Below, in pieces: positions 1-64,000 of a stretch of 64,000 bases of DNA. Numbering within the stretch: position 1 is the stretch's first letter; every line of letters begins with the position of its first letter. The translations under genes were made by a program, and so were the position numbers. The notes under the pieces are model-generated. The model was not told the origin of the DNA. It searched no databases and worked only from the letters and a program-made list of their open reading frames with translations. Source of the DNA: Williamsia limnetica (GTDB taxonomy: Bacteria > Actinomycetota > Actinomycetes > Mycobacteriales > Mycobacteriaceae); assembly GCF_003217475.1 (NCBI RefSeq), contig NZ_QJSP01000003.1, positions 310,001 through 374,000 of the forward strand, written 5' to 3'.

Positions 1-518
1 CGTCCGACATCGGCCGCCGTCGTCGCGAAACCGGCCGCACCGGTGGCGGCGAAGATCAGCACCACCGCGCCCGGCCCCATGAGACGGACAGCCGATACGA
101 GCAGCGCGGCCACCCCGGCCGCCAATGAGATCGCGCCGACCTGCACTGCGGTCGACGATCCCGACGCACCGAGGATCGCCCCGAATACGACATAGAGCAC
201 CACTGACCCACCGACGACCAACAACCTCGGAAGCCGGACGCGGTATGGGTCGGCCCTGCAGAACGCCGAGGTCAGCGCGCCCAGAGCTGCGAATCCGGCG
301 AGGTCTCGATGACCGAGCAGGCCGCCCACGACGAGGACGAGGCCGACCGCGACCCCCACGCGTATAGCGGGCGCGATCGCGGTGCCACCGCGATTGAACG
401 TCACAGCGGCGTTCCACCAGGTGCGCGGCGCGCAGACATGGCGCAGCGCCGAGCCGCTGCGGCGAGCCTGTTCGGACAGTGCAGACGTGGCGGGCACCAG
501 GGTGTTGATTGTGGGCAC
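1..518 (-). CDS. FUSC-family membrane protein, N-terminal part (cut by window edge)
   Basis: This is the first 172 codons of a membrane protein that runs off the left edge. It starts at a GTG at 518 and reads VPTINTLVPATSAL. A soluble, basic N-terminus of about 45 residues is followed by hydrophobic segments at roughly residues 47-69, 72-86, 99-118, 126-145 and 151-165. That layout and the motif spacing resemble the FUSC (fusaric acid/aromatic acid efflux) family, which exports aromatic or phenolic acids across the inner membrane. It is divergent from a MarR-family gene, with a palindrome between them, so it is probably the MarR target. No Shine-Dalgarno sequence is obvious before the GTG. 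The family call rests on topology and general sequence style; another multi-spanning permease is possible. Confidence 0.6.
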   Translation of the reverse strand, partial: MPTINTLVPATSALSEQARRSGSALRHVCAPRTWWNAAVTFNRGGTAIAPAIRVGVAVGLVLVVGGLLGHRDLAGFAALGALTSAFCRADPYRVRLPRLLVVGGSVVLYVVFGAILGASGSSTAVQVGAISLAAGVAALLVSAVRLMGPGAVVLIFAATGAAGFATTAADVG

Positions 519-530
519 GAAAGTAATTTA

Positions 531-548
531 TCACTATTTTACTAGTGA
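531..548. promoter_or_regulatory. Candidate MarR operator between divergent FUSC and marR genes
   Basis: Perfect 6-bp arms TCACTA (531-536) and TAGTGA (543-548) are separated by 6 bp of AT-rich sequence in an otherwise GC-rich region. The site lies 5 bp before the marR ATG and 12 bp before the FUSC GTG. A MarR dimer bound here could block both promoters, as is common for divergently transcribed marR/efflux pairs. Binding is inferred. Confidence 0.6.
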
Positions 549-553
549 ACTAA

Positions 554-1081
554 ATGCCGGTGGACCGTTACGATGGCCGGGTGACGTCAGACAGCGCCCC
601 GAACGACATCGTCGAGCGAATCGGCCGCGAGTGGGCGCAGGCGTACCCCGACCTCGACACCACCCCCGTCGAGGTGCTCGGCCGCATCAACCGCATTGCG
701 TCGGCACTGACGCATTCTCTCGACCGCGACCTCGAGGCGCATTCCATCGGTCGCTCGGAGTTCGACGTGCTCGGCGCTCTCGCGAGGGCGACGCGGCCAC
801 TGCGAGCCAGCGAAGTCGTCTCGACGACCATGCTCAGCGGCGCCTCGATCACCAAACTGACCGAACGTTTGTCCGACATCGGCCTGGTCCGCAGACGGAA
901 ATCGGACCGTGACGGCCGAGTGGTACTGCTCGAGCTCACCGAGGCCGGCCGCGAGCTCGTCGACACCCAATTTCCTCGCCGACTGGCTCGCGACACCAAG
1001 ATCCTGGAATCACTGAGCCCAGAAGAGCGGACGACGCTGATCACGTTGCTGCGCAAAGTATCTCGGGCCTTACCCGAGTGA
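554..1081 (+). CDS. MarR-family transcriptional regulator
   Basis: This 175-residue protein has a MarR winged-helix core. A dimerisation helix near residues 40-55 (VEVLGRINRIASALTHSLD) is followed by the DNA-binding region at about 75-120. The wing contains RRRKSDRDGRVVLLELTEAG, the usual MarR beta-hairpin. It probably represses itself and the divergent FUSC transporter through the palindrome 5 bp upstream, with a phenolic or other aromatic ligand relieving repression; the ligand is inferred from the transporter class. The ATG at 554 lacks a ribosome site and would suit a leaderless message; the in-frame GTG at 581 is an alternative start. Confidence 0.85.
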   Translation: MPVDRYDGRVTSDSAPNDIVERIGREWAQAYPDLDTTPVEVLGRINRIASALTHSLDRDLEAHSIGRSEFDVLGALARATRPLRASEVVSTTMLSGASITKLTERLSDIGLVRRRKSDRDGRVVLLELTEAGRELVDTQFPRRLARDTKILESLSPEERTTLITLLRKVSRALPE

Positions 1082-1105
1082 TTCGGCGCTCGGCGGGCGC
1101 AGGCG

Positions 1106-1456
1106 TCAGCGGTCGGTGCAGCGGGGCAGGTTCTCCGACGACCAGGTGGTGAGATCTTCGAGGATGGGCATCAGGCGCTCTCCGGCCGGGCTCAGTCGAT
1201 ACGACACCGACATCGGAGGGCCCGGCGCCACGAGCCGCTCGATCAATCCGGCGCCGGCGAGTTCAGAGAGACGGCTGGAGAGCACCGAGTCACTGATCCC
1301 ACCGACTCCCGCACGCAAGTCGACGAAGCCCGCCGGACCGTGCATCAACGTTCCGAGCAAGACGCCGTTCCAGCGCTTGCCGAGAAACGCAAAGGCCTCG
1401 TGCAGTGCGCCGTCACAGGCATGCGGCCGATGATCGCTCGGCCGATTCGCGGACAT
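1106..1456 (-). CDS. HxlR-family transcriptional regulator
   Basis: The product is a small winged-helix protein of about 116 residues starting at MSANRPSDHRPHACDGAL. It has the HxlR signature: an early Cys, then FLGKRWNGVLLGTL, then a recognition region with ISDSVLSSRLSELAGAGLI and a wing with SYRLSPAGERLMPIL. HxlR proteins are one-component repressors or activators that often respond to aldehydes, quinones or aromatic stress. An upstream in-frame start at 1501 would overlap the hydrolase stop at 1470; the ATG at 1456 avoids this. The gene follows the alpha/beta hydrolase by 13 bp in the same direction, so it may be the last gene of the dioxygenase-hydrolase transcript. Confidence 0.85.
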   Translation of the reverse strand: MSANRPSDHRPHACDGALHEAFAFLGKRWNGVLLGTLMHGPAGFVDLRAGVGGISDSVLSSRLSELAGAGLIERLVAPGPPMSVSYRLSPAGERLMPILEDLTTWSSENLPRCTDR

Positions 1457-1469
1457 CCGGTGATCGTAC

Positions 1470-2651
1470 TCAGCTGCCGACCGGATCTCTCGCCCAGCCA
1501 CGGTCGCGGAGCCATCCGGTGACCACGCCGACTGCCTCGTTTAACTGGGGACGCTGGTCCGGCCCGCCGTAGTAGTGCGTGGCGCCGGCGATGGTCACCA
1601 TCGTCTTGTCCGCGTGCCCCACCGCGTCGAACAGGCGTCGGGTATGACTCGGCGTGCAGGCGTCATCGGCCGAGTTGCCGATCACCAGGGTCGGCACCCC
1701 GACATCGGCGGCGCAGCGGGGTCCGTCGGCGAGGGCATCGTCGTAGCTCCACTGCGACAGCCAACTCCGCAGCGTGCTGAATCGGGCGAGTCCGACCGGC
1801 CCCATGTTCACCACCCGGGGATCGCCGAGATAGCAGGTTCCCGGTTGGCGGTCGTTGGGGTCCAGGGCCGGATCCAGCCAGCGCGGGTCCGCCATGGTGC
1901 CGTGGGTGACGAATCCGCGTTCCTCCTGCGGACGGCCCGACGCTGCCAGATCGTCGAGAGTTTGCTTGACCCACTTGGTGATCCGTCGGTTTCTGTCGAT
2001 CTGCGCCTGTCGATATCTGGTGACGAACTCCGCGCTGTACGGCGGCTGATTGGGGTTCGCCGGATCGTAGAGGTCGAGCTCGGGATCGCGTACGTCCGGA
2101 TCGTTCTCGTCGAGGACCGCGGGGTCCATCCACTCGGTCAGGGTGCCGTGCCTGCTCACATGCGCTGCCAGCAGCAACATCCCGTCCGCAGGCGACAGTC
2201 CGAGGGTGGTCAGGTCGGGTCCGTCGCCGGCCGGTGACTGGGTGACCGTCGGGTTGCGCGCCTGCTGCTGGTAGTAGAGGGACAACGCTCCCCCACCGCT
2301 CCATCCGGCCAGCACCACGTTGCGGTACCCCAGACGATGTCGGGCGTCGGCGACGCAGGCTCCCAGGTCTTCGACCACCTTCTCCATGTTCAGTGCGCTG
2401 TCGACCCCTCGGTACCGGCTGTTGCAGTAGATGACGTGGTGTCCCGCCCGGGCGAGTGCGTTGGTCATCGGCAGCCAGGCGCCGCCGCCGATCGGGTGCA
2501 TGAACACCAGCACCGTGTCGGACGGGGTGTCCGGGGTGAGGATCTGCGCTTCCAGCGAGACGTGGGAACCGACTCCCCCGTACGTGTCCCGATAAGTTGA
2601 AGAGTCTTCGAAGACGATCAGATAGGTTTTGCGGCTGTACTTTTCACTCAC
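1470..2651 (-). CDS. Alpha/beta hydrolase linked to a ring-cleavage dioxygenase
   Basis: The protein is 393 residues long from the GTG at 2651, which overlaps the stop of the upstream dioxygenase gene as GTGA; this sets the start. A strand-loop HPIGGGAW near residue 52 fits the oxyanion hole. The nucleophile elbow is GWSGGG with Ser118, the acid region is near GNSADDACTPSH, and the catalytic His lies in the late GATHYYGG segment. At 393 residues it exceeds the simplest hydrolases by a large insert around residues 150-270. Translational coupling suggests it acts on the product, or an ester or acyl precursor, of the homogentisate-dioxygenase-like enzyme. The exact substrate cannot be read from sequence. 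Confidence 0.75.
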   Translation of the reverse strand: MSEKYSRKTYLIVFEDSSTYRDTYGGVGSHVSLEAQILTPDTPSDTVLVFMHPIGGGAWLPMTNALARAGHHVIYCNSRYRGVDSALNMEKVVEDLGACVADARHRLGYRNVVLAGWSGGGALSLYYQQQARNPTVTQSPAGDGPDLTTLGLSPADGMLLLAAHVSRHGTLTEWMDPAVLDENDPDVRDPELDLYDPANPNQPPYSAEFVTRYRQAQIDRNRRITKWVKQTLDDLAASGRPQEERGFVTHGTMADPRWLDPALDPNDRQPGTCYLGDPRVVNMGPVGLARFSTLRSWLSQWSYDDALADGPRCAADVGVPTLVIGNSADDACTPSHTRRLFDAVGHADKTMVTIAGATHYYGGPDQRPQLNEAVGVVTGWLRDRGWARDPVGS

Positions 2652-3757
2652 GGATGCACCTCTTCTGTGGCGGCTGCCGCCATGGCCTCGACCAACGCAG
2701 CGCTCGGCTGCAGCCGACGGCGGGTGTCGATGGAGATGATCTTCCACTCCACCCGATCATCGATGTCAGCCCTCCTGCGCGCTCGCGCGCGGGCCCCTTC
2801 AGGCGCGCCGTGGTGGATGCCCTGCGGTGCGTGGGAGAGCAGACCCGCTGGCATGTCGATACCGAAGACGTTGCCGCCGTGGTAGAAAGCGACCTCGTCG
2901 TAGTCGACGTTGCGGTGGTACCAGGGCATTCGTTCGACGCCCGGCTTCCCCTCGGCCGGCCGGGGCAGGAAGTTCATCACGTAGACACCGGTCGCCTGCA
3001 TGAACAGGTGCACTGTCGGTGGCAGATGCACGTCATCGGAGGTGATCACGTCATAGTCGTCGAGGTTGTACGCGAACGGGAAATTGTCACCTTTCCAGCC
3101 GGCGACGTCCAACGGATGGAACTCGTAGAACAGCGAGGTACGCCCCTGCCGATGCCGCAGCCGCACCTCGAACTCATCACGCTCCGGATCGTCGAACACC
3201 TCTGCCTCCGGTATCCGGACCAGCGAGGAGTCGAACGGGTGGTGACGGCCGAGCACCCCCGCATCCGGAACGCGGAATTCGTCGGTCGACTCGATCACGA
3301 GCAGGTGCGACGGGTTGTCCGGAATCTGACGGTAGGTGGTCGATTTCGGCAGGTAGACGAAGTCACCGGGACGGTAGTCCAGGCGGCCGAACTCGGTCTC
3401 GAAACAGCCGTTGCCCTCGTGGACGAAGTGGAGTTCGTCGCCGTCGACGTTGCGGGTCCAGAACGGCGCGGCCTCCTTCCGCCTGCTCAGGAAGATCCGG
3501 CAGTCGTCGTTGCTCAGCAGCAACAACGACTCACCCCCGGGGTCGCGCAGATCCGTCGGTTCCAGGAGGGCGGTCGAGACATCCGCACCGATCAGAGTCC
3601 CTTCGACGCGATATCGGGTCGGATCGTTTCGCCGGTACAGGTGGGCGGTGCGACCGGTGAATCCCGACCGGCCCATCTCGTCGTCTTTCAGTCCGTCGAG
3701 ACCTCGGTGGATCCGGCGCGGTGTGTCCCCACTGCGTACCTGGACAAAACTCTCCAT
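2648..3757 (-). CDS. Homogentisate 1,2-dioxygenase-like cupin
   Basis: This 369-residue protein has the double-cupin fold of homogentisate 1,2-dioxygenase, which opens the aromatic ring of homogentisate with O2 and Fe(II). The iron-site region is visible: YHRNVDYDE with His281 and Glu288, and LSHAPQGIHHG with His315/316. The first cupin contains ELHFVHEGNGCFETEFG and a PGDFVYLPKST turn. It is shorter than the classic HmgA (about 430 residues), and no fumarylacetoacetase or maleylacetoacetate isomerase is nearby. The true substrate may therefore be a homogentisate-like compound such as a gentisate or hydroquinone derivative. It is coupled to the following hydrolase and divergent from a TetR gene. 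Confidence 0.7.
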   Translation of the reverse strand: MESFVQVRSGDTPRRIHRGLDGLKDDEMGRSGFTGRTAHLYRRNDPTRYRVEGTLIGADVSTALLEPTDLRDPGGESLLLLSNDDCRIFLSRRKEAAPFWTRNVDGDELHFVHEGNGCFETEFGRLDYRPGDFVYLPKSTTYRQIPDNPSHLLVIESTDEFRVPDAGVLGRHHPFDSSLVRIPEAEVFDDPERDEFEVRLRHRQGRTSLFYEFHPLDVAGWKGDNFPFAYNLDDYDVITSDDVHLPPTVHLFMQATGVYVMNFLPRPAEGKPGVERMPWYHRNVDYDEVAFYHGGNVFGIDMPAGLLSHAPQGIHHGAPEGARARARRRADIDDRVEWKIISIDTRRRLQPSAALVEAMAAAATEEVHP

Positions 3758-3818
3758 TGACCAACAGCCCCTTCACGACACAGCGATCTCCCAGTCGAAC
3801 CGAAACTGATACTATATT

Positions 3819-3832
3819 CAGATTCAAATCTG
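3819..3832. promoter_or_regulatory. Candidate TetR operator between dioxygenase and tetR
   Basis: CAGATT (3819-3824) and AATCTG (3827-3832) form perfect 6-bp arms around a 2-bp centre in an AT-rich island between the divergent dioxygenase and TetR genes. The position suits repression of the dioxygenase-hydrolase unit. Binding by the neighbouring TetR protein is inferred. Confidence 0.5.
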
Positions 3833-3911
3833 TGGCACCGGATTCAGCGAATCGTCTGCGAGGATGAACAACCGACGTCGTCGGCACGCGTCATTCCCCC
3901 GGTCGCGGCCG

Positions 3912-4544
3912 ATGGAACCCGAGACGAACGAGGTGATGGCAATGGCGATGCGGGCCAAAGGGCAGCGTACCGAGGCTGCCCTGCAAGAGGCGGCGCGCGA
4001 AGTCTTTGCGAAGAAGGGGTACTTTCGCACGAAGATCTCTGACATCACCGAGGCCGCGGGACGATCGGCCGGATCGTTCTACAACTACTACGACAGCAAA
4101 GAGCAACTACTCGAATCGTTGCTCGACCTGTTCTCGGCCGAGGTCCTCGACGTCAGCCTGCAGGCGAAAACCCACGATCCCTATGCCACCATCCGGACTG
4201 CGGTCGCTGCTTACTTCGCCGCGTACCGCAAGTATCTGCCGGAACTCGTTGGCGTCTTTCACTTGTCGATGACCGAGGAGTCGTTCGCCCGGCGCTGGCG
4301 GGAGAATAGGGCTGTCGGCTTTCGCAGCATCATCTCCGGTATAGCGCAACTCGAGAAGTCCGGTCACAAGGTGGATCTGGACCACGATGCGCTGGCGTCT
4401 GCGTTGATCTCGATGCTGGACTCCTACTGCTGGACCTCGATGGTCGCAGGCGGCGAGTTGGCGGGTGGTCCGATCGACGACGAGACGGCCATCGAGACCA
4501 TCGCGGGCATCTGGTACCGAGCCGTTTTCGCAGCCAAACCCTGA
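3912..4544 (+). CDS. TetR-family transcriptional regulator
   Basis: The N-terminal helix-turn-helix is clear: KGQRTEAALQEAAREVFA, then FRTKISDITEAAGRSAGSFY and NYYDSKEQLLESLL. The C-terminal ligand domain is about 130 residues and unassigned. The gene is divergent from the homogentisate-dioxygenase-like operon with a palindrome between them, so it is probably that operon's regulator, responding to an aromatic ligand. The start is uncertain: in-frame ATGs occur at 3864, 3912, 3936, 3942 and 3948. A GAGG 8 bp before the ATG at 3942 makes a shorter protein plausible; all options leave the DNA-binding domain intact. Confidence 0.85.
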   Translation: MEPETNEVMAMAMRAKGQRTEAALQEAAREVFAKKGYFRTKISDITEAAGRSAGSFYNYYDSKEQLLESLLDLFSAEVLDVSLQAKTHDPYATIRTAVAAYFAAYRKYLPELVGVFHLSMTEESFARRWRENRAVGFRSIISGIAQLEKSGHKVDLDHDALASALISMLDSYCWTSMVAGGELAGGPIDDETAIETIAGIWYRAVFAAKP

Positions 4545-4556
4545 TCCCGCATCGGT

Positions 4557-5021
4557 TCATTCGGCCGACGCGGCCACCAAGCGATCGAGGAAATCTCGCT
4601 GTACCTTGTTGAGTTTGATCCGGGCCGTATCGAGATCGAACCACGCGACCCGATCGACTTCCGGAAATGCCGCCATCTTCCCGGATTTCGGCGGCCACTC
4701 CATCTCGAAGGTGTTGCTCACCGAGTCGGTGATGTCGAGGTCTGCTTCGATGGCGAAGGCGATGACCAGCTTTCCGCCGGACTGCTTGACCTCACCGAGT
4801 TCGATGACCTCACCTGCCGGTACGTCGAGCCCGAGTTCTTCGACGAACTCCCGGCGGGCGGCAACCAGCGGATCCTCGTCGTCGCCGTACTCACCTTTCG
4901 GAATCGACCAGGCCCCGTCGTCCTTTCGTGCCCAGAAAGGACCGCCGGGATGCGCGATCAACACCTCTGTCGCGGTGGCGCTCTGACGGAACAGCAGCAA
5001 TCCGGCACTACGTTTCGGCAC
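4557..5021 (-). CDS. Nudix hydrolase
   Basis: The 154-residue protein carries a complete Nudix box starting near Gly43 (GEYGDDEDPLVAARREFVEE), with the metal-binding REFVEELG at residues 57-64. Nudix enzymes cleave nucleoside diphosphates linked to another group. The short single-domain form, with SAGLLLFR and an FWARKDDGAWSIPKGEY entry to the box, resembles NUDT2-like diadenosine polyphosphate hydrolases and related house-cleaning enzymes. It is convergent with the TetR gene (12 bp apart) and divergent from the patatin gene. Substrate is not determinable. Confidence 0.88.
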   Translation of the reverse strand: MPKRSAGLLLFRQSATATEVLIAHPGGPFWARKDDGAWSIPKGEYGDDEDPLVAARREFVEELGLDVPAGEVIELGEVKQSGGKLVIAFAIEADLDITDSVSNTFEMEWPPKSGKMAAFPEVDRVAWFDLDTARIKLNKVQRDFLDRLVAASAE

Positions 5022-5073
5022 GTCGATCCTTCCCGGTCACCCGGCGTCCGGGGTTGCATCTAGTCTGGACCAC

Positions 5074-6000
5074 GTGCCGTCCTCACTGCGCGTGGCCCTT
5101 GCCCTCGGCTCGGGTGGTGCTCGTGGCTACGCACACATCGGTGTCGTCGAAGAACTACGCGCTCGCGGGTTCGACATCGTCACCATCGCCGGATCGTCGA
5201 TGGGCGCACTGGTGGGTGGTCTCACCGCGGCAGGCCGGATCGACGACTTCGCGGCGTGGGCCACTCGGTTGAGCCAGCGAGACGTGTTGCGACTGATGGA
5301 TCCCAAGTGGTCGGCTCCGGGCGCGATCACCGCCGACCGCCTGCTCGCAGAGATGGCGGACTTGTTCTCCGGCCTGCAGATAGAGGATCTGCCGATCCCG
5401 TTCACCGCGGTCGCCACCGATCTGGTCGCCCGGCGTGAGGTGTGGTTCCAGCGCGGTCCCCTGCTGTCCGCCGTCCGCGCCTCGATCGCCATCCCCGGCC
5501 TGTTCACGCCGGTGATGATCAACGGCCGACTGCTCGTCGACGGCGGTCTCATGAATCCCATCCCGATCGAGCCGACCGCCGCGGTGCCCGTCGACCTGAC
5601 GATCGCCGTGTCGCTGCTGGGCCCGCGTAGTCCGCGCGAGTCCGCGACCCCGATGAAGGAGTCCGCGGCACCGCAGCGATTCGAGGAGTGGCGCGAGCGT
5701 CTGCGTAAGACCGTCTCCGGTGTCACCGGCCGTGACGAGGCGCTCGCCAGGGAGCCGGCGAAGGACGACACGGGCATGCAGGCCCTACCCACCGACCTGC
5801 GGCTGACGGAGGTCACCGGCCTGTCGGTGGAGGCGATGCAGGGCCTGGTCTCCCGCTACCGGATGGCGGGGCTGCCGCCCGACGTGCTCATCAGCGTGCC
5901 CGCCGACGCCGCTCGCACCCTCGACTTCCATCGGGCCAAGGACATGATCGAACTCGGCCGTACGGTCACCGACACCGCGCTCACCGCAGCCGGGCACTGA
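5074..6000 (+). CDS. Patatin-like phospholipase (RssA type)
   Basis: This 308-residue protein begins at a GTG and has the patatin signature in order: an oxyanion-hole loop GSGGARGYAHIG (residues 12-23), the nucleophile elbow GSSMG with Ser42, and the catalytic Asp in VDGGLMNPIP. The Ser-Asp dyad hydrolyses acyl ester bonds of lipids. No signal peptide or membrane segment is seen, so it is probably cytoplasmic or membrane-associated. It stands alone between a divergent Nudix gene and a convergent aminotransferase. A C-terminal tail of about 100 residues beyond the catalytic domain has no recognisable motif. Confidence 0.85.
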   Translation: MPSSLRVALALGSGGARGYAHIGVVEELRARGFDIVTIAGSSMGALVGGLTAAGRIDDFAAWATRLSQRDVLRLMDPKWSAPGAITADRLLAEMADLFSGLQIEDLPIPFTAVATDLVARREVWFQRGPLLSAVRASIAIPGLFTPVMINGRLLVDGGLMNPIPIEPTAAVPVDLTIAVSLLGPRSPRESATPMKESAAPQRFEEWRERLRKTVSGVTGRDEALAREPAKDDTGMQALPTDLRLTEVTGLSVEAMQGLVSRYRMAGLPPDVLISVPADAARTLDFHRAKDMIELGRTVTDTALTAAGH

Positions 6001-6020
6001 GACACCCGTATCCCCCGGCT

Positions 6021-7406
6021 TCAGTCGACGAACGTGTCGGCAACCGCGAGTGCAGAGTCCAAGATCTCCAGACCCGCGGCGACTTCGCTGTCGCTGACGT
6101 TGCACGGCGGCACCATGTGGATCCTGTTGAAGTTGGCGAAGGGCAGCAAGCCGCCTTTCTTGCAGGCACCGAGTACCTCGCTCATCGCTGCGCTCGATCC
6201 GCCGTAGGGGGCAAGCGGTTCTCGCGTGTGCGGGTTCTTCACGAGCTCGACGGCCCAGAAGACCCCGACGCCGCGGACCTCACCCACGCTGGGATGGAAT
6301 TCGGCCAGCTTCTCCAGTCCCGGTCCCAGCACCTCTGCACCGATTCTCGCGGCATTGTCGACGATGCCCTCGTCGGTCATCGCGTTGATGGTCGCGACTG
6401 CGGCGGCCGTCGCGAGTGGATGTCCGGAGTAGGTGAGTCCCCCGGGGTAGGGCCGGTCGGCGAACGTCGCCGCGATCTCACCGTTGATGGCCACGCCACC
6501 GAGGGGGACGTACCCGGAGTTCACGCCCTTGGCGAAGGTGATCAGATCGGGGGTCACACCGGAGTGGTTGATGGAGAACCACTTCCCCGTGCGACCGAAC
6601 CCTGCCATCACCTCGTCGGCGATCATCACGATGCCGTGCCGGTCGCACAGTGCGCGTACGCCTTCGAGATATCCGGGTGGCGGCACCATGATGCCTGCAG
6701 TTCCTGGAACCGGTTCGAGCACGATCGCGGCGATCGTCTGCGGGCCCTCCATGGCGACCACCGACTCGAGGTGAGCCAGTGCCCGCTCGGATTCCTGCTG
6801 TTGGTCGGTCGAGTGAAACTCGGTGCGGTACAGGAACGGCCCGAAGAAGTGCACGACACCTGCGGCGCCGTAGTCGTTGGGCCAACGCCGCGGGTCGCCG
6901 GTCATGTTGATCGCGGTGTCGGTACCGCCGTGATACGAGCGGAAGCGGGTGAGCACCTTACGGCGGCCGGTGTGCAGGCGGGCCATCCGCACCGCATGCT
7001 CCACCGCATCGGCGCCGCCGTTGGTGAAGAAGATCTTGTCGAGGTCGCCCGGGGTGCGCTCCGTGATCAGTCGGGCGGCCTCGGACCGGGCGTCGTTGAC
7101 GTGGGCCGGGGCGACCGTACACAGTTTGTTCGCCTGCTCGGCGATGGCGGCCACCACTTTCGGATGCTGGTGGCCGATGTTCGTGTTGACCATCTGCGAC
7201 GAGAAGTCGAGCAGGCGATTGCCGTCGCCGTCCCACACATACGATCCGGCGGCGCCCAGGATCGTCATCGGTTTCAGCTGCGCCTGAGCCGACCAGGAAT
7301 GGAAGACGTGCGCCCGGTCGAGTTCGTAGGCGCGGCGACCGCTTTCTCGCGCGGCGTCCAGAGCCGCCTCGGTCGGGAAGGGGGTGTTGTCGGTGTCCAT
7401 GTTCAC
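6021..7406 (-). CDS. Class III aminotransferase, probable beta-alanine transaminase
   Basis: This PLP enzyme of 461 residues has the fold-type I, class III hallmarks: FTNGGADAVEHAVRMAR, the cofactor Asp in MIADEVMAGFGRTG, and the Schiff-base Lys in ITFAKGVNSGYVPLGG. Related enzymes move the amino group of an omega-amino acid to pyruvate or 2-oxoglutarate. Its GTG start overlaps the stop of the upstream carbamoyl-amidohydrolase (GTGA), and it ends a pyrimidine-degradation gene series. The natural reading is conversion of beta-alanine (from uracil) or 3-aminoisobutyrate (from thymine) to a semialdehyde. An ATG two codons later (7400) is an alternative start. No semialdehyde dehydrogenase lies nearby. 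Confidence 0.8.
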   Translation of the reverse strand: MNMDTDNTPFPTEAALDAARESGRRAYELDRAHVFHSWSAQAQLKPMTILGAAGSYVWDGDGNRLLDFSSQMVNTNIGHQHPKVVAAIAEQANKLCTVAPAHVNDARSEAARLITERTPGDLDKIFFTNGGADAVEHAVRMARLHTGRRKVLTRFRSYHGGTDTAINMTGDPRRWPNDYGAAGVVHFFGPFLYRTEFHSTDQQQESERALAHLESVVAMEGPQTIAAIVLEPVPGTAGIMVPPPGYLEGVRALCDRHGIVMIADEVMAGFGRTGKWFSINHSGVTPDLITFAKGVNSGYVPLGGVAINGEIAATFADRPYPGGLTYSGHPLATAAAVATINAMTDEGIVDNAARIGAEVLGPGLEKLAEFHPSVGEVRGVGVFWAVELVKNPHTREPLAPYGGSSAAMSEVLGACKKGGLLPFANFNRIHMVPPCNVSDSEVAAGLEILDSALAVADTFVD

Positions 7407-8710
7407 AGTCTGCCTTCCGCCATGCGCGCCACGGTCTCGGTCAGGACGTCCACACCTGCGGTCAGGTCCTGATCGTGGGTGTATTCATTCTCCGCGTGTG
7501 AGACACCGTCGACGCTGGGAATGAACAACATGACCGTCGGCACGATGTCCTTCATGTTGGTCGAATCGTGCCCGGCCCGGGTCCGCACCTGCATATGGCT
7601 GTGGCCCAGCGCGTCGATCACGTCTTCGGCCAGCGCCACGCCCTCGGGCTGGTAGGTGTGGCCCTTCCAGGTGTGTGCGAAACGGCGCTCGATCTGCACA
7701 TCGGCGGCGACCTCGATTTCCGCGAATGCCCGATTGAGCTTCGCGTCGGCCTCGTCGAGCAACTCATCCGATGGCGACCGCAGGTCGAGATGCATGTGGA
7801 CCTCCCGCGCCACCACCACCGGTGAGTTCGGATACACGTTCAGCTGCCCGCATGAGGTGTGCAGATCGTCGCCGTATTCGTCGGCGAGCTCACGTAGGGC
7901 CACCACCGCCTTCGCGGCCCCGTACAACGCATCCTGACGGTCGGCGATGGCCGTGGCACCGGTGTGCGACTGCGCGCCGATCACCGAGATCTCGTATTTG
8001 TTGGCGCCCCATGTCGAGGGGACCACCCCCATCAGCACCCCCGCCTTGTCGAGTTCGCGGCCCTGCTCGATATGGATCTCGGCATATGAAGCCACGCTCA
8101 ACCCGCCCGGTGTGTGGTGCTCACCCGTCGTGAAGACGTCGTCGGCCCCGAGCATGTCCCAGCTCGCCAGCGCCTGGGCCACGGTGGTCCCCGAAGTGTC
8201 CTGGGTGTTCAGCGCTACGTCGAGATCGATCTTCCCGGTGAACACCCCGCTCCCCTGCATCGACGGCTTGAACCGCGACCCCTCCTCGTTGAACCAGTTG
8301 ATCACCGCCAAGTTGTGCACGGCCTGATCGGGATTGGCGAGGTAGTACCGGCGCAGTCGGTCCATGGTGTGCGCCGCGGCGAGCACACCGTATGCGCCGT
8401 CGAATCGGCCACCGCGGGGCTGACTGTCCAGATGAGAACCCGCGAGCACATACGGCGCTCCGGGCACCAACTCATAGAGCCCGAACATGTTGCCGACGCG
8501 GTCATAACGCACGTCGAAGCCGCGATCGGTGAGCCAACCCGCCAACCACCGCCGGTTCTGGGCGTCGGCCTCCGTCGCCGCCTGTCTCTCGACTCCGCCG
8601 GCCGGTGTGGCCCCGAACGTCGACATCGTAGCGAAGTCCTCGATGAAGTCGGCGTCGGCGGTCGGGTCCTGCCCGATCCGCACTGCGACAGAAGAATCAG
8701 ATGTGCTCAT
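7403..8710 (-). CDS. M20-family amidohydrolase, probable N-carbamoyl-beta-alanine hydrolase
   Basis: The 435-residue protein belongs to the M20 AllC/HyuC/beta-ureidopropionase group. Metal-site motifs appear in order: GSHLDSQPRGGRFDGAYG (His93, Asp104), NWFNEEGSRF, EIHIEQGRELD, and a final TRAGHDSTNM. Such enzymes remove ammonia and CO2 from N-carbamoyl amino acids or allantoate. Between dihydropyrimidinase and a beta-alanine-type transaminase, the best fit is N-carbamoyl-beta-alanine, as in the yeast PYD3 type. Allantoate is less likely because no allantoinase or urate genes are present. It overlaps the aminotransferase by 4 bp. Confidence 0.82.
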   Translation of the reverse strand: MSTSDSSVAVRIGQDPTADADFIEDFATMSTFGATPAGGVERQAATEADAQNRRWLAGWLTDRGFDVRYDRVGNMFGLYELVPGAPYVLAGSHLDSQPRGGRFDGAYGVLAAAHTMDRLRRYYLANPDQAVHNLAVINWFNEEGSRFKPSMQGSGVFTGKIDLDVALNTQDTSGTTVAQALASWDMLGADDVFTTGEHHTPGGLSVASYAEIHIEQGRELDKAGVLMGVVPSTWGANKYEISVIGAQSHTGATAIADRQDALYGAAKAVVALRELADEYGDDLHTSCGQLNVYPNSPVVVAREVHMHLDLRSPSDELLDEADAKLNRAFAEIEVAADVQIERRFAHTWKGHTYQPEGVALAEDVIDALGHSHMQVRTRAGHDSTNMKDIVPTVMLFIPSVDGVSHAENEYTHDQDLTAGVDVLTETVARMAEGRL

Positions 8711-8740
8711 GGAAGGTCCCTTCGATGTTCTGCGTTACCA

Positions 8741-9760
8741 CTATGCGCGCGCGGCGAGTGTCGGGGCCAGTGCCGGGATGATCGTTTCGCCATAGGCGCC
8801 GAGAGTGGCATCTTTACCGTCGTGCTGGAGGTAGACCGCGAATTGGTCGACGCCGAGCGAACGCAGTTCCTCGAGCCGCTCGATGTGCTGATCAGGGGTT
8901 CCCAGCAGACAGAATCGGTCGACTATCTCGTCGGGCACGAAACTGGTGTGGCTGTTGCCCACCCGCCCGTGTTCGTTGTAGTCGTACCCGGTGCGGTTCT
9001 TGATGTAGTCGGTCAGCGCGGCGGGTACCTGGGTGTCGTCGCCACCGTATTTGTTCACCAGGTCGGCGACGTGGTTGCCCACCATGCCACCGAACCAGCG
9101 ACACTGATCACGTTGGTGCTCAATGTCTTCGCCCACGTACGCGGGCGCTGCGACGACGATGGACACCGCGTCGGGGTCTCGGCCGGCCGCCTCAGCAGCC
9201 TGTTTGACCCTGGTGACGGTCCACTCCACGATGGTGGGATCGGCCAGTTGCAGGATGAACCCGTCGGCGACCTGCCCGATCATCTCCAGAGCCTTGGGCC
9301 CGTACCCGGCGCCGTAGACGTCCAGGCGCGACCTGCCGGCCCACGGAAACCTGATCTCGGTGTCGTTGATGGTCGCGGTCCGGCCGTTGCCCAGTTCCTG
9401 GATGACCGAGATGCTCTCCCGCAAGGTCGCCAGTGTCGACGGCTTACCCGAGAGGACGCGAACCGCCGAGTCGCCGCGGCCTATCCCGCACACCGTTCGG
9501 TTGCCGTACATGGCGTTGAGCGTCGCGAACGTCGAGGCCGTGACGGTGGCGTCCCTCGTCAACGGATTGGTGACCATCGGCCCCACGATCACGTTGCGGG
9601 TGGCCGCGAGGATCTGGCTGTAGATCACATTCGGCTCGTGCCAGAGCACGTGTGAGTCGAAGGTCCAGACGTGCGTGAAGCCGCGATTCTCTGCGGCCAC
9701 CGCCAGCTCGACGACCCGTGAGGCCGGTGGATTGCATTGCATGACAACGCCGAAGTCCAT
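8741..9760 (-). CDS. Luciferase-like, predicted F420-dependent oxidoreductase
   Basis: This 339-residue bacterial-luciferase-fold protein has the style of F420-binding members of the family: MDFGVVMQCNPPASRVVELA at the N-terminus, FTHVWTFDSHVLWHEPNVIY, and a CGIGRGDSAVRVLSGKP cofactor loop. I recall it as a subfamily (TIGR03842-type) that often sits beside dihydropyrimidinase genes; that is memory, not a search. Here it lies between the carbamoyl-amidohydrolase (30 bp away) and dihydropyrimidinase (13 bp away), so it is almost certainly part of the same pathway. No canonical dihydropyrimidine dehydrogenase gene is present. It may therefore reduce uracil or thymine to the dihydro form with F420H2. 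FMN use cannot be excluded. Confidence 0.78.
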   Translation of the reverse strand: MDFGVVMQCNPPASRVVELAVAAENRGFTHVWTFDSHVLWHEPNVIYSQILAATRNVIVGPMVTNPLTRDATVTASTFATLNAMYGNRTVCGIGRGDSAVRVLSGKPSTLATLRESISVIQELGNGRTATINDTEIRFPWAGRSRLDVYGAGYGPKALEMIGQVADGFILQLADPTIVEWTVTRVKQAAEAAGRDPDAVSIVVAAPAYVGEDIEHQRDQCRWFGGMVGNHVADLVNKYGGDDTQVPAALTDYIKNRTGYDYNEHGRVGNSHTSFVPDEIVDRFCLLGTPDQHIERLEELRSLGVDQFAVYLQHDGKDATLGAYGETIIPALAPTLAARA

Positions 9761-9773
9761 GAGAGTCTCCTTC

Positions 9774-11195
9774 TCAGATCAGGTTCTGCGAGAGCTCGCG
9801 GCGGACGAACTGCCCGTCCGCACGAGAGCCGAGGTAAGTTCGGCGCTCGACGATCTTCTTGCCCCGCGAGAGCACGGTGTCGACGGCGCCGTCGATCTCG
9901 AAACCCTCCCAGGCCGAATAGTCCATGTTCATGTGGTGCGTTTTGTCGACCCCGATGCTGGTGTGCCCGTTGGGGTCATAAACGACCACGTCGGCGTCGG
10001 CACCCGGGGAGATCACGCCTTTGCGGGGGTACATCCCGAACATTCGGGCCGGGGTCGTAGCACACACCTCGACCCACCGCTCCAGACTGATCCGACCGTC
10101 GACGACGCCCTGGTACATCAGGTCGAGCCGGTGTTCGACTCCCCCGATGCCGTTGGGAATCTTGGAGAAATCGGAGATCCCGAGCTCTTTCTGGTCGACC
10201 ATGCAGAACGGGCAGTGGTCGGTGGCGACGCCCGCGACGTCGCCGGTGCGGATGAACTTCCACAATTCGTCCTGATGTCCTTCTGCCCGAGACCGCAACG
10301 GAGTCGAGCAGACCCACTTCGCACCCTCGAATCCCGGCGCTCCGAGCTGCTCCTCGAGGGAGAGGTAGAGGTACTGCGGGCACGTCTCGGCGAAGACGTT
10401 CGCGCCGCGACCTCGGGCCGTCGCGATCTGCTCGAGCGCCTGGCGGGCCGAGACATGCACCACGTACAGCGGGGCGCCGGTCACATCCGCGAGCATGATG
10501 GCTCGATGGGTGGCTTCTTCTTCGAGTTGCCACGGCCGCGACACCCCGTGGTAGTACGGCGAGGTCTCACCTCGTTTGAGGTGCTGCGACACCAATTCGT
10601 CGATGGCGATGCCGTTCTCGGCGTGCATCATCATCAGCGCGCCGGTATCGGCCGACTTCTGCATGGCGCGCAGGATCTGCCCGTCGTTCGAGTAGTAGAC
10701 GCCGGGGTATGCCATGAACAGCTTGAAGCTGGTGACCCCTTCGGTGATCAGTTCACCCATCGCAGAGATCGATTCGTCGTTGACGTCCCCGACGATCTGA
10801 TGGAAGCCGTAGTCGATGGCACAGTTCCCCGCGGCCTTCTCGTGCCACTGCGCAAGGGTGTCCTGCAACCGCTGACCCGGAGTCTGGATCGCGAAGTCGA
10901 CGATCGTCGTCGTGCCGCCGAATGCAGCCGCCCTGGTGCCGGTTTCGAAGGTGTCCGAGGCGGTGGTGCCGCCGAACGGCATCTGCATGTGGGTGTGGGC
11001 GTCCACGCCACCGGGGATGACGTACTTTCCGGTCGCATCGATCACCTCATCGACACTGCCGGCGAGATCGGCGCCGAAGGTTGCCGACCCGGGCTCGATC
11101 AGGGCCACGATGGATTCACCGTCGATCAGTACATCGATGAGCTGTCTGCCGGTGGCGGAGATGACGGTGCCACCGCTGATCAGAGTTGTCGACAT
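9774..11195 (-). CDS. Dihydropyrimidinase / D-hydantoinase
   Basis: This 473-residue cyclic amidohydrolase opens the ring of dihydrouracil or dihydrothymine to the N-carbamoyl amino acid. The binuclear zinc site is complete: GGVDAHTHMQMPFGG (His67, His69), the carboxylated Lys in SFKLFMAYPG (Lys158), MMMHAENG (His191), YVVHVSARQ (His247) and ATDHCPF (Asp326). Length and motif spacing match the bacterial dihydropyrimidinase/hydantoinase family. Its ATG shares one base with the stop of the upstream permease gene. The next genes downstream encode the F420-type enzyme, the carbamoyl-amidohydrolase and the transaminase, giving a coherent pyrimidine-degradation order. Confidence 0.9.
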   Translation of the reverse strand: MSTTLISGGTVISATGRQLIDVLIDGESIVALIEPGSATFGADLAGSVDEVIDATGKYVIPGGVDAHTHMQMPFGGTTASDTFETGTRAAAFGGTTTIVDFAIQTPGQRLQDTLAQWHEKAAGNCAIDYGFHQIVGDVNDESISAMGELITEGVTSFKLFMAYPGVYYSNDGQILRAMQKSADTGALMMMHAENGIAIDELVSQHLKRGETSPYYHGVSRPWQLEEEATHRAIMLADVTGAPLYVVHVSARQALEQIATARGRGANVFAETCPQYLYLSLEEQLGAPGFEGAKWVCSTPLRSRAEGHQDELWKFIRTGDVAGVATDHCPFCMVDQKELGISDFSKIPNGIGGVEHRLDLMYQGVVDGRISLERWVEVCATTPARMFGMYPRKGVISPGADADVVVYDPNGHTSIGVDKTHHMNMDYSAWEGFEIDGAVDTVLSRGKKIVERRTYLGSRADGQFVRRELSQNLI

Positions 11196-12514
11196 CAGTT
11201 TCCCTGCTTTCCTGCCAGTTCGCGGTCCGGGTCGGTGGGATCGATCGGGTCGGCCTGCACCCGTTGGTCAACCACGACCGTGCCGCGCCAGGTTCCGATC
11301 AATCGCATGACGTGGTAGATGATCACCGCGGAGATCGCGCCGAGGGCGATGCCGCCGAAGCTGAGATCCCCGATCTTCCAGGAGAAATCGGCGATGCCGA
11401 TGACGAGGGCGATGGCTGCGGTGAACTGGTTGATCGGCTTGGAGAAGTCGACCTTGTTGGTGACCCAGATGTGGACGCCGAGGATTCCGACCAGTCCGTA
11501 CAGGGCGATGGTGACACCACCGAGGACGCCCGGCGGGATGGAGGCGATGACCGCGCCCACCTTCGGCGACAGGCCCAGCAGGATGGCTGCTGCACCCGCG
11601 ACCCAGTAGGCCGCCGTCGAGTACACCTTCGTCGCCGCCATGACGCCGATGTTCTCGGCGTAGGTGGTGGTGGCCGAACCGCCGCCACTACCGGCGATCA
11701 CGGTGGCCAAACCGTCTGCCGCCAAGGCTTTTCCGATGCGGTGATCGTTGTTGATGCCGGTCATGGTGTTGATGGACTTCACGTGTCCGATGTTCTCGAC
11801 GACCAGGACGAGCACGACGGGGATGAACATCGGCAGGACCGACAGGTGGAAGGTGGGGGTGGCGAAGTCCGGCAGTCCCACCCAGCTCGCCGCACTGATC
11901 GGGTCGGTGTCGACCTCCCCGCGGGCCAGAGCGATGAAGTACCCGATGACGACACTGAGGAAGATCGCGAGCCGGCCGAGCAGCCCACGAAAAAGCACCA
12001 GGGACAGGACCAGCAGGACCAGCACGATGAAAGCGGTCACCGCGCCCTGCTCGAAGTTGGTCTTGGCCGTCGGAGCCAGGTTGAAACCGACAAGGGCGAC
12101 AATCGAACCGGTGACGACCGGAGGCATCATGGCCTCGATCCAGCCGATGCCGCTGAAGTTGACCACCACGCCGATGATCATCAGCAGGGCTCCGACCACG
12201 ACGATACCGCCGAGCGCACCCCCGGGCCCGTGAGCGGTGGAGGCGGCGATCGCCGGTGCGATGATGGCGAAACTCGAACCGAGGTAGCTCGGCAGGCGGT
12301 TGCGGGTGATGATCAGGAACAGGATCGTGCCGATGCCGGAGAACAGCAGTGTTGTCGCGGGCGGGAATCCGGTGAGTACGGGCACGAGGAAGGTGGCGCC
12401 GAACATGGCGACCACGTGCTGTAGGCCGATACCCACCGTTTTGGGCCAGCTCAGCCGTTCATGCGGTGCGACAACGGCATCACCGGTCTTGACTTGCCAG
12501 TCGAAGATGGACAT
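11195..12514 (-). CDS. NCS2 nucleobase:cation symporter (uracil/xanthine permease)
   Basis: The 439-residue integral membrane protein has the UraA-type pattern: GLQHVVAMFGATFLVPVL in the first helices, RLPSYLGSSFAIIAPAIA, and the family motif region MPPVVTGSIVALVGFNLAP, with about 14 membrane spans. NCS2 proteins import uracil, thymine or xanthine with a cation. The start ATG at 12514 has AAAGGA about 7 bp upstream; an upstream GTG at 12532 lies before that ribosome site. It is the first gene of the pyrimidine operon, directly upstream of dihydropyrimidinase, which favours a pyrimidine as the imported substrate. The C-terminal 20 residues are hydrophilic. Confidence 0.88.
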   Translation of the reverse strand: MSIFDWQVKTGDAVVAPHERLSWPKTVGIGLQHVVAMFGATFLVPVLTGFPPATTLLFSGIGTILFLIITRNRLPSYLGSSFAIIAPAIAASTAHGPGGALGGIVVVGALLMIIGVVVNFSGIGWIEAMMPPVVTGSIVALVGFNLAPTAKTNFEQGAVTAFIVLVLLVLSLVLFRGLLGRLAIFLSVVIGYFIALARGEVDTDPISAASWVGLPDFATPTFHLSVLPMFIPVVLVLVVENIGHVKSINTMTGINNDHRIGKALAADGLATVIAGSGGGSATTTYAENIGVMAATKVYSTAAYWVAGAAAILLGLSPKVGAVIASIPPGVLGGVTIALYGLVGILGVHIWVTNKVDFSKPINQFTAAIALVIGIADFSWKIGDLSFGGIALGAISAVIIYHVMRLIGTWRGTVVVDQRVQADPIDPTDPDRELAGKQGN

Positions 12515-12607
12515 GTGAGTTCCTTTCGGCACCGCGGGGTGACGGGGCCAGCTGTTAGGGAAAAGATCGACGCCGGTGTCGAAGGGTGATCGGGTCAGGA
12601 CGATTCG

Positions 12608-12620
12608 CCGTGAATCACGG
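12608..12620. promoter_or_regulatory. Candidate operator upstream of pyrimidine operon
   Basis: The gap between the VOC gene stop (12636) and the permease start (12514) holds the 13-bp palindrome CCGTGAATCACGG, flanked by GATTC-n5-GAATC (12602-12616). It lies about 95 bp before the permease ATG, a suitable place for activator binding. The cognate protein could be the PucR regulator encoded at 15594, but no second copy was found to support this. Confidence 0.35.
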
Positions 12621-12635
12621 TTGATTTGTTGTGTA

Positions 12636-13040
12636 TCAGGGTGATTCGAGGGTCAGGTGGTTGATCCGGAAGGCATTGCCCTCAGGGTCGAGGAAGACCG
12701 ACTGCCAGGCGCCGTAGTACGTGCGTGCCGGCGCCTTCACGCAGGTGGCACCCGCGGCGACGGCCGTCTTGGTGGCGGTGTCGACCTCGTCGTCATCGGC
12801 CATCTCGAAGGTGAGGAACGAACTCACTCCATCGCCCGGGTTCTCGGGGGCGGCGAGATTGAGCATGTCGTAGGCGGTATGGGCGCTGAAGCCGAGCACG
12901 GTGTCACCGACGCGCAGCCCCCGGAAGTGTTCAGAACGCAATTCGACGACTTCGTCGAATCCGAACACGCGGCGGTAGAAATCGCTGAGTTTGCCGATGT
13001 CGTCGGCGAAGACGCTGGCGAAGGACAGTCCTGTGGTCAT
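12636..13040 (-). CDS. VOC-superfamily protein (glyoxalase/dioxygenase fold)
   Basis: This 134-residue single-module protein has two beta-alpha-beta-beta-beta units: LSFASVFADDIGKLSDFYRR, then FRGLRVGDTVLGFS, SSFLTFEMADDDEVDTATK and SVFLDPEGNAFRINHL. Members of the fold bind a metal and act as glyoxalases, epimerases, extradiol dioxygenases or resistance proteins; function cannot be read from the fold alone. It stands 22 bp downstream of a lone ferredoxin gene and may be the last gene of the oxygenase-ferredoxin transcript. It could be a lyase or dioxygenase acting on an oxidised nucleobase product, but that is speculative. Confidence 0.7.
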   Translation of the reverse strand: MTTGLSFASVFADDIGKLSDFYRRVFGFDEVVELRSEHFRGLRVGDTVLGFSAHTAYDMLNLAAPENPGDGVSSFLTFEMADDDEVDTATKTAVAAGATCVKAPARTYYGAWQSVFLDPEGNAFRINHLTLESP

Positions 13041-13061
13041 GGGTTGGGCACTCCTGGGCTT

Positions 13062-13349
13062 TCAGAGATCGACGGCGAGGCGTGGTGTCAGAGACCGGCT
13101 GACGCAGAGGATGACTCGCTTTCCCGCGTCTCGGGCGCGCTGGGAGAGCACGGTGTCGCGGTGATCGGGGATTCCGTCGAGCACCGTCGCGACACAGGCG
13201 CCGCATTCTCCTTGCAGACAGTTGAACTCCGCGTGCGGGAGCTCCTGACGGACGATTTCGAGCGCGGTGCGGTCAGCGGGCACCACCCGGACGACGCCCG
13301 TTCGGCGCAGTTCGATCTCGAACGACGCCGGCGCGTGCTCGGTCATCAC
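13062..13349 (-). CDS. Stand-alone plant-type [2Fe-2S] ferredoxin (phthalate-dioxygenase-reductase C-terminal type)
   Basis: This 95-residue protein holds all four cluster ligands: Cys44, Cys49 and Cys52 in NCLQGECGAC, and Cys82 in KRVILCVSRS. The sequence around LDGIPDHRDTVLS and the ending LTPRLAVDL match the C-terminal ferredoxin domain of phthalate dioxygenase reductase or vanillate demethylase reductase (VanB). The FMN and NAD domains of those proteins are absent, so a separate reductase must supply electrons. The upstream oxygenase stop TAG shares its G with the GTG start here; an ATG one codon later is equally possible. 2-Oxoglutarate oxygenases need no ferredoxin, so the physiological partner is unclear. 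Confidence 0.82.
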   Translation of the reverse strand: MMTEHAPASFEIELRRTGVVRVVPADRTALEIVRQELPHAEFNCLQGECGACVATVLDGIPDHRDTVLSQRARDAGKRVILCVSRSLTPRLAVDL

Positions 13350-14341
13350 TATGAGCTCAGGACAATCGTTTTCGCGAACTTGGACGTCAGATGATCACCT
13401 GAGCTGATCGGCGCGTACTTGGGCTGGTCGCCCTCGGCGACACAGGTGGGCAGGCATTCGATCATCGCGTCGTAGTTCGGCTGATGGAAGAAGACCAGGG
13501 ACATGCGCTTGGTGTTGCCGCCGGCGTCGGGCCGCGGTGTGCGAACGCGATGCCGGGTGGAGGTCCACTGATCATTGGTCCACTGCGCCATGAGGTCTCC
13601 GATGTTGACCACCAGTGCGTCCGGCACAACAGGCACCGGGATCCAGTCTCCGTCCTTCGTGAACACCTCGAGGCCGCCCGGCGCTTCTTCCTGACGGACA
13701 ATGGTGAGGCTGCCGTAGTCGGTGTGAGCACCGGCGCGCATCTGGCCGGGTTGGGGCGGGGTGGTCATGTGCGGGTAGTTGATGGCCCTCAGCATGGAGA
13801 TGTCCTTGTCGATGGTGTCGACGAAGAAGTCGGGGTCCAATCCGAGGCCACGAGCGAAGGCGCTCATCAGCTTTCGCGACAGATCGTTCATCACCCGGAA
13901 ATAGGTGGTCCACGCCTGCTCCATGGTCGCCGGTGTCTGGGGCCACTGGTTGGGCAGGAAGTGCGGTCCGGCGTTCTCTTTCGAGAAATACGGATCGGCG
14001 CCGTCGAAGTCGACCGGACCGACGTCGAACTTCTCGTGCAGATCACGTGGCTGCTGTACGTCTTCGCTGTACGAGAAGGCCTGTTCGCCGATCGAGGAGT
14101 ACCCGCGGACGGTGTCGGGGCTCGGTTGCGCCACCCGGCGCTTGTCGGCTTCGGGCAGAGAGAAGAACTCGTCGGAGGTGCGGTACATCGCGTCGATGAC
14201 CTCCGCCGGGACGCCGTGATTCTTGATCTGGAAGAAACCGATCTCGCGGCAGGCGAGATCGAGTTCGGCAGCGACCGCGGCCTTGGCCTCGTCGTCACCG
14301 TCGTGCAGGGCAGAAATGTCGATCACCGGCACCACAGACAT
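13349..14341 (-). CDS. Isopenicillin-N-synthase-like 2-oxoglutarate/Fe(II) oxygenase, intact active site
   Basis: The 330-residue protein has an N-terminal DIOX_N-like domain (PVIDISALHDGDD, then IGFFQIKNHGVP) and a double-stranded beta-helix core. The iron triad is complete: His206 and Asp208 in GAHTDYGS, and His264 in STRHRV. The 2-oxoglutarate-binding pair is Arg279-x-Ser281 in KRMSLVFF. Fungal thymine 7-hydroxylase belongs to this superfamily. With a uracil/xanthine permease and a pyrimidine operon next door, an oxidised nucleobase is a reasonable substrate guess; a beta-lactam role is not supported. The start at 14341 begins the conserved region. It is coupled to the ferredoxin gene and has a paralog 200 bp upstream. 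Confidence 0.83.
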   Translation of the reverse strand: MSVVPVIDISALHDGDDEAKAAVAAELDLACREIGFFQIKNHGVPAEVIDAMYRTSDEFFSLPEADKRRVAQPSPDTVRGYSSIGEQAFSYSEDVQQPRDLHEKFDVGPVDFDGADPYFSKENAGPHFLPNQWPQTPATMEQAWTTYFRVMNDLSRKLMSAFARGLGLDPDFFVDTIDKDISMLRAINYPHMTTPPQPGQMRAGAHTDYGSLTIVRQEEAPGGLEVFTKDGDWIPVPVVPDALVVNIGDLMAQWTNDQWTSTRHRVRTPRPDAGGNTKRMSLVFFHQPNYDAMIECLPTCVAEGDQPKYAPISSGDHLTSKFAKTIVLSS

Positions 14342-14455
14342 CGTGTTCTCACTCCTTGTTCGTCGTCTCCGACCAAGTCTGTTGGCAACGCGAAAGGCCG
14401 ACAAGGGGCAGGCGCTCCGACAGATCCGAACCCGGACTGTCACCTCGCGTCAATC

Positions 14456-14484
14456 GAAACATCTGCGTAACACTGGATTACGCA
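14456..14484 (-). promoter_or_regulatory. Candidate nitrogen-control (GlnR-like) site and inverted repeat
   Basis: GAAAC (14456-14460), 6 bp, then GTAAC (14467-14471) gives the AC-n9-AC pattern known for actinobacterial GlnR boxes. Overlapping it is a perfect inverted repeat TGCGTAA (14464-14470) and TTACGCA (14478-14484). The site is about 120 bp upstream of the intact oxygenase start, in the 200-bp gap between the two oxygenase genes. GlnR control would suit a nitrogen-scavenging nucleobase cluster. The GlnR consensus is loose, so chance matches occur; the inverted repeat itself is certain. Confidence 0.4.
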
Positions 14485-14541
14485 ATCGACTTCTGGCACA
14501 TCACGCCGTTAACAGTTCGCGAGCGCAGGTCCGCCAATACG

Positions 14542-15519
14542 TCAGCGCCGCGGACGTCGACCGAACGTCGTCTGCCGCACGTATTTGTCAGTCAGATGCC
14601 GTCCCGCGATGAGACCGTCATCGAACTGCTGGTCTCCGCCGCGCAGCGGTGAGACCGCAACATCTGCATTGGGATGTTGGTAGAAGGCGAACTCCAGTCG
14701 GGAGCTGTCCAGGGCCACCGAGCGGGGTGGGTTGGCGGTGCGATTCAAGGTGGCAGGCCACTGGTCTCCGGTCCACTCGGCCAGCAGGTCCCCGACCAGC
14801 ACGACGAGCGTCGCCGGCGTGGTCGCGACCTCGTGCCACTCACCGTGCCGTCCGAGGACCTCGAGTCCACCCGGTGTCGATTCGGCCGATGTCACGGTGA
14901 ACGCGCCGTAGTCGGTGTGGATACCCGCACGCGACTGATGTGGCAGCGGCGACTCCCCCTGCGCCGGGTAGTAGAGCGCCCGCAACATACTCAGCTCGGT
15001 GTCGAAGTCACCGGCGAAGTGATCCGCGGGCAGGCCGAACAGTTCCGCGGTGAGCGACATCAACTCGCCGCCGATGCGCTGCATGTGGCGGTAGTACTGC
15101 TCCCAGACCGACCGGAAGCCGGCAGGCGCCGCAGGCCACAGGTTCGGATAGGCCATCGGACCGGCACCCGGTTCACCGAGCACCGGTGCATCGACAGGGC
15201 CGATGTCCATCTTCTCCTTGAGGTCGCCGTGGGACTCCTCACCCAACGAGTACGACATCCCCTCCGAGCCCGATCCGGACCAGCCGCGCACCTGATCCGG
15301 AGCCGGCTGGGCGACCTGCTCCTTCACCGATTCCGGCAGCAGAAAGAACTGCCGGGACGTCGAATACAGCTCGGCCAGCAGTGCTGCCGGTATCCGGTGC
15401 CCGACCAGGTAGGCGTGGCCGGACCGGGTGCAGGCGGTGTCGAGGAGCTCGATCTGGCGGGCACGCGAGGGGGTGCCCGGCCCGATCTCGGAAAGATCGA
15501 CCGGCGGGATGGAGAGCAC
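14542..15519 (-). CDS. Isopenicillin-N-synthase-like paralog with altered iron site
   Basis: This 325-residue protein starts at a GTG (VLSIPPVDLSEIG) and is clearly paralogous to the neighbouring oxygenase: LPESVKEQVAQPAPDQVRGW and GIHTDYGAFTV align with it throughout. His201 and Asp203 of the iron triad are kept. The distal His is Asn259 (ATLNRTANP, where the paralog has STRHRVRTP), and the Arg-x-Ser 2-oxoglutarate motif reads Arg274-Leu-Glu276. The frame is otherwise intact, so this is not simple decay. It may use a different ligand set, bind substrate without turning it over, or serve a regulatory role beside the divergent PucR gene. Confidence 0.78.
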   Translation of the reverse strand: MLSIPPVDLSEIGPGTPSRARQIELLDTACTRSGHAYLVGHRIPAALLAELYSTSRQFFLLPESVKEQVAQPAPDQVRGWSGSGSEGMSYSLGEESHGDLKEKMDIGPVDAPVLGEPGAGPMAYPNLWPAAPAGFRSVWEQYYRHMQRIGGELMSLTAELFGLPADHFAGDFDTELSMLRALYYPAQGESPLPHQSRAGIHTDYGAFTVTSAESTPGGLEVLGRHGEWHEVATTPATLVVLVGDLLAEWTGDQWPATLNRTANPPRSVALDSSRLEFAFYQHPNADVAVSPLRGGDQQFDDGLIAGRHLTDKYVRQTTFGRRPRR

Positions 15520-15593
15520 GCGACTACTCTGCCTCACAGTCGGGTTCGGCGCCGCCTTCGAGAGCGCATCGACCGCTGACGAGGAGGAATGTG

Positions 15594-17075
15594 GTGACCA
15601 GCGGGACTGCGACCGTCGCAGATCTGGCGGTCGCGACCGGTGTCCAGATCGCCACCACACCGGCCACCTGGGACACCGCGGTGACCTCGGTGGTCGAGGC
15701 CGGCGAGGCACTCGACACGGTCGCGCTCGACGGCGCGGTGGTGGTGATCTCGTGGCAACCGGCTCGGCCGAACGGCCCACTTCCCGATCTGCGTTCGTTG
15801 CTCGACCCCCTGATCAGGAAGAAGCCTGCGGCGATACTCGTCAGCCCGGCGCGACCGGTCAATCCGCCGAAACAGGCCGTGGCGCTCGCAGAACGTGCCG
15901 AAATCTGCCTGCTCTGGAATGTCGGCCCCGATTCGGCGGCCGATGTCGCCGCGAAACTGAGTCGGCTGGTGTTGTCGGTGCAGCCGCCCGCCCCTGTCGA
16001 GGCAAATCCCGATACTGCTCTGCTGAACATCTTGCGCAGCGCCGACGACCTGGACACGCTGCTCGTCGCGATCGGCGACGCAGTGGGAGCATCCGTCCGG
16101 TTGTCGGAAACGATGTCGGGACACGTCCCGGGCACGATGTCGGGACACGTCCCGGGCACGGTCCTGCTTCCGCTCTCGGGCATCGCCGGGACCACACCCG
16201 CCCTCGAGGTCAGCCCGCGGGACACGTTGGGATCGAGCGAACTGGCCATACTCGACGGTGTGCTCGCGGTGGTCCGGCTGCACGTCAAACTCCGGGATAC
16301 ACACGTGGACGACGCATCGGTCGAGATCGCCCGCAACCTGAAGAACATCCTCGGCGAAGACCTGGTCCACCGCGAGGCCAGCCTGCGCAAGAGCCGCCGG
16401 CTGGCGCTGTTCCCCAGGCATGCCGTCGCGGTCCTGGCGATCGAACCCTTCGGCGTCTCGGTCGACATGAACGGACTCCACGATCTCAAGACCTCCCTCG
16501 CGCCGGTCGCGTCGCGGTTCGATCCCGATGCCATCACCATCGTCAACGAGGGGGTCCTGGTCGTGATGATCAAAGCGACCGCCGATCTCGATGCCCTGGC
16601 ACGCGCGCTGTACCGCGGCGTGCAGGTACCGCTTGCTGTCGGCGCCGGCGATCACGTCGACGATCCGCGCAGCTACCCGGGCTCCTTCCGGCAGGCGGTC
16701 CGCGCCGTGGCCGTTGGCCGTCGCATCGGTGCGATCAATCGGGTCACCAGATACCGCGATCTCGGTGTGCTCGGACTGCTCTACCAACTACCCGAGCACG
16801 CGCGACGGGTCTTCGTCGACGAGACGTTGGGCTCCATTGCCGACGAGACACCGGACGGTCTCGATCAACGGCGGATCTTGCGGGTCCTGCGCTCGACGGA
16901 CTGCAACATCGCCGAGTCGGCCCGTGAGTTGTACATCCACCCCAACACGTTGCGGAGCCGGATCGCCCGCATCGAGGCGGTCACCGGCCCGTTCATGAAC
17001 GAGCCCGACCGCCGCCTGACGATCTTCACCGCTCTGTCGATGTTCTCGTTGGACAGCAACGTCGAGGGCGACTGA
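15594..17075 (+). CDS. PucR-family transcriptional regulator
   Basis: The 493-residue protein has a PucR-like N-terminal domain (TVADLAVATGVQI, about 125 residues), a middle region and the typical C-terminal PucR helix-turn-helix. The DNA-binding part reads RRILRVLRSTDCNIAESARE and YIHPNTLRSRIARIEAVTG near residues 420-470. PucR proteins activate purine or other nitrogen-compound catabolism. The start is the GTG at 15594, placed 5-6 bp after GGAGGAA. It is divergent from the altered oxygenase and sits at the head of the nucleobase cluster, so it is the prime candidate regulator. An exact 24-bp in-frame tandem duplication lies near residue 175. Confidence 0.82.
   Translation: MTSGTATVADLAVATGVQIATTPATWDTAVTSVVEAGEALDTVALDGAVVVISWQPARPNGPLPDLRSLLDPLIRKKPAAILVSPARPVNPPKQAVALAERAEICLLWNVGPDSAADVAAKLSRLVLSVQPPAPVEANPDTALLNILRSADDLDTLLVAIGDAVGASVRLSETMSGHVPGTMSGHVPGTVLLPLSGIAGTTPALEVSPRDTLGSSELAILDGVLAVVRLHVKLRDTHVDDASVEIARNLKNILGEDLVHREASLRKSRRLALFPRHAVAVLAIEPFGVSVDMNGLHDLKTSLAPVASRFDPDAITIVNEGVLVVMIKATADLDALARALYRGVQVPLAVGAGDHVDDPRSYPGSFRQAVRAVAVGRRIGAINRVTRYRDLGVLGLLYQLPEHARRVFVDETLGSIADETPDGLDQRRILRVLRSTDCNIAESARELYIHPNTLRSRIARIEAVTGPFMNEPDRRLTIFTALSMFSLDSNVEGD
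16110..16157 (+). repeat. Exact 24-bp tandem duplication inside pucR
   Basis: Positions 16110-16133 and 16134-16157 are identical 24-bp units in direct tandem. They encode the octapeptide TMSGHVPG twice without breaking the frame. Identity at third codon positions points to a recent slippage duplication in the linker between the N-terminal and central regions. Confidence 0.9.
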
Positions 17076-17114
17076 CCTCACCAGCCCTGCGATCCGACCA
17101 CAGGCACGGACTTA

Positions 17115-17127
17115 AACATGGGATGTT
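17115..17127. promoter_or_regulatory. Candidate GntR operator (autoregulatory)
   Basis: The 13-bp palindrome AACATGGGATGTT has 5-bp arms around GGG and lies 12 bp before the ATG of the GntR-family gene. FadR-subfamily GntR regulators typically bind short palindromes of this kind in their own promoters. No other copy was noticed in the window. Confidence 0.45.
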
Positions 17128-17139
17128 AGGTTGTTTGCC

Positions 17140-17817
17140 ATGACGTCCCAGATCGAGCGGCCGCGCCGTACCAGCGAGGTGGTCGTCGACCGCATGCAAG
17201 AGCTCATCCGTGCCGGCGAGTGGCCCGTCGGTACTCGGATCCCCGCCGAACCGGAACTGGTCGAAGCGCTCGGCGTCGGTCGCAACACGATCCGCGAGGC
17301 GGTGCGCGCGCTCGAGCATTCCGGCTTCCTCGAACCACGCCGCGGCGACGGGACCTACGTGCGCAGCCGTAATCTGCTGGCAGCAGCCATCAGCCGCTGC
17401 GTCTCCAGCTCCGAGGTGCTCGAACTGCTCCAGGTCCGCCGCGCACTCGAACGCGAAGCCGCCCAGTCCGCCGCGCGCAACCGCACCCCCGAACACGTGC
17501 GCCGGCTGCGCGAACTGCTCATCGCCATGCGTTCGGCATTCGAGGCGGACGATCTGCAGCGCTACATCGACGCCGACATCGCCTTCCACACCACACTTGT
17601 TGCCGCCGCAGGCAATACGCTGCTCACGGAGCTCTACGACGGCTTGGCCGAGGTAATGAACCGAACCCACGCCACCCTCATCGCCGCCGACGTCGATGCC
17701 CACCCCCACCCGACGGGCCACGCCGAGGTGGTCGATGCGATCGCCGCAGGAGATCCCATCGCCGCGCTCGCCGCGGTCGATCACTATCTGAACCGATCCA
17801 TCGAGGCCCTGTCATGA
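17140..17817 (+). CDS. GntR-family regulator, FadR subfamily
   Basis: The 225-residue protein has an N-terminal winged helix (TSEVVVDRMQELIRAGEW, PVGTRIPAEPELVEALGVGR, NTIREAVRALEHSGFLEPRR) and a C-terminal all-helical FCD domain with metal-site-like residues in the DADIAFHTTLV region. FadR-type regulators sense small carboxylates or related metabolites. The gene overlaps the following MFS transporter by ATGA, so the regulator probably controls uptake or efflux by that transporter, and itself through the palindrome upstream. The ATG at 17140 is preferred over an upstream TTG at 17131. Confidence 0.87.
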   Translation: MTSQIERPRRTSEVVVDRMQELIRAGEWPVGTRIPAEPELVEALGVGRNTIREAVRALEHSGFLEPRRGDGTYVRSRNLLAAAISRCVSSSEVLELLQVRRALEREAAQSAARNRTPEHVRRLRELLIAMRSAFEADDLQRYIDADIAFHTTLVAAAGNTLLTELYDGLAEVMNRTHATLIAADVDAHPHPTGHAEVVDAIAAGDPIAALAAVDHYLNRSIEALS

Positions 17818-19016
17818 CGGCAGCGTCGACCGAGACGGACCGGACAACGGCGCCGCACCAGCGACGAAGCGCAGCGATATTCGCCGCACTCGCCATCATG
17901 GTCGTGGCCGCCAACCTGCGTCCCGCTGTTGTCGCCGTCGGGCCCCTCATCGATGACATCAAGGTCTCTGAAGGGTTCAGCAGCGCCGCCGCCGGCCTCC
18001 TGACCACCCTGCCGGTGCTGTTCTTCGGGCTCGTGGCGCCGATAGCTCCGCGCATCGCCGCCCGGTTCGGCATCGAACGTACGGTCTTTGCCGCGATGGC
18101 CCTGCTCTGCGCCGCCATCCTGCTGCGCTGGGTGCCCAGCTGGTTCGCGTTGTTTGCAGGATCGGCGCTGGCCGGTGTCGCCATCGGTATCTGCAATGTC
18201 GTCCTCCCTGCTTTGATCAAGCGCGACTTCTCGCACCGCTCTGGGCTGATGACCGGGCTCTACTCGATGACACTGTCGGGCGGCGCGGCCCTGGCAGCCG
18301 GGCTGACCGTGCCGATCGACTCCGCAGTGGGCGAGAACTGGCGCGTCGCGCTGGCGAGCTGGTCACTGCTGGCCCTGCTCGGTCTGGTGCTGTGGATCCC
18401 ACAACTCTCCCGGGTCCACCGGATCAGTACCGCCGCACTGCCCGCATCGCTCTGGCGCGACAAGATCGCCTGGGCCATCACCATTTTCATGGCATCGCAG
18501 TCGCTGATCTTCTACACGTTCACCGCCTGGCTCCCCGAATTCCTCGGCGACCGCGGAATGTCGAAAGCGGGAGCGGGCGGCCTACTCGCCCTCGCCCAGA
18601 CAGTGGCGCTGCTCATGTCCCTGGCGGCGCCGATCGTCGCGGTCCGATTCCGGGATCAACGTGCGGTCACTTTCGTGGCCATCGCTGCCTGCGCGATCGG
18701 CTTCATCGGACTGGTGACCACCGAACAGCTCACCGTGCTGTGGGTGCTGCTCATCGCGGTCGGCCCAGGCGCCGCCATCAGCCTCGTGCTGCTGTTCATG
18801 GTGCTGCGCTCCTCCAGCACAGCCCAGACGAGCCAGGTCTCGGGAATGGCGCAGTCGGTCGGCTATTGCCTCGCTGCCATCGGGCCGCTGGCCATCGGCG
18901 CCCTGCACGACGCAACGGGCTCGTGGACCCTGTCGATGTCGGTGCTCGCACTCGCTCTCATCCCGCTGGCGGGGTCCACGCTGATCGCGGCCAAAGACAG
19001 CAAGATGCCCGTCTGA
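17814..19016 (+). CDS. MFS transporter of the CynX/NimT group
   Basis: The 400-residue integral membrane protein has about 12 hydrophobic spans. Signature stretches include MVVAANLRPAVVAVGPLIDD in the first helix and LPALIKRDFSHRSGLMTGLY in the central N-domain, which resemble the cyanate transporter CynX and nitroimidazole transporter NimT group. The substrate is unknown; no cyanase gene is present. It overlaps the GntR regulator by 4 bp and is followed by a GC-rich hairpin. Confidence 0.82.
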   Translation: MTAASTETDRTTAPHQRRSAAIFAALAIMVVAANLRPAVVAVGPLIDDIKVSEGFSSAAAGLLTTLPVLFFGLVAPIAPRIAARFGIERTVFAAMALLCAAILLRWVPSWFALFAGSALAGVAIGICNVVLPALIKRDFSHRSGLMTGLYSMTLSGGAALAAGLTVPIDSAVGENWRVALASWSLLALLGLVLWIPQLSRVHRISTAALPASLWRDKIAWAITIFMASQSLIFYTFTAWLPEFLGDRGMSKAGAGGLLALAQTVALLMSLAAPIVAVRFRDQRAVTFVAIAACAIGFIGLVTTEQLTVLWVLLIAVGPGAAISLVLLFMVLRSSSTAQTSQVSGMAQSVGYCLAAIGPLAIGALHDATGSWTLSMSVLALALIPLAGSTLIAAKDSKMPV

Positions 19017-19040
19017 CAGTCCACATGAGTCACCGCTTCA

Positions 19041-19061
19041 GCCGGCCGCGGGGTGGCCGGC
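19041..19061 (+). terminator. Candidate GC-rich hairpin terminator after MFS gene
   Basis: Perfect arms GCCGGCC (19041-19047) and GGCCGGC (19055-19061) enclose a 7-nt loop, 25 bp after the MFS stop codon. There is no U-tract, as is usual for actinobacterial hairpin terminators. Confidence 0.6.
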
Positions 19062-19073
19062 GGGCTCGGCTAA

Positions 19074-20480
<1,407 letters not shown>

Positions 20481-20509
20481 ACTCAGCGCCGACAGCGTAG
20501 GCGTACGGT

Positions 20510-20532
20510 GAACTGGGGGTTCAGTTCAGTTC
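20510..20532. promoter_or_regulatory. Candidate operator before aldo/keto reductase-tetR unit
   Basis: GAACTG (20510-20515) is followed by two copies of its inverse, CAGTTC at 20522-20527 and 20527-20532, ending 15 bp before the aldo/keto reductase ATG. The arrangement fits autorepression by the TetR protein encoded as second gene of the unit. Inferred. Confidence 0.45.
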
Positions 20533-20547
20533 TCATGAGGAGACCGT

Positions 20548-21417
20548 ATGACCAGCTCCACCACGACAGCCACCCGGTCCGGCCAGTTCGCCATCGGTGG
20601 CAAGCTCACCGTCAACCGCCTCGGATACGGAACGATGCAGCTCACCGGCCCCGGGGTGTGGGGACCCCCCAAAGATCCGGACGAAGCGGTCAAGGTTCTC
20701 CGCCGAGCCGTCGAACTCGGCGTCAATCTCCTCGACACCGCCGACTCCTACGGCCCGGTGGTGGCCGAGCCTCTGATCAAAGAAGCGCTCTACCCGTACG
20801 CCGACGACCTGGTCATCGCGACAAAAGCCGGCCTGACCCGCAGCGGTCCCGGTGATTGGCGTCCGGTCGGGCGACCCGAGTACCTGCGTCAGCAAGCCGA
20901 GATGAGCCTGCGACTGCTCGGGGTCGAGCAGATCGGATTGTTCCAGCTACACCGGATCGACCCGAAGGTGCCGCTCGAAGACCAGGTCGGCGAGCTGAAA
21001 CTGCTGCAAGAGGAGGGCAAGATCAACCAGATCGGGTTGTCGGAGGTCACCGTCGAGGAGACGATCGCCGCACGCAAGATCGCCGACATCGCGACGGTTC
21101 AGAATCTCTACAATCTCGCGAACCGCGGCGCCGAGAAACTCCTGGAGTACGCAGCAGCAGAAGGCATCGGCTTCATCCCCTGGTTCCCGCTCGCCACGGG
21201 CGAGCTCGCAGGAGAGGGCAGCAAGCTCAGCGAACTCGCCGCCGACAAGGGCGTGAGCCCGTCGCAACTCGCACTCGCCTGGCTGCTCGCCGTGTCACCG
21301 GTGGTCTTGCCCATACCGGGCACGTCCAGTGTCGCGCATGTGGAGGACAACATCGCAGCCGCCGGCATCGATCTCTCTGCCGCAGACCTCGAAGCCCTCA
21401 CCGCAGCGGTGGCTTGA
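20548..21417 (+). CDS. Aldo/keto reductase
   Basis: This 289-residue TIM-barrel oxidoreductase has the AKR catalytic tetrad in context: [10 protein letters not shown] (Asp and Tyr), [11 protein letters not shown] (Lys) and LFQLHRID (His). The NADPH-binding end reads [16 protein letters not shown]. Such enzymes reduce aldehydes or ketones with NADPH. The stop TGA overlaps the ATG of a TetR-family regulator, so the two are co-transcribed and the reductase is probably inducible by a xenobiotic or reactive carbonyl. An AGGAG ribosome site precedes the ATG. Confidence 0.9.
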
Positions 21418-22013
21418 TGGCTGCCGCAGAGCAGTCCACCAACCTGTCCAGCGCCCGCAGCATCAAGTGTCACAACGACGTGGTGGCCGCCACCCGCGAA
21501 CTGCTCACCGAGGGTGGGCTCGCGGCCGCGACGATCGACGCCATCTCTGAGCGTTCCGGCGTCAGCAAGGCCACGATCTACAAACACTGGCCGAGCCGGA
21601 TTGCTGTCGCTGCAGAAGCTTTCAGCGTCGCCCTGGGCGGGGCCATCCCGACTGCGGACACCGGCAACATCGTCGACGACATGACCGAGCAGCTGCGCAA
21701 CGTGAGCACCTTCTACTCCACGCAAGAGGGCCACGTCTTCACACAGTTGATGGCCGCATGCGTTGACGACAAAGCCGGCGCGGAGTACTTCCACCGCTTC
21801 TTCCTCGACGGCCGGCGCGCTCGGGTCGCCGAGATCTGGCAGCGGGCTGTCGATCGCGGCGAGGTCGACCCGGACACCGACATCGATGTGGTCACCGATG
21901 TGCTGTTCGGACCGATGGTGCTGCGGCTGGTGAGTGGACACGCACCCTTCGAGGGCGCACAGGCCGAGTCGTTCGCGAAGGCCGTACTGTACGGATTGCT
22001 GCCCTCTGTCTGA
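21417..22013 (+). CDS. TetR-family transcriptional regulator
   Basis: The product has 198 residues from the ATG at 21417, which overlaps the stop of the aldo/keto reductase. The helix-turn-helix reads AATRELLTEGGLAAATIDAI then SERSGVSKATIYKHWPSRIA, close to the TetR subgroup with an ACR-like C-terminal domain. It probably represses the surrounding reductase genes; the inverted repeat before the first reductase is a candidate site. A second aldo/keto reductase gene follows after 18 bp in the same direction. Confidence 0.87.
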   Translation: MAAAEQSTNLSSARSIKCHNDVVAATRELLTEGGLAAATIDAISERSGVSKATIYKHWPSRIAVAAEAFSVALGGAIPTADTGNIVDDMTEQLRNVSTFYSTQEGHVFTQLMAACVDDKAGAEYFHRFFLDGRRARVAEIWQRAVDRGEVDPDTDIDVVTDVLFGPMVLRLVSGHAPFEGAQAESFAKAVLYGLLPSV

Positions 22014-22031
22014 TCACCGGGAGAGACCGAC

Positions 22032-22997
22032 ATGAAGTACGTGAATCTTGGAAACACCGGACTGAAGGTTTCGGCGGTGACGCTGGGCTGTATGAGCTTT
22101 GGCGCCGCGGGTCAGGGCGCGCACGCCTGGACCCTCGACGAGGACGCCAGTCGCGACATCATCGAGCAGGCGCTCGAAGCCGGGATCACCACCTTCGACA
22201 CCGCGAACATGTATTCGCTCGGCTCCAGCGAGGAGATAGTCGGACGGGCGATTCGGGATTTCGGTGATCGCGACGACCTGGTGATCGCGACCAAGGTCTA
22301 TCAGCGTATGCGTCCAGGCCCCTACGGTGCGGGCTTGTCGCGCAAGGCAATTCTCGCCGAGGTCGACAACAGCCTGCGCCGCCTGGGCACCGACTACATC
22401 GATCTCTACCAAACTCACCGGTGGGATTACGACACGCCGATCGAGGAAACGATGGAGGCGTTGCACGATGTGGTGAAAGCGGGCAAGGTCCGCTATCTCG
22501 GTGCGTCATCGATGTACGCGTGGCAGTTCGCAAAGGCACAGCACACGGCGGACCTTGGCGGCTGGACGCGCTTCGCGTCTATGCAGGATCACTACAACCT
22601 CATCTATCGGGAGGAGGAGCGAGAGATGTTGCCGCTCTGTGCCGATCAGGGAATCGGTGTGATCCCGTGGAGTCCGCTGGCCCGCGGCAGGTTGGCCCGC
22701 CCATGGGACGAGCACACAGCTCGAACCGATACCGACGAGTTCGGCAAGACGCTGTACGTGAGCAGCGACAAGGACGTCGTCGAACGAGTGCTCGAGGTCG
22801 CCGCCAGACATGAGGTCGCACCGGCCTCGGTGGCATTGTCCTGGGTGGCTGCTCGCACCACCTCACCGATCGTCGGCGTCACCAAGCCCAAGCATCTCGC
22901 CGACGCCGTCGTCGCGCTGGACGTGCACCTCACCGACGACGAGTCGCGGTATCTGGAAGAGCCCTACCGGCCCCACGAGGTCGCCGGGTTCGTCTGA
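22032..22997 (+). CDS. Aldo/keto reductase (second, YajO/AKR11-like)
   Basis: The 321-residue aldo/keto reductase is only distantly related to the first one. Tetrad context: TTFDTANMYSLGSSEEIVG (Asp, Tyr), LVIATKVYQRM (Lys) and DLYQTHRWD (His). The C-terminal VGVTKPKHLADAV matches the NADPH-binding region. The overall pattern resembles YajO/Tas-type reductases. It lies 18 bp after the TetR gene and probably belongs to the same transcript, giving a reductase-regulator-reductase unit. Confidence 0.9.
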   Translation: MKYVNLGNTGLKVSAVTLGCMSFGAAGQGAHAWTLDEDASRDIIEQALEAGITTFDTANMYSLGSSEEIVGRAIRDFGDRDDLVIATKVYQRMRPGPYGAGLSRKAILAEVDNSLRRLGTDYIDLYQTHRWDYDTPIEETMEALHDVVKAGKVRYLGASSMYAWQFAKAQHTADLGGWTRFASMQDHYNLIYREEEREMLPLCADQGIGVIPWSPLARGRLARPWDEHTARTDTDEFGKTLYVSSDKDVVERVLEVAARHEVAPASVALSWVAARTTSPIVGVTKPKHLADAVVALDVHLTDDESRYLEEPYRPHEVAGFV

Positions 22998-23058
22998 ACA
23001 CGAGGTCTCGCGGCCCCGCGTCGTTTGGACTGACGAGGAGCGAGCGGAGCGAGCAAAT

Positions 23059-23931
23059 TCAGTACTGCGGCATTGGGCATCCACGTGGGAACGTCCCCAG
23101 CTTGGTGAGGTCGTAGCCGTCGGGGTAGCTGCGGATGTTGGGAAGATCGCGAGCATGGATCGGCTGCTTGCGGACAGGGAAGAACCGGATCAATCGACCG
23201 CGGGCACGCAAGGCCGCTCGGGAGACCGCCTGGACGACGCGGGGCGGGTGCTTGTATCCGAACGCGTCGAGAAGCGGCGGGTCCATCAGCGACCGGGCGA
23301 AGATGTTGATCAGCCACTTCGGCGCCTTGTCGTTCGGCGGGAACGTCGCCATCAGCGCGAGCGTCGAGTCGGCGACCTTGCGCGCTCCCTCGTTGTACGC
23401 GAAGTTCTTGTCCTCGTAGTCGTCGAGGAATCGGGCGAACTCGGTGAACGTGGCGGGGATGTCCTTGATACCCATCAGCGCGCCGAGGCGACGATAGTAG
23501 TTCGTGGCCGCGACGACTTCATTGTGGTTGAGCTGACGCCAGCCATAGTCTTCGATCCAGCGCACCGGGGTCACGACGAAGGTGGCGAGTACATAGCGCA
23601 TGTCGTCGTTCGAGATGTCGTATGAGCCGTGCATCTGATTCACGCGCCTGATTCCCGCGCGTCCCTCGTCGCTGTCGAGACCGTGTTCGAGCACGGCATC
23701 CAGCAGCAACGTGGTGTCGTCGTAGCGCTTCTGCACACCCCCGGTGAACTCACCGGTATCGAAGAGTAGCTGGCCGACCGTCGGTACCGCATAGGTCCGG
23801 AACAGCGCAAAACTCAAGGCTTGATTGATGTCCCAGGGGAACTCGATGGTGGCGAGCTGCCGGTTGATCTCTTCGAAGTCCCGTTCGGGATCGAGTTCGC
23901 TGGTCTTCTTGCGGACTGCGTAGCGGCTCAC
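23059..23931 (-). CDS. MpaB-like (DUF2236) oxygenase-family protein
   Basis: This protein of about 290 residues resembles the MpaB/latex-clearing (DUF2236) family: DDMRYVLATFVVTPVRWIED and NEVVAATNYYRRLGALMGIK match its conserved helical core. Characterised relatives are haem-binding oxygenases that cleave isoprenoid or polyprenyl chains, but most bacterial members are uncharacterised. The GTG at 23931 has AGGAA 6 bp upstream and is preferred over an upstream TTG at 23973. No twin-arginine signal is visible, unlike latex-clearing protein Lcp. Confidence 0.72.
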   Translation of the reverse strand: MSRYAVRKKTSELDPERDFEEINRQLATIEFPWDINQALSFALFRTYAVPTVGQLLFDTGEFTGGVQKRYDDTTLLLDAVLEHGLDSDEGRAGIRRVNQMHGSYDISNDDMRYVLATFVVTPVRWIEDYGWRQLNHNEVVAATNYYRRLGALMGIKDIPATFTEFARFLDDYEDKNFAYNEGARKVADSTLALMATFPPNDKAPKWLINIFARSLMDPPLLDAFGYKHPPRVVQAVSRAALRARGRLIRFFPVRKQPIHARDLPNIRSYPDGYDLTKLGTFPRGCPMPQY

Positions 23932-24006
23932 AAGCGATTCCTGACCGTTGAGTGTCTGTGGTGTGGACCACAATAGCTCACCCGACCGAGCGAGCGATCG
24001 GCGTCG

Positions 24007-24924
24007 CTACGTTGTCGTCGCACCGATGATGCGCCGGGTGACCACACTGAGGTCCGCAGCCGTGGCGTCGGGATAGCCATGCAGCATCTCGACCCACTCG
24101 TTCGGCACTGCCGATGCCCCGTGGCAGGCGCCGACGAGTCCACCTGCGATCGCAGCTGTGGTGTCGGTGTCATTGCCGGCCCGCACGCAGTATTCGAGCG
24201 TGGTGGGCACATCGCCCTCTGCTGTGGTGATCGCCCACCAGGCGGTCTGTAGGGCGTGCACCACCCAGCCGTTCTTGGGAAAGTCGGCGGGCGTACCGGT
24301 TTCGGCGATGTCCAGGAGCGGTGACCAGTAGTTGTTGGTCGACGCCTCGGCCTCAGACAGGTACAGCCGTACCCCGTCGAGCGTGCCGGTGAGGACAGCG
24401 TGCCGGATTGCGAAGCCCCAGAGCCGGCATGCCTCGCGGGCCCGTTCATCGTGGTGCGTCAGATCGCTGATGGCCCCGGCCGCATCCACGCACGCTGCGG
24501 CGTCATCGAGAAACGCCAATGCCACCGGCGCGGTACGCATGAGCGAACCGTTGCCGCCCGTGCGACCGGACAAGCCCGCAGCTCTGGCAGCCATGGCCTG
24601 CGCCGTGGTGCTGCGCGCAGAGAGCACCGCGCGGGTCTGGTTGCCGATGTCGGGCGGATTCGAGTCGTACCACCTCGCGAAGGCTGCCGCGATCGCGTCG
24701 AGATCGGCGTGGCTCGCCGACAATCCCTCCGCGACGCACAGCGCCATCGAGGTGTCGTCTGTCCACTCACCCGGGGCCCAGTCGAACGTGCCGCCCCCTT
24801 TCATGAGGATGCGGGTATCCGCGGAGGGATAGGTGAACTCATAACCTGCGCCCAGGGCATCACCGGCCGCCGTGCCCACCAGCACCCCGGTTGCCCGGTC
24901 CAGCTGCTGTTCGGAAAGTCTCAT
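24007..24924 (-). CDS. ADP-ribosylglycohydrolase-family protein (DraG-like)
   Basis: The 305-residue protein begins TGVLVGTAAGDALGAGYEF and contains the two magnesium-binding motifs of the family, EWTDDTSMALCVAEGL and RAGNDTDTTAAIAGGLVGA. DraG-like enzymes remove ADP-ribose from proteins or nucleic acids, or hydrolyse related N- or O-glycosidic bonds. The ATG at 24924 has AAGGAG 6-7 bp upstream; a GTG at 24930 is too close to that site. It is divergent from an NrtR-type regulator with a strong palindrome between them, which links it to ADP-ribose or NAD turnover. Confidence 0.87.
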   Translation of the reverse strand: MRLSEQQLDRATGVLVGTAAGDALGAGYEFTYPSADTRILMKGGGTFDWAPGEWTDDTSMALCVAEGLSASHADLDAIAAAFARWYDSNPPDIGNQTRAVLSARSTTAQAMAARAAGLSGRTGGNGSLMRTAPVALAFLDDAAACVDAAGAISDLTHHDERAREACRLWGFAIRHAVLTGTLDGVRLYLSEAEASTNNYWSPLLDIAETGTPADFPKNGWVVHALQTAWWAITTAEGDVPTTLEYCVRAGNDTDTTAAIAGGLVGACHGASAVPNEWVEMLHGYPDATAADLSVVTRRIIGATTT

Positions 24925-24944
24925 GGCCACTCCTTAGATCAAGG

Positions 24945-24976
24945 TTGCGCTAAAGGTTAGCGCAATGATGCGCTAA
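24945..24976. promoter_or_regulatory. Strong palindromic operator between draG-like and nrtR-like genes
   Basis: TTGCGCTAA (24945-24953) and TTAGCGCAA (24957-24965) are perfect 9-bp arms around AGG. A third half-site, TGCGCTAA, follows at 24969-24976. The array fills the gap between the divergent genes and ends 10 bp before the regulator ATG. It is the expected binding site of the NrtR-type protein, although it does not match the NrtR boxes I remember from other phyla. Confidence 0.7.
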
Positions 24977-24986
24977 GGTGCAAGAC

Positions 24987-25616
24987 ATGGTGTGGAGAGA
25001 CTCGTCAGGAAAGTCGCTTGCCGACTATCCGCGGCCGTCGGTTGCCGTCGACGTCGCGGTTCTGACGGTCGACAGCGATCATCTGGCCGTCTTGGCCGTC
25101 AACTCCGAACGGGGACCGGCGCTACCGGGGACGTTCCTCCATCCACGAGAGACACTGCGCGACGCCGCCGCCCGGGCGCTCGCGAGCAAGGCCGCGATCA
25201 CCGGCCTCGACTTCCACCAGCTCGGCATGTTCGACGACCCCGATCGAGACGATCGCGGATGGGTGTTGTCGATGGCCCACGGCGCCGCCATCGCCCATGA
25301 GAAGCTAGCCGGCGCAGCCCGTTTGGTGAACATCACCGACACCGAAGTCGACGAGCACCTGGCCTTCGATCACAACGACATCGTGACCGAGGCAGTATTG
25401 GATCTACGACGGCGATATCGCGCCGACCCCGACCCTGATCACCTTCTGCCCGCCCAATTCACGCTCTTGGAGCTCCGCAGGCTGCACGAGACCATCTTCG
25501 CGCGGGACTTTCCGAAAGACACCTTCCGGCGCCGATTCATCAACGCCCTCGAGGGGACCGGTGAGCGTTCATCCGCCGAGACCGGCAGACCGGCCGAACT
25601 GTTCCGGGTGCGTTGA
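24987..25616 (+). CDS. NrtR-type regulator (degenerate Nudix domain plus winged helix)
   Basis: The product has 209 residues from the ATG at 24987, chosen because AAGG sits 8 bp upstream. An N-terminal Nudix fold (VAVDVAVLTVDSDHLAVL) contains a box region beginning GTFLHPRETLRDAAARA in which the catalytic REUxEE residues are lost, as in NrtR proteins that sense ADP-ribose rather than cleave it. The C-terminus LPAQFTLLELRRLHETIF then FRRRFINALEGTG is the NrtR winged helix. NrtR proteins repress NAD-salvage or ADP-ribose genes. Here the divergent target is an ADP-ribosylglycohydrolase. Confidence 0.86.
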   Translation: MVWRDSSGKSLADYPRPSVAVDVAVLTVDSDHLAVLAVNSERGPALPGTFLHPRETLRDAAARALASKAAITGLDFHQLGMFDDPDRDDRGWVLSMAHGAAIAHEKLAGAARLVNITDTEVDEHLAFDHNDIVTEAVLDLRRRYRADPDPDHLLPAQFTLLELRRLHETIFARDFPKDTFRRRFINALEGTGERSSAETGRPAELFRVR

Positions 25617-25624
25617 CATCGGCG

Positions 25625-26734
25625 TCAGAAGACGATGATTTGCCGGATCGCCTTGCCGTCTGCGAGTTGGTCCATGGCGGAATTGATGTCGGACAATGCT
25701 ATTCGAGAAGAGATGAGCTGCTCCACGGGCAGCCTGCCTTCGCGCCACATCTGCGCATACTTCGGGATGTCCCGGCTCGGCACGGCAGAACCGAGATAAC
25801 TCCCGATGACGGTGCGGGCTTCCGCCGTGATCGTCAAAGGCGAGATGCTCGATCGCGCCTCCGGTGCGGGCAACCCGACCGTGACGGTGGTCCCGCCGGG
25901 TGCCGTCGCGGCGAATGCGGTCTCGAAGGCACGCGCATTGCCGGCGCACTCGATGACGTAGGTGGCCTTGACCGCGTCGTCCGAGACCTGCTGCGGGGTG
26001 TAGGTCTCATGCGCACCGAGCGATCGTGCGTGGTTTAGTTTGTCCTCGAAGGTGTCGACAGCGATGATGCGTGAGACCTGCTGAGCCACAGCGGTGATGA
26101 GCGCTGCCATCCCGACTCCACCGAGTCCGACGATCATGATCGAGTCGCCTGGCCCCGGGTTCGCGGCATTGAGTACCGCACCTCCCCCGGTGAGAACAGC
26201 GCAACCGAGCACCGCGGCGACATCGGCGGGCACGTCGTCTCCGACGGCAACTGCCGAAGCGGCGTCGACCACGGCGTAGGTGGCGAAACCGGACACGCCG
26301 AGATGATGGTGGATGTGGTCGCCCGATCCGGGATGCGCCAGCCTCCGCCCGCCGCCCAGCAATTCACCTGCGTTGTTGGCCACGCTGCCGGGCCCGCAAG
26401 GCAGCCTGCCGTCGGCCGCACACCCCGCGCAGTCCTCGCAACGAGGCAGGAACGACATCACGACGCGTTGCCCGATCTCGACTCCGCTGACCTGCGCGCC
26501 GACCTCTCGCACGATTCCGGCCGCTTCATGGCCGAGCAACATCGGTACCGGGCGCACGCGGTTTCCGTCGACCACACTGAGATCTGAATGGCATACGCCG
26601 GCAGCTTCGATCTGCACGAGCAGTTCGGTCGGCCCAGGCGCCCCCAGTTCCAGCTCGCGGACCACGATCGGCGTCGACTCCGCGTAGGGCCTCGCCCGCC
26701 CGATCTCCTCGAGTACCGCTCCACTGATCCGCAT
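25625..26734 (-). CDS. Zinc-dependent alcohol dehydrogenase (class III-like MDR)
   Basis: The 369-residue medium-chain dehydrogenase has catalytic-zinc residues Cys48 (GVCHSD), His69 and Glu70 (LLGHEAAG), and four structural-zinc cysteines at 99, 102, 105 and 113 (CEDCAGCAADGRLPC). The NAD-binding loop is VGLGGVGMAA. It resembles zinc alcohol or S-hydroxymethyl-thiol dehydrogenases of actinobacteria. It ends 8 bp from the convergent NrtR gene and is divergent from a thioesterase. Substrate is not determinable. Confidence 0.88.
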   Translation of the reverse strand: MRISGAVLEEIGRARPYAESTPIVVRELELGAPGPTELLVQIEAAGVCHSDLSVVDGNRVRPVPMLLGHEAAGIVREVGAQVSGVEIGQRVVMSFLPRCEDCAGCAADGRLPCGPGSVANNAGELLGGGRRLAHPGSGDHIHHHLGVSGFATYAVVDAASAVAVGDDVPADVAAVLGCAVLTGGGAVLNAANPGPGDSIMIVGLGGVGMAALITAVAQQVSRIIAVDTFEDKLNHARSLGAHETYTPQQVSDDAVKATYVIECAGNARAFETAFAATAPGGTTVTVGLPAPEARSSISPLTITAEARTVIGSYLGSAVPSRDIPKYAQMWREGRLPVEQLISSRIALSDINSAMDQLADGKAIRQIIVF

Positions 26735-26827
26735 CGCCCGTCCCTTCTACGTGCTCCATACCCCTGAACAATGATGCACCTCGTACTCTTTGACGAGGCA
26801 TTCGCCGACGCAGAGAGGCTTTGGACA

Positions 26828-27289
26828 GTGAGCAGACCCGCACTTCCGGTTCCGCAGGACTACCCGGTGCTGTGGCCGGTGCCGACCCGCTGGGACGACA
26901 ACGACCACTACGGACACGTCAACAACGTGACGTACTACTCGTACTTCGATACCGCGGTGAACGCCTGGCTGATGTCGGCATCGGGGACCGACATCCGGCG
27001 GTTGCCCGCAATCGGCATCGTCGCCGAGACGTCCTGCAACTTCCTCAGTGAACTGACGTTCCCCGAGCAGCTGCAGGTCGGGCTGTCGATCGAACGACTC
27101 GGCACCCGTAGCGTCGTCTACTCGCTCGCGATCTTCGCCGAGCGTGCTGATGGCTCTCTCAAACCGGCCGCGACCGGACGATTCGTGCACGTCTACGTCG
27201 ACCGCGACACCCGCAAACCCACCGAGATCCCCGCCGCCATCGCGGCGGCGGTGGCCGGGCTGCACTCCCCCACACAGAATGTGAATTGA
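26828..27289 (+). CDS. 4-hydroxybenzoyl-CoA-thioesterase-fold acyl-CoA thioesterase
   Basis: The 153-residue hotdog-fold protein starts at a GTG (VSRPALPVPQDYPVL). The motif TRWDDNDHYGHVNNVTYYSY contains the conserved Asp and the Asn-rich helix start of the 4HBT family. It hydrolyses acyl- or aroyl-CoA thioesters. It is followed 1 bp later by an antiporter gene, so the two are probably co-transcribed. An upstream extension of 19 codons is open but has no conserved features. Confidence 0.85.
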   Translation: MSRPALPVPQDYPVLWPVPTRWDDNDHYGHVNNVTYYSYFDTAVNAWLMSASGTDIRRLPAIGIVAETSCNFLSELTFPEQLQVGLSIERLGTRSVVYSLAIFAERADGSLKPAATGRFVHVYVDRDTRKPTEIPAAIAAAVAGLHSPTQNVN

Positions 27290-27290
27290 C

Positions 27291-28538
27291 GTGTCGACGA
27301 CCGTGGTCTCGTCTCTGTTCTGGATAACCGTGACCGCGGTGCTGGCACCGCTGCTCGCCGGGCTCATCCGTAAGCGGCGGATACCAGAGGTGGTGCTCCT
27401 GCTCGTCGGCGGAATCATCATCGGGCCACATGCCCTGGACATTGCATCCGAGGGAACCGAGATCCAGCTCCTGCGTGAGCTCGGCTTGGGAATGCTGTTT
27501 CTGCTCGCCGGCTACGAGATCAAGACCTCCGAACTCGTCGGCCGAGAAGGCCGCCGCGCGCTGTACACGTGGATCTGTTGCCTGGCGCTGGCATTCGCGG
27601 TGACCTTTGCGATCGGTGCGACCGGCCTGGTGTCTGCGGAGAGTGCGGTCGCGATCGCGATGTGCTCGACGGCGCTGGGCACACTGCTGCCGATTCTCCG
27701 CGACGCCGGGATGCTCGAGGGCCGCCTGGGCCTGACGGTGCTCAACCACGGGGCGTTCGGTGAACTCGGGCCCGTGATCGCCATGGCGATCCTCCTCAGC
27801 GCCCGCGGCTCGTTGAAGTCCGCGATCGTACTGGTGGTCTTTGCCGTTGCCGCAGTGGTGGTCTGGCTGATCTCCGAACACCTCGTCGCACGGCACCACT
27901 GGTTGACGAGGGTGGTCTCGGCGGGCTCGGACACGACGGCACAAACCACGGTGCGCATCACGGTCATGCTGCTCGTCGGCCTGATGGCGTTGGCTTACGC
28001 CTTCGATCTCGACACCATACTCGGCGCGTTCGCCGCTGGATTCATTCTCCGTCGTATGCTTCCGGACGGGGACGAATCGTTCGAGATCAAACTCGACGGC
28101 ATCGCTTTCGGACTGCTGATACCGGTCTTCTTCGTCACCTCGGGAATGGCGATCGACATTTCGGCCGTCGCTGCCGAGCCTGGTGTCCTGGTGGTGTTCG
28201 TGCTGATGATCTTGCTGGTCCGCGGCGTGCCGGTGTTCATCGCAGCACGCTGGGACCGTGGGAACTCCGGCAACCAGCAACCTTTCGATCTACGAGAGCG
28301 CGTTCAACTCGGTCTGTACGCAGCCACCGGACTTCCGATCATCGTCGCCGTCACGGGGGTCGCGGTTGCCTCCGGCGACATGTCGGCGGGCAATGCCTCC
28401 GTGCTCGTCACCGCCGGCGCTGTCACCGTCCTGGTCATGCCATTGGCGGCGTCGATCGTCGGTGCACGCGGCAAGAAGTCGGTGGCTCCGTCGAGGGATC
28501 CACAGGGTGAACCTGGGCGCGAAGGCGACCTGCTATAG
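27291..28538 (+). CDS. Monovalent cation:proton antiporter (CPA2/KefB-like)
   Basis: The 415-residue membrane protein has about 12-13 spans and the CPA2 Na+/H+ exchanger pattern: RRIPEVVLLLVGGIIIGPHA, then ELGLGMLFLLAGYEIKTSEL and LDTILGAFAAGFILRR. The hydrophilic C-terminal tail of about 20 residues has no TrkA-N domain, so it is the short form. It exchanges K+ or Na+ for protons across the membrane. The start GTG follows the thioesterase stop by 1 bp. Confidence 0.88.
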   Translation: MSTTVVSSLFWITVTAVLAPLLAGLIRKRRIPEVVLLLVGGIIIGPHALDIASEGTEIQLLRELGLGMLFLLAGYEIKTSELVGREGRRALYTWICCLALAFAVTFAIGATGLVSAESAVAIAMCSTALGTLLPILRDAGMLEGRLGLTVLNHGAFGELGPVIAMAILLSARGSLKSAIVLVVFAVAAVVVWLISEHLVARHHWLTRVVSAGSDTTAQTTVRITVMLLVGLMALAYAFDLDTILGAFAAGFILRRMLPDGDESFEIKLDGIAFGLLIPVFFVTSGMAIDISAVAAEPGVLVVFVLMILLVRGVPVFIAARWDRGNSGNQQPFDLRERVQLGLYAATGLPIIVAVTGVAVASGDMSAGNASVLVTAGAVTVLVMPLAASIVGARGKKSVAPSRDPQGEPGREGDLL

Positions 28539-28705
28539 CGCTCGTCCACCCGAATCCGCCTCATCCACCGGCTATTTCGGGTTGTCGACGCAAAGAGCAG
28601 GTGGTCGGAAGGCGACGATCTATCACTATCGTACCCCTTTGACATCCTGCCGACGATAATGCTTTGCATAGCGAAAGATGTTGCAGCACAGCGAAATAAG
28701 TTGTG

Positions 28706-28721
28706 TCGAACACTTGTGCGA
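28706..28721 (+). promoter_or_regulatory. Mycobacterial-type SOS box (LexA site)
   Basis: TCGAACACTTGTGCGA matches the actinobacterial LexA consensus TCGAAC-n4-GTTCGA with one mismatch. It lies 27 bp before the ATG of the 13E12-type HNH gene. LexA control of 13E12-family genes is known in Mycobacterium tuberculosis. The rest of the 210-bp gap from 28539 holds no other recognisable feature. Confidence 0.7.
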
Positions 28722-28748
28722 ACACGTAAATCGCGGTAGATTGAGGTC

Positions 28749-30032
28749 ATGAACTTTCGGGGGTTGTTCGAACGCCTATCAACGATGGCAGCTGATCCAC
28801 TGCTGCTCGCGCCGCTCGACGACGTGGCGTTGTCAGAGGAGACGGTGTTCGCATTGCGGGCGAAGAATGTGTTGGACGCACTGCTGTTTCGGTTCACCGC
28901 CGACCTTGACAAGCGTGGGGTGGCCAAGACACTCGGCGCGGATTCGACCGCGGCATTGCTGCAATCGGTGCAGGTATCACCGGCCGCTGCGCACCGCTAC
29001 GTACGGGTCGGTCGCGCCCTCGGGTCCATCCCCTCAGTGGCTGCGTATGCCGTGGACGGGACTCTGTCCGGTGAGCACGTGGACGCCATCGTCAAAGGCC
29101 TGCACCACATTGACCGCCGCGACCCGGACCTGTCGGAGTCCGACCGCGACGACTGTGTCCGTGGGTTGTTGACCGAGGCGCGTATCTCGACGCCTGCCGC
29201 GGTCATCGAACGCGCCCACGAGATGGCGATCGCCTTCTCGCCGCCGGACAAAGAAACGCCCGATGCGGAGAACGATGAGCTCAACGAAGTGTCGTTCGGG
29301 ACCGGCGATGACGGCCGCACTCACGGCACCCTGGACCTGGACAAAACCCTCGGGGAGAAACTGGCGACCGCGTTGCGTCCGCTGGCCAAACCCGTCCCCG
29401 AACCGGACGGGTCACCGGATCCCCGCAGCACCCCGCAGCGTCTCGCCGAAGCCCTCGGGAAGATCCTGGACGTGTTTTTCGCCCACCATGACCGGCCCGT
29501 CGAAGGTGGAGTGAAACCGCGGGTGACGATGACCGTGTCCGCGGAGCAGCTGTTGGCGTTTCAGATGAACGGCATCGCGGGCGCGAAAGTACCGACCGCG
29601 CCGGCGACGTTCGAGTGGACGGGGCCGGTGTCGGTGCCGACCGCGCAGATGACCGCGTGTGATTCGGTGATCACCAAGATTTTGCTCGACAACCATGCTG
29701 TGCCCCTGCAGGTGGGGCGCGAGTTCCGGACCGTCACACCCGCCATCCGCAAAGCCCTCATCGCCCGGGACAAAGGCTGCGCGTTCCCCGGCTGCGGCTG
29801 CCCCGCCGGATGGACCGACGCCCATCACATCACATTCTGGAGCCACGGCGGCGAGACGAGCCTGGCCAACACCGTTCTGCTGTGCCGCAGGCATCACAAC
29901 TACATCCACCACAAAGGCTGGACCGTGTTCCTCGGACACGACGGCCACCCCTGGTTCATAGCGCCTGGGAAGACCGAACCAATGCGGTCGCACGCCAGAC
30001 GCACACTGACCAACGAACCACTCGCCGCCTAA
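28749..30032 (+). CDS. 13E12-family (DUF222) protein with C-terminal HNH nuclease domain
   Basis: This 427-residue protein has a helical DUF222 N-terminal domain (residues about 30-300, including VQVSPAAAHRYVRVGRALGS) and a C-terminal HNH domain near residues 345-400: CAFPGCGCPAGWTDAHHITF, then LANTVLLCRRHHNYIHHKGW with the zinc cysteines and catalytic His residues. These proteins form the 13E12 repeat family of mycobacteria and relatives, present in many copies per genome. The cellular role is unsettled; DNA nicking after damage or mobile-element behaviour have both been suggested. An SOS box lies directly upstream. Confidence 0.92.
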   Translation: MNFRGLFERLSTMAADPLLLAPLDDVALSEETVFALRAKNVLDALLFRFTADLDKRGVAKTLGADSTAALLQSVQVSPAAAHRYVRVGRALGSIPSVAAYAVDGTLSGEHVDAIVKGLHHIDRRDPDLSESDRDDCVRGLLTEARISTPAAVIERAHEMAIAFSPPDKETPDAENDELNEVSFGTGDDGRTHGTLDLDKTLGEKLATALRPLAKPVPEPDGSPDPRSTPQRLAEALGKILDVFFAHHDRPVEGGVKPRVTMTVSAEQLLAFQMNGIAGAKVPTAPATFEWTGPVSVPTAQMTACDSVITKILLDNHAVPLQVGREFRTVTPAIRKALIARDKGCAFPGCGCPAGWTDAHHITFWSHGGETSLANTVLLCRRHHNYIHHKGWTVFLGHDGHPWFIAPGKTEPMRSHARRTLTNEPLAA

Positions 30033-30092
30033 CAGGCCCACAAGTTCACGAGAAATTACACACGACGACGCAGCCTGAAGTTACTACCGCAG

Positions 30093-30110
30093 CACCGGAT
30101 GACACCGGTG
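30093..30110. terminator. Candidate bidirectional hairpin terminator
   Basis: CACCGG (30093-30098) pairs with CCGGTG (30105-30110) around a 6-nt loop, with further pairing outside (CCGC and CGG). It lies between the convergent 13E12 and hydrolase genes, where a shared terminator is expected. Confidence 0.55.
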
Positions 30111-30157
30111 CGGTTGGAACATTGACAATTCCATAGTGTGAGCCTTCGCCGACCAAG

Positions 30158-30907
30158 CTACAACCGCAAGAAATCCAAAACCCGCCGGTTGAACTCGTCC
30201 GGCCGATCGCGGTGCACGCTGTGCCCGGCATCGATCTGGAAGTAGTCGCCGCGCGGTAGCGCTTCGGTGAGACTCTGCAGGTGCCGGGGCGGCAGAAAGC
30301 TGCGCTCGCCACCGGAGATGATGAGCGTCGGAAAGGTGATCAGCGAGAGCGTGTCCCACCACGATGTGTCGATCGCATCGAACTGACGGGTGACGACGTC
30401 GGACATCCTGTGATCGAATCGCAGCACCGGCCCCGGATACCGCGCCATCGTCCAGGCACCTCGCACGCGGTCTGCGATGCCGGTGAAGGGCGCGATGTTC
30501 TCGTCCAGATCTGCCTGGGTCCTGGGCATCGGCGGAATCTCCTCGAGGACGAGTTTGCCGACCCGCTCCGGACTGGTCATCGCCATCCGCATGGCGGTCT
30601 GCCCGCCGAGAGAATGCCCGACCACGTCCACCTGCTCGACCCCGAGGCCATCGAGCACGAAGCTCAGGTCGTCTCGAAAGTCGTTCAGCAGATACGACGG
30701 CGAGCGCGAGCTGCGACCGTGGCCGCGTTGGTCGTAGGAGATGACGGTGCGCCCTGCCGTGCGCAAGGCACGAGCCAGCGGGCGCCACGTGTGGTGGTCG
30801 CCGCCCATGCCGTGCACGAGCACAACAGGTTTCTCCGAATCGGGACCGGATCGGCGGACAGCAAGTTCGATCGAGCCTGTCGTCGCAGTGCGGGTCAACG
30901 TCTCCAT
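30158..30907 (-). CDS. Alpha/beta hydrolase
   Basis: This hydrolase of about 249 residues has the usual order: VVLVHGMGGDHHTW (oxyanion loop), ISYDQRGHGRSSRSP, the nucleophile elbow VVGHSLGGQTAMRMA, the acid region near LIISGGERSF, and the catalytic His in DAGHSVHRDRPDEF. The pattern is that of small esterases, lactonases or haloperoxidase-like hydrolases. A GTG at 30916 is an alternative start to the ATG at 30907. It lies 23 bp downstream of an acyl-CoA ligase gene in the same direction, so the two may share a transcript and act on related carboxylic compounds. Confidence 0.85.
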   Translation of the reverse strand: METLTRTATTGSIELAVRRSGPDSEKPVVLVHGMGGDHHTWRPLARALRTAGRTVISYDQRGHGRSSRSPSYLLNDFRDDLSFVLDGLGVEQVDVVGHSLGGQTAMRMAMTSPERVGKLVLEEIPPMPRTQADLDENIAPFTGIADRVRGAWTMARYPGPVLRFDHRMSDVVTRQFDAIDTSWWDTLSLITFPTLIISGGERSFLPPRHLQSLTEALPRGDYFQIDAGHSVHRDRPDEFNRRVLDFLRL

Positions 30908-30938
30908 CGGACCCACGTTAGCCGCGACCCCGAGATCG

Positions 30939-32660
30939 TCAGCCTTTCAACTCCGGGAACATGTCGTCACGCCACTCCTCGGAGAGGCCGGCGCCGGTGA
31001 CCGCCTCGTTCTCCCGCCCCCGCAACTCGACCCTGCGGATCTTCCCCGAAATCGTCTTCGGCAACTCGAAGAACTCGATCCGACGCACCCGTTGGAACGG
31101 CGCAAGATGTTCCCGCGCGTATTTCAGGATCTCGTAGGCAGTTTCACGGGTTGGTTCATAACCCGGCGCGAGCGACACATAGGCCTTCGGGATCGCCAGG
31201 CGCACCTCATCCGGCGCCGGAACCACCGCGGCTTCGGCCACCGCCGGATGTTCGATCAGCACGCTCTCCAGCTCGAAGGGACTGATCTTGTAATCCGACG
31301 CTTTGAAGACGTCATCGGTCCGCCCGACGTAGGTGATGTAGCCGTCGTCGTCGATCGAGGCGACGTCGCCTGTGTGATAGAAACCGCCCGCCATCGCCAG
31401 CTCGTTGCGCTCGGAATCACCGTGATAGCCGGTCATCAGCGGCAGCGGGCGCCCACCAGGTCCGTTCAGCTCCAGACAGATCTCGCCTTCCGGGGTTTCT
31501 GAGTCTGCGCTGACGCGCTCTCCGCTCAGCGGATCCACCAACACGACAGGAATTCCGGGCAGCGCTCTCCCCATCGATCCTGCCTTGACCGCCGACCCCG
31601 GAGTGTTCCCGACAGCCGCAGTCATCTCCGTCTGGCCGAACCCGTCGCGCAGCGTCAGCCCCCACTTGTCCTGCACCTGCGCGATGACCTCAGGGTTCAG
31701 CGGTTCACCGGCCCCGATGATCTCCCGCAGCGACCCCGCGCCGCCGCTCATGTCGGCCTTGATGAGCATGCGCCACACGGTCGGCGGCGCGCAGAAGGTG
31801 GTGACGGCGTTGGTGCGGAGCTGCGACATGAGTGCCGCGGCGTCGAATCGCGAGTAGTTGTAGATGAAGATCGTCGCCTCCGCGATCCACGGCGCAAAGA
31901 AGCACGACCACGCGTGTTTGGCCCACCCCGGCGACGAGATGTTCAGGTGCACATCGCCCGGACGCAGCCCCAGCCAGTACATCGTCGACAACGAACCGAT
32001 CGGGTACGACGACTGGGTGTGCTCCACCAGCTTCGGTCGGCTCGTGGTGCCGGACGTGAAGTACAGGAGCATCCGGTCGTCCGGCGCGGTACCCGGATGC
32101 GCGATACCGGTGTCATCTGCCCCGGCGGCATCGGTCAGATCCAGCCAGCCCTGCACCGTGCCGGTGCAGATCCGCGTGTAATCGCCGGGGACATCGTCGA
32201 ACTTACCGATGTCCGCAGGGTTGCACAGCACATGTCTGGCTTCGGTCCGTGCAAGCCGATCGCGCAGATCCGCGGCCCCGACCGCGGTGGTGGTCGGCAC
32301 GATCACCGCCCCGAGCTTCATGACCGCGAGCATCGACTCCCAGAGTTCGACCTGGTTGCCGAGCATGATGATGACCGAGTCTCCGCTGCTCACGCCCTTG
32401 TCGCGGAGCCAGCGCGCGACCCGATTCGACCGCCGACGCATCTCGTCGAAAGTGACGGTGATGCGCGCGGTGTTCTCCTCGACGATGATCAGCGCGGGCT
32501 GTTCGTTGCCCTGCGCGATGGCGTCGAACCAGTCGACAGCCCAGTTGAACACCGGTCCGACGACGGGCCAGGTGAACTCGGCGACGGCCCGCTCGTGGTC
32601 ACCTGACAGTGCGAGCAACTGATTCCTGGACTCTCGGTAGACGTCCGTTGCGTTGGTCAT
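30939..32660 (-). CDS. AMP-forming acyl-CoA synthetase (medium-chain/aryl type)
   Basis: The 573-residue adenylate-forming enzyme has the P-loop-like motif YFTSGTTSRPKLVEHT, the A5 motif DGFGQTEMTAAVGNTPGS, the A7 aspartate in GFYHTGDVASIDDDGYITYV and the A10 lysine in ELPKTISGKIRRVELR. It activates a carboxylic acid to the acyl-CoA through an acyl-AMP. GGAGG lies 6 bp before the ATG at 32660, fixing the start; the open frame upstream has no family features. The sequence resembles acetyl/medium-chain ligases (MACS); the exact acid is unknown. Confidence 0.88.
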   Translation of the reverse strand: MTNATDVYRESRNQLLALSGDHERAVAEFTWPVVGPVFNWAVDWFDAIAQGNEQPALIIVEENTARITVTFDEMRRRSNRVARWLRDKGVSSGDSVIIMLGNQVELWESMLAVMKLGAVIVPTTTAVGAADLRDRLARTEARHVLCNPADIGKFDDVPGDYTRICTGTVQGWLDLTDAAGADDTGIAHPGTAPDDRMLLYFTSGTTSRPKLVEHTQSSYPIGSLSTMYWLGLRPGDVHLNISSPGWAKHAWSCFFAPWIAEATIFIYNYSRFDAAALMSQLRTNAVTTFCAPPTVWRMLIKADMSGGAGSLREIIGAGEPLNPEVIAQVQDKWGLTLRDGFGQTEMTAAVGNTPGSAVKAGSMGRALPGIPVVLVDPLSGERVSADSETPEGEICLELNGPGGRPLPLMTGYHGDSERNELAMAGGFYHTGDVASIDDDGYITYVGRTDDVFKASDYKISPFELESVLIEHPAVAEAAVVPAPDEVRLAIPKAYVSLAPGYEPTRETAYEILKYAREHLAPFQRVRRIEFFELPKTISGKIRRVELRGRENEAVTGAGLSEEWRDDMFPELKG

Positions 32661-32799
32661 CTCATTCCTCCTTTGTCCGCCCTCACCGCTTTCACCCTTC
32701 CACTTCCGGACCGTGCCAGGTAGCCCGGAACGGGTTCGGTGTCCCTTCGGACAGGCGGCGTCCGGCGTACTTCGGCGAGCAGTGCCGCGCATCCGGATA

Positions 32800-33840
32800 A
32801 TGGGACACATGGTGTACGTGTCAGCGATCGTCGGCTTCGTGCTGGTGTTCGCCACGACTGCACTGGCCTTCGTGGGCACCGAGTGGTTGAAGTCGATCAA
32901 CTGGTCGGGGAAGTTCCGGGAAGCGTCCCTGCCGACCCAACACCAGCAGCCGCAGACCGCCGCCTTGCCCGACGACGACGACCCCCGACAGGCGGCCATC
33001 GAACCCCGCCGTCCACGCGGCGACGGACTGTCCGACCTGGCGAAGACGACCAACACCCCGTACTGGATCAACCTTCAAGGCGGACCGCGTCCAGCCGGTG
33101 CCATCGCGATCCGGTTCGCCTTCATCGCCGTCGACATCTGGCGCGGCGACGCACCGCGAATCCCTGTCGACGATCTCCTGGACCGAGAGTCGGGCAAGCC
33201 GGACGACTGGTTCATCCGGAGCGATGAGGACCACTACCCGCGGCTGCTCCGGCGCCAGCTGCGACAGTCGCACCTGTCCAAAGACGACCAGGCCACGATC
33301 GACGAGATGCGGTCGCATCCGATCGGCAAACTGGCCTACCTGGCGTGCTCGACTGCCACGGCCATCGAGCTGAGTACCTCGTGGCGGCACGACATCTTCG
33401 ACGAGAAGATGATCCGCGTCGACCTCGACGCCGAAGTCGCCGAGATCAGCACCAGCTGCGCGCGACTGCGCACGGCGGTCGACAAACTGGGACCCCATCC
33501 CCCCGACGACCTCGGCGACGACCCCGACGTCCTCGCGATCCACGCCGGCCGCACCGAGATCTACGACGAACGCCTGGGGGTGCTCATCCAGCGACTGCGT
33601 GCGTTCACGCGGTACCGCGCCGGCATCGAACAAGTCGACAAACAACTCGCGAAACTCGAGTGGGTGATGAAGGTCGGTACGGAGGATGACACCGACGAGT
33701 TCATCGCAGCAGCCGCAGACGAACTCGGTTCGGAGCGACTCAACCGCGCGGCCGAAGAGTTCGACTCGGTCTCCGGAGCCATCATCGAGAGCATGCTCAC
33801 CGACGCCAAGAAGCTGTCCAGGATCGTGCGCTACTCCTGA
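32800..33840 (+). CDS. Membrane-anchored protein of unknown function
   Basis: I do not recognise this family. The protein has 346 residues with one N-terminal membrane segment (about residues 5-24, YVSAIVGFVLVFATTALAF), followed by a proline/charge-rich linker to about residue 75 and a soluble, mostly helical and acidic domain. A helical stretch at about residues 205-300 (TSCARLRTAVDKLGP, RLGVLIQRLRAFTRYRAGIE) could form a coiled coil. No catalytic motif is visible. ATG codons at 32800 and 32809 are both possible starts. It is divergent from the acyl-CoA ligase, and its last 10 bases overlap the convergent CoA-binding gene. Confidence 0.6.
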   Translation: MGHMVYVSAIVGFVLVFATTALAFVGTEWLKSINWSGKFREASLPTQHQQPQTAALPDDDDPRQAAIEPRRPRGDGLSDLAKTTNTPYWINLQGGPRPAGAIAIRFAFIAVDIWRGDAPRIPVDDLLDRESGKPDDWFIRSDEDHYPRLLRRQLRQSHLSKDDQATIDEMRSHPIGKLAYLACSTATAIELSTSWRHDIFDEKMIRVDLDAEVAEISTSCARLRTAVDKLGPHPPDDLGDDPDVLAIHAGRTEIYDERLGVLIQRLRAFTRYRAGIEQVDKQLAKLEWVMKVGTEDDTDEFIAAAADELGSERLNRAAEEFDSVSGAIIESMLTDAKKLSRIVRYS

Positions 33841-34262
33841 CCGGTCGTCGGCGCGCGTAACCCCAACCGACGCTGTTCGATGATCAGGCAGCGGTCTTCG
33901 ACATACAGCAGCCCGGCGCTCTCGGCGATCTCGCGGGCCTCCGCCGAGGCGATACCGAGCTGCAGCCACAACGCACCGGCCCCCGCGGCAACCGCTTGCC
34001 GCGCAATGTCGGGGGTCGCTGCGGAGGGCCGGAAGACGTCGACCAGACCCACCTGCTCGGGGATGTCGCCGACGGTGCGATAGACCTTCTCGCCGAACAA
34101 CTCGTCGGCCTTCGGGTTGACCGGGATGATGCGCCAGCCGTGATCACGCATATAGCGGGGCACGTCGTGGGCGGCCTTGGCCGGATCCGCACTGGCTCCG
34201 ACCACCGTGATGGTGTCGTAGGTGGTCAGAATCTGCTCGACGATCTCATCGGTCCGGGACAT
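33831..34262 (-). CDS. CoA-binding domain protein (YccU-like)
   Basis: The small Rossmann-fold protein has 143 residues: TITVVGASADPAKAAHDVPR at the nucleotide loop, IIPVNPKADELFGEKVYRTV, and the late GALWLQLGIASAEAREIAE then LLYVEDRCLIIEQRRL. This is the stand-alone CoA-binding domain related to succinyl-CoA synthetase alpha and E. coli YccU. Ligand binding is known for the family, but the physiological role is not. The ATG at 34262 begins the conserved region. Its 3' end overlaps the convergent membrane-anchored protein gene by 10 bases. Confidence 0.85.
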   Translation of the reverse strand: MSRTDEIVEQILTTYDTITVVGASADPAKAAHDVPRYMRDHGWRIIPVNPKADELFGEKVYRTVGDIPEQVGLVDVFRPSAATPDIARQAVAAGAGALWLQLGIASAEAREIAESAGLLYVEDRCLIIEQRRLGLRAPTTGQE

Positions 34263-34368
34263 GGCTCGATCATTCCAGACGCCGCGGGAGGGGCACGCTG
34301 GACGCATGACCGACGAACCCATCACCGCCGGCTCTACCGAGACCGGGCGCCGCGGCGGCCAGACTGCC

Positions 34369-34441
34369 ACCACATTCGGCCCCATGTCAGGTGTCCGAGG
34401 GCAGATGTCCCTCGATCACCGTGTACGGGACCGAATGTGGT
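34369..34441. repeat. 73-bp imperfect palindrome in intergenic region
   Basis: Two 33-nt arms pair at about 25 of 33 positions around a 7-nt loop. The outer ends ACCACATTCGG (34369-34379) and CCGAATGTGGT (34431-34441) are perfect, as is the inner stem CGAGGG/CCCTCG (34396-34401, 34409-34414). It lies in the 236-bp gap 34263-34498 between two divergent genes. A 45-codon frame (34306-34443) preceded by GGGAGGGG crosses it, but it resembles no protein I know and is probably not a gene. Confidence 0.75.
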
Positions 34442-34498
34442 GAGTAGGCAGTCGCGTTTGTTCAAGTCGTCCGCTCCCGTTGGTGCCAGAATCGGTCC

Positions 34499-35026
34499 AT
34501 GGCAACGCGGATCGTCCTCATTCGAGCAGTGAACGTCGGCGGCGCCAAGCTGCCGATGGCCGAGTTGCGTGAGGTCGCCACCGGTCTCGGCGCCTCCGAG
34601 GTCTCCACCTACATCGCGTCGGGGAACCTGCTGTGCACCCCGCCCGGTGACCCCGCCGAGTTCGACCGAGCCCTCGAGAAAGCCATCCAAGAGCGTTACG
34701 GCTTCTTCCGTGAGGTCATCAGCAGATCGGACACCGATCTCGAAGCAGCCCTTGCGGCACACCCTTTCGACATCGTCGAGCCTAAGTACTCCTACGTGTA
34801 CGCCCTCACCGGCACACCGGCCACCACCGCTGTCAACGAGTTCGCGACAAAGGATTTCGGCGCTGACGTCTTCGAGGTCATCGACGACAACCTGCACATC
34901 CGCTACGACGCCGGTGCCGGCACCTCGAAGTTGACGGCGCCGGTCATCGCGAAAGGGCTCGGCGTGCAGGGCACCGGCCGAAACCTTCGGACCGTCCAGA
35001 AACTCATCGAACTCGCCCGAGCCTGA
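34499..35026 (+). CDS. DUF1697 domain protein
   Basis: This 175-residue protein has the DUF1697 pattern: RIVLIRAVNVGGAKLPMAEL, TYIASGNLLCTPPGDPAEFD and a C-terminal TGRNLRTVQKLIELA. The family is widespread in bacteria, cytoplasmic and of unknown biochemical role. The gene appears monocistronic. No ribosome site is obvious before the ATG. Confidence 0.88.
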   Translation: MATRIVLIRAVNVGGAKLPMAELREVATGLGASEVSTYIASGNLLCTPPGDPAEFDRALEKAIQERYGFFREVISRSDTDLEAALAAHPFDIVEPKYSYVYALTGTPATTAVNEFATKDFGADVFEVIDDNLHIRYDAGAGTSKLTAPVIAKGLGVQGTGRNLRTVQKLIELARA

Positions 35027-35084
35027 CACGCCGACTTCGTCATCCGCCACCGCCAGGCCTGGTCTGCGCGAGATACTGGTCGAC

Positions 35085-35291
35085 ATGGATACCTGGCAGA
35101 TCGTCATAGCCATCGCGGCCATCGCGCTTGTCATCGGAGTGATAGCAGCCCTGGTCCAGGCGAAGCGGGCGAAACGTCCGCCTATTCCGGCCGACTGGTA
35201 TCCGGACCAGCGTGACCCTTCACTCGAGCGGTATCACGACGGCAACGGTTGGACCGATCAGACAAGGCCCAACAAGGAAGACGACTACTGA
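35085..35291 (+). CDS. Small membrane protein with DUF2510 motif
   Basis: This 68-residue protein has one N-terminal membrane helix (IVIAIAAIALVIGVIAALVQ) and a basic KRAKRPP stop-transfer. It then carries the DUF2510 motif ADWYPDQRDPSLERYHDGNG followed by WTDQTRP. DUF2510 is an actinobacterial motif found near the membrane in many small proteins and is thought to mediate protein interaction; function is unknown. It follows the DUF1697 gene by 58 bp. Confidence 0.82.
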   Translation: MDTWQIVIAIAAIALVIGVIAALVQAKRAKRPPIPADWYPDQRDPSLERYHDGNGWTDQTRPNKEDDY

Positions 35292-35303
35292 CTCGCTCCG
35301 GGT

Positions 35304-35349
35304 GGGGGCACAGTAGGTAGGGGCATAGTCGGTAGGGCCGCAGTCAGTC
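35304..35349 (+). repeat. Degenerate 15-16-bp tandem repeat, three units
   Basis: Three adjacent units resembling GGGGCA-AGTCGGTA lie at 35304-35319, 35320-35334 and 35335-35349, just after the DUF2510 stop and reaching into the 3' end of the convergent GntR gene. The units are imperfect, and no function is evident. Confidence 0.4.
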
Positions 35350-36036
35350 GAACTGCGTCAGCAGATGCTGTTCGGCGTCATGCAGATACGTGTCCATCGC
35401 GTCGGCCGCGGACTCGATCTCTCCCCCGGTCAGCAACTCCACGATCTCCCCGTTGCGCTCGACATATCGTGAGTGGAACTCACGCGCCGAACCGGTCCTG
35501 AAGAACACCAGCCGCATCTCGGCCAGCAGCAGGTCCATCTCGACATCGAGGCGGCTGCTGCGGGCCTGCGCGACGATCGCCCGATGAAAATGCTGATTGG
35601 CGCTGGCCACAGCGTCGCCGTCGGCATTCGCCAGACCGTCGCGGCCCTCGCTGACCGCCGCACGCATCGCCGCCAAGAACTCCTCGGCCCCCTGACCGAC
35701 GCGGATCGCACCGGTTTCGATCACCCGCCGTGCGCGGTACACATCCCGCACATCATCGGCGGTGGGCGTCCGAATGAGAACACCCCGATTGGGTACCCGC
35801 ACCACTATGCGTTCGGAAACGAGCTGGCTGAGCGCCTCGCGCAGCGTATTGCGGGAGATTCCGAGCGCTCGCGCGATGGCTTCCTCCGGTAGCCGAGCAC
35901 CCGAACGGAGTCGTCCCTCATCGACCTGCGCGCGCAGGACCGCCGCTGCGCGTTCGGCCGAGGACGTGCGCACCACATCGGGCCGGGCGGCCTCGAGTGC
36001 CCCGAGGACTTCGACGAGGTCAGATCCGTTTTCCAC
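35344..36036 (-). CDS. GntR-family (FadR-type) regulator of the 5-oxoproline operon
   Basis: The 230-residue protein has a winged helix (AAAVLRAQVDEGRLRSGARL, EEAIARALGISRNTLREALS) and a helical FCD ligand domain with ANQHFHRAIVAQARSSRLD. It is divergent from the pxp operon, and a perfect 17-bp palindrome lies between, so it most likely represses that operon and itself until 5-oxoproline or a related ligand binds. The GTG at 36036 is the likely start; the upstream ATG at 36111 would place the operator inside the coding sequence. Confidence 0.86.
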   Translation of the reverse strand: MENGSDLVEVLGALEAARPDVVRTSSAERAAAVLRAQVDEGRLRSGARLPEEAIARALGISRNTLREALSQLVSERIVVRVPNRGVLIRTPTADDVRDVYRARRVIETGAIRVGQGAEEFLAAMRAAVSEGRDGLANADGDAVASANQHFHRAIVAQARSSRLDVEMDLLLAEMRLVFFRTGSAREFHSRYVERNGEIVELLTGGEIESAADAMDTYLHDAEQHLLTQFD

Positions 36037-36065
36037 CAAAACAGTGTACGAGTCCGGGGATTGTG

Positions 36066-36082
36066 GGATTGTTGAACAATCC
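36066..36082. promoter_or_regulatory. GntR operator between regulator and pxp operon
   Basis: GGATTGTT (36066-36073) and AACAATCC (36075-36082) are perfect 8-bp arms around a single G. The centre TTGTTGAACAA resembles FadR-type GntR sites. It lies 30 bp from the regulator start and 93 bp from the transporter ATG, a typical shared operator position. Confidence 0.7.
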
Positions 36083-36174
36083 TTATCGCCAAGGAAAAGT
36101 CCCGGAAACATCGGGGATCAACGCTAGGAGCACGAGAGAAACGCCGCCGGGCCGTCACCCCAAGGAGCAATCCC

Positions 36175-37383
36175 ATGGCAGAAGCCATCCCCGTCGAAAC
36201 CACCAACAAGGGCGGCAGAGCAGCCCTGCTCGGCGCCATGTTCCTCATGGCCACCAGCGCCATCGGTCCGGGCTTCATCACCCAGACCACCGAGTTCACC
36301 GTGCAGCTCGGCGCGGCCTTCGCCTTCGCCATCCTCGTCTCGATCCTGGTCGACATCGCGGTCCAGCTCAACGTCTGGCGCGTCATCGGCGTCGCCGGCC
36401 GCCGGGCACATGAACTCGCCAACGAAGTCCTGCCCGGCGCCGGTTTCGTCCTCGCCGGACTCGTCGTCCTCGGTGGGTTGGTGTTCAACATCGGCAACGT
36501 CGGTGGCACCGGGCTGGGCACCGACGCCATGTTCGGACTCGAACCCCGCCTCGGCGGCGCGATCTCCGCCGCCATCGCCATCACCATCTTCTTGAGCAAG
36601 CGAGCCGGGGTCGCCCTCGACCGTATCGTGGTGGTCCTCGGTGCCGGAATGATCCTGATGACCGGCTACGTGGCGATCGTGTCCGGACCTCCGGCCGGAG
36701 AAGCACTACGTAACACAGTGATTCCAGAGGAGATCGACTTCCTCGTCATCACCACCATCATCGGCGGAACCGTCGGCGGATACATCACCTACGCCGGCGC
36801 ACACCGCCTGCTCGACACCGGCATGACCGGCCCCGAGCACATCACCCAGATCAGTCGCAGCTCGATCCTCGGCGTCATCGTCACAGGCGTGATGCGGGTG
36901 TTGCTGTTCCTGGCCATCCTCGGCGTCACCGCCGGTGGAGTGCAACTGGCAGAAGACAACCCCACCGCATCAGCGTTCGAGTCGGCACTCGGTGCCGCGG
37001 GGATGCACCTGTTCGGCATCATCTTGTGGGCGGCCAGTATCACCTCCGTGATCGGCGCGGCATACACGTCGGTGTCATTTCTGACCTCGACCGAGACGTC
37101 TGCGCGCCGCCGCAATCTGCTGACCGTCGGTTTCATCGCGATCACGACCATCATCTATCTCCTGATCGAGACGACGCCGGTCAAGCTCCTGATCTTCGCC
37201 GGTGCGTTCAACGGCATCATCCTGCCGCTCGGATTCACCATCGTGCTGTGGGTCGCCTGGCGCAGACGGGATCTGCTCGGCGGATACCGTTATCCCGCAT
37301 GGTTGTTGAGTATCGGTGTGATCGCGTGGTTGGTCACGCTGTACCTCGGCTACGAGTCACTGACCACCCTGGGAGACCTGTGA
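36175..37383 (+). CDS. NRAMP-like transporter of the 5-oxoprolinase operon (YcsG type)
   Basis: The 402-residue membrane protein has about 11 spans and the NRAMP/LeuT-like fold. The first helix reads [13 protein letters not shown], in which the metal-coordinating DPGN of true NRAMP metal importers is absent. The sixth-helix Met-Pro-His motif is also missing. It therefore probably carries an organic substrate rather than Mn2+ or Fe2+. As first gene of the pxp operon (Bacillus ycsG occupies the same place), 5-oxoproline or a related compound is the natural candidate. AAGGAG precedes the ATG by 8 bp. Its stop overlaps the pxpA start as GTGA. Confidence 0.82.
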
Positions 37384-38138
37384 GCACCATCGACCTCAAC
37401 AGCGACATCGGCGAGTCGTTCGGCCGCTGGGAACTCGGCGACGACAAGGCGATGCTCGACCTGGTGACCAGTGCCAACATCGCGTGCGGATTCCACGCGG
37501 GCGATCCGAGCACCATCGCCCGGACGGCACGCTGGTCGGTCGAACGCCGAGTGCGGATCGGTGCCCAGGTGGCCTACCGCGACCTCGCCGGGTTCGGCCG
37601 CCGTTTCATCGACGCCTCGCGAACGGAGTTGACCGACGACATCGTCTATCAGATCGGTGGATTGCAAGCGTTGGCCGGAGCCACCGGTGGACGTGTCACC
37701 TACGTCAAACCCCACGGCGCCCTGTACAACACAGCGGTGCATCACGAGGAGCATGCGCAAGCCGTGGTCGACGCCATCGTCTCCGTGGACCCAGACCTGG
37801 CGTTGCTGGGTCTACCGGGGTCCCGGTTGCTGGCGCTCGGTGAACAACGCGGCCTGCGGGTGGTGCGGGAGGCGTTTGCCGACCGCGGGTACACCCCGGA
37901 GGCGACCCTGGTGTCGCGCAAGGAATCCGGTGCCGTACTCCATGATGCGGCCGCGGTCGCAAGGCGCGTTCTGCAGATGGTCACCGGCGGCACCGTCGAG
38001 GCGGTCGACGGGTCGGTTGTCACCGTCGATGTCGATTCGGTCTGCGTTCACGGCGATTCGCCCTCAGCTGTCGAGATGGCGCGAACGGTGCGCGATCTAC
38101 TGACATCGGAGGGTGTCGATCTGGAGGCGTTCACGTGA
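37380..38138 (+). CDS. pxpA: 5-oxoprolinase subunit PxpA (LamB/YcsF family)
   Basis: The 252-residue protein begins with the family signature [18 protein letters not shown] and continues [20 protein letters not shown] and [18 protein letters not shown]. PxpA is the ring-opening component of the three-part prokaryotic 5-oxoprolinase, which hydrolyses 5-oxo-L-proline to glutamate with ATP. The GTG start at 37380 overlaps the transporter stop (GTGA), and its stop overlaps pxpB the same way, so the subunits are translationally coupled. Confidence 0.93.
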
Positions 38139-38749
38139 ACCTGTTGCCGTATGGCGACCGCGCCCTACTACTCGAGGTCGCGGACACCGATGAGGTGATC
38201 GGCTGGGTGACAGCCATCCGCGACGCCGACCTACCCGGGGTGCTCGACCTGATCCCGGGGGCCCGGACGGTGTTGGTGGTCGGCGACGACCCGCGGGCAA
38301 TCCCCCGACTGCATAAAGAACTCAAGGCGATGTCGCCCAGTGGGACAACAACACTCGACGACGGACCGGTGATCGAGGTACCGGTCGTCTACGACGGCCC
38401 GGACCTCGAGGACATCGCCCGACTGACAGGCCTGGACGTCGACGAAGTGGTCGCCGCGCATACGGGCACTCCGTGGAAGGTTGCGTTCGGCGGCTTCGCT
38501 CCGGGCTTCGCCTACCTCGTCGGCGGAGACAATCGTTTGCAGGTGCCGCGCCGCGACACCTCGCGTACCAAGGTCCCAGCGGGGGCGGTGGGACTGGCAG
38601 GTGAGTTCAGCGGCATCTATCCCCGGTCGTCGCCTGGCGGCTGGCAGCTGTTGGGACATACGGACTTACCGATGTGGGACGTCGATCGCGATCCCCCGGC
38701 GCTGCTGCAGCCAGGAGTCCGAGTCCAGTTCAGAAGGGCCGAATCATGA
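38135..38749 (+). CDS. pxpB: 5-oxoprolinase subunit PxpB (KipI family)
   Basis: The 204-residue protein has the AHS1/KipI domain: [15 protein letters not shown] near the start, then [20 protein letters not shown] and [20 protein letters not shown]. Together with PxpC it forms the ATP-using part of 5-oxoprolinase that activates the substrate. Bacillus KipI also inhibits a sporulation kinase, a role not expected here. The GTG start overlaps the pxpA stop, and its stop overlaps the pxpC ATG. Confidence 0.92.
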
Positions 38750-39624
38750 GCTCCCTCACCGTTCTCGCGACCGGTCCGCTGACCACCGTGCAGGACGTCG
38801 GCCGACCGGGCCTGGCAGCACTGGGCGTCGGGCCATCGGGCGCCGCCGACCGCCGGTCGTACGGCCTGGCCAACCGGCTTCTCGCCAACCCGGATGCAGC
38901 GGCCGCGCTCGAGGTGACACTCGGCGGACTATCTCTGCGCGTCGATGCCGAGACCTGGTTCGCCGTGACCGGCGCCGACCTGGACGTGTTGGTGGACAGC
39001 GGATCCGGGGCCGCCGCCGTCGGCCGCAATGCCTCGTTCGTCGTACCGTCCGGAGGCACTCTCACGCTCGGGATGGCTCGGTCGGGACTGCGTGCTTACG
39101 TCGCCGTCCGCGGCGGTGTGGACATCGGGCACACCCTCGGCTCTCGGAGCACGGATACCCTGTCCGGGCTGGGTCCCGAGCCGCTCTCCGACGGCGACGT
39201 CCTCGCCGTCGGTCCGCGACCCGGCGACCTCCCGGACCTCGATGTCGCCGCCGTCGCAACACCGGAGGCCGGCGAGGTGGAGCTGGGTGTGTTGCGTGGG
39301 CCGCGGGACGACTGGGTCGTCGATGTCGACGACCTCGTACGCACCGTCTGGCAGACGTCGGACCACAGTGACCGCGTGGGAATGCGCTTGAGCGGCAAGG
39401 CACCGGGCCTGCGGCACCGCGACGAAAATGGCCAGTTGCCCAGCGAGGGGCTGGTGCGCGGTTCCATCCAGGTGCCGCCCGGTGGCGAGCCGGTGCTCTT
39501 CCTTGCCGACCATCCGATGACCGGCGGCTACCCCGTGGTCGCGGTCCTGGTCGCCAACGACACCGACACTGCGGCCCAGATACGTCCGGGCCAATCGATA
39601 CGCCTGCATTGGAGTCGGCGATGA
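38746..39624 (+). CDS. pxpC: 5-oxoprolinase subunit PxpC (KipA/AHS2 family)
   Basis: The 292-residue protein has the AHS2 biotin-carboxylase-like domain: [40 protein letters not shown] and the late [20 protein letters not shown] then [14 protein letters not shown]. It partners PxpB in the ATP-dependent step. The ATG at 38746 overlaps pxpB (ATGA), and its stop overlaps the hydro-lyase ATG. It is free-standing; some bacteria fuse it to PxpB. Confidence 0.92.
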
Positions 39625-40409
39625 CACCGACCACTCCAGCTGCCACCGATCCGGCAACCGCGCGAGCCCTCTTTCGCGACGGCCTGGTGACACCGACCGC
39701 GGGATGGTCACCCGGATGGACGCAGGCGAATCTTCTTGCCCTGCCCCGCGAGGATGCGTACGACTTTCTCCTGTTCGCACAACGCAATCCGAAGCCCTGC
39801 CCGGTCCTCGATGTGATCGACGCCGGGGACGTGTCGGGCCCGCTACTGCGCGGCGACATCCGCACCGACGTCCCGCTGTATCGGGTCTACGAGCACGGCA
39901 CCATGGTCGCCGAGACACCCGATGTCACATCGTGGTGGCGACCCGATCTGGTGACGTTTCTCATCGGATGTAGTTTCACCTTCGAGGCTGCGCTTCTCGA
40001 CGCCGGCGTACCCGTCAGGCACATCGAGCAGAACCGCAACGTACCGATGTTCCGGACCTCCACCCGATGTCGGCCGGCGGGCAGACTGACCGGCCCGCAG
40101 GTGGTGTCGATGCGTCCGATACCCGCTGAGCTGGTCGCCACCGCGGTCCGTGTCACCTCCCGATACCCGGCGGTCCACGGCGCTCCGGTCCACATCGGGG
40201 ACCCCGGCGCGATCGGCATCAACGATCTCGACACCCCCGATTTCGGCGACGCCGTCGACACCCGGCCCGGAGAGATCCCCGTGTTCTGGGCCTGCGGTGT
40301 CACACCCCAGGCAGCCGTCATGGAATCGCGGCCTCCGCTGGCGATCGGTCACGCGCCCGGCCACATGGTGATCACCGATGCCCGCGACACCGACTACCTG
40401 GTGCCCTGA
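39621..40409 (+). CDS. Putative hydro-lyase (YcsI/DUF1445; D-glutamate cyclase family)
   Basis: The 262-residue protein has the YcsI/DUF1445 pattern: [60 protein letters not shown] and [20 protein letters not shown]. The mammalian relative DGLUCY converts D-glutamate to 5-oxo-D-proline. In this operon it may interconvert glutamate and 5-oxoproline enantiomers or supply the substrate. The ATG overlaps the pxpC stop. A hairpin terminator follows its stop by 1 bp, ending the operon. Confidence 0.87.
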
Positions 40410-40410
40410 C

Positions 40411-40439
40411 GCCCGTCCCCGACCGGCGGTCGGGTGGGC
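40411..40439 (+). terminator. Hairpin terminator of the pxp operon
   Basis: CCCGACC (40418-40424) and GGTCGGG (40428-40434) form a perfect 7-bp stem around GGC, extended outward by GCCC (40411-40414) and GGGC (40436-40439). It follows the hydro-lyase stop immediately and separates the pxp operon from the monooxygenase operon. Confidence 0.7.
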
Positions 40440-40470
40440 AGGGGTGACGGCGGGCACAGTGTCTACTTTT

Positions 40471-40482
40471 GCGGACTTCCGC
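40471..40482. promoter_or_regulatory. Candidate operator upstream of monooxygenase operon
   Basis: GCGGACTTCCGC has 5-bp arms around CT and lies 69 bp before the monooxygenase ATG. It could bind the LuxR-family regulator encoded at the operon's far end. A single copy was seen, so support is modest. Confidence 0.35.
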
Positions 40483-40550
40483 CCGGTGTGACCGCGCCAT
40501 AGCGTCGGTCGTGTTGTTGCCTACGTCACACAGTCACAAGGGAGTGCCAC

Positions 40551-41720
40551 ATGAGCAGGTTGAAGTTCGGAACCTTTCTCGCACCGATTCACACACCGGG
40601 ACAGAACCCGACGCTACTGCTGCAACGTGACCTGGAGTTCGTTCAGTATCTCGAGACCCTCGGCTACGACGAGGCCTGGTTCGGTGAGCACCACTCGGCG
40701 GGCGCCGAGATCTACGCCTCGCCCGAGATCATGATCGCCGCCGCGGGTGAGCGCACCAGCCGCATCAAGTTGGGCACCGGTGTCACGTCCGTGTCGTACC
40801 ACAACCCGCTGTGGGCGGCCGAGCGCATGGTGATGCTCGATCACCTCACGCAGGGTCGCGCACTGTTCGGTCTCGGACCGGGGTCGCTGCCCACTGACGC
40901 CGCGATGCTCGGCCTGTCACAGATCGACACCCGCGAGCTGTTGGCCGAGAACACCGACATCATCATGCGGCTGCTCCGGGGCGAGACCGTGTCGGCGAAA
41001 ACCCGCACCCACGAGCTGTTCGACGCCAAGATCCAGATGGCGCCGTACTCCGATCCGTTGTTCGACGTCGTGGTCGCCGCCATCGCGTCCCCCACCGGTG
41101 CCCGCTTGGCAGGCAAGTACGGCATCGGGTTGCTGTCGATCGCCGCCACCCTCACCGCCGACGGTTTCAGTGCGCTGCAGCATCACTGGGGCATGCTCGA
41201 GGAGTTCGCCGCGCAGTCCGGGCGCAGCGGTGAGGTCGATCGCTCGACCTGGCGTCTCGTCGGTCCGTTCCACATCGCCGAGACCAAGGAGCAGGCTTAC
41301 AAGGACGTCGCGCACGGCATCGAGTACTGGTTCAACTACCTCCAGCACGTCGCCGCCTTCCCGCAGATGGACGTCCGTGGCACCAACTGCGAGGAGATGA
41401 TCGAGTTCATCAACACCTCCGGCATCGGCGTGATCGGCACCGCAGAAGAGGCCCGCGCCCAGGTGCAGCGACTTGTCGATCAGTCAGGCGGCTTCGGCAC
41501 CCTGCTCATCCAGGGGCACGACTGGGCCAACCCGCAGGCGACCCGCCGCTCGTACGAGCTCTTCGCGCAGGACGTGATGCCGCACTTCCAGGGGCAGGCG
41601 CAGCCGATGCTCGACGCCGCCGAGCGGGCACAGGCGGTTCGCGAAGGCCAGGCCGCCGAGCACGTCAAGGCTGTCGAGCACATGACCAAGAAGTACGAAG
41701 CCGAGCTGGGACGGGCGTAG
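40551..41720 (+). CDS. Luciferase-like flavin-dependent monooxygenase (limonene monooxygenase/type II BVMO-like)
   Basis: The 389-residue bacterial-luciferase-family oxygenase shows LKFGTFLAPIHTPGQNPTLL, GYDEAWFGEHHSAGAEIYAS, RIKLGTGVTSVSYHNPLWAA and the flavin loop ALFGLGPGSLPTDAAML. The pattern recalls LimB-type limonene monooxygenase and type II Baeyer-Villiger enzymes, which use FMNH2 from a separate reductase plus O2. AAGGGAG precedes the ATG. Co-operonic genes encode an SRPBCC protein, flavin reductase and riboflavin-precursor synthesis. The substrate is probably a hydrophobic ketone, aldehyde or terpene, but this is inference. Confidence 0.83.
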   Translation: MSRLKFGTFLAPIHTPGQNPTLLLQRDLEFVQYLETLGYDEAWFGEHHSAGAEIYASPEIMIAAAGERTSRIKLGTGVTSVSYHNPLWAAERMVMLDHLTQGRALFGLGPGSLPTDAAMLGLSQIDTRELLAENTDIIMRLLRGETVSAKTRTHELFDAKIQMAPYSDPLFDVVVAAIASPTGARLAGKYGIGLLSIAATLTADGFSALQHHWGMLEEFAAQSGRSGEVDRSTWRLVGPFHIAETKEQAYKDVAHGIEYWFNYLQHVAAFPQMDVRGTNCEEMIEFINTSGIGVIGTAEEARAQVQRLVDQSGGFGTLLIQGHDWANPQATRRSYELFAQDVMPHFQGQAQPMLDAAERAQAVREGQAAEHVKAVEHMTKKYEAELGRA

Positions 41721-41724
41721 CACC

Positions 41725-42138
41725 ATGGCCAATGTCACTGTTGAACAAGAGTTTCCAGTATCCGCCGACACCGTCTGGGGCTGGGTCGGCAACACCGGAG
41801 ATGTCGCATCGTGGATCCCGGCCATCGGTTCGTCGCGGATGGAGGACGACGTCCGCCATGTCGTTTTCACCGACGGGGAACCGGCTCGCGAACGGATCAT
41901 CGAGCACATCGATGCGGAGCGGACCTACACCTACCAATACCTCGACGGACCGCTCCCGTTGCAGCACTATCAGTCGACGATCCTGGTGCTCGAGGCCGCT
42001 GACGACACGTGTCTGGTGCGCTGGTCCGCAGAGTTCGGAGCCGAGTCTGCCGAGGTCGAGGCGGGGCTCGCCACCGCAATCGACGGCATCTATTCCGATG
42101 CGTTGCAAGAACTGAAGGCCAAAGTAGTCCCTGTGTGA
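41725..42138 (+). CDS. SRPBCC (START-like) ligand-binding protein
   Basis: The 137-residue helix-grip-fold protein reads VTVEQEFPVSADTVWGWVGN, SWIPAIGSSRMEDDVRHVVF and LVRWSAEFGAESAEVEAGLA. SRPBCC proteins bind hydrophobic small molecules; some are aromatases or cyclases. It lies 4 bp after the monooxygenase gene, so it may deliver substrate to, or take product from, that enzyme. No catalytic residues can be assigned. Confidence 0.83.
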   Translation: MANVTVEQEFPVSADTVWGWVGNTGDVASWIPAIGSSRMEDDVRHVVFTDGEPARERIIEHIDAERTYTYQYLDGPLPLQHYQSTILVLEAADDTCLVRWSAEFGAESAEVEAGLATAIDGIYSDALQELKAKVVPV

Positions 42139-42213
42139 CCTGAGATGTCGGGCCGGCGCGGGTGCACACTCCCCGCGCCGGCCCACCACCAATCGCAGCC
42201 GAAGAGGTACACC

Positions 42214-42750
42214 TTGAACACGCACTGCAGCACCGACGACATCCACGCGATCAGCGCCACCGACCCCGCGGGTGTCGGCACCGCTTTCCGGGAAGCGCTG
42301 GCGCATTTCTGCTCCGGAGTCGTGATCGTCACGGCCACCGACGCCACCGGAGCGCCGGTCGGGATGACGGTCGGTTCGTTCACCTCGATCTCGATGGATC
42401 CGCCGCTCGTCGGATTCTTCGCGGGCCAAAACTCGACCACCCTGCCGCACGTCATCGCCGACGGCAGGTTCTGCGTCAACGTCTTGTCCGAGGACCAACA
42501 TCTGCTGGCCCGCACGTTCGCGCGCAGCGGCGCCGACAAGTTCGCGGGCACCGACTGGACACCTGCCACCAACGGTTCACCGCGCCTGGCCGGAGCGCAC
42601 GCCTGGATCGATTGCACCCTCGATCAGCAGCAGAGCATCGGCGACCACGACCTCGTCGTCGGTCGGGTGGACGCACTGGTCGTCCCACAACCGAACGAGC
42701 CGCTCGTGTTTCACCGCTCGGTGTTCCATGGTCTGCGAGCCCACGCATGA
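42214..42750 (+). CDS. Flavin reductase-domain protein
   Basis: The product has 178 residues from the TTG at 42214, which has AGAGG 6 bp upstream; an ATG at 42145 would add a non-conserved basic leader. Motifs of the FMN-binding split-barrel flavin reductases are seen: GTAFREALAHFCSGVVIVTA, GMTVGSFTSISMDPPLVGFF and RFCVNVLSEDQHLLARTFAR. It would supply reduced FMN or FAD to the luciferase-like monooxygenase encoded two genes upstream. Its stop overlaps the ribBA ATG, coupling flavin reduction to flavin synthesis. Confidence 0.87.
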   Translation: MNTHCSTDDIHAISATDPAGVGTAFREALAHFCSGVVIVTATDATGAPVGMTVGSFTSISMDPPLVGFFAGQNSTTLPHVIADGRFCVNVLSEDQHLLARTFARSGADKFAGTDWTPATNGSPRLAGAHAWIDCTLDQQQSIGDHDLVVGRVDALVVPQPNEPLVFHRSVFHGLRAHA

Positions 42751-43961
42751 GCGACCTCACCACCGTGGCCGAGTGCCTCCAACAGCTACGACTGGGACGT
42801 CCGGTGATCGTCGTCGACGACGAATCACGCGAGAACGAGGCCGATCTGGTGATGGCCGCCGAGTTCGCAACAGTCGACAACATCGCGTTCTTCCTCGACC
42901 ACACCTCCGGCTTCCTCTGCGTCGCCATGCCGCAATCGCGCACCATCGAACTCGGCTTGCCGCAGATGGTCACCGACCCGACCGATCCCCTCGGCACCGC
43001 CTTCACCGTCAGCGTCGACGCGGTGGCCGGCGTCACCACCGGGATCAGCGCGGGAGACCGGGCCCAGACGATCCGCGTGCTGGCAGCACCCGAAGCGGTC
43101 CCCGCCGACTTCACCCGCCCCGGTCACGTCATGCCGCTGCGCGCTCGCGACGGAGGGGTTCTCGAACGCCGCGGACACACCGAGGCCGCCGTCGACCTCT
43201 GCGCTGAAGCCGGGCTCGAACCGGTCGGCGTGATCTGCGAGATTATCAGCGCCGACCGTCGGGAGATGCTGTCCCGCGGCGACGTCGGCGCATTCGCGCA
43301 GCGCCACGGTCTCGCCATGATCACCATCGAGCAGCTCGTCGCGCACCGACGAGCCGGTGCGATCTCCCGCGGCGCTCAGTGCCGACTACCCACCGATCGC
43401 GGCCTCTTCGAGACGATCGCCTACCAATCTGCAACCGGCTCCGAACATCTCGCGCTCGTCAACGGTGACCTCCGTACCGGCACCCCGCTCGTCCGGGTGC
43501 ACAGCGAATGCCTCACCGGCGACACACTGGGCTCCCGACGTTGCGACTGCGGTGACCAATTGCGCACCGCGATGTCCGAGATCGCCGCCGCGGATTCAGG
43601 TGTCCTCATATATCTCGGCGGACACGAAGGACGCGGCATCGGCCTGTCCGCCAAGATCGCGGCCTACCGGCTACAAGACCTCGACGGTCTCGACACCGTC
43701 GATGCGAACCTGCGCCTGGGCATGCCCGTCGACGGCCGCGACTACCGTGATGCCGCCGCCATCCTGCACGACCTCGGAGCCGGCCGAATCCGGTTGCTCA
43801 CCAACAATCCGGCCAAGTCCGCAGCACTGCGCGAACTCGGTATCGACGTCGCCGAGGTCGTCGGACTGGAGATCGAGGCCACGGCCGACAATCTCGGCTA
43901 CCTGGCCACCAAACGAGACCGGCTCGGCCATCACCTCCTCCCAGAGAAAGCAGTGATCTGA
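42747..43961 (+). CDS. ribBA: Bifunctional DHBP synthase / GTP cyclohydrolase II
   Basis: The 404-residue protein has an N-terminal RibB domain (VIVVDDESRENEADLVMAAE, DFTRPGHVMPLRARDGGVLE) and a C-terminal RibA domain from about residue 205. RibA zinc ligands Cys255, Cys266 and Cys268 lie in HSECLTGDTLGSRRCDCGDQ; GGHEGRGIGLSAKIAAY is the GTP-site loop. It makes both precursors of riboflavin. It overlaps the flavin reductase gene (ATGA) rather than sitting in a rib operon, so it probably boosts flavin supply for the monooxygenase. Both active sites look intact. Confidence 0.92.
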   Translation: MSDLTTVAECLQQLRLGRPVIVVDDESRENEADLVMAAEFATVDNIAFFLDHTSGFLCVAMPQSRTIELGLPQMVTDPTDPLGTAFTVSVDAVAGVTTGISAGDRAQTIRVLAAPEAVPADFTRPGHVMPLRARDGGVLERRGHTEAAVDLCAEAGLEPVGVICEIISADRREMLSRGDVGAFAQRHGLAMITIEQLVAHRRAGAISRGAQCRLPTDRGLFETIAYQSATGSEHLALVNGDLRTGTPLVRVHSECLTGDTLGSRRCDCGDQLRTAMSEIAAADSGVLIYLGGHEGRGIGLSAKIAAYRLQDLDGLDTVDANLRLGMPVDGRDYRDAAAILHDLGAGRIRLLTNNPAKSAALRELGIDVAEVVGLEIEATADNLGYLATKRDRLGHHLLPEKAVI

Positions 43962-44333
43962 GTGACCGATACAACGGAATCCGAGCGGAGCGGAGCTCAC
44001 CCCTCGAGCTTCGGCGACCTCTTCGACCGCGTGACCGTGATGCACTCGAGCGCGGCGTGGTCGGACACCTTCTCGGAGCTGTCCGCCGTCCTCGGCGCCC
44101 CCACGTTCTCCGACGGAAACAGCTGGTCTGCGTGGAAAGAACTCAGTCTCTCGGATGAGGCGAGCGGTCTGCCCTGGGCCCTGCTGGCGCGCGCATCCGA
44201 CCTCGACGCCGTCGCCGCGCGGGCGACCGAACTCGGTTGGCGCGTGGGACAACCCGCCAAGGGCGGGCATGAGATCCGGCTGACCCTGACCTCACCGAGC
44301 GGGCTGACCGTGATCGCTTACACCCCGTCTTGA
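43962..44333 (+). CDS. Small VOC-fold-like protein, last gene of monooxygenase operon
   Basis: This 123-residue protein starts at a GTG directly after the ribBA stop. The second half (ALLARASDLDAVAARATELG, then HEIRLTLTSPSGLTVIAYTP) looks like one beta-alpha-beta-beta-beta module of the VOC superfamily. The first half is less clear. The metal-binding residues cannot be identified with confidence. Its place in the operon suggests an accessory role for the monooxygenase product. I do not recognise a specific family. Confidence 0.55.
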   Translation: MTDTTESERSGAHPSSFGDLFDRVTVMHSSAAWSDTFSELSAVLGAPTFSDGNSWSAWKELSLSDEASGLPWALLARASDLDAVAARATELGWRVGQPAKGGHEIRLTLTSPSGLTVIAYTPS

Positions 44334-44355
44334 AGACGTGGCGCGCGTGATCGGG

Positions 44356-45183
44356 CTACGCCTGCGGCCTGCGACCGCGACGGAGCACCGCAGTGGCGAG
44401 TTCGGCGCGGTTGCGATGACCGGTCACGTCAAAGATTCGGCTGATGTACTTCTTGATCGACAGCTCCGACAGGATGAGCTCCCGCGCGATCTCGGAGTTG
44501 CTCAGGCCGTCGCTGACGAGTTCGGCAACCTCGAGCTGGCGCGGCGTGAGGTTTTCGAGCGGATCGACGGTGACGGTTTCGGCCGCCGCGGAAATCATCG
44601 CCGTGCGGGCTCGCAGCTGCCGGGCCAGCATGCGCACGGCCAGCAGATCGGACTCATCCCACGTCCGAATCTGATCGAACATCCCGATCAAGGCCTCACC
44701 ATCGGCGAAGGGCAGGTGCATCGCGGACGCGGTCGCCATGTCGTTCGGATTCAGATAGTCGACGACATACGAGCGTTGCGGCACCGGCAGCCGGGACAGC
44801 TCGTCGAGCGTGGTGAAGCCGGCTGCGGTGAGGACCCGGCGCGCCTGCGGCATGGCAAAGACGTCTTTGTCCTGCCACCGATCCTGGTAGACCGTCAGCA
44901 ACGGCTCCGCAGCTCCGGTGAGCAGCGGGGACGGATCGTCGAAGATCTCAGGAAACGTGGGACCGTGGAAGAACGTGACGTCGCGGACGCCGAAGTAGGT
45001 GGAGATGGCCTCGACCAGGGACTGCTTGAACTCAGGCCCGCCGCCCGCATCTTCGCAGATCTCCAGCACCGACAGGATGCCCATCATCTGTTTCTTCGAC
45101 AGCGCGTCGTGCCATGTCGGACCGGGGGTCACAAAATCTCCGCCCAGGTCCGGACGGGCGCCGATTCGCACTGTCTGCCGCAC
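44356..45183 (-). CDS. LuxR-family transcriptional regulator
   Basis: The 275-residue protein has a C-terminal LuxR helix-turn-helix near residues 210-265 (NLTPRQLEVAELVSDGLSNS, EIARELILSELSIKKYISRI) and an N-terminal region of about 200 residues with no recognised sensor domain. It is convergent with the monooxygenase operon (22 bp away) and divergent from an acyl-CoA ligase gene, so it probably controls one or both. Two AGTACT copies (45196-45201 and 45216-45221) lie in the divergent gap and are candidate sites. Confidence 0.85.
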   Translation of the reverse strand: MRQTVRIGARPDLGGDFVTPGPTWHDALSKKQMMGILSVLEICEDAGGGPEFKQSLVEAISTYFGVRDVTFFHGPTFPEIFDDPSPLLTGAAEPLLTVYQDRWQDKDVFAMPQARRVLTAAGFTTLDELSRLPVPQRSYVVDYLNPNDMATASAMHLPFADGEALIGMFDQIRTWDESDLLAVRMLARQLRARTAMISAAAETVTVDPLENLTPRQLEVAELVSDGLSNSEIARELILSELSIKKYISRIFDVTGHRNRAELATAVLRRGRRPQA

Positions 45184-45291
45184 ATACCCACCGAGAGTAC
45201 TCCCGGCGGTCCCCCAGTACTGATCCGTTGTTCAGATAGCCCTGCCCGCTCTCACTGACCGGTAGATCGCCCACAGGAAAGGTTCTTGACC

Positions 45292-46905
45292 ATGACCGAC
45301 CCATCCACAGATCCGATGGGCATCGCCGGTAGTCAGGCGATCGGCGACATCCCTCGCCGTTCTGCCGCGCGCTACCCGGACAAGGTCGCGCTGGTCCACC
45401 GCGACGTGCGTCTGACGTACGCCGAACTCGACGGCGCCATCGACCGGTTCGCTGCGGCGATGTACCGCGACGGCCTGCGCAAGGGCGACCGGTTGGCGCT
45501 GCTGTCGCACAATTGCTGGCAGTACCCGGTGGTGGTGTTCGCCGCGGCCCGGATCGGGGTCGTCGTCGTGCCCATCAACTTCATGTTGACGGCTCCCGAG
45601 GTCGCCTACATCCTCGCCGATTGCCGAGCCGACGCGCTGGTGGCCGAAGACGCCCTGGTTCCGACGGCGACACTGGCCGAGGCGACAGCCGACGTCACCG
45701 TCCGCCTGCACCTGTCGATTCCCTTGAGTGCCCCGACCCAGCCGGCCGAGGACTCGGCCTGGACGTCCATCAGCGAGTGGTCAGCGGCGCCGAGCGACCC
45801 CGCACCCGAGACCGTCGTCGCCGACGACGATCTGATCCGGATCATGTACACCTCCGGAACGGAGTCCCGCCCCAAGGGCGCGATGCACACGAGCCGATCC
45901 CTCATGTGGCAGTACATGAGCTGCATCATCACCGGCGGCATGACCGCTGACGACGTCGAGGTACACTCGCTGCCGCTCTACCACTGTGCCCAGCTCGACA
46001 ACTTCCTCAGCACCGACATCTTCCTCGGCGCCACGAGCATCATCGTCGACCGGCCCGATCCGGCAATCCTGTTGCGCACCATCGCCGCCGAGCAGGCGAC
46101 TAAACTATTCTGTCCCCCGACGGTGTGGATCTCGTTGCTGCGTTCGCCCGATTTCACCCCCAACGCCATGGCATCGCTGCGTAAGGGCTACTACGGCGCT
46201 TCCGCCTTGCCCGCCGAGGTGCTGCGGGAGATGACAACCGTGCTGCCGGGACTGCAGTTGTGGAACTTTTACGGACAGACCGAGATGGCCTCCTTGGCAA
46301 CAGCTCTCGGCCCGGAAGACCAGACAACACGCGGCGGTTCGGCAGGACGTCCCGCCCTGAACGTGCAAACCCGGATCGTCGATGAGAACAACGAACCCGT
46401 GGCGGCCGGCACGGTCGGCGAGATCGTTCACCGCAGTCCGCAGGCGACCGTCGGCTACCTGAACCTGCCGGACAAGACCGCCGAGGCCTTCCGCTGCGGC
46501 TGGTTCCATTCCGGTGACCTCGGCTATCTCGACGACGACGGATATCTCTGGGTGGTGGACCGCCAGAAAGACATGATCAAGACCGGCGGGGAGAACGTCG
46601 CGAGCCGCGAGGTCGAAGAAGTGCTCTTCGGCATCACGGGGGTACGGGAGGCGGCCGTCTTCGCCGTGCCCCACCCTCGCTGGATCGAAGCCATCGCGGC
46701 CGTCATCGTGCCGACTCCGGAAGCCGGACTCGACGAGAACACGGTCGTAGCAGAATGCCGGAAGCTCCTGGCGGGGTATAAGGTTCCCAAGTTCGTGATC
46801 TTCGCTGACGACCTACCGAAGAACCCGAGCGGTAAGATCCTCAAACGTGACCTGCGTGATCGATACAGCGCGATTGCCAACGCCGGCCACCCCACTCGAC
46901 CGTAA
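45292..46905 (+). CDS. AMP-forming acyl-CoA synthetase
   Basis: The 537-residue ligase has the adenylation motifs in order: IMYTSGTESRPKGAMHTSRS, LWNFYGQTEMASLATALG, GWFHSGDLGYLDDDGYLWVV, DRQKDMIKTGGENVASREVE and the A10 Lys in PKNPSGKILKRDLRDR. It resembles fatty-acyl or aryl-acid CoA ligases of actinobacterial catabolic clusters. The ATG at 45292 is 9 bp after GGAAAGG; a TTG at 45286 is also possible. It may activate the acid formed after oxygenation by the adjacent monooxygenase operon, under the divergent LuxR regulator. Confidence 0.88.
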   Translation: MTDPSTDPMGIAGSQAIGDIPRRSAARYPDKVALVHRDVRLTYAELDGAIDRFAAAMYRDGLRKGDRLALLSHNCWQYPVVVFAAARIGVVVVPINFMLTAPEVAYILADCRADALVAEDALVPTATLAEATADVTVRLHLSIPLSAPTQPAEDSAWTSISEWSAAPSDPAPETVVADDDLIRIMYTSGTESRPKGAMHTSRSLMWQYMSCIITGGMTADDVEVHSLPLYHCAQLDNFLSTDIFLGATSIIVDRPDPAILLRTIAAEQATKLFCPPTVWISLLRSPDFTPNAMASLRKGYYGASALPAEVLREMTTVLPGLQLWNFYGQTEMASLATALGPEDQTTRGGSAGRPALNVQTRIVDENNEPVAAGTVGEIVHRSPQATVGYLNLPDKTAEAFRCGWFHSGDLGYLDDDGYLWVVDRQKDMIKTGGENVASREVEEVLFGITGVREAAVFAVPHPRWIEAIAAVIVPTPEAGLDENTVVAECRKLLAGYKVPKFVIFADDLPKNPSGKILKRDLRDRYSAIANAGHPTRP

Positions 46906-46948
46906 TTTCGGCACGGTCAGCGGTTGGATCGGCACGGTGGACGGACCC

Positions 46949-47743
46949 TCAGGGCACGATGGAATCGATGTATCCACCGTCGACGCGCAATGCTGCACCG
47001 GTTGTCGCTGACGCGTGCGTCGACGCCAAGTAGACACACATGTTCGCGATCTCCTCCGGCTCGATCAAGCGCTGTAACAGCGACTGTGGGCGGTGCAGCC
47101 GCATGAACTCGCGCTGCGCCTCGTCCCATGACAGATTTCCGTCGACGAGTTGGTAGACGAAATCTTCGACGCCTCCGGTATGTGTTGGACCGGCGATCAC
47201 CGAGTTCACCGTGACGCCCGTTCCGGCCGCTTCCTTCGCGAAACCCCGACTGACAGCGAGCAGAGCCGTCTTCGACATCCCGTAGTGGATCATCTCTTCG
47301 GGAATCACGATGGCGGAATCGCTGGCGATGTTTTGGACACGACCCCAACCACTTTCGGTCATACCCGGCAGGTAGGCGCGGATCAGACGCACGGCGGCGA
47401 GGACGTTGACCTCGAAGTAACGGCGCCACTCGTCATCGGAGATCTCCAGAGCCGGTTCGGCGCCGAAGACACCAAGGTTGTTGATCAGGATGTCGACGCC
47501 CGGGAGTTCACCGAGCAATCCGTCCACCCCGTCGGACGTCGTGACGTCGAAGGCCGCCGAGACGAGATCGGCGTCCGGCACGTGGGTCCGTATGTCGCGC
47601 ACCGCAGCATCGACCTTCGCCGGATTCCTGCCGTTGATCGCGACTTTCGCTCCGGCCTCGGCGAGGCCTTTCGCGATGGCCCATCCGATGCCTTGGCTCG
47701 AGCCGGTCACCAATGCTGTTTTGCCGCTGAGGTCGATGCGCAT
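46949..47743 (-). CDS. Short-chain dehydrogenase/reductase
   Basis: The 264-residue classical SDR has the cofactor motif TALVTGSSQGIGWAIAKGLA, the NNLG motif in ILINNLGVFG, the catalytic Ser in IASDSAIVIPEEM and Tyr-x3-Lys in HYGMSKTALLAVSRG. The C-terminal GAALRVDGGYI is typical. It oxidises or reduces an alcohol/ketone pair with NAD(P). It converges with the acyl-CoA ligase gene and may take part in the same catabolic route. The ATG at 47743 starts the Rossmann strand; longer frames add nothing conserved. Confidence 0.9.
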   Translation of the reverse strand: MRIDLSGKTALVTGSSQGIGWAIAKGLAEAGAKVAINGRNPAKVDAAVRDIRTHVPDADLVSAAFDVTTSDGVDGLLGELPGVDILINNLGVFGAEPALEISDDEWRRYFEVNVLAAVRLIRAYLPGMTESGWGRVQNIASDSAIVIPEEMIHYGMSKTALLAVSRGFAKEAAGTGVTVNSVIAGPTHTGGVEDFVYQLVDGNLSWDEAQREFMRLHRPQSLLQRLIEPEEIANMCVYLASTHASATTGAALRVDGGYIDSIVP

Positions 47744-47838
47744 GCTTTCGACTGTAATCCGTCGAGTCCACGCCATCGGTAGGCTTGAGTGACTGATCAC
47801 CGAGCACAGTCCATATCGATCGACGGAGGACGATAAAG

Positions 47839-48417
47839 ATGTCAGTCAGTTTGGCCAAAGGCGGAAACGTATCACTGAGCAAAGAGGCACCGAACCTGAC
47901 GGCGGTGAGTGTCGGTCTCGGGTGGGATGTGCGCTCGACCACCGGCGCCGACTACGACCTCGATGCCAGCGCACTGGGCATCAACTCCGGCAAGCGGGTG
48001 GTCAACGACAATTTCTTCGTGTTCTACAACAACCTTCGCTCGCCCGATGGCGCTATCGAGCACACCGGCGACAACCGGACCGGTGAGGGCGAGGGAGACG
48101 ACGAGTCGATCACAGTCGACCTCAAGGCACTCTCCCCGGAGGTCGAGTCGATCATATTCCCGGTGACCATCCACGAGGCGGACTCACTCGGACAGAGCTT
48201 CGGGCAGGTGCACGGCGCCTTCATCCGCGTCGTCGATCAGGCCGACGGTCGGGAACTGGCCCGCTACGACCTGAGCGAGGACGCGTCGACGGAGACCGCC
48301 ATGGTGTTCGGCGAGATCTACCGCCGCGGCGGGGAGTGGAAGTTCCGGGCCATCGGCCAGGGCTACGCGTCCGGTCTGGCCGGTATCGCTCGCGACTACG
48401 GCGTCAACATCGGATAG
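47839..48417 (+). CDS. TerD-family protein
   Basis: The 192-residue protein matches TerD: SVSLAKGGNVSLSKEAPNL, VSVGLGWDVRSTTGADYDLD, DNFFVFYNNLRSPDGAIEHT and the calcium-binding acidic stretch GEGEGDDESITVDL. TerD proteins bind calcium and are linked to tellurite resistance, stress and membrane-associated chemical defence. It appears as a single ter gene without the rest of a ter operon. GGAGGA lies upstream of the ATG. The following membrane protein gene ends at the next base on the other strand. Confidence 0.92.
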   Translation: MSVSLAKGGNVSLSKEAPNLTAVSVGLGWDVRSTTGADYDLDASALGINSGKRVVNDNFFVFYNNLRSPDGAIEHTGDNRTGEGEGDDESITVDLKALSPEVESIIFPVTIHEADSLGQSFGQVHGAFIRVVDQADGRELARYDLSEDASTETAMVFGEIYRRGGEWKFRAIGQGYASGLAGIARDYGVNIG

Positions 48418-49152
48418 TCACGTCGCCGACTTCTCCGCCGCCGTCGGTTTGCCCGCCACCAGGTCCTCGATGTCGAGCCCCCACTGCCCGAACCGCTCGT
48501 CGAAGCGGTCGGCGCGGTGGCGGGCGGACTCCTGTTTTGTTGCCGTATAACGCTTGCGAGCCCACCGAGAGCTGGGACGCGCAAGTCGAGCCGCCCCCAC
48601 CCACGCGACCGGTGGGATGAACGCCCCGATCGCTGCCGTCGAGTACTTGCCCTTCTCCACGCACACGAGCAGGACGACGATATGGACCGGCAAGTACGCC
48701 AGGACTGCGGCATGTCCTCCCGTGAACCCCGTGGTCTCGGCGACCGGGTTCACGCCGAGCAGGACCAGGCCGAGAAGTGCGATGGTCAGCGACACCAATT
48801 GCACCGACAGCTGTCCCTGCGATGACCAGTAGACGTCGCTCAGATGCAGGATCAGCGCAAACTCGTCGAGCACCAGCGACGAGCCGATCCCGATCATCAC
48901 CGCGCTCACCTCGGCCCACGGCGAATGCCCGTCCACACCGACCGATGTGAAGGCACCGACGATGGTCAGGATGATGCCTGGGATCGAGTGGTGGATGTGC
49001 ACGCCGCCCGAGACGTTGTCTTTGAACGGGCCCTTGCCTGCGCGGATCATTCGGGTGATGGTCCGGGTCACGATGAAGGTCACCAGGAACGACAGGAACA
49101 GCAAGAACATTGGGAACTTCCCGCCGCTGGTGAGGCTGTCGATGACATGCAT
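48418..49152 (-). CDS. Integral membrane protein of unknown function
   Basis: The 244-residue protein has about six membrane spans (e.g. FLLFLSFLVTFIVTRTIT, HHSIPGIILTIVGAFTSVGV, VMIGIGSSLVLDEFALILHL) and a basic, soluble C-terminal tail of about 50 residues. The histidine pair in GGVHIHHSIPG after the first loop may be a functional site. I recognise it only as a conserved actinobacterial membrane protein. It is convergent with terD, with no bases between the stop codons. Confidence 0.75.
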   Translation of the reverse strand: MHVIDSLTSGGKFPMFLLFLSFLVTFIVTRTITRMIRAGKGPFKDNVSGGVHIHHSIPGIILTIVGAFTSVGVDGHSPWAEVSAVMIGIGSSLVLDEFALILHLSDVYWSSQGQLSVQLVSLTIALLGLVLLGVNPVAETTGFTGGHAAVLAYLPVHIVVLLVCVEKGKYSTAAIGAFIPPVAWVGAARLARPSSRWARKRYTATKQESARHRADRFDERFGQWGLDIEDLVAGKPTAAEKSAT

Positions 49153-49168
49153 GCTTGAAAGCTACAGC

Positions 49169-49969
49169 TCAGTGACGCGCGCCGAGATCGGCGCTGAAGT
49201 CCGCAGCGACATCCACGAGAAAATGAGCCACCTCCGATTCGAAGGCATCCGGCGTCGCGCGGGCCGACGAGGTCGAACAGGCCAGCGCCCCGACCACCAC
49301 ACCGTTCGCGTCCCGGACAGGTGCGGCCACCGAGATCAGGCCTACCTCGAGTTCCTGTGCGGTGAGTGCGTAACCCTGGCGCCGAACCACATCCAACTCG
49401 CGTTCGAGTTCGGCGCCCGACGACACCGTGGTCGGGGTGAGGTGGCTGTCGAAATCGGACTGGGCCACCACCGACCGGACGACGTCCGGTCCCGCCCAGG
49501 CCAGCAGAACCCGCCCCATGGAGGTCGCGTAGGCCGGAATGCGGGTTCCCACAGACACGTTGATGCTCATGATCCGGCGGACCGGTACGCGCGCCGCGTA
49601 GACGACGTCGGCGCCGTCAAGAACGCCCAGTGACGCGGATTCGTGGACGGTCTCGACGATGTGCAGCAGGTGGGGCATAGCTGTGTCCGCAAGAGAATGC
49701 GACGCCGTGTAGTGCTGTCCGATACTGAGGACCCGTGGAGTCAGGGACCACCGGCCGCCGGCGCCGGTGACGTACCCGAGTCGTTGCAGCGTCAGCAGGA
49801 TCCGCCGAACCGCAGGCCGAGACAGCTCCGTCACGGCGGCGAGTTCGGCGAGGGTGGGATTGGGACGGGACGCATCGAACGCCAGGAGCACGGCGAATCC
49901 ACGCTCGATGCTCTGGATGTAGTCACGGTCGCGGTCGCCCCCCGCGGCCGACTCAGCGCTGTCGGTCAC
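49169..49969 (-). CDS. IclR-family regulator (PcaR/CatR type), paralog A
   Basis: The 266-residue protein has an N-terminal winged helix (SIERGFAVLLAFDASRPNPT, ELSRPAVRRILLTLQRLGYV) and a C-terminal IclR effector domain with YATSMGRVLLAWAG. It is clearly paralogous to the IclR protein at 54339 (shared VHESAS, VARVPV-RRIM-like and RIPAYATSMGR segments). PcaR/CatR-type IclR proteins control beta-ketoadipate genes. A 15-bp box of the same type found before catA and the pca genes lies 32 bp upstream, so it may regulate itself and the cat/pca operons. Confidence 0.87.
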   Translation of the reverse strand: MTDSAESAAGGDRDRDYIQSIERGFAVLLAFDASRPNPTLAELAAVTELSRPAVRRILLTLQRLGYVTGAGGRWSLTPRVLSIGQHYTASHSLADTAMPHLLHIVETVHESASLGVLDGADVVYAARVPVRRIMSINVSVGTRIPAYATSMGRVLLAWAGPDVVRSVVAQSDFDSHLTPTTVSSGAELERELDVVRRQGYALTAQELEVGLISVAAPVRDANGVVVGALACSTSSARATPDAFESEVAHFLVDVAADFSADLGARH

Positions 49970-50000
49970 CGCCAGTCCCCTTACTCTCTGCGGTTACACC

Positions 50001-50015
50001 GTACGCACTGCGGAC
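50001..50015. promoter_or_regulatory. Cat/pca-type 15-bp box upstream of IclR paralog A
   Basis: GTACGCACTGCGGAC differs from the catA box GTACGCCCTGCGTAC at two positions. It lies 32 bp before the IclR start, in the gap between the MarR stop (50064) and the IclR gene. It suggests autoregulation and a shared regulon with the cat and pca operons. Confidence 0.6.
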
Positions 50016-50063
50016 AGCTTCGTCGGGCATCCTCCGCCCTGGTGTCGCGACCTCGCCCCGACC

Positions 50064-50552
50064 TCAGCGGGTGGCTTGGCCGTCGCCGCCGATGAATTGC
50101 TTGCGCATGTCGCCGAAGGCCCGCCCGAGCACCGCCACATCGCCATCGGAGAGCAGATCGAACATGCTGCGACGCACCTGGTCCACATGTCCGGGACTGG
50201 CAGCAGCGAGCTTGTCGACACCCGCCTCGGTCAGCTCGGCCATCATGCCCCGCTTGTCGTCCTCGCACTCCACACGCTGGACCCACCCGGCGTCGACCAG
50301 ACGTCCGATTGCACGGGTGGCACCGCCTCGCGTGGTGGTCATCGCATCGGCCAACTCGCGCATCCGAAGCCTGCGCTGGGGCGCTTCCGACAGGATCACC
50401 AGCAGCTCGAAGTCGGTGAACGAAATCGCTGAATCCCTGGTGAGCTGCTGATCGAGCGTCCGCAGCAACAGCCGGGTGGCATCAAGATAGGCGCGCCAGG
50501 CCTCGTGCTCGTCGTCGCTGAGCCAGCGGGTTTCATTCACGAGCACCAGCAT
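50064..50552 (-). CDS. MarR-family regulator of the VOC-pirin unit
   Basis: This 162-residue MarR protein reads AWRAYLDATRLLLRTLDQQL (dimer helix), SFTDFELLVILSEAPQRRLR, MRELADAMTTTRGGATRAIG and the wing RVECEDDKRGMMAELTEAG. It is divergent from the VOC-pirin-maleylacetate reductase genes, and two identical 14-bp sites lie between. It is the likely repressor of that unit; many MarR proteins in this context respond to quinones or phenols. The ATG at 50552 has no ribosome site; GTG codons at 50546 and 50540 are alternatives. Confidence 0.86.
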   Translation of the reverse strand: MLVLVNETRWLSDDEHEAWRAYLDATRLLLRTLDQQLTRDSAISFTDFELLVILSEAPQRRLRMRELADAMTTTRGGATRAIGRLVDAGWVQRVECEDDKRGMMAELTEAGVDKLAAASPGHVDQVRRSMFDLLSDGDVAVLGRAFGDMRKQFIGGDGQATR

Positions 50553-50562
50553 ATCGAAAGTA

Positions 50563-50612
50563 GTTGACAAAGCAACCAGATGGAGTAGTGTCGAGGTCGT
50601 TGACAAAGCAAC
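50563..50612. promoter_or_regulatory. Twin MarR operators
   Basis: The 14-mer GTTGACAAAGCAAC occurs twice, at 50563-50576 and 50599-50612, with 36 bp between start points. Each has GTTG/CAAC arms. Both lie in the 91-bp gap between the divergent marR and VOC genes, one near each promoter, as expected for coordinated repression in both directions. Confidence 0.78.
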
Positions 50613-50643
50613 TAGTTTTCGACCGGAGAGACAGAGGCGAGCC

Positions 50644-51153
50644 ATGACCACCGCAGCCGAAGAACAGCGTGAGCAAGAGTTCGCCGCCCAGCGCGACCGG
50701 ATCCGCGACCAGTACCTCAAAGACCCGTCGACGCGCCCGGCGTCATCGGCTCGCGGGCTGCACCACACCGCCCTGGTGAGCAGCGACGTCGAGCAGACCG
50801 TGCGGTTCTACCAAGACCTGCTGGAGTTCCCCCTCACAGAACTCATCGAGAACCGTGACTACCCGGGGTCGTCGCACTTCTTCTTCGACATCGGTAACAA
50901 CAACCTGCTGGCCTTCTTCGACTTCCCCGGCCTCGACGTCGGCCCGTACCAGGAAGTCCTCGGCGGGCTGCATCACGTGGCCATAAGCGTCGAGCCCACC
51001 CGGTGGGAAGCGCTGCGCACCAAGCTGATCGACGCCGGAGTGGAACTGATCGAGCACAGCGAGGTCTCGCTGTACTTCCGCGACCCCGACGGCGCACGCC
51101 TCGAACTCATCGCCGACCCCCTCGGCGAAATGTACGGCAATCACGTCCTCTGA
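50644..51153 (+). CDS. VOC-superfamily protein (glyoxalase/dioxygenase fold)
   Basis: The 169-residue protein has a helical N-terminal extension of about 35 residues and two VOC half-modules: GLHHTALVSSDVEQTVRFYQ and GLHHVAISVEPTRWEALRTK, ending SLYFRDPDGARLELIADP. Candidate metal ligands are the His of each GLHH and the Glu of LELIA. It is the first gene under a MarR regulator, followed by a pirin gene and maleylacetate reductase. In Bacillus, MarR-type repressors control VOC dioxygenases in quinone defence (Mhq system); a similar ring-cleaving or quinone role is possible. Confidence 0.8.
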   Translation: MTTAAEEQREQEFAAQRDRIRDQYLKDPSTRPASSARGLHHTALVSSDVEQTVRFYQDLLEFPLTELIENRDYPGSSHFFFDIGNNNLLAFFDFPGLDVGPYQEVLGGLHHVAISVEPTRWEALRTKLIDAGVELIEHSEVSLYFRDPDGARLELIADPLGEMYGNHVL

Positions 51154-51184
51154 CTCTTCGTTCCTGTACGAAAGGCCCTCTGAC

Positions 51185-51973
51185 ATGACCGCTCCGACCA
51201 CCTCCGCACACTTCGACGTCCGCCGCGCCGACGACAGATTCAAGACGAACGCCGGCTGGCTCGATTCCAAGCACTCCTTCTCCTTCGGCCACCATTACGA
51301 CCAGAAGAACACCCACCATGGCCTGCTGGTGGTGAACAACGACGACATCGTCGTCCCCGGGCAGGGATTCGACACCCACCCCCACCGCGACATGGAGATC
51401 GTCACCTGGGTTCTGCAGGGATCGCTGGTTCACCAGGACTCGATCGGACACACCGGGGTCATCTATCCCGGACTCGCTCAGCGGATGAGCGCGGGCACCG
51501 GGATCATGCACTCGGAGAAGAACGACTCCTGGCGCCTGGACACCATGTCGGGAACGGCTGCCGACAAGCATGACGAGCCGGTGCACTTCATCCAGATGTG
51601 GGTGATCCCGGATGAATCGGGAATCACGCCCGGCTATGAGCAACTCGAGATCGACGGAGAACTGTTGTCCGGCGGTCTGATCCCCGTCGCGACGGGCATG
51701 CCCGAATACGTCGACCATTCGGCGATCCGGATCAAGAACAAGTACGCGGCCATGCACGTCGCCCGAATGCAGGCCGGTCAGACCCCCGTGGCCCTGCCCG
51801 ACGCGCCGCTGCTGCACGTGTTCGTCGCACGAGGAGAAGCATCGATGGAAGGCGTCGGACCGCTGGGCGAAGGCGATGCCGTGCGCGTCCGGGGCGGCGG
51901 CGGTCAGCTCGTGACGACCGACAGCGCCGCCGAGATCATCGTGTGGGAGATGCACGCGTCGATCGCGTCCTGA
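51185..51973 (+). CDS. Pirin-family bicupin protein
   Basis: The 262-residue protein has the pirin N-terminal cupin with the metal motif FDTHPHRDMEIVTWVLQGSL and a second His/Glu set in GTGIMHSEKN. It also contains SFSFGHHYDQ and HFIQMWVIP, typical of bacterial pirins. Some pirins (E. coli YhhW) are quercetin dioxygenases; others regulate enzymes. It lies 31 bp after the VOC gene in a MarR-controlled unit, suggesting defence against, or breakdown of, phenolic or quinone compounds. Confidence 0.9.
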   Translation: MTAPTTSAHFDVRRADDRFKTNAGWLDSKHSFSFGHHYDQKNTHHGLLVVNNDDIVVPGQGFDTHPHRDMEIVTWVLQGSLVHQDSIGHTGVIYPGLAQRMSAGTGIMHSEKNDSWRLDTMSGTAADKHDEPVHFIQMWVIPDESGITPGYEQLEIDGELLSGGLIPVATGMPEYVDHSAIRIKNKYAAMHVARMQAGQTPVALPDAPLLHVFVARGEASMEGVGPLGEGDAVRVRGGGGQLVTTDSAAEIIVWEMHASIAS

Positions 51974-52041
51974 CACCTCGTTCGTCTGCCCGCTACCTCT
52001 CTGCCTGCTACTTCTAATTGGGGCGTCTCGAAGGGAAACCG

Positions 52042-53100
52042 ATGAAGGCCTTCACGCACAACTCTGCGCCGTCGCGGGTGGTGTTCGGCAGCGGGACCGT
52101 CGACACCATCGCAGACGAGGTGCGGCGCCTCGGACGCAGCCGGGTGCTGTTGCTCGCCGGACCGCGATGGAACGTGCTCGCTGCGACGATCGCAGATCAG
52201 TTGGGTCCCCTCGCTGTCGCGAGATTCGACGACGCCGTGATGCATACCCCGACCGAGGTCACCGAGCACGCCCTCGACATCGCTCGACTCCATGATGTCG
52301 ACTGCGTGATCGCGATCGGCGGCGGATCAACGACCGGCCTGGCGAAGGCACTCGCGGTGCGAGCCGGATACGACCAGATCATCGTGCCGACAACGTACGC
52401 CGGTTCTGAGATGACACCGGTGCTCGGAGAGACCACGGACGGACTCAAGACCACGCGATCGTCCGTGGACATCCTTCCCGAAACCGTCGTCTACGACGTC
52501 GATCTGACGCTAGGTCTACCACCGGACATCACGCTGACAAGTGCGATCAATGCCATGGCTCATGCGGTCGAAGCGCTGTACTCGTACGACGCCAACCCCG
52601 TCGTGGACCTGATGGCGCTCGACGCGATCGGTTCCATCACCCGGGCTCTTCCCGTGGTGATGGCCGACGGCAACGACCTCGACGGCCGAGCCGCGCTCCT
52701 GCAGGCCGCCTGGCTCGCGGGCAGTTGTCTCGGTGCTGTCGGAATGGGGTTGCATCACAAGCTGTGTCATACGCTCGGCGGCAGCTTCGGCTTGCCCCAC
52801 GCGCCGACGCACACTGTGATCCTTCCGCATGCACTCGCCTACAACGCCGCCGCGGTTCCCGCGGTGATGGACCGCATCGCCGGCGCGATGGGCGTCACCG
52901 AGGCACCTGACGCGATGTTCGACCTCGTCGCGTCACTGGATGGCCCGACCTCACTGGCGGAACTGGGTTTCCTGGACGACGACGTCGAGCGCGCCACCGA
53001 ATTGGCCACCGCGAAGCCATATCCGAACCCCCGCCCGGTGACACCAGCAGGCATCACCGGGCTGCTGACCAACGCTGTGCACGGGCGAAAGCCTGTGTGA
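52042..53100 (+). CDS. Maleylacetate reductase
   Basis: The 352-residue iron-type dehydrogenase of the maleylacetate reductase group reads PSRVVFGSGTVDTIADEVRR, AIGGGSTTGLAKALA (NAD loop), VPTTYAGSEMTPVLGETTDG and the metal-region GLHHKLCHTLGGSFGLPHAP. It reduces maleylacetate to 3-oxoadipate, linking hydroxyquinol or chlorocatechol breakdown to the beta-ketoadipate pathway. No hydroxyquinol dioxygenase is in the window; the preceding VOC and pirin genes might supply a ring-cleavage product. The convergent pcaF-type thiolase would use the product. The ATG at 52042 follows a GAAGGGAAA ribosome-like site. Confidence 0.87.
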   Translation: MKAFTHNSAPSRVVFGSGTVDTIADEVRRLGRSRVLLLAGPRWNVLAATIADQLGPLAVARFDDAVMHTPTEVTEHALDIARLHDVDCVIAIGGGSTTGLAKALAVRAGYDQIIVPTTYAGSEMTPVLGETTDGLKTTRSSVDILPETVVYDVDLTLGLPPDITLTSAINAMAHAVEALYSYDANPVVDLMALDAIGSITRALPVVMADGNDLDGRAALLQAAWLAGSCLGAVGMGLHHKLCHTLGGSFGLPHAPTHTVILPHALAYNAAAVPAVMDRIAGAMGVTEAPDAMFDLVASLDGPTSLAELGFLDDDVERATELATAKPYPNPRPVTPAGITGLLTNAVHGRKPV

Positions 53101-53105
53101 TCAGG

Positions 53106-54317
53106 TCAGACGATACGTTCGAACACTGCGGCCAGACCTTGTCCGCCGCCGATGCACATCGTTTCCAGGCCCCAACGGCCCTCACGCCGCTCCAGTTCGC
53201 GCAGCATGGTCGCCAGGATGCGTGCGCCGGTCGCCCCGACGGGGTGCCCCAACGAGATTCCCGACCCATTGGGGTTGAGCCGCTGATCATCGGCCTCGAT
53301 CTTCAGGCTCTGCAGTACTGCGAGGGCCTGCGCCGCGAACGCCTCGTTGAGTTCGATGACGTCCATGTCGTCGAGGGTGAGGCCGAGTCGGCCCAGGGTC
53401 TTGTGCACCGCGGGTACCGGACCGATGCCCATCCGGGAGGGTTCGACGCCGCTGACGGCCCAGGATGCCAGCCGTGCCAGCGGGCGGAGCCCCAGCTCGG
53501 CAGCCTTCTCAGGCGTGGTCACGATGCATGCGGCGGCGCCGTCGTTCTGTCCGCTTGCGTTGCCTGCGGTGACGGTGGAGTCGGGGTCGATCTTCAGCCT
53601 GATCGGCCGGAGCTGTGCCAGCGACTCCACGGTGGTGTCTGCCCGCGGATGCTCATCGACGGTCACCACCTGTGGATCACCTTTACGCTGCGGCACTTCG
53701 ATTCCCACGATCTCGTCGGCGAACGTCCCGTTGTTCTGTGCCGCGACGGCCCGTTGGTGGGATTGCACCGCCAGCGCATCCTGATCGGCTCGACTGATCC
53801 CGAACTCCGCGCGTAGATTCTCGGCGGTCTCGATCATGCCGCCGGGCACCGGGTAGTTCTCACCGCCCGCGGTCACCCGCCCCCGCGCCAGGCGGTCGAC
53901 CAGTTCGACCCCAGCTCCCTTGACGCCCCACCTGATCGAATCGGTATAGAACTCCGCTTGACTCATCGACTCGGCACCACCGGCGATGATGAGGTCACTG
54001 GCTCCGGTCGCGACCTGCATGCACGCCTGCAGGACTGCCTGCAGTCCGGATCCGCAGCGTCGATCAACCTGCAGGCCTGGCACCCCGATACCCAGTCCGG
54101 CGTCGAGTGCAGCGATCCGGCCGATGGCGGGCGCTTCGCCGTTCGGTGTCGCCTGACCGAGGATCACATCATCGATCTGGTCACTGGATACACCTGCGCG
54201 GCTCACGAGCTCGCGAATCACCGCAGCTGCCAACGTCTGCGGTGCAACATCTTTGAAAATCCCTCCGAAACGCCCCACCGGGGTACGTAGCGGTTCACAG
54301 ATCACGGCTTCGGGCAT
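53106..54317 (-). CDS. pcaF: 3-oxoadipyl-CoA thiolase (PcaF type)
   Basis: The 403-residue thiolase has the acyl-accepting Cys88 (VDRRCGSGLQAVLQ), His358 in SLGHPVGATGARI and Cys388 in MCIGGGQG. It cleaves 3-oxoadipyl-CoA to succinyl-CoA and acetyl-CoA. Thiolases of different pathways are hard to tell apart by sequence alone; the pca assignment rests on its place after an IclR regulator and enol-lactone hydrolase and beside pcaIJ. It is 21 bp downstream of the IclR gene and 5 bp from the convergent maleylacetate reductase. Confidence 0.85.
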   Translation of the reverse strand: MPEAVICEPLRTPVGRFGGIFKDVAPQTLAAAVIRELVSRAGVSSDQIDDVILGQATPNGEAPAIGRIAALDAGLGIGVPGLQVDRRCGSGLQAVLQACMQVATGASDLIIAGGAESMSQAEFYTDSIRWGVKGAGVELVDRLARGRVTAGGENYPVPGGMIETAENLRAEFGISRADQDALAVQSHQRAVAAQNNGTFADEIVGIEVPQRKGDPQVVTVDEHPRADTTVESLAQLRPIRLKIDPDSTVTAGNASGQNDGAAACIVTTPEKAAELGLRPLARLASWAVSGVEPSRMGIGPVPAVHKTLGRLGLTLDDMDVIELNEAFAAQALAVLQSLKIEADDQRLNPNGSGISLGHPVGATGARILATMLRELERREGRWGLETMCIGGGQGLAAVFERIV

Positions 54318-54338
54318 GGGTGTTCTCCTGGTGATTTC

Positions 54339-55112
54339 TCAGTGGGTGGTGCGGGCGATATCAGCGGTGATGGCGGTGGCAGTCCGCAGGAGTTCGGGGA
54401 CCAGGTCATCGCGTATGGCTTCCAGGCTGTAGCGGACGGATTGGGTCGAGATGTTCACGGCCGCAATCACTGACCCGTCCCTGCCGTGGATCGGGGCCGC
54501 GAGGGAGCGCAGACCGGCTTCCAATTCGCCGTCGACAATACAGAAGCCCTGTTCGCCGGCATCGCGGATGGACTCGCGCAGGTCCTCATGCGCGGTCTTG
54601 GTGTTGGCGGTGAGGGGTTCGGGGGTGACCCTGTCCAAGTGCGCGTCGAGACCGGAGTCGCTCAGTGCGGCAAGAAGAATGCGGCCCATCGAGGTGGCGT
54701 AGGCCGGGAATCGGGTACCGATCGTGATCGAGACCGTCATGATCCGGCTCACCGGGACCCGGGCCACGTAGACCACGTCGTCGCCGTCGAGGATGGACAC
54801 CGAGGCGGACTCGTGGACGCGCGCCGCCAGCGCTTCGAGGTGAGGCCCGGCGACCTCGGGGAGTGAGAGCGACGAGAGATAGCTGTAGCCGAGATCCAGC
54901 ACCCGCGGGGTGAGCCAGAAAGTGGCACCGTCGGTACCGACGTAGCCGAGATCGTGCAGGGTCAGCAGAAATCGCCGTGCGGCCGGCCGTGACAGCTCCG
55001 TTCGGCCTGCGACCTCGCTGACCGTCAACCGGGGGTGATCGACATCGAACGCGAGGATGACCGCGAGTCCCCGGGCCAGGGACTGGACGTGATCACCGGA
55101 CGCAGCAGTCAT
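54339..55112 (-). CDS. pcaR: IclR-family regulator (PcaR type), paralog B
   Basis: The 257-residue protein has the IclR winged helix (SLARGLAVILAFDVDHPRLT, ELSRPAARRFLLTLHDLGYV) and effector domain (FPAYATSMGRILLAALS). It lies between pcaD (ATGA overlap) and the thiolase gene, inside the operon it probably controls. PcaR proteins sense beta-ketoadipate or related acids. The concentric boxes at 55901-55934, between pcaD and pcaI, are its likely target. A close paralog lies at 49169; which one binds which box is not decidable from sequence. Confidence 0.85.
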   Translation of the reverse strand: MTAASGDHVQSLARGLAVILAFDVDHPRLTVSEVAGRTELSRPAARRFLLTLHDLGYVGTDGATFWLTPRVLDLGYSYLSSLSLPEVAGPHLEALAARVHESASVSILDGDDVVYVARVPVSRIMTVSITIGTRFPAYATSMGRILLAALSDSGLDAHLDRVTPEPLTANTKTAHEDLRESIRDAGEQGFCIVDGELEAGLRSLAAPIHGRDGSVIAAVNISTQSVRYSLEAIRDDLVPELLRTATAITADIARTTH

Positions 55113-55879
55113 CGACCGGCCACGTGCGCGCGGATCAGCGACGACACGGCGCTCGATTGCTCGAGGTTCACCAGATGTGCGCCGGGATCGAGGATTTCCA
55201 GGCGCGCGCCCGGCACCAGATCCGCGATGAGCTGCAGATGTTCCGGCGGCGTGGCCGGATCCTGGGCGCCGGCGATCGCCAATGTTGCAGTGGTGATCGA
55301 CGGTAACTTTTCACGGGAGTCCCACTCGGCCAACGCCTCACAGCATGCGGCATAGCCTTCGTCGTCGGTGTTCTGGACCATCGAAAGAGCGCGATCGACC
55401 AGGTCCCTGTCCTCATCAGCCGCACCGAGCGTGAACCATCTCTCGACGACCGCGTCCGCGATGGAAGACGTACCGGACGCACGCACGGTTGCGGCACGGT
55501 CGAGCCAGGGCTGTGGCTCACCGAATCGGGCCGAGGTACACAGCAGGGTCATGGTGGATACCCGCTCCGGCGCAACGAGGGCTATCTGCTGGGCAATTGC
55601 TCCGCCCAACGACAATCCGACGAGGTGGACGGTGCCCGCACCGAGGCCGACGAGGGTCGTCAGCACGTCGTCTGCCAGATCCGGAACCGTGTAAGGGCCC
55701 ACGGGAGCAGGCGACTCCCCGTGTCCGCGGATGTCGAGAGCAATGACTCGGTGGTCCGCTCCGAGATCGGCCATCTGGGGTTGCCACATTGTCCGGTCGC
55801 TGCCCAGGGATCCCAGGAACACGATGGTCTGCTGCGCGGTGTCGTCGCCGCCGACACTGCCGGCGAGTTCGTACGTCAT
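55109..55879 (-). CDS. pcaD: 3-oxoadipate enol-lactonase
   Basis: The 256-residue alpha/beta hydrolase has IVFLGSLGSDRTMW (oxyanion loop), ALDIRGHGESPAP, the nucleophile Ser90 in LVGLSLGGAIAQQIA, the acid in IAGAQDPATPPEHL and the catalytic His in LDPGAHLVNLEQSS. This is the PcaD pattern. It hydrolyses 3-oxoadipate enol-lactone, the product of catC, to 3-oxoadipate. It lacks a fused decarboxylase, consistent with a catechol-branch role. The start is divergent from pcaI, and its stop overlaps the IclR start. Confidence 0.9.
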   Translation of the reverse strand: MTYELAGSVGGDDTAQQTIVFLGSLGSDRTMWQPQMADLGADHRVIALDIRGHGESPAPVGPYTVPDLADDVLTTLVGLGAGTVHLVGLSLGGAIAQQIALVAPERVSTMTLLCTSARFGEPQPWLDRAATVRASGTSSIADAVVERWFTLGAADEDRDLVDRALSMVQNTDDEGYAACCEALAEWDSREKLPSITTATLAIAGAQDPATPPEHLQLIADLVPGARLEILDPGAHLVNLEQSSAVSSLIRAHVAGR

Positions 55880-55900
55880 CTCAACCTCCCCGTTCGGTTC

Positions 55901-55934
55901 GTACGCTTGCCGTACACTTGTACTATAAGCGTAC
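55901..55934. promoter_or_regulatory. Concentric IclR boxes between pcaD and pcaI
   Basis: Two 15-bp boxes face each other: GTACGCTTGCCGTAC at 55901-55915 and, on the other strand, GTACGCTTATAGTAC at 55934-55920. Together they form a 34-bp concentric palindrome with outer arms GTACGCTT/AAGCGTAC and inner GTACA/TGTAC, all centred at 55917.5. The site lies 22 bp from pcaD and 20 bp from pcaI, so one bound regulator can control both divergent operons. Confidence 0.78.
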
Positions 55935-55953
55935 AGGTGGGTAGTCTGTCCAC

Positions 55954-56703
55954 ATGCTCGACAAAGTGATCACCTCAGCAGCGGCAGCGGTCGCCGACAT
56001 CCCCGATGGCGCGTCACTCGCCGTGGGCGGATTCGGCCTGGTCGGCGTGCCCGAGATCTTGATCCGCGCCGTCCTCGACCAGGGCGCGACCGACCTGGAG
56101 ACCGTCAGCAACAACTGCGGCACCAACGGATTCGGGCTCGGATTGCTGCTGGCGGAGCACCGCATCCGGCGCACCATCTCTTCCTACGTCGGATCCAACG
56201 AAGAGTTCGCGAGGCAGTACCTGTCAGGCGAACTCGAGGTCGAACTCACCCCGCAGGGCACGCTCGCCGAGAGGATGCGGGCCGGTGGCGCCGGTATCCC
56301 GGCGTTCTTCACCCCCGCGGGCGTCGGCACTCCTGTCGCCGACGGAGGCCTACCCCTGCGCTACGACGGCTCGGGCGGCGTCCTCGTAGCGAGTCCCCCG
56401 AAGGAGACCCGCGAGTTCGATGGCACCGCATACGTTCTGGAACAGGGCATCGTCACCGACTTCGCACTCGTACACGCATGGAAGGGTGACCGCCACGGTA
56501 ACCTCGTCTACCGGCGCAGCGCCCGCAACTTCAATCCGCCGGCCGCAACGGCAGGCCGGATCACCATCGCCCAGGTCGAAGAGCTGGTAGAGCCCGGTGA
56601 AATCGATCCAGATCAGGTCCATACCCCCGGCATCCACGTCCAGCGGGTGGTCCACGTGGGCAAGGTAGATGTGGGCATCGAGAAAAGGACTGTGCGCGCA
56701 TGA
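55954..56703 (+). CDS. pcaI: 3-oxoadipate CoA-transferase subunit A
   Basis: The 249-residue class I CoA-transferase alpha subunit reads [60 protein letters not shown] and [20 protein letters not shown]. With PcaJ it moves CoA from succinyl-CoA to 3-oxoadipate. SCOT-type succinyl-CoA:3-ketoacid transferases look similar; the pca assignment comes from the divergent pcaD and the nearby cat genes. Its stop overlaps the pcaJ start as ATGA. Confidence 0.9.
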
Positions 56704-57341
56704 GTTTGACACGTGAAGAGATGGCTGCCAGGGTCGCGCTCGAACTCGAGGACGGCCAGTACGTCAACCTCGGTATCGGCATGCCGACCCTGGTCCCCAA
56801 CTACCTGCCCGACACCATCTCCGTCGAACTACATTCGGAGAACGGAGTCCTGGGCGTCGGACCCTATCCGACCGAAGAGGAACTCGACCCGGAGTTGATC
56901 AACGCGGGCAAAGAGACCATCACCGTCAATCCCGGTGCCTCCTACTTCGATTCGGCCGACTCCTTCGCGATGATTCGCGGCGGCCACGTCGACGTCGCCG
57001 TACTCGGTGCAATGCAGGTCAGCGCCACCGGCGACCTCGCCAACTGGATGGTCCCCGGCCAGATGGTCAAGGGCATGGGCGGTGCGATGGACCTGGTCCA
57101 CGGCGCCCGCAAGGTCATCGTGATGATGGAACACGTCACCCGCAAGGGCGCTCCCAAGATTCTCGACGTCTGCACTCTCCCGCTCACCGGAAAGGCTTGT
57201 GTGCAAAGGATCATCACCGATCTCGCGGTCCTCGACGTGACGGCCGACGGCCTGAAGCTCGTCGAATTGGCACCTGGCGTCACCCTCGACGAGGTCCAGT
57301 CCGCCACCGCCGCCACCCTTCTGGTCGACGCCACTGTCTGA
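56700..57341 (+). CDS. pcaJ: 3-oxoadipate CoA-transferase subunit B
   Basis: The 213-residue beta subunit carries the catalytic Glu in [20 protein letters not shown]. It also has [17 protein letters not shown] and [20 protein letters not shown], both typical of the family. It forms the heteromeric CoA-transferase with PcaI. ATG overlaps the pcaI stop. A 69-bp palindrome follows its stop by 19 bp and may terminate the transcript. Confidence 0.9.
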
Positions 57342-57360
57342 TCCACCCCCGCGCCGCGCG

Positions 57361-57429
57361 CAAACCCACCTGTTCTGGTCAAAACCACGGGTCGCGAACC
57401 CGTGGGTTTGACCGGAACTGGTGGGTTTG
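57361..57429. repeat. 69-bp palindromic element, copy 1
   Basis: Two 33-nt arms with about four mismatches enclose a short centre. The outer ends CAAACCCACC (57361-57370) and GGTGGGTTTG (57420-57429) are perfect; inner parts include GGTCAAA and TTTGACC. It lies 19 bp after pcaJ and 93 bp before the DUF559-type gene. A homologous 69-bp copy is found just after that gene. It could act as a terminator, but its homology to copy 2 suggests a dispersed repeat. Confidence 0.85.
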
Positions 57430-57522
57430 TCTCTGTCCCCAGTTCTCAAACTCATCCACAAGTCGGGTAACTCTCCCAGCAACCGCCAGAACTCGCTCTC
57501 GTGAGTCGTCAATGATCCGATC

Positions 57523-58455
57523 ATGGAACTCAGACCCGATCTCGACGGCTTGGTTCGCCGGAACACCCACCTCAACGCCGGCGGCGAAGACACCGAACTC
57601 CGCCGTGCCCGTCGACACAGAAAGCTGGTTCGAGTAACCCGCGGCGTCTACCGACCTGTCGAGCCTGACGAGAGCACCCGTGATCCGGATTTCGATGAGA
57701 CCTACCGAGAACTCGTCGTCGCCGTCGCCGGCCGCACTACCCAACGTGTGGTCAGCCACTCGTCGGCCGCGGCGTTGCACGGCCTGAATCAGCACTCCCC
57801 GGACCAGCGCCGCGTCCACTTCTACGTCAAGAGCGGCGGCCGTCGGGGACGGGACGTCTTCCTGCACGAAGCGGCTTTGACCGCCTCCGATGTCACCGTC
57901 GTCGACGGGGTACTCCTGACCAAACTGGCGCTCACCGCCTGCGACATCGCGCGTCAAGGCAACTTTGCCCAGGCGGTCGTAGTACTGGACCATGCGCTGC
58001 GCCTCGGCGTCACCCGCGCCGAACTCAGGTCCATCGCCACACGCTTCGCGGGCACCAAAGGTGTCGGGAACTTGCGTCAAGCACTCGATGTCGCGGACGC
58101 CAACTCGGAGTCGGTGGGCGAATCGGTCAGTCGAGCGTTGATGATCGAGTGGTGTGAGATCCCTGCTCCGGTACTGCAGGCCGAATACCGCGACGAGCAT
58201 GGCAAGCTCATCGCGCGTGTCGACTTCGATTGGGACGGAAAGGTCATCGGAGAGTTCGACGGCAAGGTCAAGTACCAGAGAAATCGACGGCCCGGGGAGA
58301 GTGCCTCTGACGTCGTCATCCGAGAGAAGGTTCGCGAAGACCGCTTGCGCGACGAAGGTTTGACGGTGGTGCGGTGGGTGTGGGACGACTTCACAAGACC
58401 GCAGGTCTTGCGGACCAGGATCCGGAAAGCCCTCGCCCGGGCCGGGGTCATCTAG
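57523..58455 (+). CDS. DUF559/AbiEi-like protein of unknown function, flanked by palindromes
   Basis: This 310-residue protein has an AbiEi-like N-terminal winged-helix region (LVRRNTHLNAGGEDTELRRA, RKLVRVTRGVYRPVEPDEST). A C-terminal domain has the DUF559/Vsr-like pattern of restriction-fold nucleases: IARVDFDWDGKVIGEFDGKV, then VIREKVREDRLRDEGLTVVR. The Asp, Glu and Lys of the DFDW, EFDGKV segment fit a PD-(D/E)xK site. Such genes are common single genes in actinobacteria with unknown role; phage defence or nucleic-acid repair are guesses. It interrupts the catabolic island and is flanked by two homologous 69-bp palindromes. Confidence 0.75.
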   Translation: MELRPDLDGLVRRNTHLNAGGEDTELRRARRHRKLVRVTRGVYRPVEPDESTRDPDFDETYRELVVAVAGRTTQRVVSHSSAAALHGLNQHSPDQRRVHFYVKSGGRRGRDVFLHEAALTASDVTVVDGVLLTKLALTACDIARQGNFAQAVVVLDHALRLGVTRAELRSIATRFAGTKGVGNLRQALDVADANSESVGESVSRALMIEWCEIPAPVLQAEYRDEHGKLIARVDFDWDGKVIGEFDGKVKYQRNRRPGESASDVVIREKVREDRLRDEGLTVVRWVWDDFTRPQVLRTRIRKALARAGVI

Positions 58456-58461
58456 CCGTCA

Positions 58462-58530
58462 CAAACCCACCCTTTCCGGTCAAACCCAGGGGTTTGCGAC
58501 CCGTGGGTTTGACCGGAATGAGTGGGTTTG
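58462..58530. repeat. 69-bp palindromic element, copy 2
   Basis: This copy has the same length and strongly similar sequence to the element at 57361-57429, including CAAACCCACC at the left end, GGTCAAA, CGTGGGTTTGACCGGAA and GTGGGTTTG at the right end. It lies 6 bp after the DUF559-type gene and 16 bp from the convergent catC stop. Position suits a bidirectional terminator. Confidence 0.85.
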
Positions 58531-58546
58531 CGAAAGCCACTTGGGC

Positions 58547-58828
58547 TTACTTGATCGACGACGCGTGTTTGTTCAGCGGTGTCACGTCGATGGTCATGAA
58601 CGGGAACAGCGGCAGGTTCCAGAGGATCTCGTGGAGCTCATCCGGCGTCTCGACATCGAAGATGCTGATGTTGCTGAATTTTCCTGTGATCCGCCAAATG
58701 TGCACCCACTTGCCGGAATGCTGCAGGTCCTGAGAGTATTTCTTCTCCCGCGCAAGGGTCTCGGCCCGCTCCTCGGGATCGAGGTCACGCGGGATGTCGA
58801 CGTCCATGCGTACGTGAAACAGTGCCAC
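58547..58828 (-). CDS. catC: Muconolactone delta-isomerase
   Basis: The 93-residue protein matches CatC: ALFHVRMDVDIPRDLDPEER, YSQDLQHSGKWVHIWRITGK and ELHEILWNLPLFPFMTIDVT, with length typical of the decameric enzyme. It converts muconolactone to 3-oxoadipate enol-lactone. It starts at a GTG 29 bp after catB and is the last gene of the catABC transcript. Its stop is near a palindrome shared with the convergent DUF559-type gene. Confidence 0.95.
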   Translation of the reverse strand: MALFHVRMDVDIPRDLDPEERAETLAREKKYSQDLQHSGKWVHIWRITGKFSNISIFDVETPDELHEILWNLPLFPFMTIDVTPLNKHASSIK

Positions 58829-58857
58829 TACGGTGTTGTCCTTTCGAGGAGGATGGG

Positions 58858-59979
58858 TCAGTCTCGGGTCAGGGAGTCGACCACGTCCATGTCGAGCTCG
58901 ACACCGAGTCCGGGCCCTTCGGGGAGATGGACCTTTCCGTCAGCGTAACGCAGCGGTTCTTGCAGCAGTTCGACGGAAAAGAGCAGCGGGCCAAACAGTT
59001 CGGTACCGAAGTTGATGGCCGGCTCACTGCACGCGAAGTGGATCGACGCCGCGGTGCCGATGGGTCCCTCGATCGAGGTGGCTCCGTGGCAGGCGATTCC
59101 GGCCGCTTTGGCAATGGCCGCGATCTCCCGGCTCTTCGCCAGCCCACCGCATTTGGTGGTCTTGATAGCGATCACGTCGGCTGCGCCCTGCCGGACGACC
59201 TCTAGCGCGTCATGCGGTGTCGACACACTCTCATCAGCCATCACCGGGACCGGGAGCAGATGGTTCAGCTCCGCGAGCACATCGATCTGCTCGCCCGGGG
59301 TCGGTTGCTCGATGAGTTCGACGCCGCCGTCAGCCAAACGCGGCAGGTACTTCAAGGCGGTGAAGCGGTCCCAGCGCGCATTGATGTCGACGCGGACGCC
59401 GGCGCGACCGTTCAATCCGTCGACGATGTCGAGGATCCGCTTCGTGTCGACCTCGGGCTCGAGCGCACCCATCTTCAGCTTGAAACTGAAATGCATACGT
59501 GCATCGAGCTTTTCCGCGGCCTCTTCGAGGATCTCCTCCACAGGAGCTGCACCCAGCGCCCAGGTGACATCGACACTGTTCCGGAACGCACCGCCGATGA
59601 GGGCGTGCACCGGCACATCGAGGCATCGCGCCCACGCATCGTGCAGTGCTATCTCGACGGCGGCCTTGGCGAACCGCGCCTGCGCCACCACCCGTTCGAT
59701 GTCGAGCATGATGCCGGTGACGTCGTCGACCGTGCGCCCCAGCAGAACCGGGGCGATGTAGCGGTCGACGATCGACTTCATCGTCTCGACGGACTCTCCA
59801 CCCCACCACGGTCCGCCGGGGACCACACCTTCACCGCGCCCGATCACTCCGCCATCGGTTTTAATGGACACCAACAGGATCGGTTGTGCATCCATCGATG
59901 TGGTCGCGAACTTGTGAGCGCGAACCAGGGGGACGTCGATGATTCGGGTCTCGACATCGACGATCTTGAGATCGGGCAC
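58858..59979 (-). CDS. catB: Muconate cycloisomerase
   Basis: The 373-residue enolase-superfamily enzyme has every catalytic residue at the positions known for the Pseudomonas enzyme: Lys167 and Lys169 in SFKLKMG, metal ligands Asp198 (VDINARWD), Glu224 (LIEQPTPG) and Asp249 (MADESVS), and Lys273 (IKTTKCGG). It lactonises cis,cis-muconate to muconolactone. It starts at a GTG 6 bp after catA, so the genes are tightly coupled. Confidence 0.95.
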   Translation of the reverse strand: MPDLKIVDVETRIIDVPLVRAHKFATTSMDAQPILLVSIKTDGGVIGRGEGVVPGGPWWGGESVETMKSIVDRYIAPVLLGRTVDDVTGIMLDIERVVAQARFAKAAVEIALHDAWARCLDVPVHALIGGAFRNSVDVTWALGAAPVEEILEEAAEKLDARMHFSFKLKMGALEPEVDTKRILDIVDGLNGRAGVRVDINARWDRFTALKYLPRLADGGVELIEQPTPGEQIDVLAELNHLLPVPVMADESVSTPHDALEVVRQGAADVIAIKTTKCGGLAKSREIAAIAKAAGIACHGATSIEGPIGTAASIHFACSEPAINFGTELFGPLLFSVELLQEPLRYADGKVHLPEGPGLGVELDMDVVDSLTRD

Positions 59980-59985
59980 GACCGT

Positions 59986-60939
<954 letters not shown>

Positions 60940-60967
60940 TCACACGAGATGTCAAGTCATCACCCCG

Positions 60968-61044
60968 GACCTCCGATAATGGGTCGTTCTGGCGGCGCTG
61001 ACCTGGGCTTTCGCTCGCCAAAACGACCCATTTCCGGGGAGGTC
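60968..61044. terminator. Long hairpin after the AraC-family gene
   Basis: The left arm contains GACCTCC (60968-60974) and ATGGGTCGTT; the right arm contains AACGACCCAT and GGAGGTC (61038-61044). Apart from a short bulge and one internal mismatch they pair over about 25 bp, with a loop near 60995-61016. The right arm reaches the stop codon of the AraC-type gene, so it probably ends that transcript before catA. Confidence 0.7.
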
Positions 61045-61984
61045 AGGTGCGGCGCAGGGTGTCCGACGGACTCTCGCCGTACTTGCGGCGATACGAGGCA
61101 GCGAACCGGCCGGTGTGGGTGAAGCCCCACTTCATCGCGACTTCGGTCACCGATATGACGGCGCCGGGATCGCTCAGCTCGCCATTGACCCGGACGAGCC
61201 GCACGTCGTTGAGGTATTCACGGGGACTCATACCCACGTACTCACGAAACCCCTCTTGCAGCCGGCGCACACTCACCCCGGCGGCATCGGCCATATCAGC
61301 CGCTGTCCACGCACGACTGGGATCGGCGTGCACGGCATCGACGACCCTCGTGACGATCCTTGGCCGAATCTGTTGATGATCGCCATCCGGTTCCCCGATG
61401 GCAGCGAGCACGAGCGCACTTGTCAAAGCACCGGACAATTGCTGCGCCACAATCGGGTTGCGCCACAGCCCCTCATCATCAGCTTCAGCGTGGACCGCAC
61501 GCACCATCCGCAGCCACCCTGCACCGGCAGATGCACGCAAATCGATCTGTGCCGGTAACCGAACATCGGGGCGGGCCATCACTCGACCGAGCTCGCGGTG
61601 CAGATGGTCCCGGTCGATCCGAACCCCGACGATGGTGCATGCGCTACTCCAGCGGGTGATCAGCGTTGGGGTGTCCGGCGGATTGACGGTCGCGAGCCCC
61701 GGCGTGGATACGACGCTGTCGCGGGCCGTGCGCGACTCCAGACGGCCACCGAGAGGAATGTTGATGGCGTACGCGCCCGGATGATCGGTCTCGATGGAAA
61801 CCTCCGCACCCCAGCCGATTCGAGCGATTCTGATCGGTCCGAGGTCGACGGTGTTCACAACCATGTGGTCGGCGTTGCTGCCCTTGCTCAGCGGCGTCAG
61901 CACGTGCGGGAAGTAGGCGTCCGAGACCACCTCGGACGCTTCATCCCAGTCGTGTGGCCGGTCCGCGTCGGCGTGAGTCTGCAT
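61043..61984 (-). CDS. AraC/XylS-family activator of the phenol hydroxylase genes
   Basis: The 313-residue protein has an AraC-binding-like N-terminal domain (AYFPHVLTPLSKGSNADHMV) and a C-terminal double helix-turn-helix: WTAADMADAAGVSVRRLQEG, then VGMSPREYLNDVRLVRVNGE and VAMKWGFTHTGRFAASYRRK. It is divergent from the two-component phenol hydroxylase genes, the same arrangement as pheR-pheA2-pheA1 in rhodococci. It likely activates them when phenol binds. The ATG at 61984 starts the conserved region; two 20-bp-spaced direct repeats between the genes are its probable site. Confidence 0.85.
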   Translation of the reverse strand: MQTHADADRPHDWDEASEVVSDAYFPHVLTPLSKGSNADHMVVNTVDLGPIRIARIGWGAEVSIETDHPGAYAINIPLGGRLESRTARDSVVSTPGLATVNPPDTPTLITRWSSACTIVGVRIDRDHLHRELGRVMARPDVRLPAQIDLRASAGAGWLRMVRAVHAEADDEGLWRNPIVAQQLSGALTSALVLAAIGEPDGDHQQIRPRIVTRVVDAVHADPSRAWTAADMADAAGVSVRRLQEGFREYVGMSPREYLNDVRLVRVNGELSDPGAVISVTEVAMKWGFTHTGRFAASYRRKYGESPSDTLRRT

Positions 61985-62030
61985 CGCAGAACACCTCCTC
62001 GAACTCCGTGATCCGGCACCGCGAATCTCG

Positions 62031-62068
62031 CCGCGCTTGCCGGATGGCCTCCGCGTTTGGCGGATCGC
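62031..62068 (+). promoter_or_regulatory. Tandem AraC/XylS-type direct repeats
   Basis: CCGCGCTTGCCGGATGGC (62031-62048) and CCGCGTTTGGCGGATCGC (62051-62068) match at 15 of 18 positions with a 20-bp period, two helical turns. AraC/XylS activators typically bind such head-to-tail pairs just upstream of the -35 region. The site is 68 bp before the flavin reductase ATG and 46 bp before the activator's own start. Confidence 0.72.
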
Positions 62069-62135
62069 GCTGTGGCCGCCGGGCCGCAATAGTGTTCTAC
62101 ACCACATTCTGGCGATCCGAAAGGAGGCGTTGACG

Positions 62136-62714
62136 ATGAACAAGGGCGATCTGCGAAACATTTTCGGCCAGTTTGCCAGCGGGGTCACCGTCATCACCTG
62201 CACAAACGCCGACGGTGAGCCCCACGGCGCCACAGTCACGGCGTTCACGGCGATCTCGATGGAACCGCGACTGTGCCAGGTCACGATGACCCGGCAATCG
62301 AAAGCGTGCGGCTTTCTCGGTGGCGCCCCGTTTGCGGTGAACATCCTCGCGGCCGACCAGGTCGACATCGCAATGCACTTCGCGGGTCGGCCCAGCGCGC
62401 CCGGTCCGGTCTGGGCGGACGGGCCCACCGCCCCCGTGCTGTGCGGGGCCGCAGCCACGCTGTCCTGTGAGGCTTGGGCCGAGTACGACGGCGGTGACCA
62501 TCTCATCTTCATCGGTGAGATCGTCGCCGCCGAGACCACCGACAAGAACCCGCTCCTCTACTACCGCAGCTCTTTCCACGAACTCGGACCGACGTCCGCC
62601 AGCTCGGCGTGGCTCGGGTCCATGGACGACCCACACCGGGGCTGGTTCGACGCCGACACCAGCTTCGTTCCCCTACATCTCAATTCAGATCATCTGAGTC
62701 CGACCCCTCGATAA
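62136..62714 (+). CDS. pheA2: Phenol 2-monooxygenase, flavin reductase component (PheA2 type)
   Basis: The 192-residue FMN-binding split-barrel reductase reads [40 protein letters not shown] and [20 protein letters not shown]. It reduces FAD with NADH for the oxygenase encoded 10 bp downstream. The start is the ATG at 62136, with AAGGAGG 8 bp before it. Order and sequence style match the rhodococcal pheA2-pheA1 pair. Related reductases serve 4-hydroxyphenylacetate, nitrophenol or chlorophenol hydroxylases, so phenol is the likely but not proven substrate. Confidence 0.85.
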
Positions 62715-62724
62715 AGGAGACACC

Positions 62725-64000
62725 ATGACCACTGTCGAAGACCGCGAAAGCGCACCGCTCGATGTCGACCCCATGCAGGTGAACCCCGCCGCCGACCATC
62801 CGGCCAACAACACCAAGAACTTCGCGTCGCGCCCGATGACCGGCGACGAGTACATCGAGTCACTACGCGACGACCGCGAAATCTGGCTCCACGGCGAACG
62901 CGTCAAAGACGTCACCACCCATGCGGCATTCCGTAACCCCATCCGGATGACCGCGCGGCTGTACGACTCCATGCACACCGGCCCCGACGTCGACAAGGTG
63001 ACGGTTCCCACCGACACCGGCAACGGCGGCGTCACCATGCCCTTCTTCAAGGCCTCGACCAGTTCTGCCGACCTCATCAAAGAGCGCGACGCAATTGCGA
63101 CCTGGGCCCGAAAGACCTATGGCTGGATGGGACGCTCGCCCGACTACAAGGCCAGCTTCCTCGGCACTCTGCACGCGAACAAAGAGCTGTATTCACCCTT
63201 CCAGGCCAACGCCGAACGGTGGTATCGCGAATCGCAGGAGAAGGTCCTGTACTGGAACCACGCGATCATCAATCCCCCGGTCGACCGCCAGTTGCCGCCC
63301 GACGAGGTCGGTGACGTGTTCATGAAGGTGGAGAAGGAAACCGATGCCGGCCTCATCGTGTCCGGCGCCAAAGTCGTCGCCACCGGGTCCGCGATCACCA
63401 ACTACAACTTCATCGCGCACTACGGGTTGCCCATCAAGAAGAAGCAGTTCGCGCTGATCTGCACGGTGCCGATGGATGCGCCTGGCGTGAAGCTGATCTG
63501 CCGGTCGTCCTACACCCAGAATGCGGCCGTGATGGGGACGCCCTTCGATTACCCGCTCTCGAGCCGGATGGACGAGAACGACACCATCTTCATCTTCGAC
63601 AAGGTGCTGGTGCCGTGGGAGAACGTCTTCATGTACGGCGATGTCGAGAAGATCAACGCGTTCTTCCCGCAATCAGGGTTTTTGCCGCGCTTCACCTTCC
63701 AGGGCTGCACCCGCCTCGCCGTCAAGCTCGACTTCATCGCCGGCCTGCTCATGAAGGCTCTCGACGCCACCGGGTCCGGCGGCTTCCGCGGGGTGCAGAC
63801 CAGGGTCGGTGAGGTGATCGGTTGGCGCAACCTCTTCTGGACCCTGACCGACGCGATGGCCCACAACCCGGAACCATGGATCGGCGACACCGTGATCCCC
63901 CGTCTCGAGTACGGCCTGACCTACCGGATGTTCATGATGCAGGGCTACCCGCGTATCAAGGAGATCATCGAACAGGACGTCGCCTCCGGCCTTATCTACC
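62725..64000 (+). CDS. pheA1: Phenol 2-monooxygenase, oxygenase component (PheA1/HpaB family), cut by window edge
   Basis: The first 425 codons of a HpaB-family FADH2-dependent hydroxylase are present; the gene continues past the window end. Visible motifs include [40 protein letters not shown], the FAD-region [19 protein letters not shown] and [18 protein letters not shown]. It hydroxylates phenol to catechol with O2 and FADH2 from the reductase. GGAGA precedes the ATG. Catechol would enter the catABC genes next door. 4-Hydroxyphenylacetate or chlorophenol substrates are possible for the family; the cat genes favour a simple phenol. Confidence 0.87.

Follow-up and report, generated by a model that had tools for sequence, protein, structure and literature searches.

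A TIGR03842 luciferase-like protein as predicted F420H2-dependent uracil/thymine reductase in a pyrimidine-breakdown operon of Williamsia limnetica

In the 64,000-nucleotide stretch of the Williamsia limnetica genome analyzed here (the window), five adjoining genes on the minus strand (6021-12532), separated by overlaps of 1 to 4 bases or gaps of 13 to 30 bases, encode the enzymes and the permease listed in Table 1. A first-pass annotation had read this operon as a nucleobase permease, a dihydropyrimidinase (DHPase) with a complete zinc site, an M20 hydrolase and a class III transaminase, with a luciferase-like (LLM) protein encoded between the DHPase and M20 genes; family models and metal ligands bore out the four enzyme and transporter assignments, and the gene coordinates and the TIGR03842 match confirmed the place of the LLM gene. 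The expected positions of the DHPase hold H67, H69, K158, H191, H247 and D326, which we take to be its metal ligands, and its relatives among solved structures are of the D-hydantoinase/dihydropyrimidinase type. The permease has two possible starts, 12532 (GTG) or 12514 (ATG), and its best full-length model is RutG, with a score (363.5 bits) below the RutG cut-off (758.65). The top-scoring model of the M20 enzyme is NF006772 (allantoate amidohydrolase subfamily; 442 bits, cut-off 424), and its solved relatives include the N-carbamoyl-beta-alanine amidohydrolase 8c46 (202 bits) and the beta-alanine synthase 1r3n (160 bits), both of which rank below three amidase/deacylase-named proteins and one putative amidohydrolase/peptidase. 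Judging from the context rather than from the names of their best models, we propose that this enzyme is a beta-ureidopropionase and that the aminotransferase is a beta-alanine/3-aminoisobutyrate transaminase. The locus hence combines the clustered DHPase, ureidopropionase-type hydrolase and transaminase of a reductive pyrimidine (Pyd) pathway.

Table 1. Genes of the operon and of the adjoining conserved region
Feature	Coordinates	Strand	Supporting model
Class III aminotransferase, proposed step 4	6021..7406	-	NF004718 (named hypothetical protein), 808.7 bits, cut-off 472
M20 N-carbamoyl amidohydrolase, proposed step 3	7403..8710	-	TIGR01879, 285 bits, cut-off 204
LLM protein, proposed step 1	8741..9760	-	TIGR03842, 577.4 bits, cut-off 295.45
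DHPase, step 2	9774..11195	-	TIGR02033, 556 bits, cut-off 393
NCS2 nucleobase permease, uptake	11195..12532	-	TIGR00801, 299 bits, cut-off 292
VOC/glyoxalase-fold protein, in conserved gene order	12636..13040	-	PF00903
2OG-Fe(II) oxygenase, thymine-dioxygenase-like	13349..14443	-	PF14226 + PF03171
Second 2OG-Fe(II) oxygenase, thymine-dioxygenase-like; real start probably later	14542..15780	-	PF14226 + PF03171
PucR-type regulator, divergent from operon; real start probably later	15381..17075	+	PF13556 HTH_30 + PF17853

The content of the operon stood as first described, but its extent did not, since the conserved set also takes in the VOC, the two 2OG oxygenase and the divergent PucR genes (12636-17075). 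Their order is kept in three of the four congeners examined (G003, G005 and G006), and the fourth congener with the operon (G004) has only DHPase-LLM-M20-transaminase. Among solved structures, the first oxygenase matches thymine dioxygenase 5c3p best (165 bits), followed by the ethylene/succinate-forming 9ovh (154 bits); for the second oxygenase, 5c3p (106 bits) ranks barely above 9ovh (105.5 bits).

None of the five operon genes encodes a PydA/PreA enzyme, and the earlier claim that PydA and PreT-PreA are absent was upheld by genome-wide searches with PF01180 and the PreA model. The PreA model NF006183 found no match in the window genome at E<=1e-70. PF01180 matched three proteins: the quinone-type dihydroorotate dehydrogenase PyrD (NF003648, 588 bits, above cut-off), a protein with a partial match above the Pfam cut-off (31.8 bits) whose best model is FabK-like, and a protein without any family at E<=1e-20 (22 bits). 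On these searches a PreA concealed elsewhere in the genome was rejected, and no canonical dihydropyrimidine dehydrogenase (PydA/PreTA) was detected in it. As in the Pyd/PreTA pathway, co-oriented genes for DHPase, a ureidopropionase-type hydrolase, a transaminase and nucleobase uptake are clustered in the window operon, whereas step 1 of that pathway is carried out by a DHOdehase-fold FMN/Fe-S enzyme and here would fall to a luciferase-fold, F420-linked protein. The ferredoxin-dependent PydAc is another DHOdehase-fold step-1 enzyme, according to an excerpt of PMC7332683.

The window LLM is a full-length match to TIGR03842 (F420_CPS_4043; positions 1-329 of 329), well above the cut-off. NCBI names this family F420-dependent and classes its model as a hypoth_equivalog, with no reaction given; the present proposal assigns one. 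No published enzyme assay of a TIGR03842 member was found. The nearest solved family is the F420-dependent methylenetetrahydromethanopterin reductase (Mer). A sequence alignment combined with manual residue counting suggests that Mer and LLM share the GPxVTNP loop, that V63 of LLM matches Val62 of Mer, that Q171 and D97 (a carboxamide and an Asp), the predicted contacts to the substrate ring, fall at two pterin-facing positions of Mer, and that V or C stands at LLM position 6 in place of the catalytic Glu6 (Mer residues as given in an excerpt of PMC11094777). Unlike Mer, the LLM family has a conserved segment of its own, MVGNHVAD...GYDYxxHG, and the window LLM reaches 125 bits with the Mer model TIGR03555 against a cut-off of 348.7. 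The possibility that LLM is Mer itself was rejected because this cut-off is missed and Glu6 is absent. We propose that TIGR03842 LLM proteins use F420, which is indirectly supported by the Mer kinship and by linkage to a cof-npdG operon.

The linkage of LLM and DHPase was analyzed in the 80 fetched loci most similar to the query, 53 of which include 5 kb or more of flanking sequence in both directions. A DHPase gene lies within 8 kb of LLM in every one of these 53 full-flank loci and in 74 loci of the whole set, and no PreA/PreT was found near LLM in any of the 80. Step-3-type hydrolases are present in 52 of the 53 (51 CN-hydrolases and one M20 enzyme), and a solute-binding protein in 40. Among solved structures the CN-hydrolase matches fly CG3027 (2vhh, 207 bits) ahead of N-carbamoylputrescine amidohydrolase (200 bits) and beta-ureidopropionase 8pt4 (193 bits), and its best NCBIfam model is N-carbamoylputrescine amidase, with a score below the cut-off. 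Because the best models name an allantoate amidohydrolase for the M20 enzyme and an N-carbamoylputrescine amidase for the CN-hydrolase, step 3 is placed by context.

A survey of 197 Actinomycetota genomes, whose p-values count related genomes as independent, found LLM in 42, DHPase in 62 and both together in 41; ten of the 45 LLM places had no DHPase on the same contig. PreA occurred in two genomes, neither of them with LLM, and one of the two (G220) carries PreT-PreA-M20-DHPase side by side. The mutual exclusion of LLM and PreA anticipated in the first-pass annotation was thus observed throughout the sample, which, with just two PreA genomes, tests it weakly. Moreover, 20 DHPase genomes have neither LLM nor PreA, so that in Actinomycetota a missing PreA says little by itself. 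CofG was detected in 39 of the 42 LLM genomes vs 60 of the 155 without LLM; CofD was found in two of the three LLM genomes lacking CofG, and neither gene in the third, a draft (G139).

The strongest evidence comes from outside Actinomycetota, where plasmid records were analyzed. On one strand of a Leisingera plasmid the order is cofG-H-D-C-E-npdG-LLM, followed by a RutR-like regulator, and the opposite strand carries genes for a transhydrogenase, an aminotransferase, a Zn-hydrolase, a DHPase and an NCS1 transporter, with no PreA/PreT annotated on the plasmid. The LLM gene is the last one of this operon, which serves to make and reduce F420 and shares the plasmid with the remaining pyrimidine-breakdown genes. 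In a related Roseinatronobacter plasmid, PreT-PreA occupies the place of LLM, together with a RutR-like regulator, a Zn-hydrolase and DHPase. The cof-npdG operon accompanies LLM in Paracoccus as well; in Paracoccus alcaliphilus LLM follows the cof operon, and the annotation shows no DHPase over about 10 kb in one direction and 50 kb in the opposite one. The cof operon of two further proteobacterial plasmids is accompanied by LLM proteins that score below the TIGR03842 cut-off or lie outside TIGR03842, and the cof linkage therefore speaks more for the cofactor than for the substrate. No literature on transfer of F420 operons was found.

With regard to F420 supply, the window genome encodes CofG (466 bits), FbiA (399 bits) and FbiB (701 bits), as expected of an F420 producer. 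The sole CofH homologue found (302 bits, cut-off 374) lacks the radical-SAM motif CxxxCxxC, a loss that is conserved in the window's genus. The presence of F420-synthesis genes, on which the first-pass reading depended, was therefore confirmed for CofG, FbiA and FbiB, and CofH is represented by a gene without the motif, which makes the F420 supply in this genome less than certain and is the main caveat of the analysis. ABC genes beside CofH match F420-0 transporter models best; uptake of an F420 precursor through them was rejected, because the scores are below cut-off and because, in five relatives, the 14-16 kb surrounding CofH showed none of these genes.

Taken together, these results are best explained if the operon encodes a complete reductive pyrimidine-breakdown pathway with the TIGR03842 LLM at step 1, and we consider it highly probable that this family is an F420H2-dependent uracil/thymine reductase. 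The reductase function suggested by the first-pass annotation thus held up well, as a prediction, in the in silico comparisons. The genes present, their kinship and conserved linkage, the lack of PreA and the tie to F420 synthesis in Leisingera are observations; the substrate, direction, cofactor state and order of chemical events are inferred, as follows. LLM would transfer a hydride from F420H2 to the C6 atom of uracil or thymine, C5 would gain a proton, and the resulting dihydropyrimidine would be opened by DHPase, relieved of its carbamate by the M20 enzyme and passed on as a beta-amino acid by the transaminase; pyrimidines with a 5-methyl group or another substituent probably enter this route through the two thymine-dioxygenase-like enzymes. 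If true, this directly testable claim would assign a reaction to a widespread, annotated, functionless F420 family, give F420 a part in the everyday nitrogen and carbon scavenging of actinobacteria, account for the complete F420 operon on the Leisingera plasmid, and add a second reductase type, outside the PydA family, for pyrimidine 5,6-reduction, possibly including drugs such as 5-fluorouracil. By its described logic, the putative yanthine reductase of Chloroflexota is similar, a luciferase-family F420 enzyme replacing YgfK/UacX, in a purine rather than a pyrimidine pathway and likewise only as a proposal (excerpt of PMC12507026). The only published analogue, SSGG-03002/NpsU of mureidomycin synthesis, is a putative F420/FMN oxidoreductase genetically required for C5-C6 reduction of the uracil ring; its described role resembles that of LLM, but it tailors the nucleoside of an antibiotic, and in vitro activity was not obtained (excerpt of PMC10714638).

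The main alternative is that LLM is F420-dependent and reduces another unsaturated ring opened by a DHPase or hydantoinase (a 5-substituted pyrimidine, an unsaturated hydantoin or a purine-derived ring), uracil not being its main substrate. DHPase-family enzymes accept hydantoins, the best M20 model is named allantoate amidohydrolase, the Chloroflexota enzyme was proposed for yanthine, and other cof-LLM plasmid clusters resemble different breakdown routes. We nevertheless regard this alternative as unlikely, given that the Leisingera plasmid encodes a RutR-like regulator and an NCS1 nucleobase transporter, that LLM has thymine-dioxygenase-like neighbours in the window, that step-3-type hydrolases and transaminases are encoded close by, and that PreT/PreA stands in for LLM in related clusters.

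Far less probable still is a RutA-like role, in which LLM would be an oxygenase that depends on FMN and cleaves the ring by oxidation, with DHPase acting on something else. RutA is itself a luciferase-like protein and the permease resembles RutG, but the RutA model is not among the 24 NCBIfam families that match LLM (E<=0.001), and a RutA identity was rejected on this ground; neither LLM nor the permease could be assigned to the Rut pathway. The Mer kinship, the cof-npdG operon alongside LLM in Leisingera and Paracoccus, and the lack of a flavin reductase among the five operon genes also argue against it, and the closely linked DHPase would have nothing to do if the ring were opened oxidatively. 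Equally improbable is that LLM travels with DHPase as an F420 enzyme of accessory or unrelated function, uracil being reduced elsewhere or preformed dihydropyrimidines alone being used. The function of LLM is so far only proposed, from sequence, and the contigs of some LLM genes carry no DHPase; against this stand the lack of PreA in the window genome, the invariant LLM-DHPase linkage in the full-flank loci, a genome holding two separate LLM-DHPase units, and the Leisingera set, which comprises the other steps, uptake and regulation with no other annotated step-1 enzyme.

A wider and rather speculative reading, which we think possible though improbable, is that TIGR03842 represents a non-homologous uracil/thymine reduction module shared between phyla and able to bring its own F420 factory, and that the window's genus makes F420 with a radical-SAM-free CofH and an adjacently encoded flavin monooxygenase, an O2-dependent step replacing the radical CofH step. 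The change of CofH in this genus is interesting in itself. Finally, the Williamsia limnetica genome contains a second unit, CN-hydrolase-DHPase-LLM, whose LLM belongs to a separate clade.

The five genes that the first-pass annotation had read as an operon for steps 2-4 of uracil breakdown are indeed packed in an operon-like manner, and family scans placed each of them. The dihydropyrimidinase (DHPase) scored above the TIGR02033 cut-off and contains the residues that we take to be its metal ligands. The M20 enzyme exceeded the cut-off of TIGR01879 (hydantoinase/carbamoylase); the best-scoring model (442 bits, cut-off 424) bears the name allantoate amidohydrolase, and among the relatives of the enzyme with solved structures are N-carbamoyl-beta-alanine amidohydrolase (8c46) and beta-alanine synthase (1r3n). 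The luciferase-like protein (LLM) reached 577 bits against a cut-off of 295 with TIGR03842, a hypoth_equivalog model whose name says F420-dependent and which gives no reaction. The gene order, continued by a VOC protein and two 2OG oxygenases up to a divergent PucR gene, was found in three of the four examined congeners with the operon (G003, G005 and G006), and the fourth (G004) has only DHPase-LLM-M20-transaminase. Because thymine dioxygenase (5c3p) was the best solved match of both oxygenases (165 and 106 bits, in the second barely above the 105.5 bits of 9ovh, an ethylene/succinate-forming enzyme), the locus is linked to pyrimidines from a second side; these oxygenases may oxidize the thymine methyl group or supply modified pyrimidines.

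Coordinates of the features discussed in the Williamsia limnetica genome (G000; C3, contig holding the window; L015 and L151, fetched loci)
Feature	Position	Strand	Remarks
Permease, DHPase, LLM, M20 hydrolase, class III transaminase (gene order)	window 6021-12532	-	family scans
Two thymine-dioxygenase-like 2OG oxygenases	window 13349-15780		kept with operon in three congeners
CofH homologue	G000:C3:377516-378490 (L151:5472-6590)	-	3.5 kb past window end; 302 bits, cut-off 374
CN-hydrolase-DHPase-LLM, second unit	G000:C3 ~95-98 kb (L015:7532-11062)

Step 1 is absent from this genome in its usual form: the PreA model gave no match at E<=1e-70, and the three proteins matched by PF01180 are a dihydroorotate dehydrogenase of the quinone type, a FabK-like protein (31.8 bits) and a third that belongs to no family (22 bits). 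Reading the TIGR03842 LLM as a putative F420H2-dependent uracil/thymine reductase is well supported in silico, and we regard it as very probable.

The association of the LLM with DHPase extends far beyond Williamsia. A scan of species genomes gave at least 588 stretches encoding LLM relatives, and among the best 80 of these (65-74% identical) DHPase lay within 8 kb of the LLM in 74 and, when only the 53 loci with at least 5 kb on either side were considered, in all 53. Within the same distance these 53 loci contain a CN-hydrolase (51), an M20 enzyme (1), a transaminase (34) and a transporter gene (44), and PreA or PreT, searched with E. coli queries, was found within 8 kb in none of the best 80. 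Among solved structures, the CN-hydrolase matched fly CG3027 best, with N-carbamoylputrescine amidohydrolase and beta-ureidopropionase next. Thus, LLM and DHPase are kept together, whereas the enzyme of step 3 differs between loci. Of 197 evenly drawn Actinomycetota genomes, 42 have LLM, 62 have DHPase and 41 have both (Fisher p 1.7e-25, overstated because related genomes are not independent). The 45 LLM places in these genomes comprise 33 within 6.2 kb of DHPase, two at 12 and 50 kb and ten for which no DHPase was found on the same contig. In line with the expected exclusion, LLM and PreA did not co-occur in the 197 genomes, only two of which have PreA; one of them, G220, carries a single PreT-PreA-M20-DHPase cluster and no LLM. 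As a caution, 20 DHPase genomes (e.g. G036, G109 and G120) have neither LLM nor PreA; they may carry out step 1 with some other enzyme or have a ureide pathway of another kind.

Plasmid-borne clusters offer a direct comparison. On one strand of Leisingera aquaemixtae plasmid NZ_CP081034.1, cofG-cofH-cofD-cofC-cofE-npdG-LLM are followed by a RutR-like TetR gene (198 bits, RutR cut-off 368), and the divergent strand encodes the alpha and beta subunits of a transhydrogenase, an AptA-type aminotransferase, a Zn-dependent hydrolase, DHPase and an NCS1 nucleobase transporter. Neither PreA nor PreT is annotated in these 26 kb. All ten Leisingera plasmid records matching the LLM query have DHPase and npdG, and Leisingera was not among the ten most frequent names in 61 PreA plasmid records, the remaining names having one record each. 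Roseinatronobacter, also of the Rhodobacterales, has PreT-PreA with a RutR-like TetR (218 bits, cut-off 368), a Zn-hydrolase, DHPase and an NMT1-type ABC transporter, so that LLM and the F420 synthesis genes occupy in Leisingera the place of PreT/PreA. The cof-npdG-LLM operon of Paracoccus alcaliphilus, which is accompanied by an NMT1-type transporter, is a gap in this case, since no DHPase is annotated in the stretches seen around it.

The closest solved family of the LLM is F420-dependent Mer, in which a non-prolyl cis-peptide, Gly61-Val62, lies under F420 (PMC11094777). In an alignment with residues counted by hand, both proteins share the GPxVTNP loop, with LLM V63 at the Val62 position, and the pterin-facing Mer Asp96 and position 178 (Gln in that enzyme, Asn in the aligned solved chains) match invariant D97 and Q171. 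In contrast, the position of Glu6, the acid reported there as required for methylene-H4MPT activation, is V or C in the LLM. The alignment suggests a pocket that would hold a pyrimidine-like ring, the pterin-specific acid having been dropped, and such a pocket would be compatible with F420H2 donating a hydride to C6 of uracil. The idea has parallels in two reports: a luciferase-family F420 yanthine reductase was proposed in place of YgfK/UacX in Chloroflexota (PMC12507026), and SSGG-03002, a putative F420/FMN oxidoreductase, is genetically needed for uracil-ring reduction in mureidomycins, in vitro activity not having been obtained (PMC10714638). The open-licence literature gave no mention of TIGR03842 or CPS_4043, nor, among the titles and abstract openings of the matches listed, any proposal that an F420 enzyme reduces uracil in the breakdown of pyrimidines; the role of the family and the pathway appear to be unclaimed.

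LLM also follows F420 synthesis. CofG was present in 39 of 42 LLM genomes versus 60 of 155 without LLM; two of the three exceptions have CofD, and the draft G139 lacks both. Nine DHPase genomes have neither CofG nor CofD, eight of them without LLM and the ninth being G139. The presence of F420 synthesis genes in the window genome was borne out for CofG, FbiA and FbiB, but its only detected CofH homologue lacks the radical-SAM motif CxxxCxxC. The closest homologues (loci L141-L148 and L150) also lack it in G014 and in all nine genomes of the genus, and the alignment has a clean gap of 15 residues where the motif would stand, followed by another of 3 residues; the motif is kept in the ten fused FbiC above the family cut-off and in that of G021. 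With dN/dS of 0.09-0.26 among six, the motif-less gene is under purifying selection. In all six genomes examined it lies next to a gene for a flavin monooxygenase (CofH-like, monooxygenase, CofG in G014). F420 may be made by a changed route, perhaps with O2-dependent FO synthesis, or may be salvaged; no report of this was among the CofH literature matches listed. The case for full replacement of CofH is weaker in G005-G008, where CofG and another CofH-like domain, divergent in sequence, form one protein (829 aa in G005, L153, and G006, L149; similar matches in G007 and G008); this domain carries CEPGCRYC in both examined genomes, G005 and G006. No such fusion was found in G000-G004. Near the motif-less gene, an ABC transporter (L151:8238-11310, - strand) comprises three proteins whose best matches are F420-0 transporter models, all below cut-off; the regions flanking CofH in five relatives showed no such transporter.

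Other LLMs accompany cof genes on plasmids of Variovorax and Agrobacterium rubi, one below the TIGR03842 cut-off (203 bits) and one distant. These loci (L199, Variovorax sp. PBL-E5; L200, A. rubi) each contain a complete cof operon with a different LLM beside amidohydrolase, CN-hydrolase, aminotransferase or carboxyltransferase genes, and the proteins may represent additional F420 reductases that act on nitrogen heterocycles. The window genome itself has a second CN-hydrolase-DHPase-LLM unit, also present in G001 and G002; the other strand there encodes a TauD/GntD-like oxygenase. In a tree of 29 LLM proteins its two copies fell into separate well-supported groups, indicating that they do not derive from a recent duplication.
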